DNA of 64,000 bases from Sandaracinaceae bacterium (lineage in GTDB: Bacteria; Myxococcota_A; Polyangia; Polyangiales; Sandaracinaceae), in assembly GCA_019637095.1 (NCBI GenBank), contig JAHBWG010000039.1:1-64000 (forward strand). The letters run 5' to 3'. The position numbers were made by a program, and so were the translations under genes. How positions within the stretch are numbered: the stretch's first letter is position 1; every line of letters starts with the position of its first letter. Shown piece after piece: positions 1 to 64,000 of the stretch. The notes under the pieces were generated by a model that had not been told where the DNA came from, searched no databases, and saw only the letters and a list, made by a program, of their open reading frames with translations.

Positions 1-2
1 AG

Positions 3-623
3 CACGGCGGCCCCGCCGAGGCCGCGCTGCTGCTGGAGCGCGCGCCCACCCTCCCCTGGCCCGCGAGCGCGGCGGCGGCGTTCGCGATCGCGCGCCTCGC
101 GCGGCGCGGCGTCGTCACGGTCGAGGACGCGCACCCCGGGCTCTGCGCGCTCGCCGCGAGCCACGACCCGTTCGTGCGCGCGAACGTCGCGACCGCGATG
201 GCGGCGCTCGCGGCGCCGGGGTGCGAGGGCGGGGTCCGCCCGGCCGACTGGCTCGGCCGCGCTCACGCGAGCGTGGTGCGCGTCGCGGCCGCGCGGTGGG
301 CCCACGCCGCCGCCGCGGCCGGCCACGCGAGCGCGGCCGGCGTCGCCGACGCGCTCGCCGCCTGCGCCGACGAGCCGCTCGCGCCGGACGTCGCGGCGAT
401 CTGCGCGCGCCCCGCGCTCCCCCCGCTCGAGCTCGGCGCCGACGTCTACGCCTACGGGCCCGACGCGAGCCGCGTGCTCGCCACGCGCCTGGTCGCGCTG
501 CGCCTCGGCGACGGCAGCGTCTTCGTCACCTTCACCGACGCGAACGGCCACCTCCGCCTCGCCGGCGTCCCGCGCGGCCGCCTTATCCTCGAGGATCCCT
601 CCGCCACCCCGCTCGAGCCGTGA
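3..623 (+). CDS. C-terminal part of an alpha-helical repeat (HEAT-like) protein, 5' end outside the window
   Basis: The reading frame is open from the first bases of the window to a TGA, so this is the last 206 residues of a longer protein. Most of the fragment is Ala/Leu/Arg-rich and helical, with a periodicity like HEAT or armadillo repeats (for example around the [20 protein letters not shown] stretch). The last 60 residues switch to a beta-rich segment ([19 protein letters not shown]) resembling a small carboxypeptidase-regulatory-like or beta-sandwich tail. No catalytic motif is visible. Neither function nor the true start can be judged without the upstream sequence. A six-base-pair hairpin (628-633 with 640-645) follows the stop but lacks a T tract. 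Confidence 0.6.
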
Positions 624-675
624 CGCCGGGCCAGAGGGTTGGCCCTCGGGCGTTCGCGGCGGTACGGTCGCGACC

Positions 676-1131
676 ATGGCCATCAGTCAGAACATCCTCG
701 TCGCGACGGACTTCTCCGACGGCGCGCGCCTGGGCCTCGAGAAGGCCGCACAGCTCGCGCGCGCGGTGGACGCGAGGGTGACCGTCTGCCACGTGCTGGA
801 CCCCTCGCCGATGGCGCCCGTCGGGGCGAAGGGCAAGACCGCCGAGCAGATCGCGCACGCGAAGGACGTGGAGGCGGCGATCCACGAGGCGCTGCGCGAG
901 GTGATCGAGGAACACTTCGCCGGCCTCGAGCGCGCGAAGACCGCGCTCGTCATGAGCCCGAACGCCGCGCTCGGCCTCTGCCACTACGCCGAGAAGGAAG
1001 GCGCGGACCTGATCGTGCTGAGCACGCACGGCCGCACCGGGCTCTCCCACCTCCTGATCGGCAGCGTCGCGGAGCGGGTCGTGCGTCACGCGCCCTGCCC
1101 CGTGCTGACGGTGCGCGTCCCCGGGGGTTGA
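676..1131 (+). CDS. Universal stress protein (UspA family)
   Basis: This 151-residue single-domain protein begins with the family signature [11 protein letters not shown]. It ends with the nucleotide-binding loop THGRTG...IGS followed by [16 protein letters not shown], the usual last strand of the Rossmann-like USP fold. ATP binding is likely because the loop is intact; the biological role (stress endurance, often dimeric) is known only at family level. There is no obvious Shine-Dalgarno in front of the ATG. It is one of three USP genes in the window (see 34851 and 36743), but its sequence is only distantly similar to the other two. It reads in the same direction as the outer-membrane gene 38 bp downstream. 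Confidence 0.9.
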
Positions 1132-1168
1132 CCCGCGAACAGGGGAGGCGGACCCTCGGCCTCGCGCG

Positions 1169-4100
1169 ATGAGGCTGCGAGCGGCGATCCTGGCGGCGGC
1201 GGTGCTCGCGGCCCCCGCCGCGGGCGCGGCGCAGAGCCCTTGGGACACGCCGTCGAGCCGCGGCTTCGACCTCGGGCCGCGCAGCGGCGCGAGCCTCGAG
1301 GCGAGCCTGTGGGGCCTCGACAACGCGGGGACGCCGCTCGTCGCGTTCTCGGGGATGCTGCGCGCGGCGCTCGTGCTCGACAACGTGGTCGAGCTGTCGC
1401 TCGACGCCGGCTTCGCCTACGGCGTGCTCAGCGACGCCGGCGCCGGCAACCTCCTGCGCGACGTCAGCGGGGACCACGGCGCCGCCGCCAACCCTCGCAT
1501 CTCGCTGCGCGGGGTCGCCGGCGAGCGGCGCTGGCGCCTGCGCTTCGGCGGCGGCGCCACGATCCCGGCGATCCCTCCGAGCGACGCCGCGAGGCAGACC
1601 GCGCTCCTGGGATCGCTCATCCGCGGCGTGTCGGAGCTCTGGCTCTGGAGCGCGGACCGCACCTCGGTCGTCGTCGACACCGAGCTCGTCCTCGTCCCGA
1701 TCGATCTGCTCTACCTCGAGGCGCGCGCCGCGCTCGGCGTGCTCCTGACGGCGAACGAGAGCGCGTTCGTCCCCGGTCAGCCCGATCACGCCGCGGACGT
1801 CGCGATCGAGCTCTCGGCGGCGATCGGCGTGCGCACCGACGACGTCCTCTTCGGCGCGCGCTTCCGGCAGACGCTGTTGCCGACCTTCACCGGGGACATC
1901 GCGCAGAGCGCGGCCGAGCTGTTCGTCCGGCCGACGGGTCGCGTCGCCGGGACCTCGCTCGAGCTGTTCGGGGAGCTCCGCGGCGTGGCCAACCTCGACG
2001 AGCCCTTCGGGATCACCTCCCCCGTCCCGTTCTGGGGCGTGCACCTCGCCTTCGGGATCGGGACCACCCCGATCGAGGTCCCGCACGGGCGCTACGGCGT
2101 GCGGTCGGTGCGCGTCCGCGGCGCCGACCGCCTCGACGAGCAGTCGATCACCGCGTGCCTCGGGACGCAGCCGCGGCCTCGGCTCACCGTCGACATCGGG
2201 ATCCGCGGCGCGCCCGAGTGCGGCGAGCCTCCGTTCGACGGAGATCACTTCCTCGTCGACTTCTTCTCGTACCCGTGGTCCGCGTGGCCGCTCTTCGATC
2301 AGAACGTCTTCGAGCGCGACATCGAGCGCATCGCCCGCTGGTACCGCGCGCGCGGCTACTACGACGCGCGCGTGGTCTCGACCGAGGTCGTGCCCGAGAG
2401 CGCGACCCAGCCGGACCAGCGAGAGGACGCCTGCGGGGACGGTGAGGGCAACTGTGAGGCTCGAGTCACGTTCACCGTCGAGGAGGGCGAGCCGGTCCGC
2501 GTCGCACGCATCTCGATCCGCGGGATCGACGCGCTCGCCGAGGGGATGCGCGAGCGCCTGCGCGAGACGCTCGCGTTCCACCGGGGTGACCCCTTCGACG
2601 AGGCGCTGTTCGAGGCGACCAAGCAGCGGATGCTCCGCGTCCTGGCCGAGGCGAGCTACGGCCAGGCGCACGTCGACGGCGAGGTGAAGGTCAACACGAG
2701 GCGCCGCGAGGCGTTCGTGGTCTTCACCATCGACGCGGGCGAGCCCAGCGTCATCAACCGGATCTGCGTGGTCGGCCACGGCGAGCTCCCGCACGAGCTC
2801 CTGCTCGGGGTGACCTACCTCGAGCGCGGCGCGCCCTTCCGCCTCGACGAGCTCGAGGAGGCGCAGCGCGCGCTCTACGGGCTCGGCGCGTTCAGCGCGG
2901 TCGAGGTCGCGCCGATCACGCGCGCGGAGGAGCGCGTGGCCGCCGAGGGCGCCGCCGACCACGTCCCGGAGGGCGCGCGCTGCGGGGAGCCGCTCGAGCG
3001 GGTGCCGGACGGCGTGCACCCGGTGGACATCCTCATCCGCGTCACCCCGGGCCGCCGCTACCGCCTCGGCGTCGGCGGCGGCTTCCAGGCCGGCCAGGCC
3101 GTGACCGTGGGCACGAGCCCCGGCTTCGCCTCGGGGCAGCAGAACGCCGCGCAATGGGACTTGCACCTCGCGTTCTTCGCGGAGGATCGCAACTTCACCG
3201 AGAACCTCGTGCGCGCGCGCTTCGAGGTGCGGCCGCGCGCCATCTTCGACATGCCGTTCCTCACGTTCGTCCCCGCCGACCCGATCCCCTTCGGCGTGCT
3301 CGTGAACGGCAGCCTGCGCGCGCCCGGCGTCTTCGAGCCGCGCACCAACCTGGTCTTCGACACGCGGCTCGACCTCGGGCCGATGCCGTTCACCAACTTC
3401 TTCCGCTTCGAGCCGGACGGCGTCTTCGGCCTCGACCACGCCTGGCTCGCCGGCCGCATCTACGCCGGCGTGTTCGCGCACGGCAACGCGTTCGTCCCGA
3501 CCGATCGCCAGCCGCCCGATCCGCAAGACGCCTTGCCATTCACCTACGCGATGTTCCTCGAGGCGACGGGGCGCTTCGATCTGCGCGACGACCCGCGCAA
3601 CCCGCACGAGGGGTTCTTCTTCGCGGCGGACGTGCAGGGCACCGCGCAGCCGCTCAGCACGTGGAGCTTCCTGCGCTGGACCGCCGACGCGCGCGGCTAC
3701 GTGCCCCTCGGCGACTTCTTCACGCTCGCGGTGCGCGTGCAGATCGGCGCGATGCACATCTTCGGCTACGACCAGGAGCAGCTCGACCCGACCAACCGCT
3801 ACCGGCTCCACCAGCTCGGCCCGCCGGGCCTGCAGCTGCGCGGCGGCGGCGCGTCGAGCAACCGCGGCTACCTCCCCGGTCTGCTCGGCGACGCCGAGGA
3901 CGTCTACGTGACCGAGCCGCGCTCGGAGGACGAGATCCGCCGCGGGCTCCCCGACCGGCAACGCTCCGTGCGGATCTCCGGCGGGACGGCGATGTGGCAG
4001 GCGTCCGTCGAGCTGCGCGCGCGCATCACGTTGGACATCGGCCTCGTCGCGTTCGTCGACGCCGGCGACGTGCTCCGGCCCGCGGACCCGACCACGATCG

Positions 4101-4351
4101 ACTTCGTCGGCTTCCGGTTCGATCGCCCGCAGTTCTCGTTCGGGCTCGGCCTGCGCTACCGCACCATCATCGGGCCGCTACGCATCGACTTCGCGCTGCG
4201 GCCCGACGATCTGCAGGATCTCGGCGAGGTGCGCTCGCTGCCCGTCGACTGCCAGCCGGATCGGGCGCAGGGCTGCCGTCCGCGCAACACTCTGTTCGGG
4301 GTCCCGGAGCTGCCCGGCGCCGTGCACCTGACGATCGGAGAGTCCTTCTGA
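1169..4351 (+). CDS. Omp85-family outer-membrane protein, TamA/BamA-like, with an extra N-terminal beta-rich domain
   Basis: A 1060-residue protein with a signal peptide (hydrophobic segment ending near AAGAAQ, residues 1-21). Residues about 300-620 hold POTRA-like modules, seen as successive strand-helix-helix-strand units such as YGVRSVRVRGADRL and ARISIRGIDAL, plus a third unit near VINRICVVGHGEL. Residues about 625-1060 form the Omp85 surface-antigen barrel and end in an aromatic residue (GESF), typical of a BAM-recognised C-terminal strand. Residues 22-300 are not POTRA. They consist of alternating short hydrophobic strands like a second beta-barrel or sandwich, which ordinary TamA and BamA lack. 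The next gene is tamB-like and overlaps this stop codon, so a TamA-type role with TamB in envelope biogenesis or lipid transport is more likely than BamA. That assignment is contextual. Confidence 0.82.
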   Translation: MRLRAAILAAAVLAAPAAGAAQSPWDTPSSRGFDLGPRSGASLEASLWGLDNAGTPLVAFSGMLRAALVLDNVVELSLDAGFAYGVLSDAGAGNLLRDVSGDHGAAANPRISLRGVAGERRWRLRFGGGATIPAIPPSDAARQTALLGSLIRGVSELWLWSADRTSVVVDTELVLVPIDLLYLEARAALGVLLTANESAFVPGQPDHAADVAIELSAAIGVRTDDVLFGARFRQTLLPTFTGDIAQSAAELFVRPTGRVAGTSLELFGELRGVANLDEPFGITSPVPFWGVHLAFGIGTTPIEVPHGRYGVRSVRVRGADRLDEQSITACLGTQPRPRLTVDIGIRGAPECGEPPFDGDHFLVDFFSYPWSAWPLFDQNVFERDIERIARWYRARGYYDARVVSTEVVPESATQPDQREDACGDGEGNCEARVTFTVEEGEPVRVARISIRGIDALAEGMRERLRETLAFHRGDPFDEALFEATKQRMLRVLAEASYGQAHVDGEVKVNTRRREAFVVFTIDAGEPSVINRICVVGHGELPHELLLGVTYLERGAPFRLDELEEAQRALYGLGAFSAVEVAPITRAEERVAAEGAADHVPEGARCGEPLERVPDGVHPVDILIRVTPGRRYRLGVGGGFQAGQAVTVGTSPGFASGQQNAAQWDLHLAFFAEDRNFTENLVRARFEVRPRAIFDMPFLTFVPADPIPFGVLVNGSLRAPGVFEPRTNLVFDTRLDLGPMPFTNFFRFEPDGVFGLDHAWLAGRIYAGVFAHGNAFVPTDRQPPDPQDALPFTYAMFLEATGRFDLRDDPRNPHEGFFFAADVQGTAQPLSTWSFLRWTADARGYVPLGDFFTLAVRVQIGAMHIFGYDQEQLDPTNRYRLHQLGPPGLQLRGGGASSNRGYLPGLLGDAEDVYVTEPRSEDEIRRGLPDRQRSVRISGGTAMWQASVELRARITLDIGLVAFVDAGDVLRPADPTTIDFVGFRFDRPQFSFGLGLRYRTIIGPLRIDFALRPDDLQDLGEVRSLPVDCQPDRAQGCRPRNTLFGVPELPGAVHLTIGESF
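4337..4350 (+). promoter_or_regulatory. Ribosome-binding site and probable CTG start of tamB overlapping the upstream stop
   Basis: GGAG at 4337-4340 lies seven bases before CTG at 4348-4350, which overlaps the TGA (4349-4351) of the upstream Omp85 gene as CTGA. No ATG, GTG or TTG exists in this frame between the stop and the first membrane segment. The nearest later GTG would delete half of the membrane anchor. The spacing and the overlap geometry match the GTGA and ATGA junctions elsewhere in this window, so translational coupling with a rare CTG start is the simplest reading. Confidence 0.55.
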
Positions 4352-7300
4352 AGCGAGCCCTCAGAGCGCTCGGCGCCACCCTGGCCTGGTCCCTCGTGGG
4401 CCTGATCGCCCTCACGCTCTCGCTCGTCTATCACCTCCAGCTCGATCTCGCGGGCGTCGTCGGCGTCGAGCTCATCACGCGCCTGCTCGACGACGAGATC
4501 CAGGGCTCCATCGAGATCGGCTCGCTCCAGAACGCGACCTACGAGAAGATCGTCGCGCGCCAGGTCGTGTTCCGCGATCCCGAGGGGCGCGAGGTCATCC
4601 GCGCCGAGCGCGTCGCGGCGTGGCCCAACTGGGGCGCGCTGCTCTCGGGCGTGATCTACGTGGATCGCGTGCGGCTGCGCGGCGGGCTCGTCACGCTCGT
4701 TCCGTCGGGCACCGACGAGTCCCCCACCGTCTCGATCGCGGAGACGTTCCTGCCCACGCGCCCCTCGGACGGGCCGCCGGACCCGAGCCCGATCCGCGTC
4801 GTCATCGACGGCATCGTGATCGACGAGGTCACGGTGCGCGGCGCGGTGCCCGGCTTCGAGGGGCTCCGCGTCGAGAACCTGCGCGCCGAGGGCCGGGTGG
4901 AGGTCTCGGGCGACGCGCACGTCTTCGTCCACCACGGGCGCGCCGACGTGACGGGCCCCTACCGCGGCCGCGCGCAGCTCGACGAGATCAGCGGCTCCGT
5001 CGACAGCGATCTGCGTCGCGACGGGATCCGCTTCTGGGCGCGCGGCCACCGCGGCGACGATCGCTTCCGCGCGCTCTTCCGCCTCTGGCAGGAGGAGGCG
5101 CTGCCGGACGTGATCGAGACGCACCTGGACCTGCAGGTGGCCCTCGATCCGGTGCGCATGTCGACGCTCGCCGAGATGGAGGTCGCGCCCGGGCTCGAGA
5201 ACCTCCGCGGCACGTTCCGCGGGCACGGGCGGCTCGCGGGCGAGGTCTCGAACCTGCGGCTCACCGGCGACGTCTCGAGCGAGGCCGGGCGCGTGCTCGT
5301 CACCGGCCACCTCCCCTCCGACGGCCCGCTGCGCTTCGACGTGCGCACCGTCGGGCCGCTGCGCCTCGAGGAGCTCGTGCCGGCCGCGCCCGCCCTGCGC
5401 GTCGGCGGCCGCGGACACGTCCTCGTCGCGCTCTCCGACGACGGCGAGCCGCCCGAGATCACGCTCCACGCACAGGCCGAGCCCTTCCGGCTCGACGAGT
5501 ACGAGATCCCGGCGCTCGTCGCCGACGCGCGCGTCCTCGACGAGGCGCTCGACCTCACCGAGGTGCGCGCCGAGGTCGCGGGCGGCGAGGTCACCGCGAG
5601 CGGGACGGTCGGCTTCGACGGCCAGCTCGACGTGAGGGTCCTCGCCCGGCTGCCGCAGCTCGCGCGCGAGCCGAACGTCGCGGCGCTCGCGCCGGCGCTG
5701 CGCGGCGCGATCGACGCCGACCTGACCATTCGCACCTCGGCCGCGCTCGCTGCGCCGCGCATCGACGGACGCGCCGCCCTGCGCGACGTGCGCTACGGCG
5801 CGTCGCTGGCCGCGAGCACGCTGAACGTCCGCGGGCATCTGTCGGGCGATCCGCCGGCGCCGCTCGTGCGCGCGACGGGCGACGCGACCGGCCTGCGCGT
5901 CGGCGATCTCTCGTTCGGCACCGCGCACGTCGGGATCCGCGGCGGGCCCGGCGGCTACGTGCTCGAGGCGCGCGCGGCGGACCCGCGCAGCGGCGTGCGC
6001 GTCGACGTCGAGGGGCGCGCGACCTCGACGGACGAGCGGCTCACCCTCGACAGCACGCGGCTGTTCGTCGATCTCGGCGACGGCGCCGCGTGGACGGGCC
6101 GCGCCGGGCTCACGCTGCGGCACGGGCACTCGGTCGAGGTGCGCGGCCTCGCGCTCGAGCGCGGCACCGGGCGCGGCGCCGAGACGCTCAGCGCCTCCGG
6201 CACCTACCGCTTCCGCGGCCCGGACGACTTCGACGTGCGCGCACAGAACCTCGACCTCGCGCAGCTCGAGCGGCTCGCGCCCGAGGCGCTCTTCGGCATC
6301 GCGGGGCGCGGCGACCTGCACCTCGTCGTGTCCGGCGACCTCGACACACGACCGCAAGGGACCTTGTCGCTCGACGTGCGCGGCGGGCGCCTGCGCGGCG
6401 TCGACGGCGTCGAGCTGCGCGCCGAGCTCGCGCTCGTCGGACAGACGGTACGGACCCAGGTGCGCGCCGATCTCGGCGAGCGCGGGCGGCTCGCGGCCCG
6501 CGGGGAGGTCGCGCTGACGCCCGCCGCGCTCAGCGATCCCTCGCGGCTCGCGCGCGAGGTGGACCTCTCGGCCCTCGTCGTCGAGGCGGACGATCTCGCG
6601 CTGCGGCCCATCCTCACGCTCGCGGGGAGCGACGCGCCGATCGCGGGGCGCATCACGACCACCGTCGCGCTCGGCGGCAGCGCGGAGCGCCCCTCGATCC
6701 GAGACGCGGTGCTCGTGCTCGACCACGTCGCGCCCGAGGGCTGGGACCCGATCCGCCTCAAGGCGCGGCTCCACTACGGAGACGATCGCGTCGAGGCCAC
6801 GCACTTCTGGATCGCGAACGAGGGCGGCGAGCTCGTGTCCGGATCCGTCGCGCTGCCGCTCTCGCTCACCGAGCCGCCGACCGACCTCGCCTCGTTCTGG
6901 CGCTCGCTGCGCGCCTCGCCCTGGACCGCCGACGTGCGCCTGCCGCCGCGCCGCCTCGACGAGTGGCCGCGGCCGCTCGCCGACAGCATGCCGCCGGGCG
7001 TCCTCGTGACGGGCAACGTCGTGGCGCACGGCGAGGCGGACGGCCCGCACGCCGTGTACCGGCTCGTCGCGCGCGTGGTCGAGATGCCCGCCGACGGCGG
7101 CCAGTGCTCGGCGCGCCTCGAGCCGCGCCTGAGCGTGCACGGCCAGCTCGACGGCGCGATCGCGGTCGGCACCGTGCGCGGCTACGTCGGCTCCGCGACG
7201 CCCGTCGTCGAGGGGAGCCTCACCGTGAACCTCCCGCTCGACGACTGGATCGAGGGCGGCGAGGTCCGCAACTTCCCCGGCACCGAGCTGCGGCTGCGCC

Positions 7301-9120
7301 TGCTCGGCGTCGAGATGGGCTCGATCCCCTACGCCTGCACCTACGGCGCGGGCCCGATCTACGGGACGTTCACCGCGAAAGACGTCTTGACCGACCAGCC
7401 CGTGCTCGGCGCGGTCGTCGAGATGCCGCGCCTGCGCGTCTGGGAGCGCGCGGGTGAGCGCGGCGCCGCGCGGCTCACGCGCCCGTTCCGCGTCCACGCG
7501 CGCGCGGGCAGCACCCCGGAGCGCGACGCGCTGAGCGCCTGCGTGATCCTCGGGCTCGCCGAGGGCGAGGCGACGCCCGGCGGGCGCTGCCGCGAGGCGG
7601 AGGCCGCGGGCCCGGGCGAGCTGATCAGCCGGCTGCGCGTCCCCGTGCGGTGGACCGCGGGGACGTTCATGCCGTCGTTCGTGGAGGACGGACGGGTCGC
7701 GAGCTGGAGCGACTTCAACGAGGTCCAGGTCGCGCCCGTCGTGGGCTTCGTCCCCGGCATCGTCGCGGGGGACGCGCGGATCACCGGCCGCATCGCCGCG
7801 GCCGGCCCGTGGGAGCGGATGCAGATGCGCGGCGCGCTCGACGTGAGCCGCGGCCACGTGCAGATCGACGGCCTCGGCCAGCACCTGCACGGCATCTCGG
7901 GGCGCATCGAGCTCGCTGGCGATCACGCGATCTTCCCGAGCGATCGCCCCCTGCGCGCGAGCGACTCGGGCGGCACGGTGCTCGTCTCCGGGCGCGCGGG
8001 CTTCGAGGGGCTCATCCCGCGCACCGTCGACCTCGACGTGCGCGCGCACAACTTCCCGATCCGCCGCGAGGGCATGGTGCTCGCCTCGCTCTCCGGCGGC
8101 GCGACGGTGCGCGGCACGATCTCCGACGACGTGACCGAGACGACCATCCGGTTCGGCCGGCGCGGCGACGGGACCGGCGACGACGGCGGCCGCGACCTCG
8201 CGATCCGCCTGCCCGAGCAGACCGCGCGCGCGCTCCAGCCGCTCGAGCCGCACCCCTCGGTGCTCGTCGTCGGGACGGAGCGCGCGGGCGGCGGTGGGCC
8301 GAGCGACGCGTACGTCGTGCGCGTCGGGGTCGACGCCTCGGAGCCGTTCTGGGTGCGCCGCAACGACTTCGCGGTGCAGGTCTCCGCGCGCCTCTCGGCG
8401 ACCTACCAGGACCCGGAGCTGCGCCTCGCGGGCTCGGCGCAGATCCGCCGCGGCACCTTCGAGATCTTCGGCAAGCGCTTCGAGCTGACCGAGGGCTCGA
8501 TCCAGTTCGGGCACGCGGGCCGCGAGGGCGCCGAGCAGGAGTCGGCGACGCTCGATCCGCAGGTGCACGTGATCGCGACGTACAACGTGCCCGGCCGCAG
8601 CGGCGAGACGATCACGGTGACGGTGACCGGCTCGCTCACGTCCCCGCGCGTGGCGTTCAGCTCGACGGTCACCGCCGACCAGGCGGAGATCATCTCGCTG
8701 CTCGTCGCGGGCGGGCGCCGCCAGGGCGGCACCGCGACGCAGGCCGCGGAGGAGCAGGCGGCGAGCTTCCTCGCCGGCGTCATGGCGGGCATCCTCACCC
8801 TCGGCCTGCGCCAGGAGCTCGGCGACGTGATCCCCGTGCTGGCGATCGAGAGCCAGGGCTTCGGCGGCACGCGCATCCGCGCCGGCTTCAGCGCCAACGA
8901 GCTCATCCCGGACTTCCTGCGCGAGGTGATCGTCGGCGCGTACGTCGAGGGCTTCGTCACCGCGGCCGCCGAGGGCACGAACGCCGCGGGCTCGAGCTCG
9001 GGCAGCGGCGGCGTCGGCGGCGGCGTCACGCTCGAGTTCACGTTCCCGAATGATCTGTTGCTGCGCGGCACCTACGTCCCGGTCGATCACGGGAGCCTCG
9101 ACCTCTTCTACGAACCCTGA
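4348..9120 (+). CDS. tamB: TamB-like inner-membrane-anchored translocation/lipid-transfer protein
   Basis: About 1590 residues. An N-terminal hydrophobic anchor ([19 protein letters not shown]) is followed by a very long beta-rich region made of repeated short strands, the usual AsmA/TamB (formerly DUF490) groove architecture. The last 350 residues carry the conserved TamB C-terminal domain, including [20 protein letters not shown] and a [19 protein letters not shown] segment followed by the SPRVAFSS motif. It would span the periplasm and meet the Omp85 partner encoded immediately upstream. In other bacteria TamA/TamB helps outer-membrane protein insertion and phospholipid transport. The start is set at a CTG; if the true start were upstream in frame it would lie inside the Omp85 gene. 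Length is near the upper end for TamB proteins. Confidence 0.85.
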
Positions 9121-9140
9121 TAATCGGCACCGAGCACGAC

Positions 9141-10495
<1,355 letters not shown>

Positions 10496-10499
<4 letters not shown>

Positions 10500-12763
10500 G
10501 CGGCCGGCGCGCCCGCGTCGTCGTCTCGGCCGAGGGCGAGGTCCACTGGGACGCGGCGAGCCTCGCGCGGCTCGCGCCCTCGCGCGCGCACGCGCTCGTC
10601 CCCGGCGCGCCGTCCGGCGACGTCGTGGCGCTCGCGCTCGAGACGGCGCGCGCGCTCGCCGCGTCCGAGCGCGGCGCGCTCGGACACCACGCGCCGCGCG
10701 TCGCCGCGCTGCGCAGCGCGCTGACCGCGGCGCCCGAGGACGCCTACCGCGCGGCGCGCGACGCGGTCGGCGCCCTCGCGGTCGAGCCGGAGCACGCGCG
10801 TTTGGCGCTCGCGGGCGCGTTCACCGGCGAGCCGGACGCGATCCACGCCGCGATCCGCGCGCACCTCGCGCGCGCCGCGCGCCCCGCCGCGCTCACCGAG
10901 CTCATCGGGCCCTTCGCGACCGACGCGGCGCTCAGCGAGGCGCTCGCCGTCGCCACGGCGGCCGCGCCGCGCGCGCTCTACCCGCACGCGCTCGACGTCG
11001 TCGCGCACCTCGGCCCCGCCGCCGTCGGGCCGCTGCGCGCGATGCTCCTTTGCCGCTACAGCGACTCGAGCATGGACGTCGTCGCGCGCGCGCTCGGGCT
11101 GATCGCGACCGACGCGGCCGGCCACGTGCTCTTGCCGCTCGCCGCCGTCCGGCGCCTGCGGCCGCGCGCGCGGCGCTGGGCGCTGGCGCACCCGGCGCGC
11201 GCCGCCGCGATCCTCGCCTCGCTGATCGAAGCGCCGACCGACGAGGCGCTCGATCTCGCCGAGCGCGCCGACATCGCCTCGAGCCTCGAGGCGCTCCTCG
11301 CCGAGCTCACCCCGCGCCCCCGCGGCGCCGCGACGCGCGGGGGCTGGCCGCCGGGCGCGCCGCGCGCCCTGCGCGACGCGCCGCTCGCGCGGCCCGGTTT
11401 CCTCGTCGCCGCGCGCCTCCCGCGCCTCGCCCTCGACGACGGCGCCGCGCTCCCGGCCGACGCGATCCTGCGCCTCGCCTCGCTCCTCGCGGCCGGCGAC
11501 GCGCGCGCGATCGCCGAGGTGCGCCTCGCGTGTGATCGCGAGCGGCTCGCGGACGCGGCGCTCGCGATCTTCGAGCAGTGGGTCGCGCACGGCGCCGACC
11601 CTCGGGCGCGCTGGCCGATCGAGGCGCTCGGCGCGCTCGCCACGGACCGGCAGCTCCCGGCCCTCGTGCCCTACCTCGGCGAGTGGCAGCGCGCGGGGGC
11701 GACGGTGCGGGCGGGGCGCCTGCTCGACGCGATCGCGGCGATGGGGACGGAGGCGGCCCTGCTCGAGCTCGACCGTGTCGCCCGCAAGGATCGTTACCGG
11801 CGCCTGCGCGCGCGAGCGCGCGAGGCCATCGCGAAGGCGGGCGCCGCGCTCGGCCTCGACGGCGACGCGCTCGAGGACCGCCTCGCGCCGGCGCTGGGGC
11901 TCGACGCGGGCGGCGCGACGACGCTCGAGCTCGGCGGGCGGACCCTCGCGGTCGCCTTCGACGAGGCGCTGCGCCCTCGCCTGTCCGAGGGCGGCCGCCC
12001 CCTCGCGCGCTTCCCGCCGCTCCGCGCGGGCGACGCGCCGGCGCTCCACGCGGCGGCGAAGGCGCGCTTCGCCGCGCTGCGCGCCGCCGCCGCGCGGGTC
12101 GCCGACCAGCAGGTCGCGCGCCTCGAGCGCATGCTGATCACCGAGCGCGCGGTGCCCCTGCGCGACTTCTCGACCTACTTCGTCGCGCACCCCCTCGTGC
12201 GCCACCTGGTCGTGAGGCTGCTGTGGACGGCGCACGCGGCGGACGCGGCGCCGCGGCGCTTCCGCGTGCTCGAGGGCGCGCCGTACGACGCAGACGAGCG
12301 CCCGCTCGCGCTCGAGCCCGAGGCGCGCGTCGCGCTCGCGCACCCGCTCGAGCTCGCCCCCGCCGAGCTCGCGCGCTGGGCCGAGTGCTTCGCCGACGAC
12401 GAGCTCGCGCAGCCCTTCGCGCAGCTCGGCCGCGCCACCTACCCGATCTCCGGCGAGGAGCGCGCGACCGGGCGCCTCCACTCGGTCGAGGCGATCGAGC
12501 GCCCGTGGTCCGCCCTCGCCAGCCTCGTCCGGGCCGGCCTCTTCACCCGCGTGACCGACGACGGCCTGCGCTACACGCGCTTCGAGGGCGCCGTCGCCGC
12601 GGGCGTCGAGGTGCGCGTGTACGCGAGCCCGGGCCTCTACGTCGGCGACCCGTACGGCAGCGGCGCGCAGCGCCTCGTCCGCGTCGAGGTCCCGACCCTC
12701 GCCGCCCTCTCCGACGTCCGCCGGAGCGAGGTCGTCCTCGCCCTCGAGACCCTCCTCGCGTGA
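10496..12763 (+). CDS. DUF4132-type helical protein of unknown function
   Basis: About 755 residues starting at a GTG that overlaps the glmM stop (GTGA). The first 500 residues are Ala/Arg/Leu-rich helical repeats. The middle segment around [22 protein letters not shown] and the C-terminal segment with [32 protein letters not shown] resemble the DUF4132 domain (MolR/YehI-like), in which a W...D.E..QPF..L.R motif recurs. There is no signal peptide, membrane segment or recognisable catalytic site. Members of this group often sit with WGR-domain or AAA ATPase genes, but none is visible here. The family call rests on motif memory, not on a search. A long palindrome begins eight bases after its stop. 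Confidence 0.65.
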
Positions 12764-12771
12764 CGGATCGA

Positions 12772-12857
12772 GGGGACGATCCTCGTCATTTCGTCATTCC
12801 GCTCGCGTCGCAAGCGTGGCGCAAGCCGAGAGAGACGAAATGACGAGGATCGTCCCC
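12772..12857. repeat. Long perfect inverted repeat (24-bp arms), copy 1 of a dispersed palindromic element
   Basis: The arms at 12772-12795 and 12834-12857 are perfect reverse complements over 24 bases, beginning GGGGACGATCCTCGTCATTT and enclosing a 38-base loop. The element fills most of the space between two convergent genes. A closely related element lies at 39855-39925; the left arms of the two copies share 25 of 27 bases, and both start within eight bases of a stop codon. No T tract follows, so it does not look like a simple rho-independent terminator. It resembles REP/BIME or a miniature mobile palindrome. Confidence 0.85.
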
Positions 12858-12897
12858 ATGGAGCGAGGCTGCTCCAGGCCGACGTCGGCTGCCCGCC

Positions 12898-14115
12898 TCA
12901 GTACCCGGCGCGCATCTCCGCGCGATCGCCGCGCTCGACCTCGCGCACCGAGCGCGTGATCATGAGCGTCGCGGAGCTCGGCCGCACGTGCACCACGCGC
13001 CCCTCGGCGATGACCTCGGCCGGGTAGGCCTCGGGCTCGTCGGGCGGGTCGACGAGCGCCCCGTGCTCGCGCGCGGGCGCGCTCAGCCCGGCGCGCCAGC
13101 GATCGCCGGCCGCGGTGAGGAAGAAGCGGTGGCCCGGCTGCACCCCGTCCTCGCTGCCGATCGGGATGAAGACGATCTGCTGATCCCCTTGGAGCTGGAG
13201 CGGCAGGAGCGTCGCGGCGACGTGCGTCTCGCGGTCGCGATCGGCGACGCGCGGGGGGACGAGGTCGAACCGGCGCGGCACCGGCGCGACGCGGTAGCCG
13301 CGCTCGATCGGATCGAGCGCGTCGATGATCGTCGCGCGCGCGGTGCGGCGGTCGCGATCGTACGACTCGATGCGGACCGCGCCGAAGATCCGGACGAGCT
13401 CGCCCTCCCCGTCCTCCTCGCGCTGCTCGCGATCGATCTCGCGGTAGATCGTGTGCTCGCCCGCCGGGGTCCCGCGGTAGTCCTCGCCGAACTCGAGGTA
13501 CACGGTGTCGAACGGCGCGAGGAGCATGTGGTCCTCCGGCGAGCCGACCACGACGCCGGCCTGATCGAGCGCGTCGCGATCGAGGAAGCCCATCTGCCGG
13601 AGGTGCACGGTCCCGGCCTGAAACGTGCGCGCGGGGCCCCGGACGCCGGGCTGCGCCGGCTGGGCGGTCTCGACGACCTCGCCCGGCGCGAGCAGCCGCA
13701 GCTGGTCGTGCGGGTAGATCCAGTGCGGGTTGGTGACCTCGGGGTTGTACGACCACACCCGCGGCCACTCCCACGGGTTGCCGTAGAAGCGCCCGGTCAC
13801 GTCCCAGAGCGTGTCGCCGCGGCGCACCGTGTAGACGTGCGGGATCATCCGGCGGCGCACGTTGCCCTGGATCCGGATGCCGTCGCGGTTGCGGCGCGCC
13901 TCCTCGAGGCTCTGCGCCTCGTCCTCGTACACGCCGAACTGCGCGGCGGACTCGGACGCGACCGACGCGAGCGCACCGACGACGAGCGCGCAGCCCGCCG
14001 CGCGGGCGAGGCGCGGGAGCCACGCGACGGCGCCGCGCGAGAGCCACGCCGCGCCGCGGGCCCACGGGGCCCCGCCGCTCGCGCGAAGCGAACCTACGAG
14101 TCCAAGGGTCCTCAC
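12898..14115 (-). CDS. LysM-domain envelope protein
   Basis: About 405 residues. A hydrophobic segment (AAGCALVVGALASVASESAAQ, roughly residues 32-53) looks like a late signal peptide or anchor. It is followed by a LysM-like module with VYTVRRGDTLWDVTGRFYGN, which binds peptidoglycan-type glycans, and then WSYNPEVTNPHWIYPHDQL. The C-terminal half is beta-rich, repeats similar 90-residue units and has no enzyme motif. A GTG at 14115 has GGAGG nine bases upstream; the alternative ATG at 14124 has that GGAGG directly against it, so the later start is preferred. Either start follows or overlaps the stop of the CpoB-like gene, so the two form an operon and probably work together at the cell wall. 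Confidence 0.8.
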   Translation of the reverse strand: MRTLGLVGSLRASGGAPWARGAAWLSRGAVAWLPRLARAAGCALVVGALASVASESAAQFGVYEDEAQSLEEARRNRDGIRIQGNVRRRMIPHVYTVRRGDTLWDVTGRFYGNPWEWPRVWSYNPEVTNPHWIYPHDQLRLLAPGEVVETAQPAQPGVRGPARTFQAGTVHLRQMGFLDRDALDQAGVVVGSPEDHMLLAPFDTVYLEFGEDYRGTPAGEHTIYREIDREQREEDGEGELVRIFGAVRIESYDRDRRTARATIIDALDPIERGYRVAPVPRRFDLVPPRVADRDRETHVAATLLPLQLQGDQQIVFIPIGSEDGVQPGHRFFLTAAGDRWRAGLSAPAREHGALVDPPDEPEAYPAEVIAEGRVVHVRPSSATLMITRSVREVERGDRAEMRAGY

Positions 14116-14116
14116 G

Positions 14117-15061
14117 TCACGCATCCTCCCGCGACGCCATCCGCGCCGCCACGGTGTCCGGGTATTGCTGGCGCAGCCGCGAGAAGACGCGGCGCGCGCG
14201 GTCGCGCTGGCCCATCCGCTCGTAGCAGAGGCCGATGCGCAGGAGCGCGTCCGGCACCTTGTTGCCGCGCGGGTAGCGCTCGATGAGCGCGGAGAAGCGC
14301 GCGAGCGCCCCGCCGAAGTCCCCGCGCGAGTAGTCGATCTCCGCGCGCCAGTACATCGCGTTGTCGGCGTAGGGGTGGCTCGGGTGCTCGCGCACGAAGT
14401 CGTCGAAGCCTCGGATCGCGTCCGGGATGCGGCGCTCGGTGAAGGCGGCGAGCGCGACCCGATACGCGCGGCTCGCCGCGTCGGCGGCGGGGGTCGGCGC
14501 CGCCGGAGGCGCCGCCTCGAGCACGTCGACCGGCGCGCGCGGGATCGCGGGGACGCCCGCGGTGGGGTCTTCGGCGGTGCCGAAGACGGGGAGGCGCGCC
14601 GCGGCGAGCGGCGGCGCCTCGACCCAGGCCGGCGCCTCCGGGCCGGGGAGCGCGGTGACGCCGCGCGCGTTCGCCGCGGGGCGCGCCGCGTCGAGCGCGA
14701 CGGGCGCGCTTCCGTAGAGGCGCAGCACCGGGCGCGGGCCCTCGTCGCGCGCCTCTTCCGTCTCGGCGGCGCTCGCGCTCGCGGCCGCCGCGGTCGGCTC
14801 GCACGCGGGGGCCTGCGTGATGCGCACCACCCGGCGCGCCGCGTCCTCGCGCAGCGCCGCGACCTCGTCGCGCAGCTCCGTCGCCTCCGCGCGCGCGAGG
14901 CCGAGCTGCGTGCTCAGCTCGCGGTTCTGCCGGCGCAGCGTCGCGACGAGCTCCGGCTCGGCCTCCGCCGCGAGCGACGCGGGGGCGGCGGGCGCCGGCG
15001 GCGGCGCGGCGGCGCAGCCCGCGAGCGAGCAGAGGATCGGCAGGAGGAGGCGCAGTCTCAC
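14117..15061 (-). CDS. CpoB/YbgF-like TPR lipoprotein
   Basis: A 314-residue predicted lipoprotein with GTG start and signal sequence MRLRLLLPILCSLAGC (lipobox LAGC, Cys16). A coiled coil (LVATLRRQNRELSTQLGLAR) follows, then an Ala/Pro-rich linker. The C-terminal 130 residues hold tetratricopeptide repeats such as AFTERRIPDAIRGFDDFVRE and MYWRAEIDYSRGDFGGALAR. This order (signal, coiled coil, TPR) is that of CpoB/YbgF, which coordinates outer-membrane constriction with peptidoglycan synthesis in other bacteria. The Tol genes are far away at 51.4 kb, so the functional link is inferred. The downstream LysM gene is coupled to it. Confidence 0.8.
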   Translation of the reverse strand: MRLRLLLPILCSLAGCAAAPPPAPAAPASLAAEAEPELVATLRRQNRELSTQLGLARAEATELRDEVAALREDAARRVVRITQAPACEPTAAAASASAAETEEARDEGPRPVLRLYGSAPVALDAARPAANARGVTALPGPEAPAWVEAPPLAAARLPVFGTAEDPTAGVPAIPRAPVDVLEAAPPAAPTPAADAASRAYRVALAAFTERRIPDAIRGFDDFVREHPSHPYADNAMYWRAEIDYSRGDFGGALARFSALIERYPRGNKVPDALLRIGLCYERMGQRDRARRVFSRLRQQYPDTVAARMASREDA

Positions 15062-15128
15062 GGCAGCGCTCCCATCGTAGGGAGCGCCCGGTTCGGCGGC
15101 AAAAAAACCGGCGCCCTCCCCCGGTCGC

Positions 15129-15935
15129 TCAGGCGCGGCGCCAGCTGCCGCCGATCGGCTGGCGCGCGGGCGTCCGCACCGCGTCGCGCACCGCGGTGCC
15201 GAGCGGCTGGATCGCGAGGAAGTACGCGACGCAGAGCGCGCCGCCGATCGTGCTGATCGTCCCGAACCACGGGGACCACAGCGCGAGCGCGCTCACCCCG
15301 ACCAGCCCGACGAGCGAGAGCACCACGAAGCCGACGAGGAGCCGCGCCTTCTGCGCCGTCCAGCCGAACGGCTCGACCATCGAGACGAGCAGCGGCTCGT
15401 CCTCGCGCGGCACCACGCCCTGTTCGCCGCGGTCGCCCACGACCCACACGCGATCGCCCGCGCGCACCGACACGAGCACCTCGCGGCGGTAGCCTTTGTA
15501 CTTCGAGGCCTCGCCGAACGCCTCGTCGAACACCTCCGCCGAAGGGCACGCGTGCGCCTCCGCCGCGCGCTCGGGCGCGATCCACACCTCGCTCAGGCCC
15601 GGCGGCGCGGGCGCGACGCGCACGGGCCCCTCGGGCGTCTCGAGCACGCCGCCGAGCACCTCGAACGACTGCGGGCCGTCGGTGAAGAGGATGCGCGCGG
15701 GGCCCCGCGTGGTGATCGCGCGACCGAGCTGCGCGACGTGGCGCACCGCGAAGGGCTCGCCCTCGGCGACGACGCCGCTCGAGAGGCGCCGCTCCTCTCG
15801 CGCGCGCCGGAACCGCGCGCGCACGTCGATCACGGCGCGCAGCTGCTTGAGGGCGACCGCGAGCACGAGCAGGCCGTTGACCCAGAGCACCCCGAGGGCG
15901 AGCAGCCCCATGATCTCGCGCGTGAGCACGGGCAC
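15129..15935 (-). CDS. Membrane protein of unknown function in a desaturase operon
   Basis: A 268-residue protein with one hydrophobic segment near the N-terminus (LLALGVLWVNGLLVLAVAL) and a pair near the C-terminus (LLVGFVVLSLVGLVGVSALAL and an adjacent segment), enclosing a soluble region of about 150 residues. I do not recognise the family; the layout resembles membrane-anchored GIDE/E3-like or YlmH-type soluble loops, but no zinc ligands are visible. The GTG start directly abuts the stop of the upstream desaturase, so it is the third gene of that operon and may assist or regulate lipid modification at the membrane. That role is inference only. Confidence 0.7.
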   Translation of the reverse strand: MPVLTREIMGLLALGVLWVNGLLVLAVALKQLRAVIDVRARFRRAREERRLSSGVVAEGEPFAVRHVAQLGRAITTRGPARILFTDGPQSFEVLGGVLETPEGPVRVAPAPPGLSEVWIAPERAAEAHACPSAEVFDEAFGEASKYKGYRREVLVSVRAGDRVWVVGDRGEQGVVPREDEPLLVSMVEPFGWTAQKARLLVGFVVLSLVGLVGVSALALWSPWFGTISTIGGALCVAYFLAIQPLGTAVRDAVRTPARQPIGGSWRRA

Positions 15936-16892
15936 TCAGCTCGCGACGGCCTCGGCCTCCGCCTCGGCGCGGCGCACGGCGCGATCCGCCAGCTCGATCC
16001 GGTCGGCGCCCACCTCGGCCGCGGCGACGTCGCGCTGCGCCGGGCGCCGGAAGTGGAAGACGAACGTCCGCAGCAGGTAGAGCACCATCGACGGCTCGTC
16101 GAGGCTCGGATCCATCCGCGAGACGCACTCTCGCTCGTGCGCCTCGGCGAGGGCCGACCAGTGCAGCCCGGCGCGGTTGTGGTGGATCGTGTGGTAGCCG
16201 TTGTTGCACATCACCCAGTTGAACCACTTGCCGACGAAGTTGCGCGAGTGGTTCCACTCGCTCGTCACGTCGCACCCGTCGTGCTGGATCAGGTTGATGC
16301 GCAGGATCCCGCGCGCGCCCCAGAGCTGCGGCAGCAGGATGAAGAAGAGGGTCGTCCAGAAGTCGAAGACGAAGAGCACCCCCGTGAGGCCGAACGCGAA
16401 CAGCTGCTCGAGCAGGTACTGACGCCGGAAGTCTTGTTGACGCGTCGTCTGCGCCCAGCGGCTCACGCCGTTGAACGTGTTGGGGCCCACGACGTTCGGG
16501 AAGTGCAGCAGGTTCAGGAGGTGCCACGAGAACGAGACGTTGTCGGGCGCCGCCCAGTCGGGCTTTCCGTCGTCGTCGAAGTGGTGGTGGACGATGTTGT
16601 GGGACGCGAGGTTCGCCGACGCCGGGTACAGCGCGCCGAAGCTCAGGACGCCGCGGAAGATGCGGTTCAGCGGCCGGCTCTTGAACATCCCCTTGTGCAG
16701 GTGGTTGTGGATCACCACCGCGTTGAGGAAGCTGAGGTAGCAGGCGCCCGCGAAGAACACGACGTTGCGGCACTCCTCGACGAAGTACATCGAGAAGAGC
16801 AGCACCCAGTAGAGCGAGACGATCCCGATCTGCCGGTAGTCGGCGACGTCGTGCAGGAGCCAGTCGCCTCGATCCTTCGCGCGCGCGCCCAT
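15936..16892 (-). CDS. Fatty-acid desaturase family protein (second of a tandem pair)
   Basis: A 318-residue membrane protein with the three histidine clusters of diiron membrane desaturases: HNHLH at residues 62-66, HNIVHHH at 98-104 and HTIHH at 234-238, plus an extra QHDGCD segment near 203 that may donate another ligand. Hydrophobic segments lie around residues 23-38, 45-60 and 165-190. The reaction would be oxygen-dependent desaturation or hydroxylation of a lipid acyl chain. It starts three bases after the stop of the other desaturase. The two proteins differ clearly from each other, so this is not a recent duplication. Substrate and regioselectivity cannot be read from sequence. Confidence 0.85.
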   Translation of the reverse strand: MGARAKDRGDWLLHDVADYRQIGIVSLYWVLLFSMYFVEECRNVVFFAGACYLSFLNAVVIHNHLHKGMFKSRPLNRIFRGVLSFGALYPASANLASHNIVHHHFDDDGKPDWAAPDNVSFSWHLLNLLHFPNVVGPNTFNGVSRWAQTTRQQDFRRQYLLEQLFAFGLTGVLFVFDFWTTLFFILLPQLWGARGILRINLIQHDGCDVTSEWNHSRNFVGKWFNWVMCNNGYHTIHHNRAGLHWSALAEAHERECVSRMDPSLDEPSMVLYLLRTFVFHFRRPAQRDVAAAEVGADRIELADRAVRRAEAEAEAVAS

Positions 16893-16895
16893 CGC

Positions 16896-17762
16896 TCAGG
16901 CCACCGCGGGGGCTTCGTCTTCCTCGTCGTCCGCCGGCGCGCCGACCCGCGCCTGCGCCTTGGCGCGCAGGTGCGCGGGCGCCTTCATCGGGTTGAAGAG
17001 CATCGCCAGCTTGTGGTGCGTGCCGTGGAAGTAGATCCCGAAGAAGATCCGGTTGCCGATCCAGAACCAGCCGTAGTCGAGGTCGGCCGGCGCGATCGGA
17101 TACTCGGGCCGGTGCGCGTTGTGCCCCGACCAGTTGAAGTGGATCACGAAGAGCGCGGCGCCGACGAACGCGGGCAGGTACACGAGGAAGAACCCGCTCG
17201 GCCCGAGCAGCAGGAAGTAGAAGAACAGCATGCACACGCCGCTGACGAACGAGAGGCGCGCGCGCCACCGCTCGTAGCGGCGGGTCTGGGCCGTGTCGCC
17301 GTGCGTGTCGTAGTACTCCTGGCGCAGCTGCAGCTCGACGTTGATCAGCGTGTTGATCGCGTAGCGCCAGTAGCCGCGCTCGGCGGGGTGCGGATCGCGC
17401 ACCGGGTCGTCGGAGTACCGGTGGTGGCGGCGGTGGACGATCTCCCACGACGCGAACTTCGTCAGCACCAGCGCCCCGGTGAGCTCGCCCATCAGGCGGT
17501 TGATCGCCTTGGGGAAGTTCCCGTGCGACGCGTTGTGCACGAAGACGTGCGCCATGATCATCACGTAGAGCGCGGGCGGGAGGAGCCCGAGGTGCCAGAG
17601 GTGGAGCTCCGGCAACAGGCCCTGCCAGCCAGACTGGATCAGCGCGAGCGCGCCCGTCAGCGCCGCCACCGCGTAGAACGAGTCGTACCAGACGTAGAAC
17701 GTCGGGTGGCGCCGGAACTGGGCGAACGGGGAGGTCGTGAGGGAAGCCGCGATCGAGCTCAC
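16896..17762 (-). CDS. Fatty-acid desaturase family protein (first of a tandem pair)
   Basis: About 288 residues from a GTG at 17762 preceded by AAGGAG with eight-base spacing. A longer frame to 17876 exists but its extra 38 residues look non-coding. Histidine boxes are HVFVHNASHG (72-81), HRRHH (110-114) and HGTHH (246-250), with an additional HFNWSGHNAH segment near 208, consistent with a diiron membrane desaturase or related hydroxylase. Hydrophobic spans lie near 32-45, 57-75, 172-188 and 190-208. The C-terminal tail is acidic (DDEEDE). It heads the three-gene operon 17762 to 15129. A hairpin sits in the leader just upstream of the ribosome-binding site. Confidence 0.85.
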   Translation of the reverse strand: MSSIAASLTTSPFAQFRRHPTFYVWYDSFYAVAALTGALALIQSGWQGLLPELHLWHLGLLPPALYVMIMAHVFVHNASHGNFPKAINRLMGELTGALVLTKFASWEIVHRRHHRYSDDPVRDPHPAERGYWRYAINTLINVELQLRQEYYDTHGDTAQTRRYERWRARLSFVSGVCMLFFYFLLLGPSGFFLVYLPAFVGAALFVIHFNWSGHNAHRPEYPIAPADLDYGWFWIGNRIFFGIYFHGTHHKLAMLFNPMKAPAHLRAKAQARVGAPADDEEDEAPAVA

Positions 17763-17786
17763 GTGGCAGACTCCTTGTGGCTCCCG

Positions 17787-17808
17787 GGCCCGCTGCAGAG
17801 AGCGGGCC
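17787..17808 (-). promoter_or_regulatory. Hairpin in the desaturase leader
   Basis: GGCCCGCT (17787-17794) pairs perfectly with AGCGGGCC (17801-17808) around a six-base loop. On the minus-strand transcript it ends ten bases before the AAGGAG ribosome-binding site of the first desaturase. It could modulate translation or mRNA stability. The 17763-17974 interval between divergent genes also contains the only locally AT-rich stretch (about 17820-17870), where the desaturase promoter probably lies; no clear -35/-10 pair was assigned. Confidence 0.4.
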
Positions 17809-17974
17809 GGGCGAGCAGTGCGAGGACATATTCCAGAACGAGCGAGTTTTCCAGTACCCAGCGTGATCTGGCTCAACCAGTCGGCGGCCGCGCCGTGCCA
17901 GCGGGTTCACGGTGCGGGCGGATTCGGCCCGCGCGCCCGCGCACACCCCGCGCGGGACGTGCCATACTCCCTCC

Positions 17975-21209
<3,235 letters not shown>

Positions 21210-21222
21210 GGGCGCGGGGCGC

Positions 21223-22923
21223 TCACTGGCGCGCGAAGACGCACTGCTGGTCAGGGGCGATCGGGCGGGCCTCCGTCGTCCCCGTCGCGAGCTCGTAGCG
21301 GTAGACGTGCGGCGCGAAGCTGGCATCGTCGCCGAGCACGAAGAGCTGGCCGGCCGCGGCGTCGACGACGGGGTGCCGGTTGGAGCTCCGGATCCCGCGG
21401 ATCGATCCGCGCCGCGTCGCCTCGCCCGAGCTCGGATCGATCTCGACCACGTGGATCTCGCCCGTCGCGCTCTCCCCGAGCGCGAGGAGCGCGCCGTCGG
21501 GCCCGAGCCCCGCGAGGTGGAGCGCGTCCGACACCCCTCGGATCGCGACGGCGCGCGGCGGACCGCCGTCGAGCTCGACCACGTGCAGCGTGTCTGGCGC
21601 GCCGGCCCCGCCGGACACCGCGAGCACGGCGTCCCGGACGCGATCGTAGTAGAGGATGGGGGTCTCGTGCCCGTTGCGGCGCCACTCTGCCGAGGTCGCG
21701 AGCGTGCCCACCGGCGTCGCTGCGCCGGTCGTCGGGTCGAGGAGGCGCACGGCGTGCGCACCCGATGCATCGGTCACCGCGCTCACCAAGCGTCCGTCCC
21801 GCGTGACGCCGGCGAGCACGTCGCAGCAGGTCCCTCCGAGGCGCGTGCTCCTCGAGACGCCGGTGGTGAGCTCGAGCTCGTAGAGCGTGTTTCCCCCCTC
21901 GTCGGCGCGTGTGAACCCTGTCGCGTAGACGCGCTCGGCGCGCTCGTCGAGCACCAGGTCGGCACGCCAACCGTAGAGATCCCCGAGCTCTCCGAGGGGC
22001 GCACGCGCGGCGCGCTCGGCGTCGAGCCGGTAGACGGCTTGTCGCGCTCCGTCCCAGCTCGAGCAGACGAGGTCGAACAGCGGGCCGGGCATCGGCGCTG
22101 GCTCTCCGACGGGCAGATCGCCGAGGTCGACGCACGCGGCGGCGCTGGCGGGGACGACGAGCGTGGACGGCTCGCGGGCGCCGGCGCGCAGGACGTATCG
22201 ACTCGCCGGGACGAGCGACGAGAGGCGGAACACGCCCTCGGCGTCGGTGCTCGCCGTTGCCCCGCCGAGCGCGCCCGAGCGCCAGCCGGGGCACGTCGTC
22301 TCTTCGAGCGTGGCGACGACGAGCGCTCCGCCGATCCCCACTCCGTCCGCGTCGACCAGCCGACCCGAGGCGCAAGCTCGGTCGCATCCGAGATCGGCGT
22401 TCCAGAAGCTGAAGTGGCTGACCTCGCCCACGTAGGCGTCCCCTCGGCGCTCCACCGCCCCTTCCTCGAGCCAGAGGGCGCGCGCCTCGTCGAGCCACCA
22501 GAGCGGCATGGTGTCCGGGCCCTCGGCGATGGCGGGGATCGCGATCGTCGCCCGCACGCCTGGCCGCAGGTCGAGCGGACGCCCGCCCGCGTCGCGGAAC
22601 GCGATCTCGACCACGCCGTAGGAGATGAGGGTGACCTCCTGCCCGTCCCTGTCGCGCCCGTCGAAGCCGCCGGGCATGTCGGTCGGGACGCTCGTCGGCC
22701 CGAGCACGCGTCGCAACGCCGCGGTCGCGTTGCCCTCGGGCGCGGCGCCCGAGGCGGTGACGAGCGCGTTCGCCGGGAGCGTGACGACGACGCCCTCGTC
22801 CGACCGCAGCTCCTGATCCCGGCCCGGGTCGAAGCCGACCCCCGTGGGCCCGCTCGCCTCGGAGCACCCCCACGCCGCCACGACCGCGAGCGCACTCACC
22901 TCGCGCAGCCCAACCCACCGCAT
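21223..22923 (-). CDS. Large lipoprotein with carboxypeptidase-regulatory-like domain and a beta-propeller-like C-terminus
   Basis: A 566-residue predicted lipoprotein with Cys20 following MRWVGLREVSALAVVAAWG. Residues about 40-190 are beta-rich, with a VVVTLPANAL segment and an HFSFWNADLGCD segment. This pattern also occurs in surface proteins that precede carboxypeptidase-regulatory-like folds. Residues 195-260 (ASGRLVDADGVGIGGALV...TDAEGVFRLSSL) match such a fold. The last 290 residues contain repeated strands with YD, LDPTTG and IDPSSG motifs like WD40/NHL-type propeller blades. It is probably exported to the cell surface. No enzyme motif is seen. It is convergent with hemB and stands alone. 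Confidence 0.7.
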   Translation of the reverse strand: MRWVGLREVSALAVVAAWGCSEASGPTGVGFDPGRDQELRSDEGVVVTLPANALVTASGAAPEGNATAALRRVLGPTSVPTDMPGGFDGRDRDGQEVTLISYGVVEIAFRDAGGRPLDLRPGVRATIAIPAIAEGPDTMPLWWLDEARALWLEEGAVERRGDAYVGEVSHFSFWNADLGCDRACASGRLVDADGVGIGGALVVATLEETTCPGWRSGALGGATASTDAEGVFRLSSLVPASRYVLRAGAREPSTLVVPASAAACVDLGDLPVGEPAPMPGPLFDLVCSSWDGARQAVYRLDAERAARAPLGELGDLYGWRADLVLDERAERVYATGFTRADEGGNTLYELELTTGVSRSTRLGGTCCDVLAGVTRDGRLVSAVTDASGAHAVRLLDPTTGAATPVGTLATSAEWRRNGHETPILYYDRVRDAVLAVSGGAGAPDTLHVVELDGGPPRAVAIRGVSDALHLAGLGPDGALLALGESATGEIHVVEIDPSSGEATRRGSIRGIRSSNRHPVVDAAAGQLFVLGDDASFAPHVYRYELATGTTEARPIAPDQQCVFARQ

Positions 22924-23024
22924 GGCGGGATCCTACCCCCTCCGAACGGTCGCCGTCATGGCCTACCCGCCCGCGATCGTGACGGGCAGCGGGGCGAGAG
23001 AGTACCGTCGGCCGCGAGCGGCGC

Positions 23025-23660
23025 ATGGCGGCAAAGATCCTCGTCGTCTACTCCCACCCCAACCCGAAGAGCTTCTCGCGCGCGGTCCTCGAGTCGGTGC
23101 TCGCGGGGCTCGGGCGGGCCGAGTGCGAGGTGCAGCTGCTCGACCTCTACGCCGAGGGGTTCGACCCGGTGCTCGTGGTGGACGAGCAGCGGCGGCGACG
23201 GGACCTCCACCGCGTGGAGTACACGCAGCCGTACCGCGAGCAGATCGCGTGGTGCGACGCGATGGTGTTCGTCTATCCGGTCTGGTGGGGTGGCTTCCCG
23301 GCGATGCTGAAGGGCTACCTCGATCGGACGTTCGTCTCGGGGCTGACCTACTCGTTCGAGGGACGGCCCGAGAGCGCCGTGTTCCCTCACGGGCTCATGC
23401 GCGGGCGGGAGGCGCACTTCTTCTACACGCTCGACTCGCCGGCGCTCGTCGCGTTCGTCGACCCGGGCTGGCTCTCGAACTACTTCACGGTCTTCCGCTA
23501 CTGCGGCTTCGGGCCGGTGCGACGCTACTACCTCGCACGCCTCAAGCGCACGACCCCGGAGCAGCGGGAGCGCTGGCTCGCGCGCGTGTCCGAGCACGCG
23601 AGGGCGATCGGCGCGCGGCTGACGCGGCGCCGGGAGGTCGCCGCGGTCTCGACGCGGTAG
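23025..23660 (+). CDS. NAD(P)H dehydrogenase (quinone)-type flavoprotein
   Basis: A 211-residue flavodoxin-like-fold protein of the NQO/MdaB/KefF family. The N-terminal strand and FMN or FAD phosphate loop is ILVVYSHPNPKSFSRA. The YPVWWGGFPAMLKGYLDRTF segment contributes the isoalloxazine-binding wall and dimer contact. The FYTLDSP region and a final Arg-rich helix complete the fold. Such enzymes reduce quinones by two electrons. The next gene follows ten bases later, and a shared transcript with the acyl-CoA dehydrogenase is likely. Confidence 0.85.
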   Translation: MAAKILVVYSHPNPKSFSRAVLESVLAGLGRAECEVQLLDLYAEGFDPVLVVDEQRRRRDLHRVEYTQPYREQIAWCDAMVFVYPVWWGGFPAMLKGYLDRTFVSGLTYSFEGRPESAVFPHGLMRGREAHFFYTLDSPALVAFVDPGWLSNYFTVFRYCGFGPVRRYYLARLKRTTPEQRERWLARVSEHARAIGARLTRRREVAAVSTR

Positions 23661-23669
23661 GCTCGGCCC

Positions 23670-25412
23670 GTGGCCAACCCCCTCGTCGATGATCGGCTCG
23701 TGGACCTGGTGCTGTGGGAGGTCGTGGAGGCGGAGCGGCTGACCGCGCTCGAGCGCTTCCGCGATCACTCGCGCGAGACGTTCGAGCTCTACGTCGCGGC
23801 CTGCCGGCGCGTGGCGCGCGAGGTGCTCTTCCCGAGCTACCGCGAGCTCGACGAGGCCGGCGCGCGCCTCGTGGAGGGCAGAGTCGTGCTGCACCCGAAG
23901 ATGCGCGAGCTGTACGCGCAGCTCCGGGAGCTCGGGGTGATCTCGGCGACGCGACCGGAAGCGATGGGCGGAGCCGCGCTGCCGGTGACGATCGCCACGA
24001 TGGCGCACGTCTACTTGCAGGCGGGGAACCTCGCGCCGGCGGCGATGTGCGGGCTGACCACGGGCGCCGCGCACCTCGTCGAGGCGTTCGGCGACGAGGC
24101 GCTGCGCGAGACGTTCGCGCGGCCGATGTACGACGGACGGTGGGCGGGGACCATGGCGCTGACCGAGCCGCAGGCGGGGAGCAGCCTCGCGGACCTGACC
24201 ACCCGCGCGACGCCCGCGGGCGACGGCACGTACCGGATCGACGGAGCGAAGATCTTCATCAGCGGCGGCGACCAGGACGTGACCGAGAACGTGGTCCACC
24301 TGACGCTCGCGCGGATCGATGGCGCGCCGGCGGGGACGCGCGGGATCAGCCTCTTCGCGGTGCCCCGGCTTCGGCCGGAGGGCGGCGCGCTCGTCGACAA
24401 CGACGTGGAGGTGAGCGGGCTGATCCACAAGATCGGGTGGCGCGCCCTGCCGAGCCTGGCGCTCGCGTACGGGAGCCGCGGCGACTGCCGCGGGTGGCTC
24501 GTCGGCGAGCCGCACCGCGGGCTCGCGCAGATGTTCCAGATGATGAACGAGGCGCGCCTGATGATCGGCGTTCAGGGCGCGGCCACCGCCTCGGTCGCCT
24601 ACCACGAGTCGCTCGCGTACGCGCGCGAACGGACACAGGGGCGAGCGCTCGGCGAGGCCGATCCCGCGTCGCCGCCGGTGCCGCTGATCGCGCACGCGGA
24701 CGTGCGTCGGATGCTGCTGCGCCAGAAGGCGATCGTCGACGGGAGCCTGTGCCTCGCCGCCGTGACGGCGCGCTTCGCCGACGAGGCCGCGCACGGCGAC
24801 GCGCGCGCGCAGCTCCTGCTCGATCTGCTCACGCCCGTGACCAAGAGCTTCCCCGCCGAGCGCGGCTACGAAGCGAACACGCTCGCGCTGCAGATCCACG
24901 GCGGCTACGGCTACTCGAGCGAGTACCTGCCCGAGGCGTGGCTGCGCGACCAGAAGCTCAACAGCATCCACGAAGGCACGACCGGCATCCAGGGGCTCGA
25001 CCTGCTCGGCCGCAAGGCGGTGGCGAAGGGCGGCGCGGCGCTCTTCGCGTTCTCGGCCGCCGTGCGCGAGGACCTCGAGAAGAGCGCGCTCGACGTCCGA
25101 GGCGTCCGCGCCGCGCTCGACCGGATCGGCGCGCTCACCGCCGCGCTCGGCGCCCGCGGCCTCGCCGGCGACCTCGAGGGGATGCTCGCGCACAGCGCCG
25201 ACTACCTCGAGGCGTGCTCCATCCTCGTGATCGCATGGATGCACGTTAAGTTGACGAACGCCACACCCGCCGACATCCCCTTCGCGAGCGGCCTCCGCCA
25301 GAGCGCGCGCTACTGGCTCGCGACGGAGGTCCCGCGCGTCGAGCACCTCGCCGCGCTGTGCGAGGCGAACGAGCGCTCGTACCTCGACATGCGCGACGAC
25401 TGGTTCGGCTGA
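23670..25412 (+). CDS. Acyl-CoA dehydrogenase
   Basis: A 580-residue flavoenzyme, GTG start. Motifs in order: an N-terminal helical extension, [15 protein letters not shown] (FAD and substrate loop), [28 protein letters not shown] (FAD binding) and [19 protein letters not shown], whose Glu is the expected catalytic base. Length and the C-terminal extra helical region ([10 protein letters not shown]) match the long AcdB/FadE-like or C-terminal-extended subclass of proteobacteria rather than the 380-residue short-chain enzymes. It would catalyse alpha,beta-dehydrogenation of an acyl-CoA. It is preceded by a flavoprotein gene in the same direction and convergent with the PrsW gene 58 bp away. 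Confidence 0.9.
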
Positions 25413-25470
25413 TCGCGGGGGCCGCCCGCGCGCACCACAGCAAGCCCACTTGCACCCCCCGAACGACGCA

Positions 25471-26685
25471 CTACACCGGCGACGCCCCCTGGTTGCGCAG
25501 GTCCTTGATCCGCCGGCGCAGCGGGATGATGAAGTCCATGCTCACCGTGTGCTTCAGCCCTCGCATCGCCCGCGCCGAGTGCCACTTCGACAGCGCCAGC
25601 CGCGCCACCGCCCGCACGAACTCCGTCCCCTGACGGCCCCGCCGGAAGTAGGCCACCAACCCGCCGAACGCGCTCGCCACCAGATCGAGCTCCGCCTGCG
25701 ACAGGTGACCGAGCGCCACCTCGTCGAGCAGGTGCGCCCGGATGATCTTCCCCCGCCGCGACACCAGCACCGCCACGATCACCAGGAACGCCACCACGAA
25801 CAGCAACCACAGCGGCAGCATCACGCACACGATCAGCCCGCCGCCCGGCAGCACCGTCACCCCGTTCCAGATCGCGTGCAGCACCACCGCCGCGAAGTAG
25901 CCGATGACCGGCGCCGTCCAGCGCACCAGCGCGTTGTCCGTCTCGCGCGCGATCCCCACCCCGATCCCCGTCATCGACGTGAACAGCGGGTGCGCCCACG
26001 GCGTCAGGATCCCGCGCATGAAGAACGTCACGCCGAGCATGTCCTGCTCCGCGGCGAGCCCCGCGCGCGCGTAGTAGATCACGTTCTCCACCCCCGCGAA
26101 CCCGATCGCCACGAACGTCGCGTAGATGATCCCGTCCACCACCCCGTCGAACTCGCGCCGCAGGAAGTAGAGGTACCCCAGGACCAGCATCCCCTTCGTC
26201 GCCTCCTCGACGACCGGCGCGCTGATCACCAACGAGACCACGTTGCCCACCTCGCCGCCGATCACCTCGCCCACCAGCGAGTTGATCAGCGCGCTCAGCC
26301 CGCACGACGCCACCGCCCCCCAGAGCAGCGCCATCAAGAGCGCGTACCACGGCTCCGGGTCGTAGCGGTCGAGCAGGCGCGGCACCGTCAGGTACACGAA
26401 CATCGCCGGGATCGCGAGCACCGCCCCGACGCACATCGCCTGCATCGTCGCGAGCCCCATCCCCTGCACCGCGGGGAACAGCACGAACAGCAGCACGAGC
26501 AGGAACGCGCCCACGCCCATCCCGAAGCTCCAGCACCCGCAGCCGACCGCGCGGCGCGTCCGCTCCGGGTCCGGCATCCCGGGCTCCGGCGGCGGCTCGC
26601 GGTACGCCCCGTGGCCGTAGCCGTGCTGTGGGCCCGCCGGAGGGTGGCCGTACCCCGGCGGCTGCCCCGTCGGGCCGCCGAACAC
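25471..26685 (-). CDS. PrsW-family intramembrane metalloprotease-like protein
   Basis: About 404 residues from a GTG at 26685 with a G-rich ribosome-binding site; an alternative GTG is at 26712. A cytosolic Gly/Pro/Tyr-rich head (PPGYGHPPAG) precedes about eight membrane helices. The PrsW motifs are visible: PVVEEATKG (EExxK), IGFAGVENVIY (FxxxEN), AHPLFTSMTGIG and HAIWNG. PrsW-type proteins are site-1 proteases that cleave anti-sigma factors in Bacillus, but roles in this lineage are unknown. A soluble C-terminal helical tail of about 100 residues follows. It starts 30 bases after accA in the same direction. Confidence 0.8.
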   Translation of the reverse strand: MFGGPTGQPPGYGHPPAGPQHGYGHGAYREPPPEPGMPDPERTRRAVGCGCWSFGMGVGAFLLVLLFVLFPAVQGMGLATMQAMCVGAVLAIPAMFVYLTVPRLLDRYDPEPWYALLMALLWGAVASCGLSALINSLVGEVIGGEVGNVVSLVISAPVVEEATKGMLVLGYLYFLRREFDGVVDGIIYATFVAIGFAGVENVIYYARAGLAAEQDMLGVTFFMRGILTPWAHPLFTSMTGIGVGIARETDNALVRWTAPVIGYFAAVVLHAIWNGVTVLPGGGLIVCVMLPLWLLFVVAFLVIVAVLVSRRGKIIRAHLLDEVALGHLSQAELDLVASAFGGLVAYFRRGRQGTEFVRAVARLALSKWHSARAMRGLKHTVSMDFIIPLRRRIKDLRNQGASPV

Positions 26686-26714
26686 GGGCCGATGTCCCCC
26701 CGGCGGCTGCACCC

Positions 26715-27659
26715 TCAGCCCGTGACGCCCATCGCGCGGAACTTCCGGTAGCGCGCCTCCACGATCTCCTCGGCGCCGTGGCCGCGGAGCTCCCCGAGCG
26801 CGCGGCGCAGCGCCGCGCCGAGCCGATCCGCCGCGTCGTCCGGATCGCGGTGCGCGCCTCCGCGCGGCTCCTCGACCACCTGATCGACGATCCCGAGCCG
26901 CAGCGCGTCCGTCGCGAGCAACTTGAGCTGCTCCGCCGCGCGCGGCGCGAGCCCCCCGTCGTGCCAGAGGATCGACGCGCAGCCCTCCGGCGTGATCACG
27001 CTGTAGGTCGCGAACTCCAGCATCAAGACCGTGTTCGCCACCCCGAGCGCGAGCGCACCGCCCGAGCCGCCCTCCCCGATCACGCTCGCGATGATCGGCA
27101 CGCCGAGCCCGCTCATGCACGCGAGCGACGCCCCGATCGCCTCCGACTGCCCGCGCTCCTCCGCGCCGATCCCAGGGTAGGCGCCCGGCGTGTCGATGAA
27201 CGTGAGCACCGGGCGGCCGTAGCGCGCCGCGAGCTCCATGATGCGCATCGCCTTGCGGTAGCCCTCGGGGTGCGCCATCCCGAAGTTGCGGCGCACCTTC
27301 TCCCGCGTCGTGCGGCCCTTCTGGTGGCCGATGATCGCGACCGTCTCGCCGTCGAGCCGCGCGAACCCCGCGACGATCGCGGGGTCGTCCCCGAACACGC
27401 GATCGCCGTGCAGCTCGATCACGTCCTCGAAGATCCGCTCCGCGTAGTCGAGGAAGTACGGCCGGTCCGGGTGGCGGCTGAGCTGGACCTTCTGCCAGAC
27501 GTTGAGCTGCCCGTAGATCTCCCGCTGGAGCGACTCGATCTGCGTCTCGAGCCGCTCGAGCTCGCCGTCGAGCCCGGCGTCGCGGACACCGTAGACCTTC
27601 AGCTCGCGGATGCGCTCCTCGAGGTCGACGAGGGGCTTCTCGAAGTCCAGATGCGCCAC
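26715..27659 (-). CDS. accA: Acetyl-CoA carboxylase carboxyltransferase subunit alpha
   Basis: A 314-residue AccA. The N-terminal helical segment FEKPLVDLEERIRELK is followed by the crotonase-like core with HPDRPYFLDYAERIF, IGHQKGR, FIDTPGAYPG and the oxyanion-hole region SVIGEGGSGGALALGV. With AccD it transfers the carboxyl group from carboxybiotin to acetyl-CoA, the first step of fatty-acid synthesis. accD, accB and accC are not nearby. It lies between the cyclase (27675) and the PrsW gene, all on the minus strand with short gaps, so it probably shares transcripts with them. Confidence 0.95.
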   Translation of the reverse strand: MAHLDFEKPLVDLEERIRELKVYGVRDAGLDGELERLETQIESLQREIYGQLNVWQKVQLSRHPDRPYFLDYAERIFEDVIELHGDRVFGDDPAIVAGFARLDGETVAIIGHQKGRTTREKVRRNFGMAHPEGYRKAMRIMELAARYGRPVLTFIDTPGAYPGIGAEERGQSEAIGASLACMSGLGVPIIASVIGEGGSGGALALGVANTVLMLEFATYSVITPEGCASILWHDGGLAPRAAEQLKLLATDALRLGIVDQVVEEPRGGAHRDPDDAADRLGAALRRALGELRGHGAEEIVEARYRKFRAMGVTG

Positions 27660-27674
27660 GTTGCCGGAGCTGTA

Positions 27675-29486
<1,812 letters not shown>

Positions 29487-29576
29487 GAGGCAGCGATCCG
29501 GCAGCCCGAACACTACCGGCGCGCGGCACGGCAGTAAAGCGGCCATCGCCCCGGAGTCGACGCGCGGGTCGCCGGC

Positions 29577-29605
29577 TTGCCGAGCCACGGTGGACCGGCT
29601 ATATC
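29577..29605 (+). promoter_or_regulatory. Likely sigma-70-type promoter of rpoZ
   Basis: TTGCCG at 29577-29582 and TATATC at 29600-29605 are separated by 17 bases, and the ATG of rpoZ is 24 bases after the -10 element. This is the best-spaced candidate in the 143-base divergent interval 29487-29629. It was assigned by eye and has no experimental support. Confidence 0.5.
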
Positions 29606-29629
29606 TCCGCCCCCCTTCGAGGAGCACCC

Positions 29630-29875
29630 ATGGCCCGCGTCACCGTCGAAGACTGCCTCGAGCACGAGGAGAACCGCTTCTCCCTCGTCATCCTCGCCGC
29701 CAAGCGGACCCGCCAGCTCATGAAGGGCTCGCGGGCGCTGGTCCACAGCAAGAACCGCGCGGCCGTCACGGCCCTGCGCGAGATCGCGTCCGAGAAGGTG
29801 CACTGGAACCGCCCGGTCCGCGAGGCCGTCGTCGAGTTCATCGCCGAGAACAAGGCGTTCGAAGACGTGCTGTGA
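29630..29875 (+). CDS. rpoZ: RNA polymerase omega subunit
   Basis: An 81-residue omega subunit, which binds the beta-prime C-terminus and aids RNA polymerase assembly. The core is [17 protein letters not shown], with conserved Arg and Lys contacts, followed by [13 protein letters not shown]. An AGGAG ribosome-binding site lies a few bases before the ATG. It is monocistronic in appearance: a promoter candidate sits upstream and a hairpin begins seven bases after the stop. The usual neighbours gmk and spoT are absent here. Confidence 0.93.
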
Positions 29876-29881
29876 TCCCGG

Positions 29882-29900
29882 AGGGGTCGTCCCGACCCCT
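29882..29900. terminator. Hairpin between convergent rpoZ and the 29918 gene
   Basis: AGGGGTCG (29882-29889) pairs perfectly with CGACCCCT (29893-29900) around a three-base loop, immediately after the rpoZ stop and 18 bases from the convergent stop. It lacks a T tract, so it may be a weak or bidirectional terminator or an mRNA 3'-end stabiliser. Confidence 0.45.
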
Positions 29901-29917
29901 ACCCCCACAGGCACGGG

Positions 29918-30577
29918 CTACTGCGCGGCGAGAGCGAGCTTGTCGCGGGCGCCGACGCGGTAGAAGCGGCGGAGCTCGAGGGCGAGCTCCTCGAGGCGCC
30001 CGGCGTCGACGTAGCGGGCCTCGAGCTGCGCGGCGTACCGGGCGGCGGCGCGGTGCGCGAGGCGGTAGCGCTCGCCCTCGTCCGTGCCTGGATCGTCGAG
30101 GAACCGCGCGCGCGCGAAGAGGCGCTCGCGCAGGACGCGGCTGCGCTCGCGCAGCAGGCGCTGGCGCTCGCGGAACACGCCGACGCCGTTGCCGGCGAGC
30201 GCGCCGGCGCCGACGCCGAGCCCGACGGCGTACTTGTCGACCTCCGCCTGCAGCTCGAGCTCGAGCCGGCTGACGGGCTCGGCGTTGCGCTCGCGGAACG
30301 CGAGGTAGAGGAAGTGGCTCACCCCCTCGGTCGCGAGCTGCACGGCGTCGAACGCGGGGCGGCGGCGCGCGAGCTCGGCGAGGACCTCGGGCGCGAGGTA
30401 GAGCGCGACGTGCACGCCGTCGTCGTCCTCGAGCACGAGCAGCACCTCGCGGCGCCTCGCGGCGTCGTCCCCCGCGAGCTCCGCCGCGAGCTCGGGCCCA
30501 CACACGAAGCACTCGACGTCGGGCATCGGCTCGAGGTCGTAGAGCGCGGCGAGCCGGCGCTGGATGCGCGCGAGCAT
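29918..30577 (-). CDS. Conserved-looking helical protein of unknown function (partner of the 30577 gene)
   Basis: About 219 residues from an ATG that shares one base with the upstream stop (TGATG), so it is translationally coupled to it. It begins LARIQRRLAALYDLEPMPDVECFVCGPE. It contains an acidic LLVLEDDDGVHVALYLAPEVL strand-turn-strand and a GVSHFLYLAFRERN segment, and ends in long charged helices (RERQRLLRERSRVLRERLF). The sequence has no signal peptide and no motif I recognise as catalytic. The gene order upstream of groES suggests a housekeeping or stress-linked role, but this is only proximity. Confidence 0.7.
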   Translation of the reverse strand: MLARIQRRLAALYDLEPMPDVECFVCGPELAAELAGDDAARRREVLLVLEDDDGVHVALYLAPEVLAELARRRPAFDAVQLATEGVSHFLYLAFRERNAEPVSRLELELQAEVDKYAVGLGVGAGALAGNGVGVFRERQRLLRERSRVLRERLFARARFLDDPGTDEGERYRLAHRAAARYAAQLEARYVDAGRLEELALELRRFYRVGARDKLALAAQ

Positions 30578-31167
30578 CAGTGCAGCACGTCGTCGTCGTC
30601 CGGGAGCGCCGGGAACACGCCCTCGCTGCGCAGGCGCCGCGCGATCTTCGGAGAGCGCGTGCGCTTCCACTTCTCGTACAGCCGCACGATGTCTTGCGGG
30701 GTCGCGAGCGCCGTGCTCTCGCGCACGTCGTCGATCGCCTCGACGAAGACCTCGAAGCCCTCGGCGAGCTCGCCGTACACCTCGCGGCGCGGGGCCTCCG
30801 TCGGGCTGAACGCGGCGAGCGCGAAGACGTCCGCGTACGCGCGCCCCCCCATCGTGACGACGTACGAGCGGCTCACGCCGCGGCGCGCGAAGAAGTCCTC
30901 GAAGAACCCGAGCGCGTAGAGCGCCGCGTCGCCGAGCGAGCGCAGCTTGGCGAGCCGGTCCGGGCCGCTCGCCTCGAGCGCCTCGGCGAGCTGCAGGACC
31001 AGCGGCCGGGTGACCACGTCCTCGGCCGGGCGCTCCGCGTAGCGGGCCAGGAGCTCCACCAGGTAGAGGCGGGTGTGCCCCGAGGCCGGGACGCTCTGTC
31101 GATTCAGGGACTCTTCGAGCCGCTCGTAGAACCAGGCTCGGACGTTACCGCTCGTCTCGATGCTCAA
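30577..31167 (-). CDS. Protein of unknown function, helical
   Basis: A 196-residue mostly helical protein. Recognisable stretches are VRAWFYERLEESLNRQ, LYLVELLARYAERPAE and LGDAALYALGFFEDFFARRG, the last followed by SRSYVVTMGGRAYADV. It lacks membrane segments, a signal peptide and known motifs. The C-terminus is acidic (DDDDV). The downstream gene overlaps its stop by one base, so the two are a stable pair. It is divergent from groES across a 282-base interval and could share the stress-responsive regulatory region, although the CIRCE element sits much closer to groES. Confidence 0.72.
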   Translation of the reverse strand: MSIETSGNVRAWFYERLEESLNRQSVPASGHTRLYLVELLARYAERPAEDVVTRPLVLQLAEALEASGPDRLAKLRSLGDAALYALGFFEDFFARRGVSRSYVVTMGGRAYADVFALAAFSPTEAPRREVYGELAEGFEVFVEAIDDVRESTALATPQDIVRLYEKWKRTRSPKIARRLRSEGVFPALPDDDDVLH

Positions 31168-31297
31168 GTCGCACTCCTCGTGAACCGGTCGGGCGCGAGC
31201 CCGATGACCTCAGGAATACCCAAAGTTGTCATAGACTTCCAGATAATCGCACGCGCGGTTCGCCCGTCGCGCGGGACACCTGGCAGCTCTCGATGGC

Positions 31298-31306
31298 GAG
31301 TGCTGA
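31298..31306 (+). promoter_or_regulatory. Isolated CIRCE half-site
   Basis: GAGTGCTGA here is the exact reverse complement of the left arm (TCAGCACTC) of the main CIRCE element 90 bases downstream. The matching second arm is not conserved (four of nine bases). It may be a degenerate second HrcA site or chance. Confidence 0.3.
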
Positions 31307-31348
31307 CGAGGCGCGTGAGCCCCCTCACAAGGGCTCTCCGACCCTAGG

Positions 31349-31376
31349 TTGACTCTGCCGGGGAGCGGACTAGGTT
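31349..31376 (+). promoter_or_regulatory. Likely promoter of groES-groEL
   Basis: TTGACT (31349-31354) and TAGGTT (31371-31376) are separated by 16 bases. The predicted start point falls a few bases before the CIRCE operator, the usual arrangement for HrcA repression of groESL. Confidence 0.6.
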
Positions 31377-31387
31377 CGCGCTCGTTA

Positions 31388-31414
31388 TCAGCACTCGACC
31401 ACTGCGAGTGCTAA
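31388..31414. promoter_or_regulatory. CIRCE operator (HrcA site) upstream of groES
   Basis: TCAGCACTC, nine bases, then GAGTGCTAA. The right arm is perfect and the left arm differs from the consensus TTAGCACTC at one base. It lies just after the predicted promoter and 35 bases before the groES ATG, so repression by the heat-shock repressor HrcA is expected. hrcA is not in the window. Confidence 0.93.
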
Positions 31415-31449
31415 CAAACCCCGTCTCGCAAGACCGAGAAGGAGGAGAC

Positions 31450-31737
31450 ATGGCGATTCGTCCCCTGCACGACCGCATCATCGTGAAGCGCGTCCAAGAA
31501 GAGCAGATGACCAAGGGTGGCATCATCATCCCCGATACGGCCAAGGAGAAGCCGATCGAGGGCAAGGTGATCGCCGTCGGCAACGGCAAGATCCTCGAGG
31601 ACGGCAGCGTCCGCAAGCTCGAGGTCAAGAAGGGCGACCGCGTCCTGTTCGGCAAGTACGCCGGCACCGACGTGAAGATCGACGGGGAGGAGCACCTCAT
31701 CCTCCGCGAGGACGACATCCTCGGTGTGATCGAGTGA
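31450..31737 (+). CDS. groES: Co-chaperonin GroES
   Basis: A 95-residue GroES. The ATG at 31450 follows a strong AAGGAGG site; an in-frame upstream ATG at 31408 overlaps the CIRCE and is unlikely. The family segments [12 protein letters not shown], the mobile loop [24 protein letters not shown] and the final DDILGVIE are present. It forms a heptameric lid on GroEL. It is the first gene of the CIRCE-controlled groESL operon. Confidence 0.98.
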
Positions 31738-31748
31738 TCCAGGGCTAG

Positions 31749-33419
<1,671 letters not shown>

Positions 33420-33463
33420 GCCGCGCGCGCCCGCTCGTGAGCGCGAGCGCGCCCCACCCCGAC

Positions 33464-33503
33464 GAGCGCCGGGTCCCGCGAGGGGCTCGGCGCTCCGTCG
33501 TTT
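33464..33503 (+). terminator. Putative rho-independent terminator of groESL
   Basis: GAGCGCCG (33464-33471) pairs with CGGCGCTC (33488-33495), and the sequence that follows contains TCGTTT. It lies 45 bases after the groEL stop. Confidence 0.55.
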
Positions 33504-33591
33504 CTGCCGCGCCGCGCGCGCGCTCCTCGCGTCCTCTTGCCGCGAAGTGGGAGGCTCGACGCCGCGCCGGCCGGGTTTAAGTTCTGGCTCG

Positions 33592-34035
33592 ATGATCCGT
33601 GAGTGCCGGAGCTGCGGCGCGAAGAACCGCGTCCCGATCGCGCGGCTCGACGAGACGCCGCGCTGCGGGCGGTGCAAGGGATCGCTCGGGCCCGTGCGCG
33701 CGCCCATCCCGATCGAGTCGGAGCAGGACTTCGAAGCGCTCGTCGCCTCGTCCTCGCGCCCGGTCCTCGTCGACTTCTGGGCCGCGTGGTGCGGGCCCTG
33801 CCGCGCCCTCGCCCCCGAGCTCGAGGCGCTCGCCGCGCGGCGCGCGGGCGAGCTCGTCGTGGCGAAGCTCGACACCGAGGCGGTCCCGTCGGTCGCTGCG
33901 CGCTTCGCGATCCGCAGCATCCCCACCCTCGTCCTCTTCCGGCGGGGCGCCGAGGCGGCGCGGCTCAGCGGCGCGATGCCCGCCGCCGAGATCGAGCGTC
34001 GCCTCGGCCTCTCGCCCTCGCGCGCGGCGCCGTGA
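33592..34035 (+). CDS. Thioredoxin with N-terminal zinc ribbon (Trx2/TrxC type)
   Basis: About 147 residues. Two CxxC pairs near the N-terminus (CRSCG and CGRCKG) form the zinc ribbon of thioredoxin 2. They are followed by a thioredoxin fold with VLVDFWAAWCGPCRALAPEL (active site WCGPC) and the cis-Pro loop SIPTLVLF. It reduces protein disulfides in the cytoplasm. In E. coli TrxC expression is oxidative-stress-linked, while here it simply lies downstream of groEL. Its TGA overlaps the next start as GTGA. Confidence 0.92.
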   Translation: MIRECRSCGAKNRVPIARLDETPRCGRCKGSLGPVRAPIPIESEQDFEALVASSSRPVLVDFWAAWCGPCRALAPELEALAARRAGELVVAKLDTEAVPSVAARFAIRSIPTLVLFRRGAEAARLSGAMPAAEIERRLGLSPSRAAP

Positions 34036-34847
34036 CCCGCGCCTCGCCGCCCGACGGGGCGACGCTGTTCGAGCCGGCGGGACACGTCCGCGCGCGCGCG
34101 GTCCTGCTCGGGCAGCGCATCGACACGCGCGGCCTCGAGCCCTGGCCGCACCAGCCGCTGGGCGTCCTCGAGCGCGAGCGCGGCTGGGTGCTCGCGTTCC
34201 CGTTCGGCGCGGCGGTGCTCGTCGGCGTGCCGGACGAGGATCGCGCCGCGGCGCTCGCCGCGCTCGGATCGCGCGTGCGCGAGCCGCTCGAGGACGCCGA
34301 GCGCGAGGACGTCGAGCTCCTGCTCGACCCGGCCGCGCCCGGCGTGGTCGACGAGCGCGGGCGCATTCGGCTCGCCGACGCGAGCGTCGAGCGCGTCGCG
34401 GTGGTCGCGAGCGTGCTGGCCAAGAGCGTGCTCCTCGCGCACTACGAGGCGCGCGCGCAGGCCGCGATGGAGCGCGTGGAGGACCTCGCGACGCGGCTGC
34501 GCGGCGGCGGGCGCCTGAAGGTCCGCAGCGACGCGCTCCTGCGCGAGATCGGCGACGCGCTGCTCGCGCAGAGCCGCACGATCGGGCGGGCGGAGGTCGC
34601 GGAGAAGCTCGAGCTGACGTGGGATCTGCCCGACGTCGATCGGCTCTACGAGCGGCTCGCCATCGAGTACGAGCTCGACGATCGCGACCGCGTGCTCCAC
34701 CGCAAGCTCGAGCTCGTCGACCGCACCGCGACCATCTACCTCGAGCTCATCCGCACGCGGCAGTCGCTGCGCCTCGAGTGGTACATCGTCGGGCTCATCC
34801 TCGTGGAGGTCGTCCTCTACGTGTACGACCTCGTCGTGAAGGCGTAG
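34032..34847 (+). CDS. RMD1/DUF155-family membrane protein
   Basis: About 271 residues, GTG start overlapping the thioredoxin stop. The C-terminal half has the RMD1/YagE pattern: ASVLAKSVLLAHYE, the helical LTWDLPDVDRLYERLAIEYELDDRDRVLHRKLELV segment (split here at DDR), and RTRQSLRLEWYIVGLILVEVVL, a C-terminal transmembrane helix. Eukaryotic homologues are mitochondrial. The bacterial role is not established. Its coupling to a thioredoxin gene is notable. It is convergent with the UspA gene, with only three bases between the stops. Confidence 0.75.
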   Translation: MTRASPPDGATLFEPAGHVRARAVLLGQRIDTRGLEPWPHQPLGVLERERGWVLAFPFGAAVLVGVPDEDRAAALAALGSRVREPLEDAEREDVELLLDPAAPGVVDERGRIRLADASVERVAVVASVLAKSVLLAHYEARAQAAMERVEDLATRLRGGGRLKVRSDALLREIGDALLAQSRTIGRAEVAEKLELTWDLPDVDRLYERLAIEYELDDRDRVLHRKLELVDRTATIYLELIRTRQSLRLEWYIVGLILVEVVLYVYDLVVKA

Positions 34848-34850
34848 TCG

Positions 34851-35297
34851 TCAAGGCGCGCGCGGCAGCGGGACCACGAGCACGGGGCAGCGCGCGAGGC
34901 GCACGACCTTCTCCGCGACGCTCCCGATCAGGAAGCGCGTGAGCCCCGTCCGCCCGTGCGTCGCGATCACGATGACGTCGTCCGGCTCGGCGAGCCCGGT
35001 GATCGCGCGCGCGGGCGAGCGATCGTGGAGGATCTTCGTCTCCACCTCGAGGCCCTCGAACAGCTCGCCTACGATCACGTCGAGCTGATCGCGCAGGCCC
35101 GCCTCGATCGACTCGACGAGGGAGGTGTTCTCCGCCGCGACGCTGCGCAGGAGCGGGTCGTGGAGCTCGAGCGCCGCGCGATCCCACACGTGCACCAAGA
35201 CGACGGGGGCGCCGAGCGGCGCGGCGTGCTCGCGCGCCGCGATCAGCCCGGCGCGAGAGGGCTCGGAGAAGTCGGTGGGGGCGATCACGCGGGTCAT
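34851..35297 (-). CDS. Universal stress protein (UspA family)
   Basis: About 148 residues from the ATG at 35297. It carries RVIAPTDFSEPS, the nucleotide loop ATHGRTG...IGSVAEKVVRLARCPVLVV and a VLVHVWDRA strand. It is close to the third USP of the window (36743): both share TDFSEPS, VHVWD, ARAIT and SVAEKVVRLAR segments, consistent with a fairly recent local duplication. It lies 11 bases after a DUF302 gene and probably belongs to one two-gene operon. Confidence 0.9.
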   Translation of the reverse strand: MTRVIAPTDFSEPSRAGLIAAREHAAPLGAPVVLVHVWDRAALELHDPLLRSVAAENTSLVESIEAGLRDQLDVIVGELFEGLEVETKILHDRSPARAITGLAEPDDVIVIATHGRTGLTRFLIGSVAEKVVRLARCPVLVVPLPRAP

Positions 35298-35308
35298 CGG
35301 CGCCGACC

Positions 35309-35692
35309 CTACACCCTCTCGAGGGCGGTACGAAGCCGCTCGCGCACCTCGCGCGCGAGCGCCTCGAGCGCGGGCTCGCCGGCCGGCAGCAGCGCGACGG
35401 GATCGACCGCCTCGATCACGGTCTTGCCGTGGTCGTCCTCGTACAGCACGACGTTGCACGGCAGGAGCGTGCCGACCTGGAGCGAGGCGCTCAGCGCGCG
35501 GTGCGCGAAGCCCGGGTTGCAGGCGCCGAGGATCACGTAGCGCCGGAAGTCGACGCCGAGCTTCGCCGCGAGCGTCGCGCGGACGTCGATCTCGGTCAGC
35601 ACGCCGAACCCCTGCTCCGCGAGCGCCTCGCGCACGCGCCGGTCGGCCTCGTCGAACGCGCGATCGCTCACGCGCCGTAGCTCCGTCGTCAT
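35309..35692 (-). CDS. DUF302-family protein
   Basis: About 127 residues from the ATG at 35692, preceded by GGAGG with good spacing. The sequence GFGVLTEIDVRATLAAKLGVDFRRYVILGACNP and the paired ALSASLQVGTLLPCNVVLYED fit the DUF302 fold, a small beta-alpha domain seen alone or with redox and stress proteins. The cysteines in GACNP and LPCNV are conserved in many members. No enzymatic activity is established. It lies directly upstream of the UspA gene on the same strand. Confidence 0.85.
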   Translation of the reverse strand: MTTELRRVSDRAFDEADRRVREALAEQGFGVLTEIDVRATLAAKLGVDFRRYVILGACNPGFAHRALSASLQVGTLLPCNVVLYEDDHGKTVIEAVDPVALLPAGEPALEALAREVRERLRTALERV

Positions 35693-35783
35693 CGCGTCAC
35701 CTCCGCGCTCGACGTACGTCCCCGCCCGCCGGTCGCAACCCACCGCCGTTGCCGCGCGGCCCCCGGGGCCTAGGTGAGATCGC

Positions 35784-36002
35784 ATGGACACGACCGGCGC
35801 GGACGACGACCTCGAGCTCGATCTCGCGATCTGCACCGCCTGCGGAGCCGACATCACCGACGAGGCGAGCGCGTACGGGATCCCGAACGGGGAGTGGCTC
35901 TGCCTGGGCTGCGCGGTCGCGCGCGGGGGCCGCTTCGACGCGGGCGACGAGCGCTGGCTCGCGGCGCCGGACCTCGAGGGGCTCGCGCTCCGACCCAGCT
36001 GA
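35784..36002 (+). CDS. Small CxxC-CxxC zinc-ribbon-like protein
   Basis: A 72-residue protein with two cysteine pairs (CTACG and CLGC) spaced by about 20 residues, typical of a small treble-clef or zinc-ribbon fold, and an acidic start (DDDLELDL). Nothing else identifies it. It is not obviously part of an operon; the next gene is 75 bases away. Confidence 0.6.
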   Translation: MDTTGADDDLELDLAICTACGADITDEASAYGIPNGEWLCLGCAVARGGRFDAGDERWLAAPDLEGLALRPS

Positions 36003-36077
36003 GCTCCGACCCAACTCATCCGCCGCCGGCGGCCGGCGCGCTCGATCAATCGACCGTCAACGAGCCAGACTGAGCCC

Positions 36078-36725
36078 ATGAGCGACCCGCCCGAGCTCGC
36101 CGACCTGCGCCGGCCCTCCCGCGATCGGCCGCTCGATCCGGAGGCCCTGCCGCGCGAGCCCATGGAGATCCTCCGCCTCTGGTACGGAGAGGCCCGCGAG
36201 GCCGGGCTCGTCGAGCCGAACGCGCTCGTGCTCGCGACGGTAGACGCGGACGGACAGCCCTCGACGCGCGCGGTCTTGATGAAGTACCTCGACGCCGACG
36301 GACCGGTGTTCTTCACGAACTACGAGAGCCGCAAGGCGCGCGACATCGCCGGCTCGCCGCGCGTGAGCGCGCTCTTCTTCTGGCCGGCGCTCGAGCGCCA
36401 GCTCCAGATCCGCGGGGTCGCGGAGCGCGTCGGCAAAGCGGAGTCGCTGCGCTACTTCCTGCGGCGCCCGCGCGAGAGCCAGATCGGCGCCTGGGTGAGC
36501 CACCAGAGTCGGGTCGTCTCGTCGCGCTCGCTGATCGAGGCGAAGTTCGACGAGATGAAGCGCAAGTTCGCCGCGGGCGACGTCCCCCTCCCCTCGTTCT
36601 GGGGCGGCTATCGCGTTCGGCCCGTCGAGGTCGAGCTGTGGCAGGGGCGCGCGCACCGCCTGCACGACCGCTTCCTCTACACGCGAGACGGCGAGGGCTG
36701 GCAGTTCGCGCGGCTCGCGCCCTGA
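36078..36725 (+). CDS. pdxH: Pyridoxine/pyridoxamine 5'-phosphate oxidase
   Basis: A 215-residue flavoprotein that oxidises PNP or PMP to pyridoxal 5'-phosphate. Diagnostic segments are ALVLATVDADGQPSTRAVLMK (FMN binding), FFTNYESRKARDIA, WVSHQSRVVSSRS and the C-terminal WQGRAHRLHDRF with the substrate-binding arginines. It ends in FARLAP as expected. It is 18 bases upstream of the USP at 36743, so they may be cotranscribed. Confidence 0.95.
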   Translation: MSDPPELADLRRPSRDRPLDPEALPREPMEILRLWYGEAREAGLVEPNALVLATVDADGQPSTRAVLMKYLDADGPVFFTNYESRKARDIAGSPRVSALFFWPALERQLQIRGVAERVGKAESLRYFLRRPRESQIGAWVSHQSRVVSSRSLIEAKFDEMKRKFAAGDVPLPSFWGGYRVRPVEVELWQGRAHRLHDRFLYTRDGEGWQFARLAP

Positions 36726-36742
36726 GCGCTATGCTCTGCTCG

Positions 36743-37183
36743 ATGCGGCTCTTGCTGCCCACGGACTTCTCGGAGCCCTCCGGTCGCGGTGTCGAGGCGG
36801 GGGGCGCGCTCGCCCGCGCGCGCGGCGCCTCCGTCACCCTCGTGCACGTCTGGGATCCTGCCGCCGCGGGCGCGCCGCCCGCGACGCTCGGCTGGTCGCG
36901 CGACAAGCAAGACCGCCTGGTCGCCGAGATCCGCGCGCACCTCCTCGCGCGGCTCGACGACGAGCGCGAGCGCATCCCGAGCGGCGTGCCCGTCGAGCTC
37001 GCGCTCCTCGAGGACGCCTCGCCGGCGCGGGCGATCACACGTTTCGCGGCCGACGAGGGCTACGACCTCGTGGTGATCGCCACCCACGGCCGCACCGGCC
37101 CGATGCGCGCGCTGCTCGGGAGCGTGGCCGAGAAGGTCGTCCGGCTCGCGCGGACCCGCGTCCTCACCATCCCGACCCGGTGA
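36743..37183 (+). CDS. Universal stress protein (UspA family)
   Basis: About 146 residues from the ATG at 36743 (an ATG four codons earlier at 36731 is possible). It begins MRLLLPTDFSEPS and ends with THGRTG...LGSVAEKVVRLARTRVLTI. It is the closest relative in the window of the USP at 34851, although the CPVL cysteine is replaced by TRVL. Family members bind ATP or AMP and aid stress survival. The next gene begins five bases after its stop. Confidence 0.9.
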   Translation: MRLLLPTDFSEPSGRGVEAGGALARARGASVTLVHVWDPAAAGAPPATLGWSRDKQDRLVAEIRAHLLARLDDERERIPSGVPVELALLEDASPARAITRFAADEGYDLVVIATHGRTGPMRALLGSVAEKVVRLARTRVLTIPTR

Positions 37184-37187
37184 GGGT

Positions 37188-37781
37188 GTGCGAGCCCGGC
37201 GCGAGCGCTCGATCCTCCTCGCCAACGGGCTGAGCCTGTCGCGCGTGCCGCTCGCCGCCGCCCTCTGGATCGCGCCGGACGTGCCCGCGTGGACGCTGTC
37301 GATCATCGCGGTCGCGGGCGTCACCGACGTGCTCGACGGCTGGGTCGTCCGCCGCGCGCGGCGCGAGGCGTGGGCCGGCGGGGACCCCGGCGCCTATGCG
37401 GCGCACGTCGCGCGCGGCGAGGTGATCGACGGGCTCGCCGACAAGATCTTCGTCGCCTCGGCCGTCCTCGCGCTGCTCGCGGTCGCGCACCCGCCGTGGT
37501 GGGCGCTCGGCGCGCTCGTCGCGCGCGAGCTCCTCTTGGTCCCTGCGCTGTCGATCTACCGCTTCCTCCCGGCGGCGCAGCGCGGCAAGGTCGACTTCAC
37601 CGCCGGCTACGCGGGCAAGGCGGCGACGTTCTTCCAGCTCGCCGGCCTCGTCGCGGGGTTCCTCGGCAGCGCGCTGTTCGTCCCCGCCGCGGTCCTCGCC
37701 GGCGCCCTCGGCGCGCTCGCCGCGATCCTCTACGTCGCGCGGGCCGCCCGCGCCGCGCGCCCGGCCGAGCCGAGCGCGTGA
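37188..37781 (+). CDS. CDP-alcohol phosphatidyltransferase
   Basis: A 197-residue membrane protein with the family motif DVLDGWVVRRARREA followed by a longer than usual spacer and GEVIDGLADK, providing the D-x2-D-G and G-x3-D-x3-D metal-binding residues. Four to five membrane segments are visible (for example LVARELLLVPALSIY and the C-terminal LGALAAILYVARA). It joins a CDP-activated lipid to an alcohol to make a phospholipid. The spacer between the two halves of the motif is about 20 residues longer than the canonical eight, so the substrate class is uncertain. Confidence 0.8.
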   Translation: MRARRERSILLANGLSLSRVPLAAALWIAPDVPAWTLSIIAVAGVTDVLDGWVVRRARREAWAGGDPGAYAAHVARGEVIDGLADKIFVASAVLALLAVAHPPWWALGALVARELLLVPALSIYRFLPAAQRGKVDFTAGYAGKAATFFQLAGLVAGFLGSALFVPAAVLAGALGALAAILYVARAARAARPAEPSA

Positions 37782-37796
37782 CGAGCGGCCGACGCC

Positions 37797-37835
37797 GCCA
37801 TCGAGACCAGCCCGTCGCGCAGCGACGGGCGTTGG
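37797..37835 (+). repeat. Covarying hairpin repeat, copy 1
   Basis: A 39-base unit with the hairpin CCCGTCGC-GCA-GCGACGGG in its centre. It matches the unit at 37903-37941 at 33 of 39 positions. Four of the six differences are two compensatory base-pair exchanges in the stem. Confidence 0.85.
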
Positions 37836-37844
37836 TCGAGGGGG

Positions 37845-37876
37845 CCCCATCGCCCCGCGATGGGGTCCGTTTTATG
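37845..37876 (+). terminator. Putative rho-independent terminator between the hairpin repeats
   Basis: CCCCATCGC (37845-37853) pairs perfectly with GCGATGGGG (37857-37865) around a CCC loop, followed by TCCGTTTTA. It would terminate the CDP-alcohol phosphatidyltransferase transcript. The stem core ATCGC-GCGAT resembles that of the neighbouring repeats. Confidence 0.65.
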
Positions 37877-37902
37877 GGGGAAAGTGGAACAACCCCTCCG
37901 AA

Positions 37903-37941
37903 GACATCGAGGCCAGGCCATCGCGCAGCGATGGCCGTTGG
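37903..37941 (+). repeat. Covarying hairpin repeat, copy 2
   Basis: This 39-base unit is a direct repeat of 37797-37835. Its stem is GCCATCGC-GCA-GCGATGGC: position 15/33 changes from C-G to G-C and position 18/30 from G-C to A-T, so the hairpin is preserved although the sequence differs. No coding frame explains the pair. Confidence 0.85.
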
Positions 37942-37971
37942 CGGGTCGAACGCGGCGCCCCTCCAGCAAGC

Positions 37972-38349
37972 TCAGTGGATCGCGTACGCGTGCTCGTGCA
38001 CCTCGCGGATCCGTCCCATCACGACGTGGAACGACATCAGCACGTGCTCGGCGCCCGCCGCGCGCGGGCCGTCGCCGCCGCTGCGCGTCGTCTCCACGAA
38101 GACGTGGTCCGCCGTGCCGTACGCCGTCTGCCCGAGGAAGCGGTAGCCGCCGGAGAACCGCTCGCGCACCGCCGCGAGCATGCGCCGAATCTCCGCCTGA
38201 CCGGTGTGCAGCCCCGCGTGTCCGAGCCACTGCGCCGCGCCCCACCGCGCGTCCTCTTCGAACCGCGTGAGGGCCGCGTCGAGATCGCCGCTCTGAATCG
38301 CCGCCAACGCCGACTCGACCACCTGGATGTTGCTCTGCGCCTGGTCCAT
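37972..38349 (-). CDS. SnoaL-like (NTF2-fold) protein
   Basis: About 125 residues from the ATG at 38349 with an AGGAGG site upstream. The pattern VVESALAAIQSGDLDAALTRFEEDARW followed by GQAEIRRMLAAVRERF and beta strands ending MGRIREVHEHAYAIH is that of SnoaL-like or ketosteroid-isomerase-type NTF2 folds. The catalytic residues of characterised enzymes are not obvious, so this may be a binding protein or an uncharacterised isomerase or hydrolase. It stands alone, divergent from the 38429 gene. Confidence 0.75.
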   Translation of the reverse strand: MDQAQSNIQVVESALAAIQSGDLDAALTRFEEDARWGAAQWLGHAGLHTGQAEIRRMLAAVRERFSGGYRFLGQTAYGTADHVFVETTRSGGDGPRAAGAEHVLMSFHVVMGRIREVHEHAYAIH

Positions 38350-38428
38350 GCCGTTCCTCCTGCACCGTCGCACGTAGCCACCGCGGCGACGCGCGCCAGT
38401 GCGACCCCGCCCCTGCTACCGTTGGTGC

Positions 38429-39850
38429 GTGGCTTCGCCCAGGGAGCGGCTCCTCGACGCCATCGAGGCGTGGCAGCGCGAGCGCGCGCTCGAGCGCGTC
38501 GCGCGCTGGCGGCGCGACCCGAACGCGCTCGACGAGGCGGCGGTCGCGCGCCGCCACGCGCGGCTGCGCGGGCCGCGCGCGCGTGAGCTCTTCGAGGAGT
38601 GCGTGGAGCGCGGATCGCTCGACGACGGGGAGCGTCGCGCCGTCGTCGAGGCGCTCCGCGCCGCGCACCTCGCCGAGGCGCGGGCGGCCGGCGAGGCGCG
38701 GGTGCGCGCCGCGCTCGCCGCGCCCGTCGCGTTCGACTCGGACTTCCACGCGGGCGGCGCCCTGCTCGAGCGGCTCGGCGTACACCCGGACGGACGCGCG
38801 CGGCGCGCGATGATGCGCGCCCTCGAGCCGCTCTTCCTCGCGCTCTCGAACGCGCGGGCGGAGCGGGACGCGCGCGTGGCCGAGGCGGCGGAGACCGCCG
38901 CGTGGCTCCCGGCCGCGCCGACCGAAGACGCGGCGCTCGACGCCGACGCGCTCCTCGCCGCGACCGACGGCGCCTGGCAAGAGCTCCTCGCGCGGGTCGC
39001 CCACGCGGCGCGCGTCCCCACCGACGACATCGCCGACCTGCTCCACGCGCTGCGCGCGCCCGCGTGGGACGACCTCGTCCCGCGGCGCACGCGCCCGCGG
39101 CGCGTCCTGGCCACCCTCGGGGATCTCTCCTTCGGGGACGCGCTCGCGCGCGGCGCGCGCGCCGAGCCGTCCGGCGACACGCTGCGGGCGGCGGTGGTCG
39201 TGGTCGAGCCGTCGCGCGACGTGCGCCTCGCCGCCGGCGTCGAGCTCGGGCTCGCCTCCGAGCGCGACTACGCCGCCGCGCTCGTCCGCGCGGGCGCGCA
39301 CCTCACGCAGCACCCTGCCCTGGCCGCCGTCACCCGGCGCTCGGCCGAGGAGAGCATCCCGCGCGCGCTCGGCGCGCTCGCGGCGCACCTCTACGCGGAC
39401 CCACGGTTCGTCGCGCGCGCGTTCCCGTCGCTCTCCGCCAAGGAGCGCCGCGCCGCGGGCGAGCACTGCCTCGCGGTCGAGCTCTTCGAGCTGCGCACCG
39501 ACGCCGCCGCGCACCTCGCGCGCCCGCACGCCGAGCGGCGCGCGTTCCCCGAGGTCGCGCGCGAGCTGCTGCGCCGCGCGCTCGGGGTCGACGCGAGCGC
39601 CTCGTTCGCCGCGGTGCTCGCCGGCGACGAGCGCGCGCGGGACCGCCTCGACGCCGCGCGGCACGCCGGCCCGCTCGCGGTCGCCCTGCGCGAGCGCTAC
39701 GACGAGGACTTCTTCCGCAACCCGCGGGCCGCCGAGCCCTTGCGCCACGCCGCCTCCCGCGGCGCGACCCTCGGCGCGCGCGCGTGGGCCGACGAGCTCG
39801 GCGCGACCCCCGACGCGCTCCCCTCCCGCCTCGCCGAGCTGCTCGCCTGA
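38429..39850 (+). CDS. Large helical protein of unknown function
   Basis: About 473 residues from the GTG at 38429. It is Ala/Arg/Leu-rich and helical throughout, with LFEECVERGSLDDGERRAVVEALRAA, a pair of domain-like halves, HCLAVELFELRTDAAAHLARP and a C-terminal RERYDEDFFRNPRAAEPLRHAA segment. The layout of long helices around an ELFELRTDAA core recalls M3/M32-like helical peptidases, but no HExxH zinc motif exists, so I do not assign a function. A copy of the dispersed palindrome begins four bases after its stop, as it does after the DUF4132 gene. Confidence 0.65.
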   Translation: MASPRERLLDAIEAWQRERALERVARWRRDPNALDEAAVARRHARLRGPRARELFEECVERGSLDDGERRAVVEALRAAHLAEARAAGEARVRAALAAPVAFDSDFHAGGALLERLGVHPDGRARRAMMRALEPLFLALSNARAERDARVAEAAETAAWLPAAPTEDAALDADALLAATDGAWQELLARVAHAARVPTDDIADLLHALRAPAWDDLVPRRTRPRRVLATLGDLSFGDALARGARAEPSGDTLRAAVVVVEPSRDVRLAAGVELGLASERDYAAALVRAGAHLTQHPALAAVTRRSAEESIPRALGALAAHLYADPRFVARAFPSLSAKERRAAGEHCLAVELFELRTDAAAHLARPHAERRAFPEVARELLRRALGVDASASFAAVLAGDERARDRLDAARHAGPLAVALRERYDEDFFRNPRAAEPLRHAASRGATLGARAWADELGATPDALPSRLAELLA

Positions 39851-39854
39851 GCGA

Positions 39855-39925
39855 GGGGACGATCCCCGTCATCTCGTCATTCGCGGGCTGGCCCCGACAA
39901 TGACGAGATGAAGAAGATCGTCCCC
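39855..39925. repeat. Inverted repeat (27-base arms, 3 mismatches), copy 2 of a dispersed palindromic element
   Basis: The arms at 39855-39881 and 39899-39925 pair at 24 of 27 positions around a 17-base loop. The left arm begins GGGGACGATCCCCGTCATCT and matches the left arm of the 12772-12857 element at 25 of 27 bases, while the loop sequences are unrelated and differ in length (17 versus 38). This conservation of arms but not loop points to a repeat family rather than coincidence. Confidence 0.85.
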
Positions 39926-39957
39926 GCCTCCGGCGCGTGAAGTAGGCTCGATCACGC

Positions 39958-41265
39958 ATGGACGCCAGCATCCACGCCGAGCGCCGCCGGCAACTCCTCG
40001 AGCGCATGGGCGAGCGCGCGGTCGCCGTGATCGCGTCGACGCCGGTGAGCATCCGCAACAACGACGTCGAGCACGAGCACCGGCAGGACAGCGACCTCTA
40101 CTACCTCACCGGGCTCGACGAGCCGGAGGCCGTGCTCGTCGTTTCGAGCGTGCACGAGGAGCACCGCGCCGTCCTGTTCGTGAGGCCGCGCAACCCGGAG
40201 CGCGAGATCTGGGACGGGCCGCGCGTCGGGGTCGACGGAGCGCGAGAGCACCTCGGGCTCGACGCGGCGTTCGAGGTCGCCGAGCTCGACGCCAAGCTCG
40301 GCGGCTACCTCGCGAACGCGGAGACGCTCTTCTACCGCGTCGGTCGCGACGCGGCGATGGACGCGCGCGTGCTCGCCGCCGTCGAGGGGACGCGCCGGCG
40401 CCACCGCTACGGGATCGGGTTCCCGACCGCGATCGTCGATCCCGCCGTGCACGTGCACGAGATGCGGCTCGTGAAGGAGCCCGGGGAGCTCGACGTCATG
40501 CGCCGCGCCGCCGCGATCACCGCCGAGGCGCACGACGCCGCGATGCGCGTCGCCCGCCCGGGCGCCTACGAGTACGAGGTCGAGGCGGAGATCCTGCGGG
40601 TGTTCCGGCAGCGCGGCTGCGAGCGCCCCGCGTACGGCGCGATCGTGGGGAGCGGACCGAACGCGACGATCCTGCACCACCGCAGAAACGATCGGCGCAT
40701 GGCCGACGGAGACCTGCTGCTCATCGACGCGGGCTGCGAGCTCGAGTACTACGCGAGCGACGTCACGCGCACGTTCCCGGTGAACGGGCGCTTCAGCGCG
40801 CCGCAACGCGCGCTCTACGACGTGGTGCTCGAAGCGCAGAAGAGGTGCATCGAGGCGGTGCGCCCCGGCGCCACCCTCCCCGACGTCCACGCGGTCGCGC
40901 TGCGCACCTTGACCGAGGGGCTGATCGTGCACGGCCTGATCGAGGCGCCGCTCGACGAGGCCCTCGAGAAGGAGCTCTACAAGCCCTTCTACATGCACCG
41001 GACCTCCCACTGGCTCGGCATGGACGTCCACGACGTCGGCCCCTACTACGACCGCGGCGCCGCGCGGCCGCTCGCGCCTGGCTACGTGCTCACGATCGAG
41101 CCGGGGATCTACGTCGCCGTCGACGCCGAGGTCGAGCCGAAGTGGCGCGGCATCGGCATCCGCATCGAGGACGACGTCCTCGTCACGGAGGACGGGCAAG
41201 AGAACTTGACGGCTGCGATCCCGAAGGAGGCGGACGAGCTCGAGCGCCGGCTCGCCGCGCGGTGA
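39958..41265 (+). CDS. pepP: Xaa-Pro aminopeptidase (aminopeptidase P)
   Basis: A 435-residue M24B metallopeptidase that removes an N-terminal residue preceding proline. The N-terminal domain carries RNNDVEHEHRQDSDLYYLTG, and the pita-bread catalytic domain carries the five metal ligands in LLIDAG, YASDVTRTF, MHRTSHWLGMDVHDVG, LTIEPGIY and IRIEDDVLV. All are intact. Length matches E. coli PepP. It is convergent with the YggS gene across an 88-base spacer in which I see no clear structure. Confidence 0.95.
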   Translation: MDASIHAERRRQLLERMGERAVAVIASTPVSIRNNDVEHEHRQDSDLYYLTGLDEPEAVLVVSSVHEEHRAVLFVRPRNPEREIWDGPRVGVDGAREHLGLDAAFEVAELDAKLGGYLANAETLFYRVGRDAAMDARVLAAVEGTRRRHRYGIGFPTAIVDPAVHVHEMRLVKEPGELDVMRRAAAITAEAHDAAMRVARPGAYEYEVEAEILRVFRQRGCERPAYGAIVGSGPNATILHHRRNDRRMADGDLLLIDAGCELEYYASDVTRTFPVNGRFSAPQRALYDVVLEAQKRCIEAVRPGATLPDVHAVALRTLTEGLIVHGLIEAPLDEALEKELYKPFYMHRTSHWLGMDVHDVGPYYDRGAARPLAPGYVLTIEPGIYVAVDAEVEPKWRGIGIRIEDDVLVTEDGQENLTAAIPKEADELERRLAAR

Positions 41266-41353
41266 GCGAGCCCCGCGGCGAGCCCCCTCCGTACGCCATC
41301 CTCGCGGGCGCGCGTCGCCGTCGTCGTCTACGCGCTGACGCGGTGAGCCGCGA

Positions 41354-41995
41354 TCACTCGCGCGGGCCGAAGATGGCGGTGCCGACGCGGACGATGGTCG
41401 CGCCCTCCTCGATCGCCGCCTCGAGATCCGCGCTCATCCCCATCGACAGCTCCGGCAGCCCCTGCGCCTCGGCGAGCGCCCGCAGCGCGCGGAAGTGCGG
41501 GCGCGGATCACCCTGGGCGGGCGGGATCGTCATCAGGCCGCGCAGGCGGACGTTCGGCGCGCCGCGCGCCGCCTCGACGAGCGCCGCGAGCTCCTCGACG
41601 GCGCAACCCGACTTGCTCGCCTCACGCGCGACGTCCACCTCGATCAAGACATCGACGGGCCCGCTCGCGCGCGCCGCGATCTCGTCGAGCAGCCGCCTCG
41701 AGTCGACCGTCTCGATCGTCGCGCCGGTGCCGAGCACCGCCTTGACCTTGTTGCGCTGGAGGTGCCCGATGAAGTGCCACTCGGCCCCCTCGACGAGGGC
41801 GGCCTTCTGGACGAGCTCCTGCGCGTAGTTCTCGCCGAAGATCCGCTGGCCCGCGTCCATCGCCTCGCGCACCGCCTCCGCGGGGTGTCGCTTGGACACC
41901 GCGACGAGGGTCACCGCCGCGGGATCACGGCCCGCGCGCTCGCACGCGCGTGCGATCCGCGCTCGCACCGCCGCCAGGCGCGCCGCGATCGTCAC
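41354..41995 (-). CDS. YggS-type pyridoxal-phosphate homeostasis protein
   Basis: About 213 residues from a GTG overlapping the Maf stop (GTGA). Members bind PLP as a monomeric barrel and balance cellular vitamin B6 and amino acids. The PLP lysine is in LVAVSKRHPAE, followed by IFGENYAQELVQKA, WHFIGHLQRNKVK, LIEVDVAREASKSGC and the phosphate-binding end SMGMSADLEAAIEEGATIVRVGTAIFG (two parts). It is slightly short for the family but appears complete. pdxH lies about 4.6 kb away, so both B6 genes occur in this neighbourhood. Confidence 0.92.
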   Translation of the reverse strand: MTIAARLAAVRARIARACERAGRDPAAVTLVAVSKRHPAEAVREAMDAGQRIFGENYAQELVQKAALVEGAEWHFIGHLQRNKVKAVLGTGATIETVDSRRLLDEIAARASGPVDVLIEVDVAREASKSGCAVEELAALVEAARGAPNVRLRGLMTIPPAQGDPRPHFRALRALAEAQGLPELSMGMSADLEAAIEEGATIVRVGTAIFGPRE

Positions 41996-42567
41996 GGCCA
42001 GCCCTCGAGCGCGCCGGCCCGCTCGAGCAGCGCGATCGTCTCGGCCGCGGGCAGCCCGACGACGTTCGTGTACGAGCCCTCGATCCGCGTGACGAGCCCG
42101 GCGCCCACGCCCTGCACGGCGTAGGCCCCCGCCTTGTCGCGCCCCTCGCCCGTCGCGACGTACCGCGCGACCGTCGCCGCGTCGAGGGCGCGGAACCACA
42201 CGCGCGTCGAGACCGCGACCGCCTCGCAGAAGCCCCCGCCGACGACGGCGACCCCGGTGATCACCTCGTGCGCGGCCCCCGCGAGGCGCGCGATCATGCG
42301 GGTGGCGTCCACGTCGTCGCGCGGCTTGCCGAGGACCGCGTCGCCCGCGACGACGACGGTGTCCGCGCCCAAGACGAAGCCCGCCTCGCGCGCCGCGACG
42401 TCGCGCGCCTTCGCGAGCGCGAGCCGCGTGGCGAGCTCGACGGGCGGGAGCCCGACGCCGAGCGCGTCCTCGTCGACGTCGCTCGCGACGACGTCGAACG
42501 CGATCCCGAGCGTCGCGAGGATCTCGCGCCGGCGCGGCGACGCGGAGGCCAGCACGCGCCGGATCAC
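41992..42567 (-). CDS. Maf-like nucleotide pyrophosphatase
   Basis: About 191 residues from a GTG overlapping the stop of the MinD-J-HTH gene. Maf proteins hydrolyse non-canonical nucleoside triphosphates, usually dTTP and UTP. Signatures are LASASPRRREIL, VLGADTVVV, LGKPRD and AYAVQGVGAGLVTRIEGSYTNVVGLP. The arrangement fits the YhdE (dTTP/UTP) subgroup. It is the middle gene of three connected by four-base overlaps. Confidence 0.93.
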   Translation of the reverse strand: MIRRVLASASPRRREILATLGIAFDVVASDVDEDALGVGLPPVELATRLALAKARDVAAREAGFVLGADTVVVAGDAVLGKPRDDVDATRMIARLAGAAHEVITGVAVVGGGFCEAVAVSTRVWFRALDAATVARYVATGEGRDKAGAYAVQGVGAGLVTRIEGSYTNVVGLPAAETIALLERAGALEGWP

Positions 42568-44156
42568 GCGCCGCCTCGCTCCTCGAGGAAGCGCCGGTAG
42601 CGCTTCACGTAAGTGCGGCTCACGTGCGCCGCGTCGAGGCGGAGGAACTTCGCGAACTCGGCCACGAAGCCGCGGACGTAGACCGGTGCCGGCAGCGCGG
42701 CGAACTCGTCCTTCTCGATCGCCTCGAGGTAGTTCAACCCGACCTTGGTCTTCACGCTCACCGCGCGCAGGTCGATCCCGAGGGCCTCGCGGACCTGGCG
42801 GATCAGGGGGCCGGAGAAGTCGGTCTCGGGCGTGATGGCGGGCGGCGGCGGGAGATCCGTCGGGCGCGCGCGGAAGGCGGGCGCCTCGTCGCGCGCGTCG
42901 TCCTCGACCGGGAAGACGCTGAGCTCGTACGGCCGGCGTCGCGCCGGATCGAGCAGCACGTCGAACGCCTCCTCGATGCGCGTGCGCACCTTGTCGAGCT
43001 CGTCCGGCGCGAACAGCCCGTAGACCGCGAGCGCGTCGGGCGCGTAGATGTCGCGCGCGCGCTTGTACGCGCGTCGCACCTCCTCGTCGGTCGCGCCGCG
43101 GTCGACCTCGAGCAGGTCGTGGTGGCTCTCGGGCGGCACCGCGCGCTCGCGGCGCAGACGCTTGCCGGCCGCGAGCGCCAGCAGGCGCCGGGCGACCTTC
43201 TCGAGGCTCTTGGCCGACTTCGCGCCGGGGCTCTCGACGAGGAGCAGGCGGCGGTTGCGCACGCTGCTCCACGCCGTGTCGTCGTAGTCGATGTGGCCGA
43301 GGTACGCGATCGGCAGGCCGAGGCGGCGGCGCGCCGCCGTGCGCATGGCCTCGCCGAGCTCGAGGTCCGCGCGCAGCCGCGTCTGGTTCAACACGACCGC
43401 GGGCGCGAAGCTCTCCATCAGCTCGCGGACGGGATCCGCGAGCGGATCGCCGTCCTCCTCGAGCACGCGCCAGAGATCGACGGGCGGCGGACCGCCGCCG
43501 AGCGCGCGCACGCGGTCGAGCAAGCGCCGCCGCGCGCGCTCGTCCGGCACCTCGCGCCGCAGCTGGCGCACGAACGCGTAGCGCAGGAAGCGGTAGGTGT
43601 TCTCGACGGCCGTCGGCTCCGGCATCGTCACGTACAGCGAGAGATCGGCGCCGAGGTGGAAGTCGATCAGCGTGCTCGCCAGGCCCGAGCCGACGTCCGC
43701 CACGACGTAGTCCGCGCGCAGGCCGCGGAGCCGCGCCGCGAGGTGGGCGCGCCGCGTGCGCCGGGCCGCGCCGGCGGCCGGCTCGTCGAGCCCCGCGTGG
43801 TACAGGCGCAGCCCGGGGACCGGCGTGTCGACGAGGAGCGAGGCGACCGCGTGACGCGCGGGCTCGTCCTCGCCGAGCGGATCCCAGCGCCGCCCCGTGG
43901 GCGGACGCGGGACACCCACGATCGTGTGGAGGTTCGCGCCGATCGAATCGGCGTCCGCGAGCACGACCTGCCGGCCGATCGACGCGAGGTACACGGCCAG
44001 GTTCGCCGCGACCATGCTCTTGCCCGTGCCGCCCTTGGCGCCGCAGACCGAGATGATCCGCGGGGGCCGGGTCGAGAAGCCCGGCTCCGTGGGGCCGTCC
44101 TCGCCCTCTCCCGGCTCGCGGTAGAGCAGGACCTCCTCTTCGACCGAGTCGCCCAT
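42564..44156 (-). CDS. MinD/ParA-type ATPase fused to a J-like domain and a RodZ-like helix-turn-helix
   Basis: About 530 residues from the ATG at 44156. Residues 32-340 are a MinD/ParA-like ATPase with the deviant Walker A KGGTGKS (41-47), LADADSIGANLH and a LIDFHLGADLSLYV segment. Residues 344-412 are a J-domain-like helical hairpin (HHDLLEVDRGATDEEVRRAY) in which the HPD triad is replaced by APD (372-374). Residues 450-525 are a helix-turn-helix of the RodZ/YmfM type (IRQVREALGIDLRAVSVKT and VGLNYLEAIEKDEFAALPAP). Such an order suggests spatial regulation on the nucleoid or membrane, possibly in polarity or flagellar/motility control. The role is unknown. The downstream Maf gene overlaps it. 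Confidence 0.88.
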   Translation of the reverse strand: MGDSVEEEVLLYREPGEGEDGPTEPGFSTRPPRIISVCGAKGGTGKSMVAANLAVYLASIGRQVVLADADSIGANLHTIVGVPRPPTGRRWDPLGEDEPARHAVASLLVDTPVPGLRLYHAGLDEPAAGAARRTRRAHLAARLRGLRADYVVADVGSGLASTLIDFHLGADLSLYVTMPEPTAVENTYRFLRYAFVRQLRREVPDERARRRLLDRVRALGGGPPPVDLWRVLEEDGDPLADPVRELMESFAPAVVLNQTRLRADLELGEAMRTAARRRLGLPIAYLGHIDYDDTAWSSVRNRRLLLVESPGAKSAKSLEKVARRLLALAAGKRLRRERAVPPESHHDLLEVDRGATDEEVRRAYKRARDIYAPDALAVYGLFAPDELDKVRTRIEEAFDVLLDPARRRPYELSVFPVEDDARDEAPAFRARPTDLPPPPAITPETDFSGPLIRQVREALGIDLRAVSVKTKVGLNYLEAIEKDEFAALPAPVYVRGFVAEFAKFLRLDAAHVSRTYVKRYRRFLEERGGA

Positions 44157-44179
44157 GCGCGCTCGGGTGGTATCAGGCG

Positions 44180-44793
44180 CTACTCCGCTTCGCCAGCGGG
44201 CGCGACCGAGGCGAGGAACGGCTCCCACTCGGCGAACCGCCGGCGCTGCGCCGCGAGCGTCAGCGCGAGGCTCCAGCTCGGCCGGACGGGTCGTTTCAAG
44301 AGGTGCATCCCCGCCTCCTCCGGGAGCGACCACGCCTTCTGGAGGTTACAGCGGCGGCACGACGTCACGAGGTTCTCCCACGTCGAGCGGCCTCCGCGAG
44401 AGCGCGGGAGCACGTGATCGAGGTTGAGCTCCTTCACCCCGGGGCGGCCGGCGCAATACTGACACGTGAAGTCGTCCCGCAAGTAGACGTGACGGCGAGA
44501 GAGGCGCAGCGGCGCGCGCGGGACCCGGTTGTACGCGTCGAGCAGGAGCACGCGCGGGACGCGGATCGGGCCGCGCGCGGTGCCGATCGCCTCGTCGTCC
44601 GGGCTCGGCCGGCGCTCCGCCCACGCGTCGAAGTCGTGCGGCTCGAAGGAGGCGTCGAGCACGCGCGCCCGCCCGAGGTACAGCATCGCGAAGCCGTCGC
44701 GCGCGTCGGTGATGCGCACGGGCTGGTAGCCGCGGTTGAGCACGAGCACCGGAGAGTCGAGCCCCGTCCGCGGGGTTGGCGGGTGGGCGAGCA

Positions 44794-44794
<1 letters not shown>
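44180..44794 (-). CDS. HNH endonuclease-family protein
   Basis: About 204 residues from an ATG that shares one base with the kinase stop (TGATG). The treble-clef HNH site is intact: CQYC, LNLDHVLPRSRGG, WENLVTSC and CRRCNLQK provide the zinc cysteines, catalytic His and Asn. The upstream half (SPVLVLNRGYQPVRITDARDGFAMLYLGRARVLD) is a conserved N-terminal region of a widespread HNH family of unknown cellular substrate; it is not restriction-associated by context. Its coupling to a Ser/Thr kinase is unusual. Confidence 0.88.
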
Positions 44795-46368
<1,574 letters not shown>

Positions 46369-46486
46369 GGTCTTCGCACCCCACTGGCCTCACGGTCGCA
46401 CGGCACGGAGGGAGGATAGCGCCATCGCCGCTCGCCCCCAAGGGTCGTCACGCGAAACGCACGAAGCGTCGAGCCGATGACCCGGC

Positions 46487-48079
46487 ATGCGCACGCTCCC
46501 TCCGCTCGCGATCCTGATCCTGGCCACCGCCTGCCTCCGCGCGCCCCCGGAGCCCGCGCCACGCGACGCGGGATCGCCCGCCGACGCCGCGGTGGAGCCG
46601 CCGCTCGCGCTCTCGAGCGTCACGGTGGCGGACGCCACGGGCGCGCCGTGGCCGCTCGAGGCGACGCCGCGCCGCCCCGTCGTGCGGCTCTCGTGGACGA
46701 GCGCGCCGCGCCTCGACGACGAGCCGCCGGTGTGGCTGCTGCACGGATCGCCCGACGACGATCTGCGCGAGGACCTCGGGCGCGCTCCCCTGCGCGTCGC
46801 GACGCGCGCTCGGATCGTCCGCGCGCGGCTCGTGGCTGGCGCGCGGAGCTGGGAGCTGCGGCCCGAGGAGCGGCTCGCGCCGGGCACGGAGCTCACGCTC
46901 GCCGTCGCTTCGTGGCTCCGCGCCGCGCACGATGGCGTGGCGATCGGGGAGCCCGCCCTGCTCGCGCTGCGCGTGAGCGACGCGCCGGAGGCCGGCGCCG
47001 AGGCGACGGCGAGCTGGCCTCCCGACGGCGCGATGACGGTGTCGCCGAGCCTGGGCGAGCTCGCCGTGCGGTTCGACGGTCCGCTCGGCGGGCTCGTCGA
47101 GGGCGCGATCGCGCTCCACGAGGGCGGGCGCCCCGAGGAGGCGAGCGTCGCGGAGGTGACGTGCGCAGAGGTCGGCTGGCCCGACGGATGGTGCGTGCGG
47201 ATCGCGCCCGCGCGGCTCCTCAGGCGCGGCGCCGCGCACCGCGTCGTCGTCGGGGCGGAGCAGCTCGACGCGACGGGCGCGCCGGTCGGCCCGTTCGCGG
47301 CGACCTTCACCACCGCGCTCGACGAGCCGGCGGGCGCGCCCGCGCCGCGCCCGCCCGCCGCGTGCGCGCTCGACGAGGAGGTGAGCGAGCTCGGCTGCCT
47401 GCTCTCCGACGACGACCGCGTGGTCCTGCGCCTCGAGACGGGCGAGCCCATGCGCTGGCGCATGACCCTCGACGGCCGGCTCGCCCTCGGCATCGCGCCA
47501 CGGGGCGCCACGGTCATCGCGTTCCGCGGCCTCGGGCCGGGCCGCGCCCTCGAGGCCGAGCTCGCGCTCGAGGGGACCGGGGGCGCCGTCGCGCGCCTCA
47601 CCCTCCCCGTCGAGACGAGCCCGCCGCTCGCCGCCGTCTCCATCGTCGAGGTGCGCCCGGACCCCCACGGTCCAGAGCCCACCCAAGAGTACGTGGAGCT
47701 ACTAAACTACGGGGCCGTGCCCCTCTCCCTCGACGGCTTCCACCTCGCGGACCGCGACGACCGCGTCGGCGACACGCTCTCAGGCGTGGTCGCGCCGGGC
47801 GAGCGCGTGCTCGTCGTGCCGGAGCGCTTCGACCCCGACCACCCGGCCGATCCGCCGGTCCCGCCCGGCGTGCGCCTGGTCCGCGTCGACGCCTCGCTCG
47901 GCTCGGGCGGCATCTCCAACGCGGGCGAGCCGCTCTACCTGCGCGACGCGGCGGGCCGGCGCGTGTCGGCCGCGCCCCCGCTCGCGGCGCGCCCCGGCGT
48001 CTGCCTCGTCCGCGTCGGCGAGGACATGCGCGGCGCGGAGGGCTTCGTCCTCGCGCCGTGCACCCCCGGCGTCCCATGA
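46487..48079 (+). CDS. Lipoprotein with a C-terminal lamin-tail-like domain
   Basis: A 530-residue predicted lipoprotein (signal MRTLPPLAILILATAC, Cys16). The N-terminal 370 residues contain two or more Ig-like beta domains; the ATFTT region after LDATGAPVGPF looks like a bacterial Ig-like (Big_5) repeat. Residues 385-525 match a lamin-tail domain: VEVRPDPHG, QEYVELLNYGAVPLSLDGFHLADRD (split), PGERVLVVPERF and NAGEPLYLRD. Such domains occur on exported, often nuclease- or DNA-associated, proteins. The stop overlaps the RecD2-like start (ATGA), a peculiar pairing of a surface protein with a helicase. Confidence 0.8.
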   Translation: MRTLPPLAILILATACLRAPPEPAPRDAGSPADAAVEPPLALSSVTVADATGAPWPLEATPRRPVVRLSWTSAPRLDDEPPVWLLHGSPDDDLREDLGRAPLRVATRARIVRARLVAGARSWELRPEERLAPGTELTLAVASWLRAAHDGVAIGEPALLALRVSDAPEAGAEATASWPPDGAMTVSPSLGELAVRFDGPLGGLVEGAIALHEGGRPEEASVAEVTCAEVGWPDGWCVRIAPARLLRRGAAHRVVVGAEQLDATGAPVGPFAATFTTALDEPAGAPAPRPPAACALDEEVSELGCLLSDDDRVVLRLETGEPMRWRMTLDGRLALGIAPRGATVIAFRGLGPGRALEAELALEGTGGAVARLTLPVETSPPLAAVSIVEVRPDPHGPEPTQEYVELLNYGAVPLSLDGFHLADRDDRVGDTLSGVVAPGERVLVVPERFDPDHPADPPVPPGVRLVRVDASLGSGGISNAGEPLYLRDAAGRRVSAAPPLAARPGVCLVRVGEDMRGAEGFVLAPCTPGVP

Positions 48080-50229
48080 GCACGGGAGCGCTCCCGCTCG
48101 ACGAGCCGGCCCGCGGGCCCGACGCCGACGTCGTCGTACAGGGCACCGTCGTGGAGCGCCGCTGGGCGAGCCCGGACGGACGCTTCGCGGTGCTGCGCGT
48201 CGAGCGCGAAGCGGCCGACGAGGCGATCGTGGTGGTCGGCGACGTGGGCGGGCTCGGCGAGAACGAGCACGCGCGCTTCCGAGGGCGCTGGGAGGATCAT
48301 CCGAAGTACGGCCGGCGCCTGCGCGTCGAAGGCTGGACCCCGATCCTGCCGACGACGCGCGCGGGGCTCGCGCGCTTCTTGGGATCGGGCGTGGTCCCCG
48401 GCGTCGGCCGCGCGATCGCGCAGCGGCTGGTCGCCGCGTTCGGCGAGCGGACGCTCGACGTGATCAGCGAACAGAGCGCGCGCCTGCGCGAGGTGCCCGG
48501 CATCGGCCGCAAGCGCGCCGAAGCGATCGCCGCCGCCGTGCGCGCCCGGCGCGCGGACGCCGAGCAGCTCACGTTCCTGCACTCGCTCGGGCTCGGCCCG
48601 GCGCTCTCGCGCAAGCTCCGCGCGAAGTACGGCGAGCGCACCGTCGAGGTCCTGCGCGAAGATCCGTACCTCGCCGCGGAGGAGGTGAGCGGGATCGGGT
48701 TCCGCACCGCCGACCAGATCGGCCACGCCGCGGGGATCGCCGACGACGATCCGCGCCGCGCCGCGGGCGCGGTCCTGCACCTGATCGGCAAGGCCGCAGA
48801 CGACGGACACGTCTACGCGCCGCTCGCGACGCTCGTGCGCGGCGCCCGCGCCCTGAACGTCCCGGAGGCGCTCATCGAGCCGGCGGTCGAGGCGCTCACC
48901 GCCCGGCAGATGCTCGTCGTCGAAGAGGACCGCGTGTACGCGCCGCCGCTCCACCGCGCGGAGGTGCGCGCCGCGGAGCGGTTCGTCGCGCTCGCGCGCC
49001 CGCGGCCCGGGCGAGAGGCCGCGGCGCGCGCGCTCGCGCTGCCGGAGGAGCTCACCGACCTGCAGCGCGACGCCGTCCGCACCGCGCTCACGAGCGGCCT
49101 CATGGTGCTCACCGGCGGGCCCGGGACGGGCAAGACCACGACCGTCGAGGCGATCGTCGCGGCGCACGAGGCGCTCGAGCTGCGCGTGACGCTCGCCGCG
49201 CCGACCGGGCGCGCCGCCAAGCGGATGAGCGAGGCGAGCGGCCGCGAGGCACGCACGATCCACCGGCTGCTCGAGTGGGCCCCACAGTCGGGCTCCTTCG
49301 CGCGCGACGCGAACAGCCCGCTCGAGACCGACCTCGTCCTCGTCGACGAGGCCTCGATGCTCGATCTCCCGCTCGCGCGCGCGCTGCTCGACGCGATCCC
49401 GCCGTCCGCGAGCCTCGTGCTCGTTGGAGACGTCGACCAGCTCCCGCCGGTCGGCGCGGGCCAGGTGCTGCGCGAGCTCATCCGATCGGAGCGCGCGCCC
49501 GTCGTGCGCCTCGACCGCGTCTTCCGCCAGGCGCAGCAGAGCGCGATCATCCGCGGTGCGCACGACGTCTTGACAGGCCGCGCGCCCCGGCCGACCACGC
49601 GTGGGGAGAAGGGCGACGGCGACCTCTTCGTCGTGCGCGCGCACGAGCCGGCCGCGATCGTCGAGCGGCTCGTCGCGACGCTGCGGCGGATCCCCGAGGC
49701 CTACGGGCTCGACGCGCGGCGCGACGTGCAGGTGCTCGTGCCGATGCGCCGCGGCCCCGTCGGGACCGAGCGGCTCAACGAGGTCCTGCAGGAGCACCTC
49801 AACCCTCGACGCGACGCGCCGCCCGGCGTATTGCGCGCGGGCGACAAGGTGATGCAGCTCAAGAACGACTACGAGCGCGAGGTCTTCAACGGCGACATCG
49901 GGTGGGTGCGCCGCGTCGAGGACGGCGTCACCTACGTCGAGTTCGACTCGGGCGTGCGCAGCTACGACGCCGACGCGGTCGACGCGCTCGCCCTCGCCTA
50001 CGCCTCGACGATCCACAAGGCGCAGGGCTCCGAGTTCCCCGGGGTGATCGTGGTCCTGAGCGCGGGCCACCACGTGCTCTTGTCCCGGGCGCTCCTCTAC
50101 ACCGCGATCACGCGCGCCAAGAAGCTCGTCGTGCTCGTCGGCGAGCCGCGCGCCATCGAGCGAGCGGCCGCCACCGTGCGCGAGCGCGACAGCTACTCGC
50201 GGCTCGCCGAGCGGATCGGGGCGTCGTGA
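48076..50229 (+). CDS. recD2: RecD2-type 5'-3' DNA helicase
   Basis: About 717 residues from the ATG overlapping the upstream stop. The N-terminal OB-like domain (ADVVVQGTVVERRW) and helix-hairpin-helix region (VVPGVGRAIAQRLV, EVPGIGRKRAEAI) are typical of the long RecD2/RecD-like form without RecB and RecC. The helicase core carries GGPGTGKTT, LVDEASMLDLPL, GDVDQLPPVGAG and YTAITRAKK with the C-terminal STIHKAQGSEF motif. It acts in DNA repair or recombination. Its stop overlaps truD (GTGA). Confidence 0.92.
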   Translation: MSTGALPLDEPARGPDADVVVQGTVVERRWASPDGRFAVLRVEREAADEAIVVVGDVGGLGENEHARFRGRWEDHPKYGRRLRVEGWTPILPTTRAGLARFLGSGVVPGVGRAIAQRLVAAFGERTLDVISEQSARLREVPGIGRKRAEAIAAAVRARRADAEQLTFLHSLGLGPALSRKLRAKYGERTVEVLREDPYLAAEEVSGIGFRTADQIGHAAGIADDDPRRAAGAVLHLIGKAADDGHVYAPLATLVRGARALNVPEALIEPAVEALTARQMLVVEEDRVYAPPLHRAEVRAAERFVALARPRPGREAAARALALPEELTDLQRDAVRTALTSGLMVLTGGPGTGKTTTVEAIVAAHEALELRVTLAAPTGRAAKRMSEASGREARTIHRLLEWAPQSGSFARDANSPLETDLVLVDEASMLDLPLARALLDAIPPSASLVLVGDVDQLPPVGAGQVLRELIRSERAPVVRLDRVFRQAQQSAIIRGAHDVLTGRAPRPTTRGEKGDGDLFVVRAHEPAAIVERLVATLRRIPEAYGLDARRDVQVLVPMRRGPVGTERLNEVLQEHLNPRRDAPPGVLRAGDKVMQLKNDYEREVFNGDIGWVRRVEDGVTYVEFDSGVRSYDADAVDALALAYASTIHKAQGSEFPGVIVVLSAGHHVLLSRALLYTAITRAKKLVVLVGEPRAIERAAATVRERDSYSRLAERIGAS

Positions 50230-51284
50230 GCGAGGACGCCGCCCTGCTCGCGGAGGCCGACACGAGCGCCCTCCCCTACGTGACCGCCGTACCCACGGTC
50301 GCGATCGACGGCGCGGTGCGCGCGCGCCACGAGGACTTCGTCGTGGACGAGGTGCCGGCGTACCTCCCGTCGGGCGAGGGCACGCACCTCTTCGTGCGCT
50401 TCGAGAAGACCGGCACGACGACGCCCGACGCGGTGCGCCGGATCGCGACCGCGCTCGGCGCCGACCCGCGCGCGGCGGGCTTCGCGGGGCTCAAGGACAA
50501 GCACGCCGTGACGACGCAGTGGGCGAGCTTCGAGGGCGCCGACGCGGCGCGCCTCGACGCGGCGATCGAGGGCGTGCGCGTGATCGAGGCCGCCCGGCAC
50601 GGCAACAAGCTCCGCACCGGGCACCTGCGCGGCAACCGCTTCACGCTCCTGCTGCGCGGCGCCGAGCCGGCGGCCGAGCCGGCCGCGCGCGCCTGCCTCG
50701 ACGCCCTCGCGGCGCGCGGCGTCCCCGCCTACTTCGGGCCGCAGCGCTTCGGCCACGACGGAGGCACGCTCGCCGAGGGGGCGCGGTGGATCTTCGGCGG
50801 CCGGCGCCCGCGGGATCGGTTCCGGCAGAAGCTCCTCGCCTCGGCGGTGCAGTCGGCGGTCTTCAACCACGTCCTCGCGGCGCGCGTGCGCGACGGGCTC
50901 CTCGACGCGGCGCTCGACGGAGATCTGCTCCAGAAGACCGACACGGGCGGGCTGTTCCTCTGCGACGACCCCGTGACCGACACCGCGCGCGCGAAGCGCT
51001 TCGAGCTGAGCGGGACCGGCCCGATGGTCGGCCCGAAGATGCGCGAGCCCGAGCGCGAGGCGCGGGCGCGCGAGCAGGCCGCCCTCACCGCGCTCGGGGT
51101 CGACGAGGCGCGCGTGCGAGCCTTCGGCAAGGCCGGCCCCGGGACACGCCGCCCGCTCCGGTTCCGGCTCGAGGCGGTCGACGTCAGGGCGGAGCCGGAG
51201 GGGCTGCGCCTCGCGTTCACCCTGCCCGCCGGCGGATACGCCACCGTCGTGCTCCGCGAGCTGCTCCGGCGCGAGGTCCTCTGA
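50226..51284 (+). CDS. truD: tRNA pseudouridine(13) synthase
   Basis: About 352 residues from a GTG overlapping the recD2 stop. The catalytic aspartate is Asp91 in GLKDKHAVTTQ. The flanking motifs HEDFVVDEVPAY, HGNKLRTGHLRGNRF and PAYFGPQRFGHDGG, and the TRUD insertion region LLASAVQSAVFN, are all recognisable. It isomerises uridine 13 in tRNA-Glu and others. It ends the operon begun by the lamin-tail lipoprotein and recD2. Confidence 0.94.
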   Translation: MSEDAALLAEADTSALPYVTAVPTVAIDGAVRARHEDFVVDEVPAYLPSGEGTHLFVRFEKTGTTTPDAVRRIATALGADPRAAGFAGLKDKHAVTTQWASFEGADAARLDAAIEGVRVIEAARHGNKLRTGHLRGNRFTLLLRGAEPAAEPAARACLDALAARGVPAYFGPQRFGHDGGTLAEGARWIFGGRRPRDRFRQKLLASAVQSAVFNHVLAARVRDGLLDAALDGDLLQKTDTGGLFLCDDPVTDTARAKRFELSGTGPMVGPKMREPEREARAREQAALTALGVDEARVRAFGKAGPGTRRPLRFRLEAVDVRAEPEGLRLAFTLPAGGYATVVLRELLRREVL

Positions 51285-51438
51285 AGCCGCTCGATGATTC
51301 GACGGCCTCGAGCCGACGTCCGGCGACCGACGTCTCGGCCCCGCGGAGCAACTCGCTTGCAAGTAGCGGACATATGCGTCAAGCCCACGGGCACTCGGAG
51401 CGCCGCCAGAGGGCCCTCCGCCAGCGCCTGGAGATGTT

Positions 51439-52131
51439 GTGGACATTCAGAACAGACTGACCGCGTTCGCGGCGCTCGGCGCCGAGTGGGTCATGTGGCT
51501 GCTCGTGATCCTCTCGGTCGTCGTGCTCGCGATCGTGCTCGAGCGCGCGTACTTCGTCCTCGCCTCGCGTGACGATGTCGAGGCGCTCAAGCGCGAGCTG
51601 CTGAAGCGGCTGCGCGGCGCCGACGTCGACGGAGCCAAGAAGCAGCTCAAGGCCAGCAAGTCCTTCGAGGCGCGCATCGCCCTGGCCGGGCTCGACTCGA
51701 TCGAGGACGGCTACGCCGCGGCCGAGGAGCGCATGTCGGGCGAGAGCGCCCTGGCCAAGCTCGCGATGGAGCGCAACCTCGCGTTCGTCGGCACGGTCGG
51801 CAACAACGCGCCCTTCGTCGGGCTGCTCGGCACCGTCATCGGGATCATCAACGCGTTCCACCAGCTCGAGACCAGCCAGGGGCAGGTCTCCGCGGGCCTG
51901 ATGGCGGAGATCGGCGAGGCCCTCGTCGCGACGGCGATCGGCCTGCTCGTCGCCATCCCGGCGGTCGCGTTCTTCAACCTCTTCATGCGGATCATCAAGG
52001 CCCGCATCGCGCGCGGCGAGTCGCTCGGGTCCGAGGTCCTCGCGTACCTCAAGAGCACCCGCGTCCGGGGCGGCGGGCCCTACCGCGGCAAGGACGCGCC
52101 CGCCGGCGACGCCGCCGAGAGCGAGGCCTGA
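51439..52131 (+). CDS. MotA/TolQ/ExbB proton-channel protein
   Basis: A 230-residue TolQ/ExbB homologue, GTG start with a GGAG site. Three membrane segments: LGAEWVMWLLVILSVVVLAIVLERA, a central NNAPFVGLLGTVIGIINAFHQL and LIATAIGLLVAIPAVAFFNLF. The conserved Thr/Ala residues of the channel follow TVGNNAPFVGLLGTV. It powers TolA/TonB-like energy transduction together with the adjacent ExbD/TolR and TonB genes. The 154-base interval 51285-51438 before it contains no further gene. Confidence 0.92.
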   Translation: MDIQNRLTAFAALGAEWVMWLLVILSVVVLAIVLERAYFVLASRDDVEALKRELLKRLRGADVDGAKKQLKASKSFEARIALAGLDSIEDGYAAAEERMSGESALAKLAMERNLAFVGTVGNNAPFVGLLGTVIGIINAFHQLETSQGQVSAGLMAEIGEALVATAIGLLVAIPAVAFFNLFMRIIKARIARGESLGSEVLAYLKSTRVRGGGPYRGKDAPAGDAAESEA

Positions 52132-52134
52132 TCG

Positions 52135-52557
52135 ATGGGCGCGAGCGGCGGCGGCGGCGAGGACGAAGAGATCATCACGGCGATCAACGTCACCCCGTTG
52201 GTCGACATCGTGCTCGTCCTGCTGATCATCCTGATGGTCACGGCGAGCTACATCGTCTCGAAGAGCATCCCGATGGATCTCCCGAACGCGGTGACCGGGG
52301 ACGAGACGCCGCCCCGCCAGCTCACCGTCTCGATCAACCGGGAGAACCAGCTCTACGTCGACGCCGAGGAGGTGACGTGGGAGCAGCTCCGCGCCCGCGC
52401 CCGGCAGTTCGCGTCCGAGGAGCGCGAGGCGCGCGCGGTCATCGCGGCCGATCGCGCGGTGAGCCACGGAGAGTTCATCCGGGTGATCGACATCCTGCGC
52501 GAGGTGGGCATCGTCCGCTACGCGATCAACGTGAACCCACGCGAAGAGAGCCCATGA
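52135..52557 (+). CDS. ExbD/TolR biopolymer-transport protein
   Basis: A 140-residue protein with a single membrane helix and the conserved protonatable aspartate in AINVTPLVDIVLVLLIILMV. The periplasmic domain carries NRENQLYVDAEEVTW and VIDILREVGIVRYAINV, as in ExbD/TolR. Its ATG is three bases after the TolQ/ExbB stop. Together they form the proton-driven motor. Confidence 0.93.
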   Translation: MGASGGGGEDEEIITAINVTPLVDIVLVLLIILMVTASYIVSKSIPMDLPNAVTGDETPPRQLTVSINRENQLYVDAEEVTWEQLRARARQFASEEREARAVIAADRAVSHGEFIRVIDILREVGIVRYAINVNPREESP

Positions 52558-52584
52558 GCGCGCGCTGGCCCTAGGGATCGGGAC

Positions 52585-53460
52585 GTGAACACGCTGGCCA
52601 GGTTGTTCGTCGCCGTCGTGCTCCTCGACCGACCTCCCGAGGAAGCGCTGCGCCTCTACGCCTTCGGAGTCGTCAGCGTCGGCGCCCACGTCGCCGCCGC
52701 GCTCGCGCTCTTCCTCCTCCCCTTCCTGACCCTGCGCGAGCCGCCGCCGGCGCCGATCGCGGTCGAGATCGTCGAGGCTCCGGCGACCGAGCCCCCGCCG
52801 CCCGAGCCGGAGCCGGAGCCCGTGGCCGAGCCCGAGCCGGTGGCGGCGACGCCGCCGCCCGAGGCCGTCCCCGTCGAGCCCCCGCCTCCGCGCACGCCGC
52901 GCGTGCGGGCCGAGCCGCCCCCCGAGCCCGCCGCCCCGCCCCCCGCGGCGCGGGAGGCGATCGCGGACTTCTCGGGGATGACGCTGACGAACGACACGGG
53001 CAGCGCGTGGGCGAGCGCGACGGGCAGCGGCGCGCCGATGGAGGGCCCGATCGGCCCCCCCGGCGCCGCGGTCACGGGGCGCAACCGCCGCGGCACCCCC
53101 GGCGGGCAGCCCGGCGGGACGGGCACGGGCGCCGGCTCGGAGGACCGCGTCGTCGCCGCCTCGGACCTCTCGCGGCGGCCGGGCCCCCCCAGCGATCGCC
53201 TGCGCGAGGTCCTGCAGCGCAACTACCCGCGGCAGGCGCAGACCCAAGGCCTCGAGGGCAGCGCCCGCGTGCGCGTGCGCGTCGACCCGGACGGCAGCGT
53301 GCGGCCGCTCGACGTGGTCAGCGAGGATCACACGGGCTTCGGCGACGCGTGCCGCCGCACGCTTCGCGAGGGAGGCCGGTGGGAGGCGCCCCTCGACCGC
53401 AGCGGCAACGCCGTCGCGACGATCACGACCTTCCGCTGCACGTTCACGCTCGACTTCTGA
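52585..53460 (+). CDS. TonB-family energy transducer
   Basis: A 291-residue protein, GTG start. A membrane helix lies near residues 29-48 (VSVGAHVAAALALFLLPFL). A Pro/Glu-rich periplasm-spanning segment follows (residues 52-130), then a Gly-rich stretch and a C-terminal TonB-like domain with PRQAQTQGLEGSARVRVRVDPDG. It connects the ExbB/ExbD motor to outer-membrane receptors or to the TSP3 outer-membrane protein encoded next. The receptor partner is unknown; no TonB-dependent receptor is in the window. Confidence 0.9.
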   Translation: MNTLARLFVAVVLLDRPPEEALRLYAFGVVSVGAHVAAALALFLLPFLTLREPPPAPIAVEIVEAPATEPPPPEPEPEPVAEPEPVAATPPPEAVPVEPPPPRTPRVRAEPPPEPAAPPPAAREAIADFSGMTLTNDTGSAWASATGSGAPMEGPIGPPGAAVTGRNRRGTPGGQPGGTGTGAGSEDRVVAASDLSRRPGPPSDRLREVLQRNYPRQAQTQGLEGSARVRVRVDPDGSVRPLDVVSEDHTGFGDACRRTLREGGRWEAPLDRSGNAVATITTFRCTFTLDF

Positions 53461-53513
53461 GAGCCCGCCGCGACCGTTGCGCCGGGCCGCCCGCGTCGGC
53501 GATGATGGAGGCG

Positions 53514-55007
<1,494 letters not shown>

Positions 55008-55113
55008 AGGCCCGTCGACCCTCTCTTCGCGTCTTCGCGCGAGACACGCCGTTCGCGCCCAGCCTCCTCGACGGTTTCTTGACCGCGAGGAGCGAAGGAC
55101 GGCTCATGGGGCC

Positions 55114-55692
55114 GTGCGCCGCGCCATCTTCGTCACCTGCCTGCTCACCCTGCTGCTCCTGCCCGCCTGTCGACGCCCGGGCGCGTCGCCGGAGCGCGTC
55201 GAGGACGACGTCGGGAGGTATCAGGTGCAAGGAACGTTGTCGACCGCCGAGTGCGGCGAGGGCTACCCGGCGCCGGAGACGATGTCGTTCGTCGTCGATC
55301 TCATGCACCTGCCGGGCTCCTCGCGCGGCTACTGGCAGATCCCGGACGGCCCCGTGGTCGAGGGCATCCTCGACCGCGCCGGCGGCTTCCGCTTCCAGTC
55401 CGCCACGCAGGCGGTGGCGATCGAGCCGGATCCGGGCTGGGAGGTCCCCGGCTGCACGCTCGAGCTCCTCGAGGTCGTGGACGGAACGCTCGAGGCCGGC
55501 GCGTCGACCGAGGCCGACGCGGGGGTCGCGCCCGTGCCCGAGGCGCGCATCGCCGGCTCGACGCGGATGCGCATCGCGCCGGTGCCGGGCGGCGACTGCC
55601 GGCCGCTGGTCTCGCTCTACGGTGGGCCCTTCCCCGAGCTGCCGTGCCGCATCGAGTACCGCCTCGCGGGGGAGCGGATCGGGAGCCCCTGA
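55114..55692 (+). CDS. Small lipoprotein of unknown function
   Basis: A 192-residue predicted lipoprotein with GTG start, signal sequence MRRAIFVTCLLTLLLLPAC and lipobox LPAC (Cys19). The mature part is beta-rich with four to six cysteines that could form disulfides (TAECGEGYP, PGCTLELL, GDCRPL, LPCRIEYRL). I recognise no family. It lies 106 bases after the TSP3 gene in the same direction and is convergent with the methyltransferase gene only three bases away. Confidence 0.7.
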   Translation: MRRAIFVTCLLTLLLLPACRRPGASPERVEDDVGRYQVQGTLSTAECGEGYPAPETMSFVVDLMHLPGSSRGYWQIPDGPVVEGILDRAGGFRFQSATQAVAIEPDPGWEVPGCTLELLEVVDGTLEAGASTEADAGVAPVPEARIAGSTRMRIAPVPGGDCRPLVSLYGGPFPELPCRIEYRLAGERIGSP

Positions 55693-55695
55693 CGA

Positions 55696-57609
55696 CTACT
55701 CGCGGTCGTCTGGATCCGGATCGAGGCCGGCCTCCTCGAGCGCGTCGGCCACCGCCTGACTGATCGGCTCGGGCGGCGGCGCAGGCTCGCTCGGGACGTC
55801 GTTCCCGCTCGGCTCGTCGCGGCCGTTCGGCGCGGGCGGAGGCGACCCGTCGCCCGAGCCCGCCGACGGCGGCCCCTGCGGGCGACGCTCCGCGAGGATG
55901 ATCAGCTTGGGCGAGTCGGCGCCGAAGTAGACGCCCGGATGCGCCTCGCGACCGCTCACCTCCACGACGCGGAAGCCGCGGTGGTGCAGCACCTGCCCGA
56001 GCTCGTGGAGCGAGTAGAGCCGCAGCGAGTAGCGCGCGTCGCGCTGGCGGCCGTCGTCGAGGATGACCGTGCGCTTCACCTCGAGCCGCGAGGTGATGTA
56101 GTTCATCTGCGTCTCTTCCATCACCACGCAGCCGTCGCCCTCGAACCACACGAGGTTCGGCTGGCCCTGGATGACGTAGTCGCGGTTGACCACGTCGAGC
56201 AGCAGGAGCCCGCGCGGTTTGAGCGCGCGGTGGAGGCGCTCGACGACCTGGCGGTTCGCCTCGTCGTCGAAGTACCCGAACGTCGTGCCCCAACAGAGCA
56301 CCGCGTCGAACGAGCCGTCGAAGTTCATCTCCCGCATGTCGGCGTGCAGGAAGTTGATCTTGAAGCCGTTCTCCTGCGCCTCGTCGGCGGCGCGCGACAG
56401 CATCGGGAGCGAGAGGTCGAGGCCGACCACGAGGTAGCCGCGCCGCGTCAGCTCGACGGCGTGCAGCCCGAGCCCGCAGCCGACGTCGAGCAAGGTGGCG
56501 CCGGGCGCGAGCCCGAACCGCTGCTCGATGAAGTCGCACTGCCGATCGATGGTGCGCGGGTGCGGGATCGGGACGGTGCGGAGGTAGTCGTCGTTGAAGA
56601 GCCCCTCCCACCACTGGCGGCGGGGCTTGCGCGTCTTCTCGGCCTTGGCGGCCGGCGGGGGCTTCACCTCCAGCTCGGGCGGCGGCGGCGGCGCGGCGGG
56701 CTTGGCCGGCGGCGGCGGCGGCTTGGAGTGCGGCTTGTCCGCGTCCTCGCCCACCTCCGAGCCGGCGGAGCTCGCCTCGGGCTCGGACGGGCGCGGCGGC
56801 TCCGGAGGGATCGGATGGACGACCTCCTCGACCTCCTCCAGCTCTTCGACGGCCTCGACCTCCTCGACCTCTTCGACGGCCTCGACCTCTTCGACGGCCT
56901 CGACCTCTTCGACGGCCTCGACCTCTTCGACGGCCTCGACCTCTTCGACGGCCTCGACCTCTGCGTCCGCGGCGGAGCGCTCGCTCGGCTCGTCTGCCTC
57001 GAGGTCGACGACCACCTCGTCGTCGAGCGCACCTCCGTCGAAGTCGCCCGTGTCGAGCTCGTCGTCGTCTCCCTCGTCGAGCAAGACCTCCGGCTCGTCG
57101 AGCTCCACGTCCGCACCCACGAGCGTGTCGGGCGACGGCTCGGGCTCCGGCGCCCTCGCGCCGGGTGGCGACACGATCGCGACGACGCGCGAGACGACGA
57201 CGACCGCGGACGGCGGCGTCGGCGCCGGGTCCCGCATCGGAGCCGGAGGCGGCGGCGTGCTCGGCGCCTCCGAGGGCTCCACGACGGTCGCCTCCTCGGG
57301 GGCCTCGACGTCGAGCTCGAGCGAATCGTCCGACGCGAGCTCGAGGAGCGGGACCTCGTCCGCATCCGTCAAGAGGATCTCCTCGCTCGAGCGCTCCGCC
57401 ACCGCGGGGCGAGCGGCGAGAGCGACCGCGCGAGGGATCTCTTCGAAGGTGGCGCGGGCGTCGTCGAACGCCGGCATCTCGACGGTCGCGCCCCCGTCCT
57501 CCGGCCCGCGCCCCGACGCGCGCGTCGGCCGCGGCACCTCGTCGACGGGGACGCGCAGCGAGCGGCGGTTGCGCTTGCGTCGCGCCGGCTTGGCGCCCTC
57601 GTCGCTCAC
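55696..57609 (-). CDS. SAM-dependent methyltransferase with a long acidic, repetitive N-terminal region
   Basis: A 637-residue protein starting with a GTG that overlaps the psd stop. A basic N-terminus (RRKRNRRSLR) is followed by about 300 residues of Glu/Pro/Ser/Asp-rich sequence, including five perfect 18-base repeats that encode AVEEVE units (residues about 218-250). The class I methyltransferase domain begins near residue 345 with TIDRQCDFIEQRFGL; the SAM motif is LLDVGCGLGLHAVEL, then VVGLDLSLPML and LHADMREMNF. A C-terminal Pro/Gly tail follows. The substrate is unknown. A cytosolic protein with a disordered acidic tether is the most likely reading. Confidence 0.8.
   Translation of the reverse strand: MSDEGAKPARRKRNRRSLRVPVDEVPRPTRASGRGPEDGGATVEMPAFDDARATFEEIPRAVALAARPAVAERSSEEILLTDADEVPLLELASDDSLELDVEAPEEATVVEPSEAPSTPPPPAPMRDPAPTPPSAVVVVSRVVAIVSPPGARAPEPEPSPDTLVGADVELDEPEVLLDEGDDDELDTGDFDGGALDDEVVVDLEADEPSERSAADAEVEAVEEVEAVEEVEAVEEVEAVEEVEAVEEVEEVEAVEELEEVEEVVHPIPPEPPRPSEPEASSAGSEVGEDADKPHSKPPPPPAKPAAPPPPPELEVKPPPAAKAEKTRKPRRQWWEGLFNDDYLRTVPIPHPRTIDRQCDFIEQRFGLAPGATLLDVGCGLGLHAVELTRRGYLVVGLDLSLPMLSRAADEAQENGFKINFLHADMREMNFDGSFDAVLCWGTTFGYFDDEANRQVVERLHRALKPRGLLLLDVVNRDYVIQGQPNLVWFEGDGCVVMEETQMNYITSRLEVKRTVILDDGRQRDARYSLRLYSLHELGQVLHHRGFRVVEVSGREAHPGVYFGADSPKLIILAERRPQGPPSAGSGDGSPPPAPNGRDEPSGNDVPSEPAPPPEPISQAVADALEEAGLDPDPDDRE
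56863..56952. repeat. Five perfect tandem copies of an 18-base unit
   Basis: CTCGACCTCTTCGACGGC is repeated five times without a mismatch, with degenerate units on both sides. On the minus strand it encodes acidic AVEEVE hexapeptides of the methyltransferase N-terminal region. The unit keeps the reading frame when it changes in number. Confidence 0.95.
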
Positions 57610-58466
57610 GGCGCGCCCCCGACCTGGGCGAGGGCGCGCCCGACCCGAACGCGATCGCCGGCGCTGACGCGCAGCTCACACGCGAGCTCCGGCGCGGTGA
57701 GCACGATCGCGGTCGAGCCGAGGTGGAACGTCCCGAGCTCGTCGCCGCGCGCGAGCACCGGCGCCGAGGACGCCTCGTAGCGCAGCGTGGTGGGCCCGCG
57801 CCCGACGTTCGTCATCACCGAGGGCTCGAACCGGACGCTGATGCGGCCCACGCCGATGGCGCCGACGAGGACCGTCGCGACCTCGCCCGCCGCGGCGCGT
57901 TGGAACGCGACGACGCGCTCGTTGCGCGCGAACAGGTTCGGGTAGCTCGCGACGCCGAACGCGTTGACCGGCAGCAGCGTGCCCCCCACGTGGCGGAGCG
58001 TGTGCACCGGTCCCGACGCGGGCGCGTGGACGCGGTGGTAGTCGCGCGGCGAGAGGTACACGATGGCGAACCGCCCGCCGGTGAAGCGCGAGGCGTCCTC
58101 CGCGAGCAGCTCGTCGGCCGAGTACTCGCGCCCCTTCACGAGGAAGCGCGCGCCGGGCGTGATCGGCCCCGCGTCCTCGACGCGTCCGTCGGCGGGGCAC
58201 GCGAGCGTACGCTCGTCGCCCTCGAGCGGGCGCGCCCCCTCCACGAGGGCGCGCGTGAAGAACTCGTCGAACGTGCGGAAGCCGTCCGCCGGCACCACCG
58301 CGTCGCTCAGATCGACGTCGTACGCGTCGACGTACGCGGCGATCGCGCGCTCGAGCACGCGGCGCCCCGGGGCGCGGCTCGCGAGCTGTCCGAGGCTGCG
58401 GCTGATGCGCTTGCGCGGCAGCAAGCGCAGGGTTTCTGCCGCGACGCGGGTGGCGAGAGAGGGCAT
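57606..58466 (-). CDS. psd: Phosphatidylserine decarboxylase
   Basis: A 286-residue enzyme that makes phosphatidylethanolamine. The family motifs FDEFFTRAL, CPADGRVED, LSPRDYHRVHAPASGPV and the pyruvoyl autocleavage site LGST (GTFHLGSTAIVL) are present, so it should self-process into alpha and beta chains. No ribosome-binding site is visible in front of the ATG, and a strong hairpin ends 14 bases upstream. It is downstream of glnA on the same strand, separated by 125 bases, and its stop overlaps the methyltransferase start. Confidence 0.94.
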   Translation of the reverse strand: MPSLATRVAAETLRLLPRKRISRSLGQLASRAPGRRVLERAIAAYVDAYDVDLSDAVVPADGFRTFDEFFTRALVEGARPLEGDERTLACPADGRVEDAGPITPGARFLVKGREYSADELLAEDASRFTGGRFAIVYLSPRDYHRVHAPASGPVHTLRHVGGTLLPVNAFGVASYPNLFARNERVVAFQRAAAGEVATVLVGAIGVGRISVRFEPSVMTNVGRGPTTLRYEASSAPVLARGDELGTFHLGSTAIVLTAPELACELRVSAGDRVRVGRALAQVGGAP

Positions 58467-58479
58467 GGACGAGGGACGC

Positions 58480-58527
58480 TCGACACGCCTCCCGCACCGC
58501 GTTCGTCGGGCGGGAACGGCGTGTCGA
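58480..58527 (-). promoter_or_regulatory. Hairpin at the 5' side of psd, downstream of glnA
   Basis: TCGACACGCC (58480-58489) pairs with GGCGTGTCGA (58518-58527), and inside it TCCCGC (58490-58495) pairs with GCGGGA (58510-58515) with a two-base bulge and 14-base loop. On the minus-strand transcript it lies just before psd. It may be the glnA terminator, a processing site, or a structure controlling psd translation; no T tract follows it. Confidence 0.6.
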
Positions 58528-58591
58528 ACGTTACCCGAGCGCGCGCCGACTCGTCAATGCATTCGGTCGGTTACGAGGCCAGGCGGCGAGC

Positions 58592-60013
<1,422 letters not shown>

Positions 60014-60036
60014 TACGGTTGTCCCTCTGACCTTTC

Positions 60037-61344
<1,308 letters not shown>

Positions 61345-61355
61345 AGGAGCGAACG

Positions 61356-62177
61356 ATGGCAGACCTCTCGGGCAAGACCCTCTTCATCACCGGCGCGAGC
61401 CGCGGCATCGGGCTCGCGATCGGTCTGCGCGCGGCGCAGGACGGCGCGAACGTCGTGATCGCGGCCAAGACGGACGAGCCGCACCCCAAGCTGCCCGGCA
61501 CGATCCACTCGGCGGCCGAGGCGATCGAGGCGGCGGGCGGCAAGGCGCTGCCGCTCAAGGTCGACATCCGCTTCGAGGAGGAGGTCGAGGCGGCGGTCGC
61601 GAAGGCCGTCGAGACGTTCGGCGGCATCGACATCCTCGTGAACAACGCGAGCGCGATCATGCTCACGGGCACGCTCGCGACGCCGATGAAGCGCTACGAT
61701 CTGATGCACCAGGTCAACACGCGCGGCACGTTCCTGTGCTCGCAGAAGTGCATCCCGCACCTCGCGAAGGCCGCGAACCCGCACATCCTCAACATCTCGC
61801 CGCCGCTCAACATGGAGGCGCGCTGGTTCGCGCCGCACGTCGCCTACACGATGGCGAAGTTCGGGATGAGCATGTGCGTGCTCGGCATGGCCGAGGAGCT
61901 GCGCGGCAAGCGCATCGCCGTCAACGCGCTCTGGCCGCGCACCGCGATCGCCACCGCGGCCGTGCAGAACCTCCTCGGCGGAGACGAGGCGGTGCGCCGC
62001 AGCCGCAAGCCGGAGATCATGGCCGACGCCGCGCACTACGTCCTGACCCGCCCCTCGACCGAAGAGACCGGCGGCTTCCTCGTCGACGACGACGTGCTCG
62101 CGCGCGCGGGCATCACCGACCTCTCGGGCTACGCGAACGATCCGGACGCGGACCTCGTGCCCGACTTCTTCTTGTGA
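61356..62177 (+). CDS. HSDL2-like short-chain dehydrogenase
   Basis: A 273-residue SDR. The cofactor motif is ITGASRGIGLAI, then IAAKTDEPHPKLPGTI, ILVNNASAI, LNISPPLN and YTMAK as the catalytic pair. The PHPKLPGTI and LNISPPLN segments, the NALWPRTAI segment and the end DLVPDFFL match the animal HSDL2 family closely, but without its C-terminal SCP2 lipid-transfer domain. Activity towards a fatty-acyl or steroid-like substrate is inferred only. It is cotranscribed with the isoaspartyl peptidase. Confidence 0.9.
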   Translation: MADLSGKTLFITGASRGIGLAIGLRAAQDGANVVIAAKTDEPHPKLPGTIHSAAEAIEAAGGKALPLKVDIRFEEEVEAAVAKAVETFGGIDILVNNASAIMLTGTLATPMKRYDLMHQVNTRGTFLCSQKCIPHLAKAANPHILNISPPLNMEARWFAPHVAYTMAKFGMSMCVLGMAEELRGKRIAVNALWPRTAIATAAVQNLLGGDEAVRRSRKPEIMADAAHYVLTRPSTEETGGFLVDDDVLARAGITDLSGYANDPDADLVPDFFL

Positions 62178-62215
62178 CCGAGTTCGGATAGCCTCCGGAC
62201 CCCTAGGGAGGAACG

Positions 62216-63127
62216 ATGCGTCTGCTCCGTGAGTTCACGCTGTCCGTCGGCGCGGTTGGCCTCGTGGCCATCGCGAGCTGCGGCGGCACCGATCAGCAGC
62301 CCGAGTGGCCCGATCCGTCGATCGTCGATCGGTCCGCCGACGACCTGGGGCTGCCCGAGCCGGGCGGCGACGAGTCCGCGGAGTCCGCGGAGGGCGGCGA
62401 AGACGGGGGCGAGGAGACCGACGCCGAGCCCCCGCCATCGCCGATCCGCGTCGTCGCGGGCGAGCACACCGCCTACGAGGGGCGCGCCCCGACCCTGCGC
62501 ATCCTCGCGCCGCAGAACGGCGCGACCGTGCGGCGCGGGAACGTGATGCTGCGCGTCTCGCTCCAGCGCTGGTCGCTCGCGCCGGACCCGGGGCCGCACG
62601 TCCACGTCATCGTCGACGACGAGCCGTACATCGCGGTGCGCGACGTCTCGCAGCCGATCGATCTGAACGCGCTCGTCCAGGCCAACCTCGGGCACGAGCT
62701 CGCCGAAGGCACCCACGTCGTGCGCGTGTTCCCGAGCCGCGGCCACCACGAGTCGGTGAAGTCGGCGGGTGCCTTCGCGACCGTGACGTTCCACTACCGC
62801 ACCGCGACCGAGGGCTTCTCGTTCGACGCCTCGGCGCCGCTCCTGACGTACAGCCGGCCCAAGGGCTGCTCCGTCCGCGGGCAGCGGCTCCTGCTCGACT
62901 TCTTCGTCTCGAACGCGACGCTCGCAGAGGACGGACACCGCGTTCGGTTCCGCATCGACGAGTCGATCGAGGGCGACATCACGAGCTGGGTCCCGCACTT
63001 CATCGAGAACCTCCCCGTCGGCTCGCACACGATCGAGCTGACGCTCCTCGACGCCAGCGGCGCGGCGGTGCCGGGCCCCTTCAACGCGCCCCGGCGCGTG
63101 ATCCGCGTCGCGGACGCCTGCGACTGA
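62216..63127 (+). CDS. Lipoprotein of unknown function
   Basis: A 303-residue predicted lipoprotein with a GGAGG ribosome-binding site and signal MRLLREFTLSVGAVGLVAIASC (Cys22). An acidic linker (GGDESAESAEGGEDGGEE) precedes two beta-rich domains with PGPHVHVIVDDEPYIAV and EGTHVVRVFPSRGHHESV. A histidine-rich strand and a conserved pair of cysteines (KGCSVRG, ADACD) are visible. It could bind a metal or act as a surface scaffold. The UbiB-like gene begins 11 bases after its stop. Confidence 0.72.
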   Translation: MRLLREFTLSVGAVGLVAIASCGGTDQQPEWPDPSIVDRSADDLGLPEPGGDESAESAEGGEDGGEETDAEPPPSPIRVVAGEHTAYEGRAPTLRILAPQNGATVRRGNVMLRVSLQRWSLAPDPGPHVHVIVDDEPYIAVRDVSQPIDLNALVQANLGHELAEGTHVVRVFPSRGHHESVKSAGAFATVTFHYRTATEGFSFDASAPLLTYSRPKGCSVRGQRLLLDFFVSNATLAEDGHRVRFRIDESIEGDITSWVPHFIENLPVGSHTIELTLLDASGAAVPGPFNAPRRVIRVADACD

Positions 63128-63137
63128 AGCGGCGCGC

Positions 63138-64000
63138 GTGGCGGGCCTGCTCGACACCGTCAAGGACCTCGGTCGCCTCCGGCAGATCGTCCAGGTCCTG
63201 ATCCGGCACGGGTTCGGCGAGGTCGTCCAGCGCACGGGCCTCGGGACGCTCGTCCCCGGCAAGGCCAGCGCCGAGTCCAAGGGCACGATGGCGGAGCGCA
63301 TCCGCCTCGCGATCACGGACCTCGGCCCCTCGTTCGTGAAGCTCGGGCAGATCCTGTCGACCCGGCCCGACCTCGTGCCGCTCGACATCATCGCCGAGCT
63401 GAAGAAGCTCCAGGACCAGGTCCCGCCGGTCCCCGTCGAGCAGATCCGCCTCCAGATCCAGCAGGAGCTCGGCGCGCCCGTCGAGGAGGTGTTCGCCCGC
63501 TTCGACCCAGAGCCGCTCGCGTGCGCGTCCATCGGCCAAGTGCACCGCGCGACGCTCGTGACGCCCGACGGCCCCAAGGAGGTCGTCGTCAAGGTCCAGC
63601 GCCCGAACATCAAGGAGACGATCGAGCGCGACATCGACCTCCTGTTCTGGCTCGCCAAGGCGGTCGAGCGTTCGATGCCGGAGGCGCGCGCGTACCAGCC
63701 CGTCAAGCTCGTGACCGAGTTCGACCGGGCGATCACCGCCGAGCTCGACTTCACCCTCGAGGCCGATCACGCGATCAAGTTCGCGAAGAACTTCCAAGGC
63801 CACTCCGAGATCCGCTTCCCGTTCGTCCACAAGGACGCGTCCGCGAAGCGCGTGCTCACGCTCGAGTTCTTCGACGGCCACAAGGTCTACGGCGCCATCG
63901 AGCGCGGCTACAGCGGCGAGAAGATCTGCAAGAACACCCTCGGCCTGATCATCAAGGCGGTGTTCGAGGACGGCTTCTTCCACGCGGACCCGCACCCGGG
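63138..64000 (+). CDS. UbiB/ABC1 (AarF) atypical kinase, 3' end outside the window
   Basis: The first 287 residues of a UbiB-family protein, read from the GTG at 63138 to the window end. The KxGQ signature is FVKLGQILSTRPDLVP. It is followed by ELKKLQDQVPPVP, the Ala-rich nucleotide loop region ASIGQVHRATL, VVVKVQRPNI (invariant Lys), ELDFTLEADH and the catalytic start GFFHADPHPG at the cut. Such proteins are needed for ubiquinone or related isoprenoid-lipid homeostasis. Membrane helices expected at the C-terminus are beyond the window. Confidence 0.92.
   Translation, partial: MAGLLDTVKDLGRLRQIVQVLIRHGFGEVVQRTGLGTLVPGKASAESKGTMAERIRLAITDLGPSFVKLGQILSTRPDLVPLDIIAELKKLQDQVPPVPVEQIRLQIQQELGAPVEEVFARFDPEPLACASIGQVHRATLVTPDGPKEVVVKVQRPNIKETIERDIDLLFWLAKAVERSMPEARAYQPVKLVTEFDRAITAELDFTLEADHAIKFAKNFQGHSEIRFPFVHKDASAKRVLTLEFFDGHKVYGAIERGYSGEKICKNTLGLIIKAVFEDGFFHADPHP

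Follow-up and report, generated by a model that had tools for sequence, protein, structure and literature searches.

What is the repeated, foldable DNA that fills the space between two convergent genes in a myxobacterial genome, and what put it there? The window analysed here, a stretch of 64,000 nucleotides from a Sandaracinaceae bacterium (GCA_019637095.1, contig JAHBWG010000039.1, positions 1 to 64,000), contains a 190-nt intergenic gap (37782-37971) mostly occupied by a block of hairpins. The gap is bounded by a CDP-alcohol phosphatidyltransferase gene on the + strand (37188..37781; PF01066, E 1e-14) and, converging on it from the far side, a called gene for a SnoaL-like domain protein on the - strand (37972..38349; PF12680, E 9e-9), in whose 3' region the element lies. 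A preliminary description had recognised in this block two 39-base direct repeats with six differences, including two matched stem exchanges, all of which are borne out by the sequence and by folding. The repeats (37797-37835 and 37903-37941) exchange C-G for G-C at stem pair 15/33 and G-C for A-T at 18/30, and a third exchange lies just beyond the 39-mer, where position 10 changes from A to G and its partner, the next base outside, from T to C. Folded alone and compared with dinucleotide shuffles, the two 39-mer hairpins have z values of -4.2 and -2.8, the hairpin between them (37842-37868) of -3.7, and the whole block of -5.5.

The hairpin pair is not a chance product, since the pattern of its hairpin, which we call H1, has 117 matches in the 9.25-Mb genome at up to three mismatches and the reversed pattern has none. 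These matches, together with the additional paired changes found across the family (see below), dispel the concern that the pair might have no relatives and no further covariation. The two H1 copies of the window represent the two common stem types of the family, A (GGCCATCGC) and B (GCCCGTCGC), beside which rarer types are present (e.g., CCCTCGC/GCGAGGG and CTGTCGC/GCGACAG). Searched against the genome, the window block has similarity at 56 places (E < 0.001), usually over its bases 1-69 (H1 and the adjoining hairpin), and these 69 bases, in the distal unit of the window, share 90-99% identity with many copies in the genome. Such near-identical copies at unrelated loci suggest that the element has spread. 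Our genome survey was based on 864 kb plus targeted loci, the H1 pattern being matched over the full 9.25 Mb; of the 108 copies examined for position, 103 have a called gene on either side, four lie at contig or call edges, and one was called inside a gene.

In its full form, the element measures ~165 nt and consists of five GC-rich hairpins followed by a tail. Read on the complement of the strand used in the preliminary description, it begins directly at a stop codon or a few bases 3' of one. The order in this direction is stop codon, a 7-nt spacer (GTCTTCG, GTTTGCG, GCTTGCC, or similar), H5 (GAGGGGYTGTTCCARCCCCTC or GAGGGGTGCTTCGCACCCCTC), H4 (CCCCATGCGGCAAAGCCGCATGGGG and variants), H3 (GAACGCGGCGGAGCCGCGTTC), H2 (CCCCATCGCGGGGCGATGGGG), H1, and a tail ending in about CTCGATCRATCGACAGTCTTCGAG. 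H5 is variable in sequence and lost or broken in some copies, that of the window among them. The length of the element differs by single bases among aligned copies, and near-perfect triloop palindromes occur on both of its strands. Alignment of copies of the five-hairpin element revealed no terminal inverted repeats. Neither GTAG nor CGTC is conserved at the foot of H1, H2, H4, or H5, and the CGTC beside H3 is variable among copies.

The window holds two damaged units of this element in tandem, covered by the only strong match of a whole-element covariance model in the window (37801-37974, - strand, 87 bits, E 9e-16). The gene-proximal unit (37907..37974, - strand) begins precisely at the TGA stop codon of the SnoaL-like gene (37972..37974, - strand, from the gene call; model offset 0) and is truncated, with a TGAGCTTGCTGGAGGGG start, a remnant of H3, and an H1 of type A (GGCCATCGC GCA GCGATGGCC, 37912..37942). 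The distal unit (37801..37905, - strand), within the same model match, has a broken H5, has lost H4 and H3, and retains H2 and an H1 of type B (GCCCGTCGC GCA GCGACGGGC, 37805..37837). Both H1 hairpins were delimited by folding and as members of the pattern. H2 (37842..37868), placed by folding and the element alignment, is the third hairpin of the preliminary description and is followed by CGTTTT on the + strand, a T-run that the family does not share (see the T-run test below). A remnant of the tail (37782..37800), which reads TGGCGGCGTCGGCCGCTCG on the - strand and matches the family tail TGGCGCCGTCGGCCGCGTGCG, ends at the stop codon of the convergent gene.

The position of the copies relative to genes, which adds polarity and stop-codon anchoring to what had been observed before, was established with genes called by a codon model trained on the 864 kb, copies oriented by H1, and tandem-array copies counted singly. 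All 103 classifiable copies lie between convergent (55) or tandem (48) genes, and in every one the gene next to H5 is directed towards the element. None occupies either of the other two settings, the divergent one included; if copies were placed and oriented at random in intergenic DNA, ~41% of them would be expected in the observed settings. Among 81 gene ends, the stop codon lies 7 nt from H5 at 46 and 6-8 nt from it at 64. A covariance-model scan of 864 kb not chosen for H1 yielded ten copies, all of them after a gene on the same strand and seven coinciding exactly with its stop codon, a coincidence to be read with caution because the model was built from TGA-anchored copies. The sequence at these gene ends is also biased: CTGAG is found at 58/77 element ends but at 122/680 genes (p 3e-24), CTGA at 70/77 compared with 252/680, and the base before the stop (position -4) is C in 91% of element genes compared with 40% overall, which points to a preference for a DNA target rather than to an RNA function. 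Since the upstream proteins end in plausible C-termini that look native, this C is probably older than the element. Where the neighbours are tandem genes, the interval from H1 to the following start codon is at least about 49 nt, which leaves room for a promoter and is consistent with a transcription unit ending there. As the copies adjoin stop codons of genes unrelated to one another and all face one way, the family is probably a DNA repeat that is spreading and shapes the message ends of these genes. A family so exactly coincident with stop codons raises the question of whether a mobile repeat recognises gene ends or whether selection places the copies.

The preliminary description took the retention of the hairpin through sequence change as a hallmark of selection on structure. 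Across 32 full copies, pairing is retained in 97.9% of 1651 cells, and 11 pairs have changed on both sides. The double-changed pair cells number 94, against 33.5 ± 4.5 after shuffling and 2-4 with slid partners, a figure that also counts relatedness, the two stem types being largely inherited as blocks. Two or three Watson-Crick types occur at four pairs among 108 H1 copies, and the position-10 pair, seat of the third exchange in the window, likewise varies family-wide (G-C 20, A-U 11). The paired changes themselves thus extend well beyond the window, but the argument for selection on structure is weakened because, according to PMC8794818, template switching in replication can create compensatory changes in palindromes without selection, and because the strand comparison of single changes (14 G-U versus 8 A-C cells) is weak once the loose pair 6/30 is set aside. 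Tandem units share one orientation, and one array (L014 8213-8552; G000:C13:93212-93551) comprises six direct-tandem H1 units with periods of 53-63 nt whose neighbours differ by both paired and unpaired stem changes. It may serve as a natural test of template switching.

Outside the source genome, the H1 pattern has no match in 56 relatives, and its sequence appears to be specific to the source lineage because the 13 stretches matching its core over GTDB contigs are, by eye, mostly coding or unrelated repeats. Among the latter, an unrelated GAGGGCCATGCCTTCGCGGAGCGAAGGCCGCAGAACC... repeat family occupies five places in one Kiritimatiellae genome (L101, L102, L108, L109). The whole-element covariance model matches seven of 145 genomes of the order, including the source genome. 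The other six are G005 and G008, which share a genus, G001 and G006, which share another, and G035 and G043, from two genera of a different family of the order; scores are weaker (38-42 bits) in G001, G006, and G043. The model has no match in the remaining 138, several genomes of the same family among them, so that any function of the element is dispensable in close relatives. The architecture nevertheless occurs with a different sequence in four other genera: the relatives' copies keep the order stop codon, spacer, GGAGGG hairpin, CCCTCCCCCC, H4, GGGGCCCCCC, H3, whereas the stems have diverged, and counterparts of H2 and H1 are clear in G005 and G008 and partial in G035. In relatives with a recognised gene end beside the first unit, most spacings measure 4-8 nt, the stop codon may be TGA, TAA, or TAG, and the spacer behind it is T-rich in several genera. 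In G008 the repeat similarity begins just past the stop codon, and several copies in G005 and G008 either form tandem units or lie away from any detected stop. When orthologous loci were compared for empty sites, G005 and G008 proved nearly identical and so provided no close empty site, and only gltA was informative across genera. One genus carries the element directly 3' of the gltA stop codon, whose position agrees with the gltA ends of relatives; in most other genomes of the same family this site is occupied by a hairpin trailed by T-rich sequence, and the stretch read in the source genome has neither. Behind gltA and its element in G005 there follows an extended series of imperfect GCTCGCTTCGCTGCGCTCGCTC-like repeats (L181 1302-1756), which are also present at other loci of that genus.

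A mobilising enzyme was sought among the eight Y1-type genes of the source genome, which comprise three IS200-type and five RAYT-like genes. Mobilisation by a RAYT in cis was rejected, as no strong model match to the element was present beside RAYT-like genes in 32 loci of the source and related genomes (best E 0.02). The IS200-type genes (L045 1459-1893, L046 1471-1899, and L047) include two with equal scores, and one such gene (G000:C132) lies less than 1 kb from an element copy. No transposase was evident on reading the proteins encoded between neighbouring element copies. The window contains a second, separate repeat (12772-12857 and 39855-39925), in which GGGGACGATCCTCGTCATTTCGTCATTC faces its own inverted copy. 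In the source genome, GGGGACGATCCTCGTCATTTCGTCATTC also forms the terminal inverted repeats (~1543 and 2508-2529) around a RAYT-like Y1 transposase gene (L228, 1565-2458, - strand), and the arrangement resembles a TIRtron together with its family of MITEs.

Several explanations can be weighed against these observations. Of the candidates named in the preliminary description, a REP-type repeat is compatible with the data, and so is an RNA 3'-end element. Its TTTT after the third hairpin had also suggested a terminator. This suggestion is not supported, since a T-run follows the hairpin in only 3 of 81 element 3' ends, equal to the shuffled level (TTTT 3.7% versus 2.2%), and the window TTTT belongs to a degenerate copy. 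A classical intrinsic terminator was therefore rejected for the family and, despite the GC hairpin and CGTTTT on the + strand of the window and the T-tailed hairpins at gltA in most relatives, we regard an ordinary hairpin-and-T-run terminator as highly improbable, all the more because C-rich sequence follows the hairpins in the family-fixed orientation. Readthrough or a coding extension was also rejected because element lengths differ by single bases. The same variation, by which no readthrough frame is kept, argues against an element coupled to the stop codon in translation, with a hairpin 6-8 nt 3' of the stop contacting the terminating ribosome. The sharp 7-nt spacing and its recurrence across several genera, where the spacer is T-rich and each of the three stop codons is used, would suit such a device, yet the hairpin concerned, H5, is variable and lost or broken in some copies, also in the window, and we give this idea little credence. 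Also unlikely is a role as a protein-binding DNA palindrome, comparable to the enterobacterial BIMEs to which gyrase, IHF, or Pol I bind, and sited where convergent transcription builds up supercoils. The triloop palindromes on both strands, the 53% of copies between convergent genes, and the lack of a clear RNA-strand preference would be consistent with it; the 48 copies between tandem genes and the exact stop-codon spacing are not what a supercoil site would lead one to expect.

The element may, more plausibly though still with substantial doubt on our part, be purely selfish miniature mobile DNA, inserted by a transposase 3' of a short target (DCTGA in the source genome), with only the insertions behind stop codons surviving and RNA structure being irrelevant. 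Near-identical copies at unrelated loci, the CTGA and C-at-minus-4 biases inside apparently native coding ends, the onset of similarity just past the stop in G008, and the tandem copies all speak for it, and the fixed orientation would follow from a directional target. Against it, insertion would be expected at other intergenic targets, yet 0/103 copies are in other settings; one short target hardly accommodates TGA, TAA, and TAG in relatives; and no transposase is linked to the element. The explanation that we favour, with a probability of roughly one half, is a composite REP/BIME-like repeat that spreads in the 3' untranslated regions of genes and acts as mRNA 3' end. Classical hairpin-and-T terminators are scarce genome-wide (7.8% versus 4.8% shuffled) and, with the T-run test at background in the element, its likely role is that of a folded 3' end blocking exonucleases, perhaps aiding termination by another route. 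Transcribed together with its upstream gene, the string of hairpins would fold behind the terminating ribosome and fix or protect the mRNA 3' end as a barrier to 3'-5' exonucleases, possibly also helping termination where hairpin-plus-T terminators are few, and copies would spread as non-autonomous DNA, through an enzyme or recombination, surviving only behind stop codons. In favour of this composite 3'-end repeat we count the 117 copies against 0 in the control, the polarity, the spacing, the double changes, the four-genus architecture, the native C-termini, gltA, and the gap of at least ~49 nt; against it, the weak strand counts, template switching (PMC8794818), the G005 copies away from stops, the bias to C at position -4, and the 138/145 genomes without a match. 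A broader and rather doubtful possibility is an undescribed multi-genus class of modular five-hairpin 3'-UTR cassettes, put or retained by selection right at stop codons of any type and coupling translation termination to mRNA 3'-end formation, whose sequence would turn over as lineage-specific families. The family provides more than 100 natural replicates for studying how high-GC bacteria with few hairpin-plus-T terminators form mRNA 3' ends.

Literature searches retrieved no description of this family and nothing relevant on such a repeat in myxobacteria. With Rfam families it shares structured non-coding sequence; in the window none reached its gathering score and nothing appeared at permissive thresholds, and the weak matches at loci with family members are at chance level. 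Like the bacterial MITEs RUP, ERIC, YPAL, and NEMIS (PMC3733652), which are 100-200 bp long, non-coding, intergenic, foldable, and able to affect neighbouring mRNAs, it is a small element, but it has five independent hairpins and an exact stop-codon placement, and no terminal inverted repeats were found in it. The TIRtrons and TIRYT-associated repeats (PMC3733652) resemble it as dispersed small repeats in a genome encoding several RAYT-like proteins; in contrast with them, the five-hairpin element has no terminal inverted repeats that we could see and flanks no transposase. Unlike a REPtron, it adjoins no RAYT gene examined. REP-like bacterial repeats are usually described as lying near gene ends. 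The closest likeness is to REP/BIME sequences, tagged by GTAG and CGTC (Di Nocera 2013, PMC3733652), with which the family shares more than 100 short extragenic GC palindromes located mostly behind convergent and unidirectional genes near 3' ends (none being divergent in our family), lineage-specific sequences, and tandem clusters. A further likeness is that REP termini with GTAG often supply a TAG stop codon (PMC3733652). Our family differs in having no conserved GTAG or CGTC tag, in a conserved start that abuts the stop codon, and in strictly one polarity. It has five different hairpins in fixed order where REP/BIME have one or two alternating units, and its tandem units do not alternate in orientation as those of BIMEs do. 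Because it combines this likeness with the lack of a conserved tag, of alternating units, and of a REPtron, we call the family REP/BIME-like rather than filing it as a member of REP/BIME.
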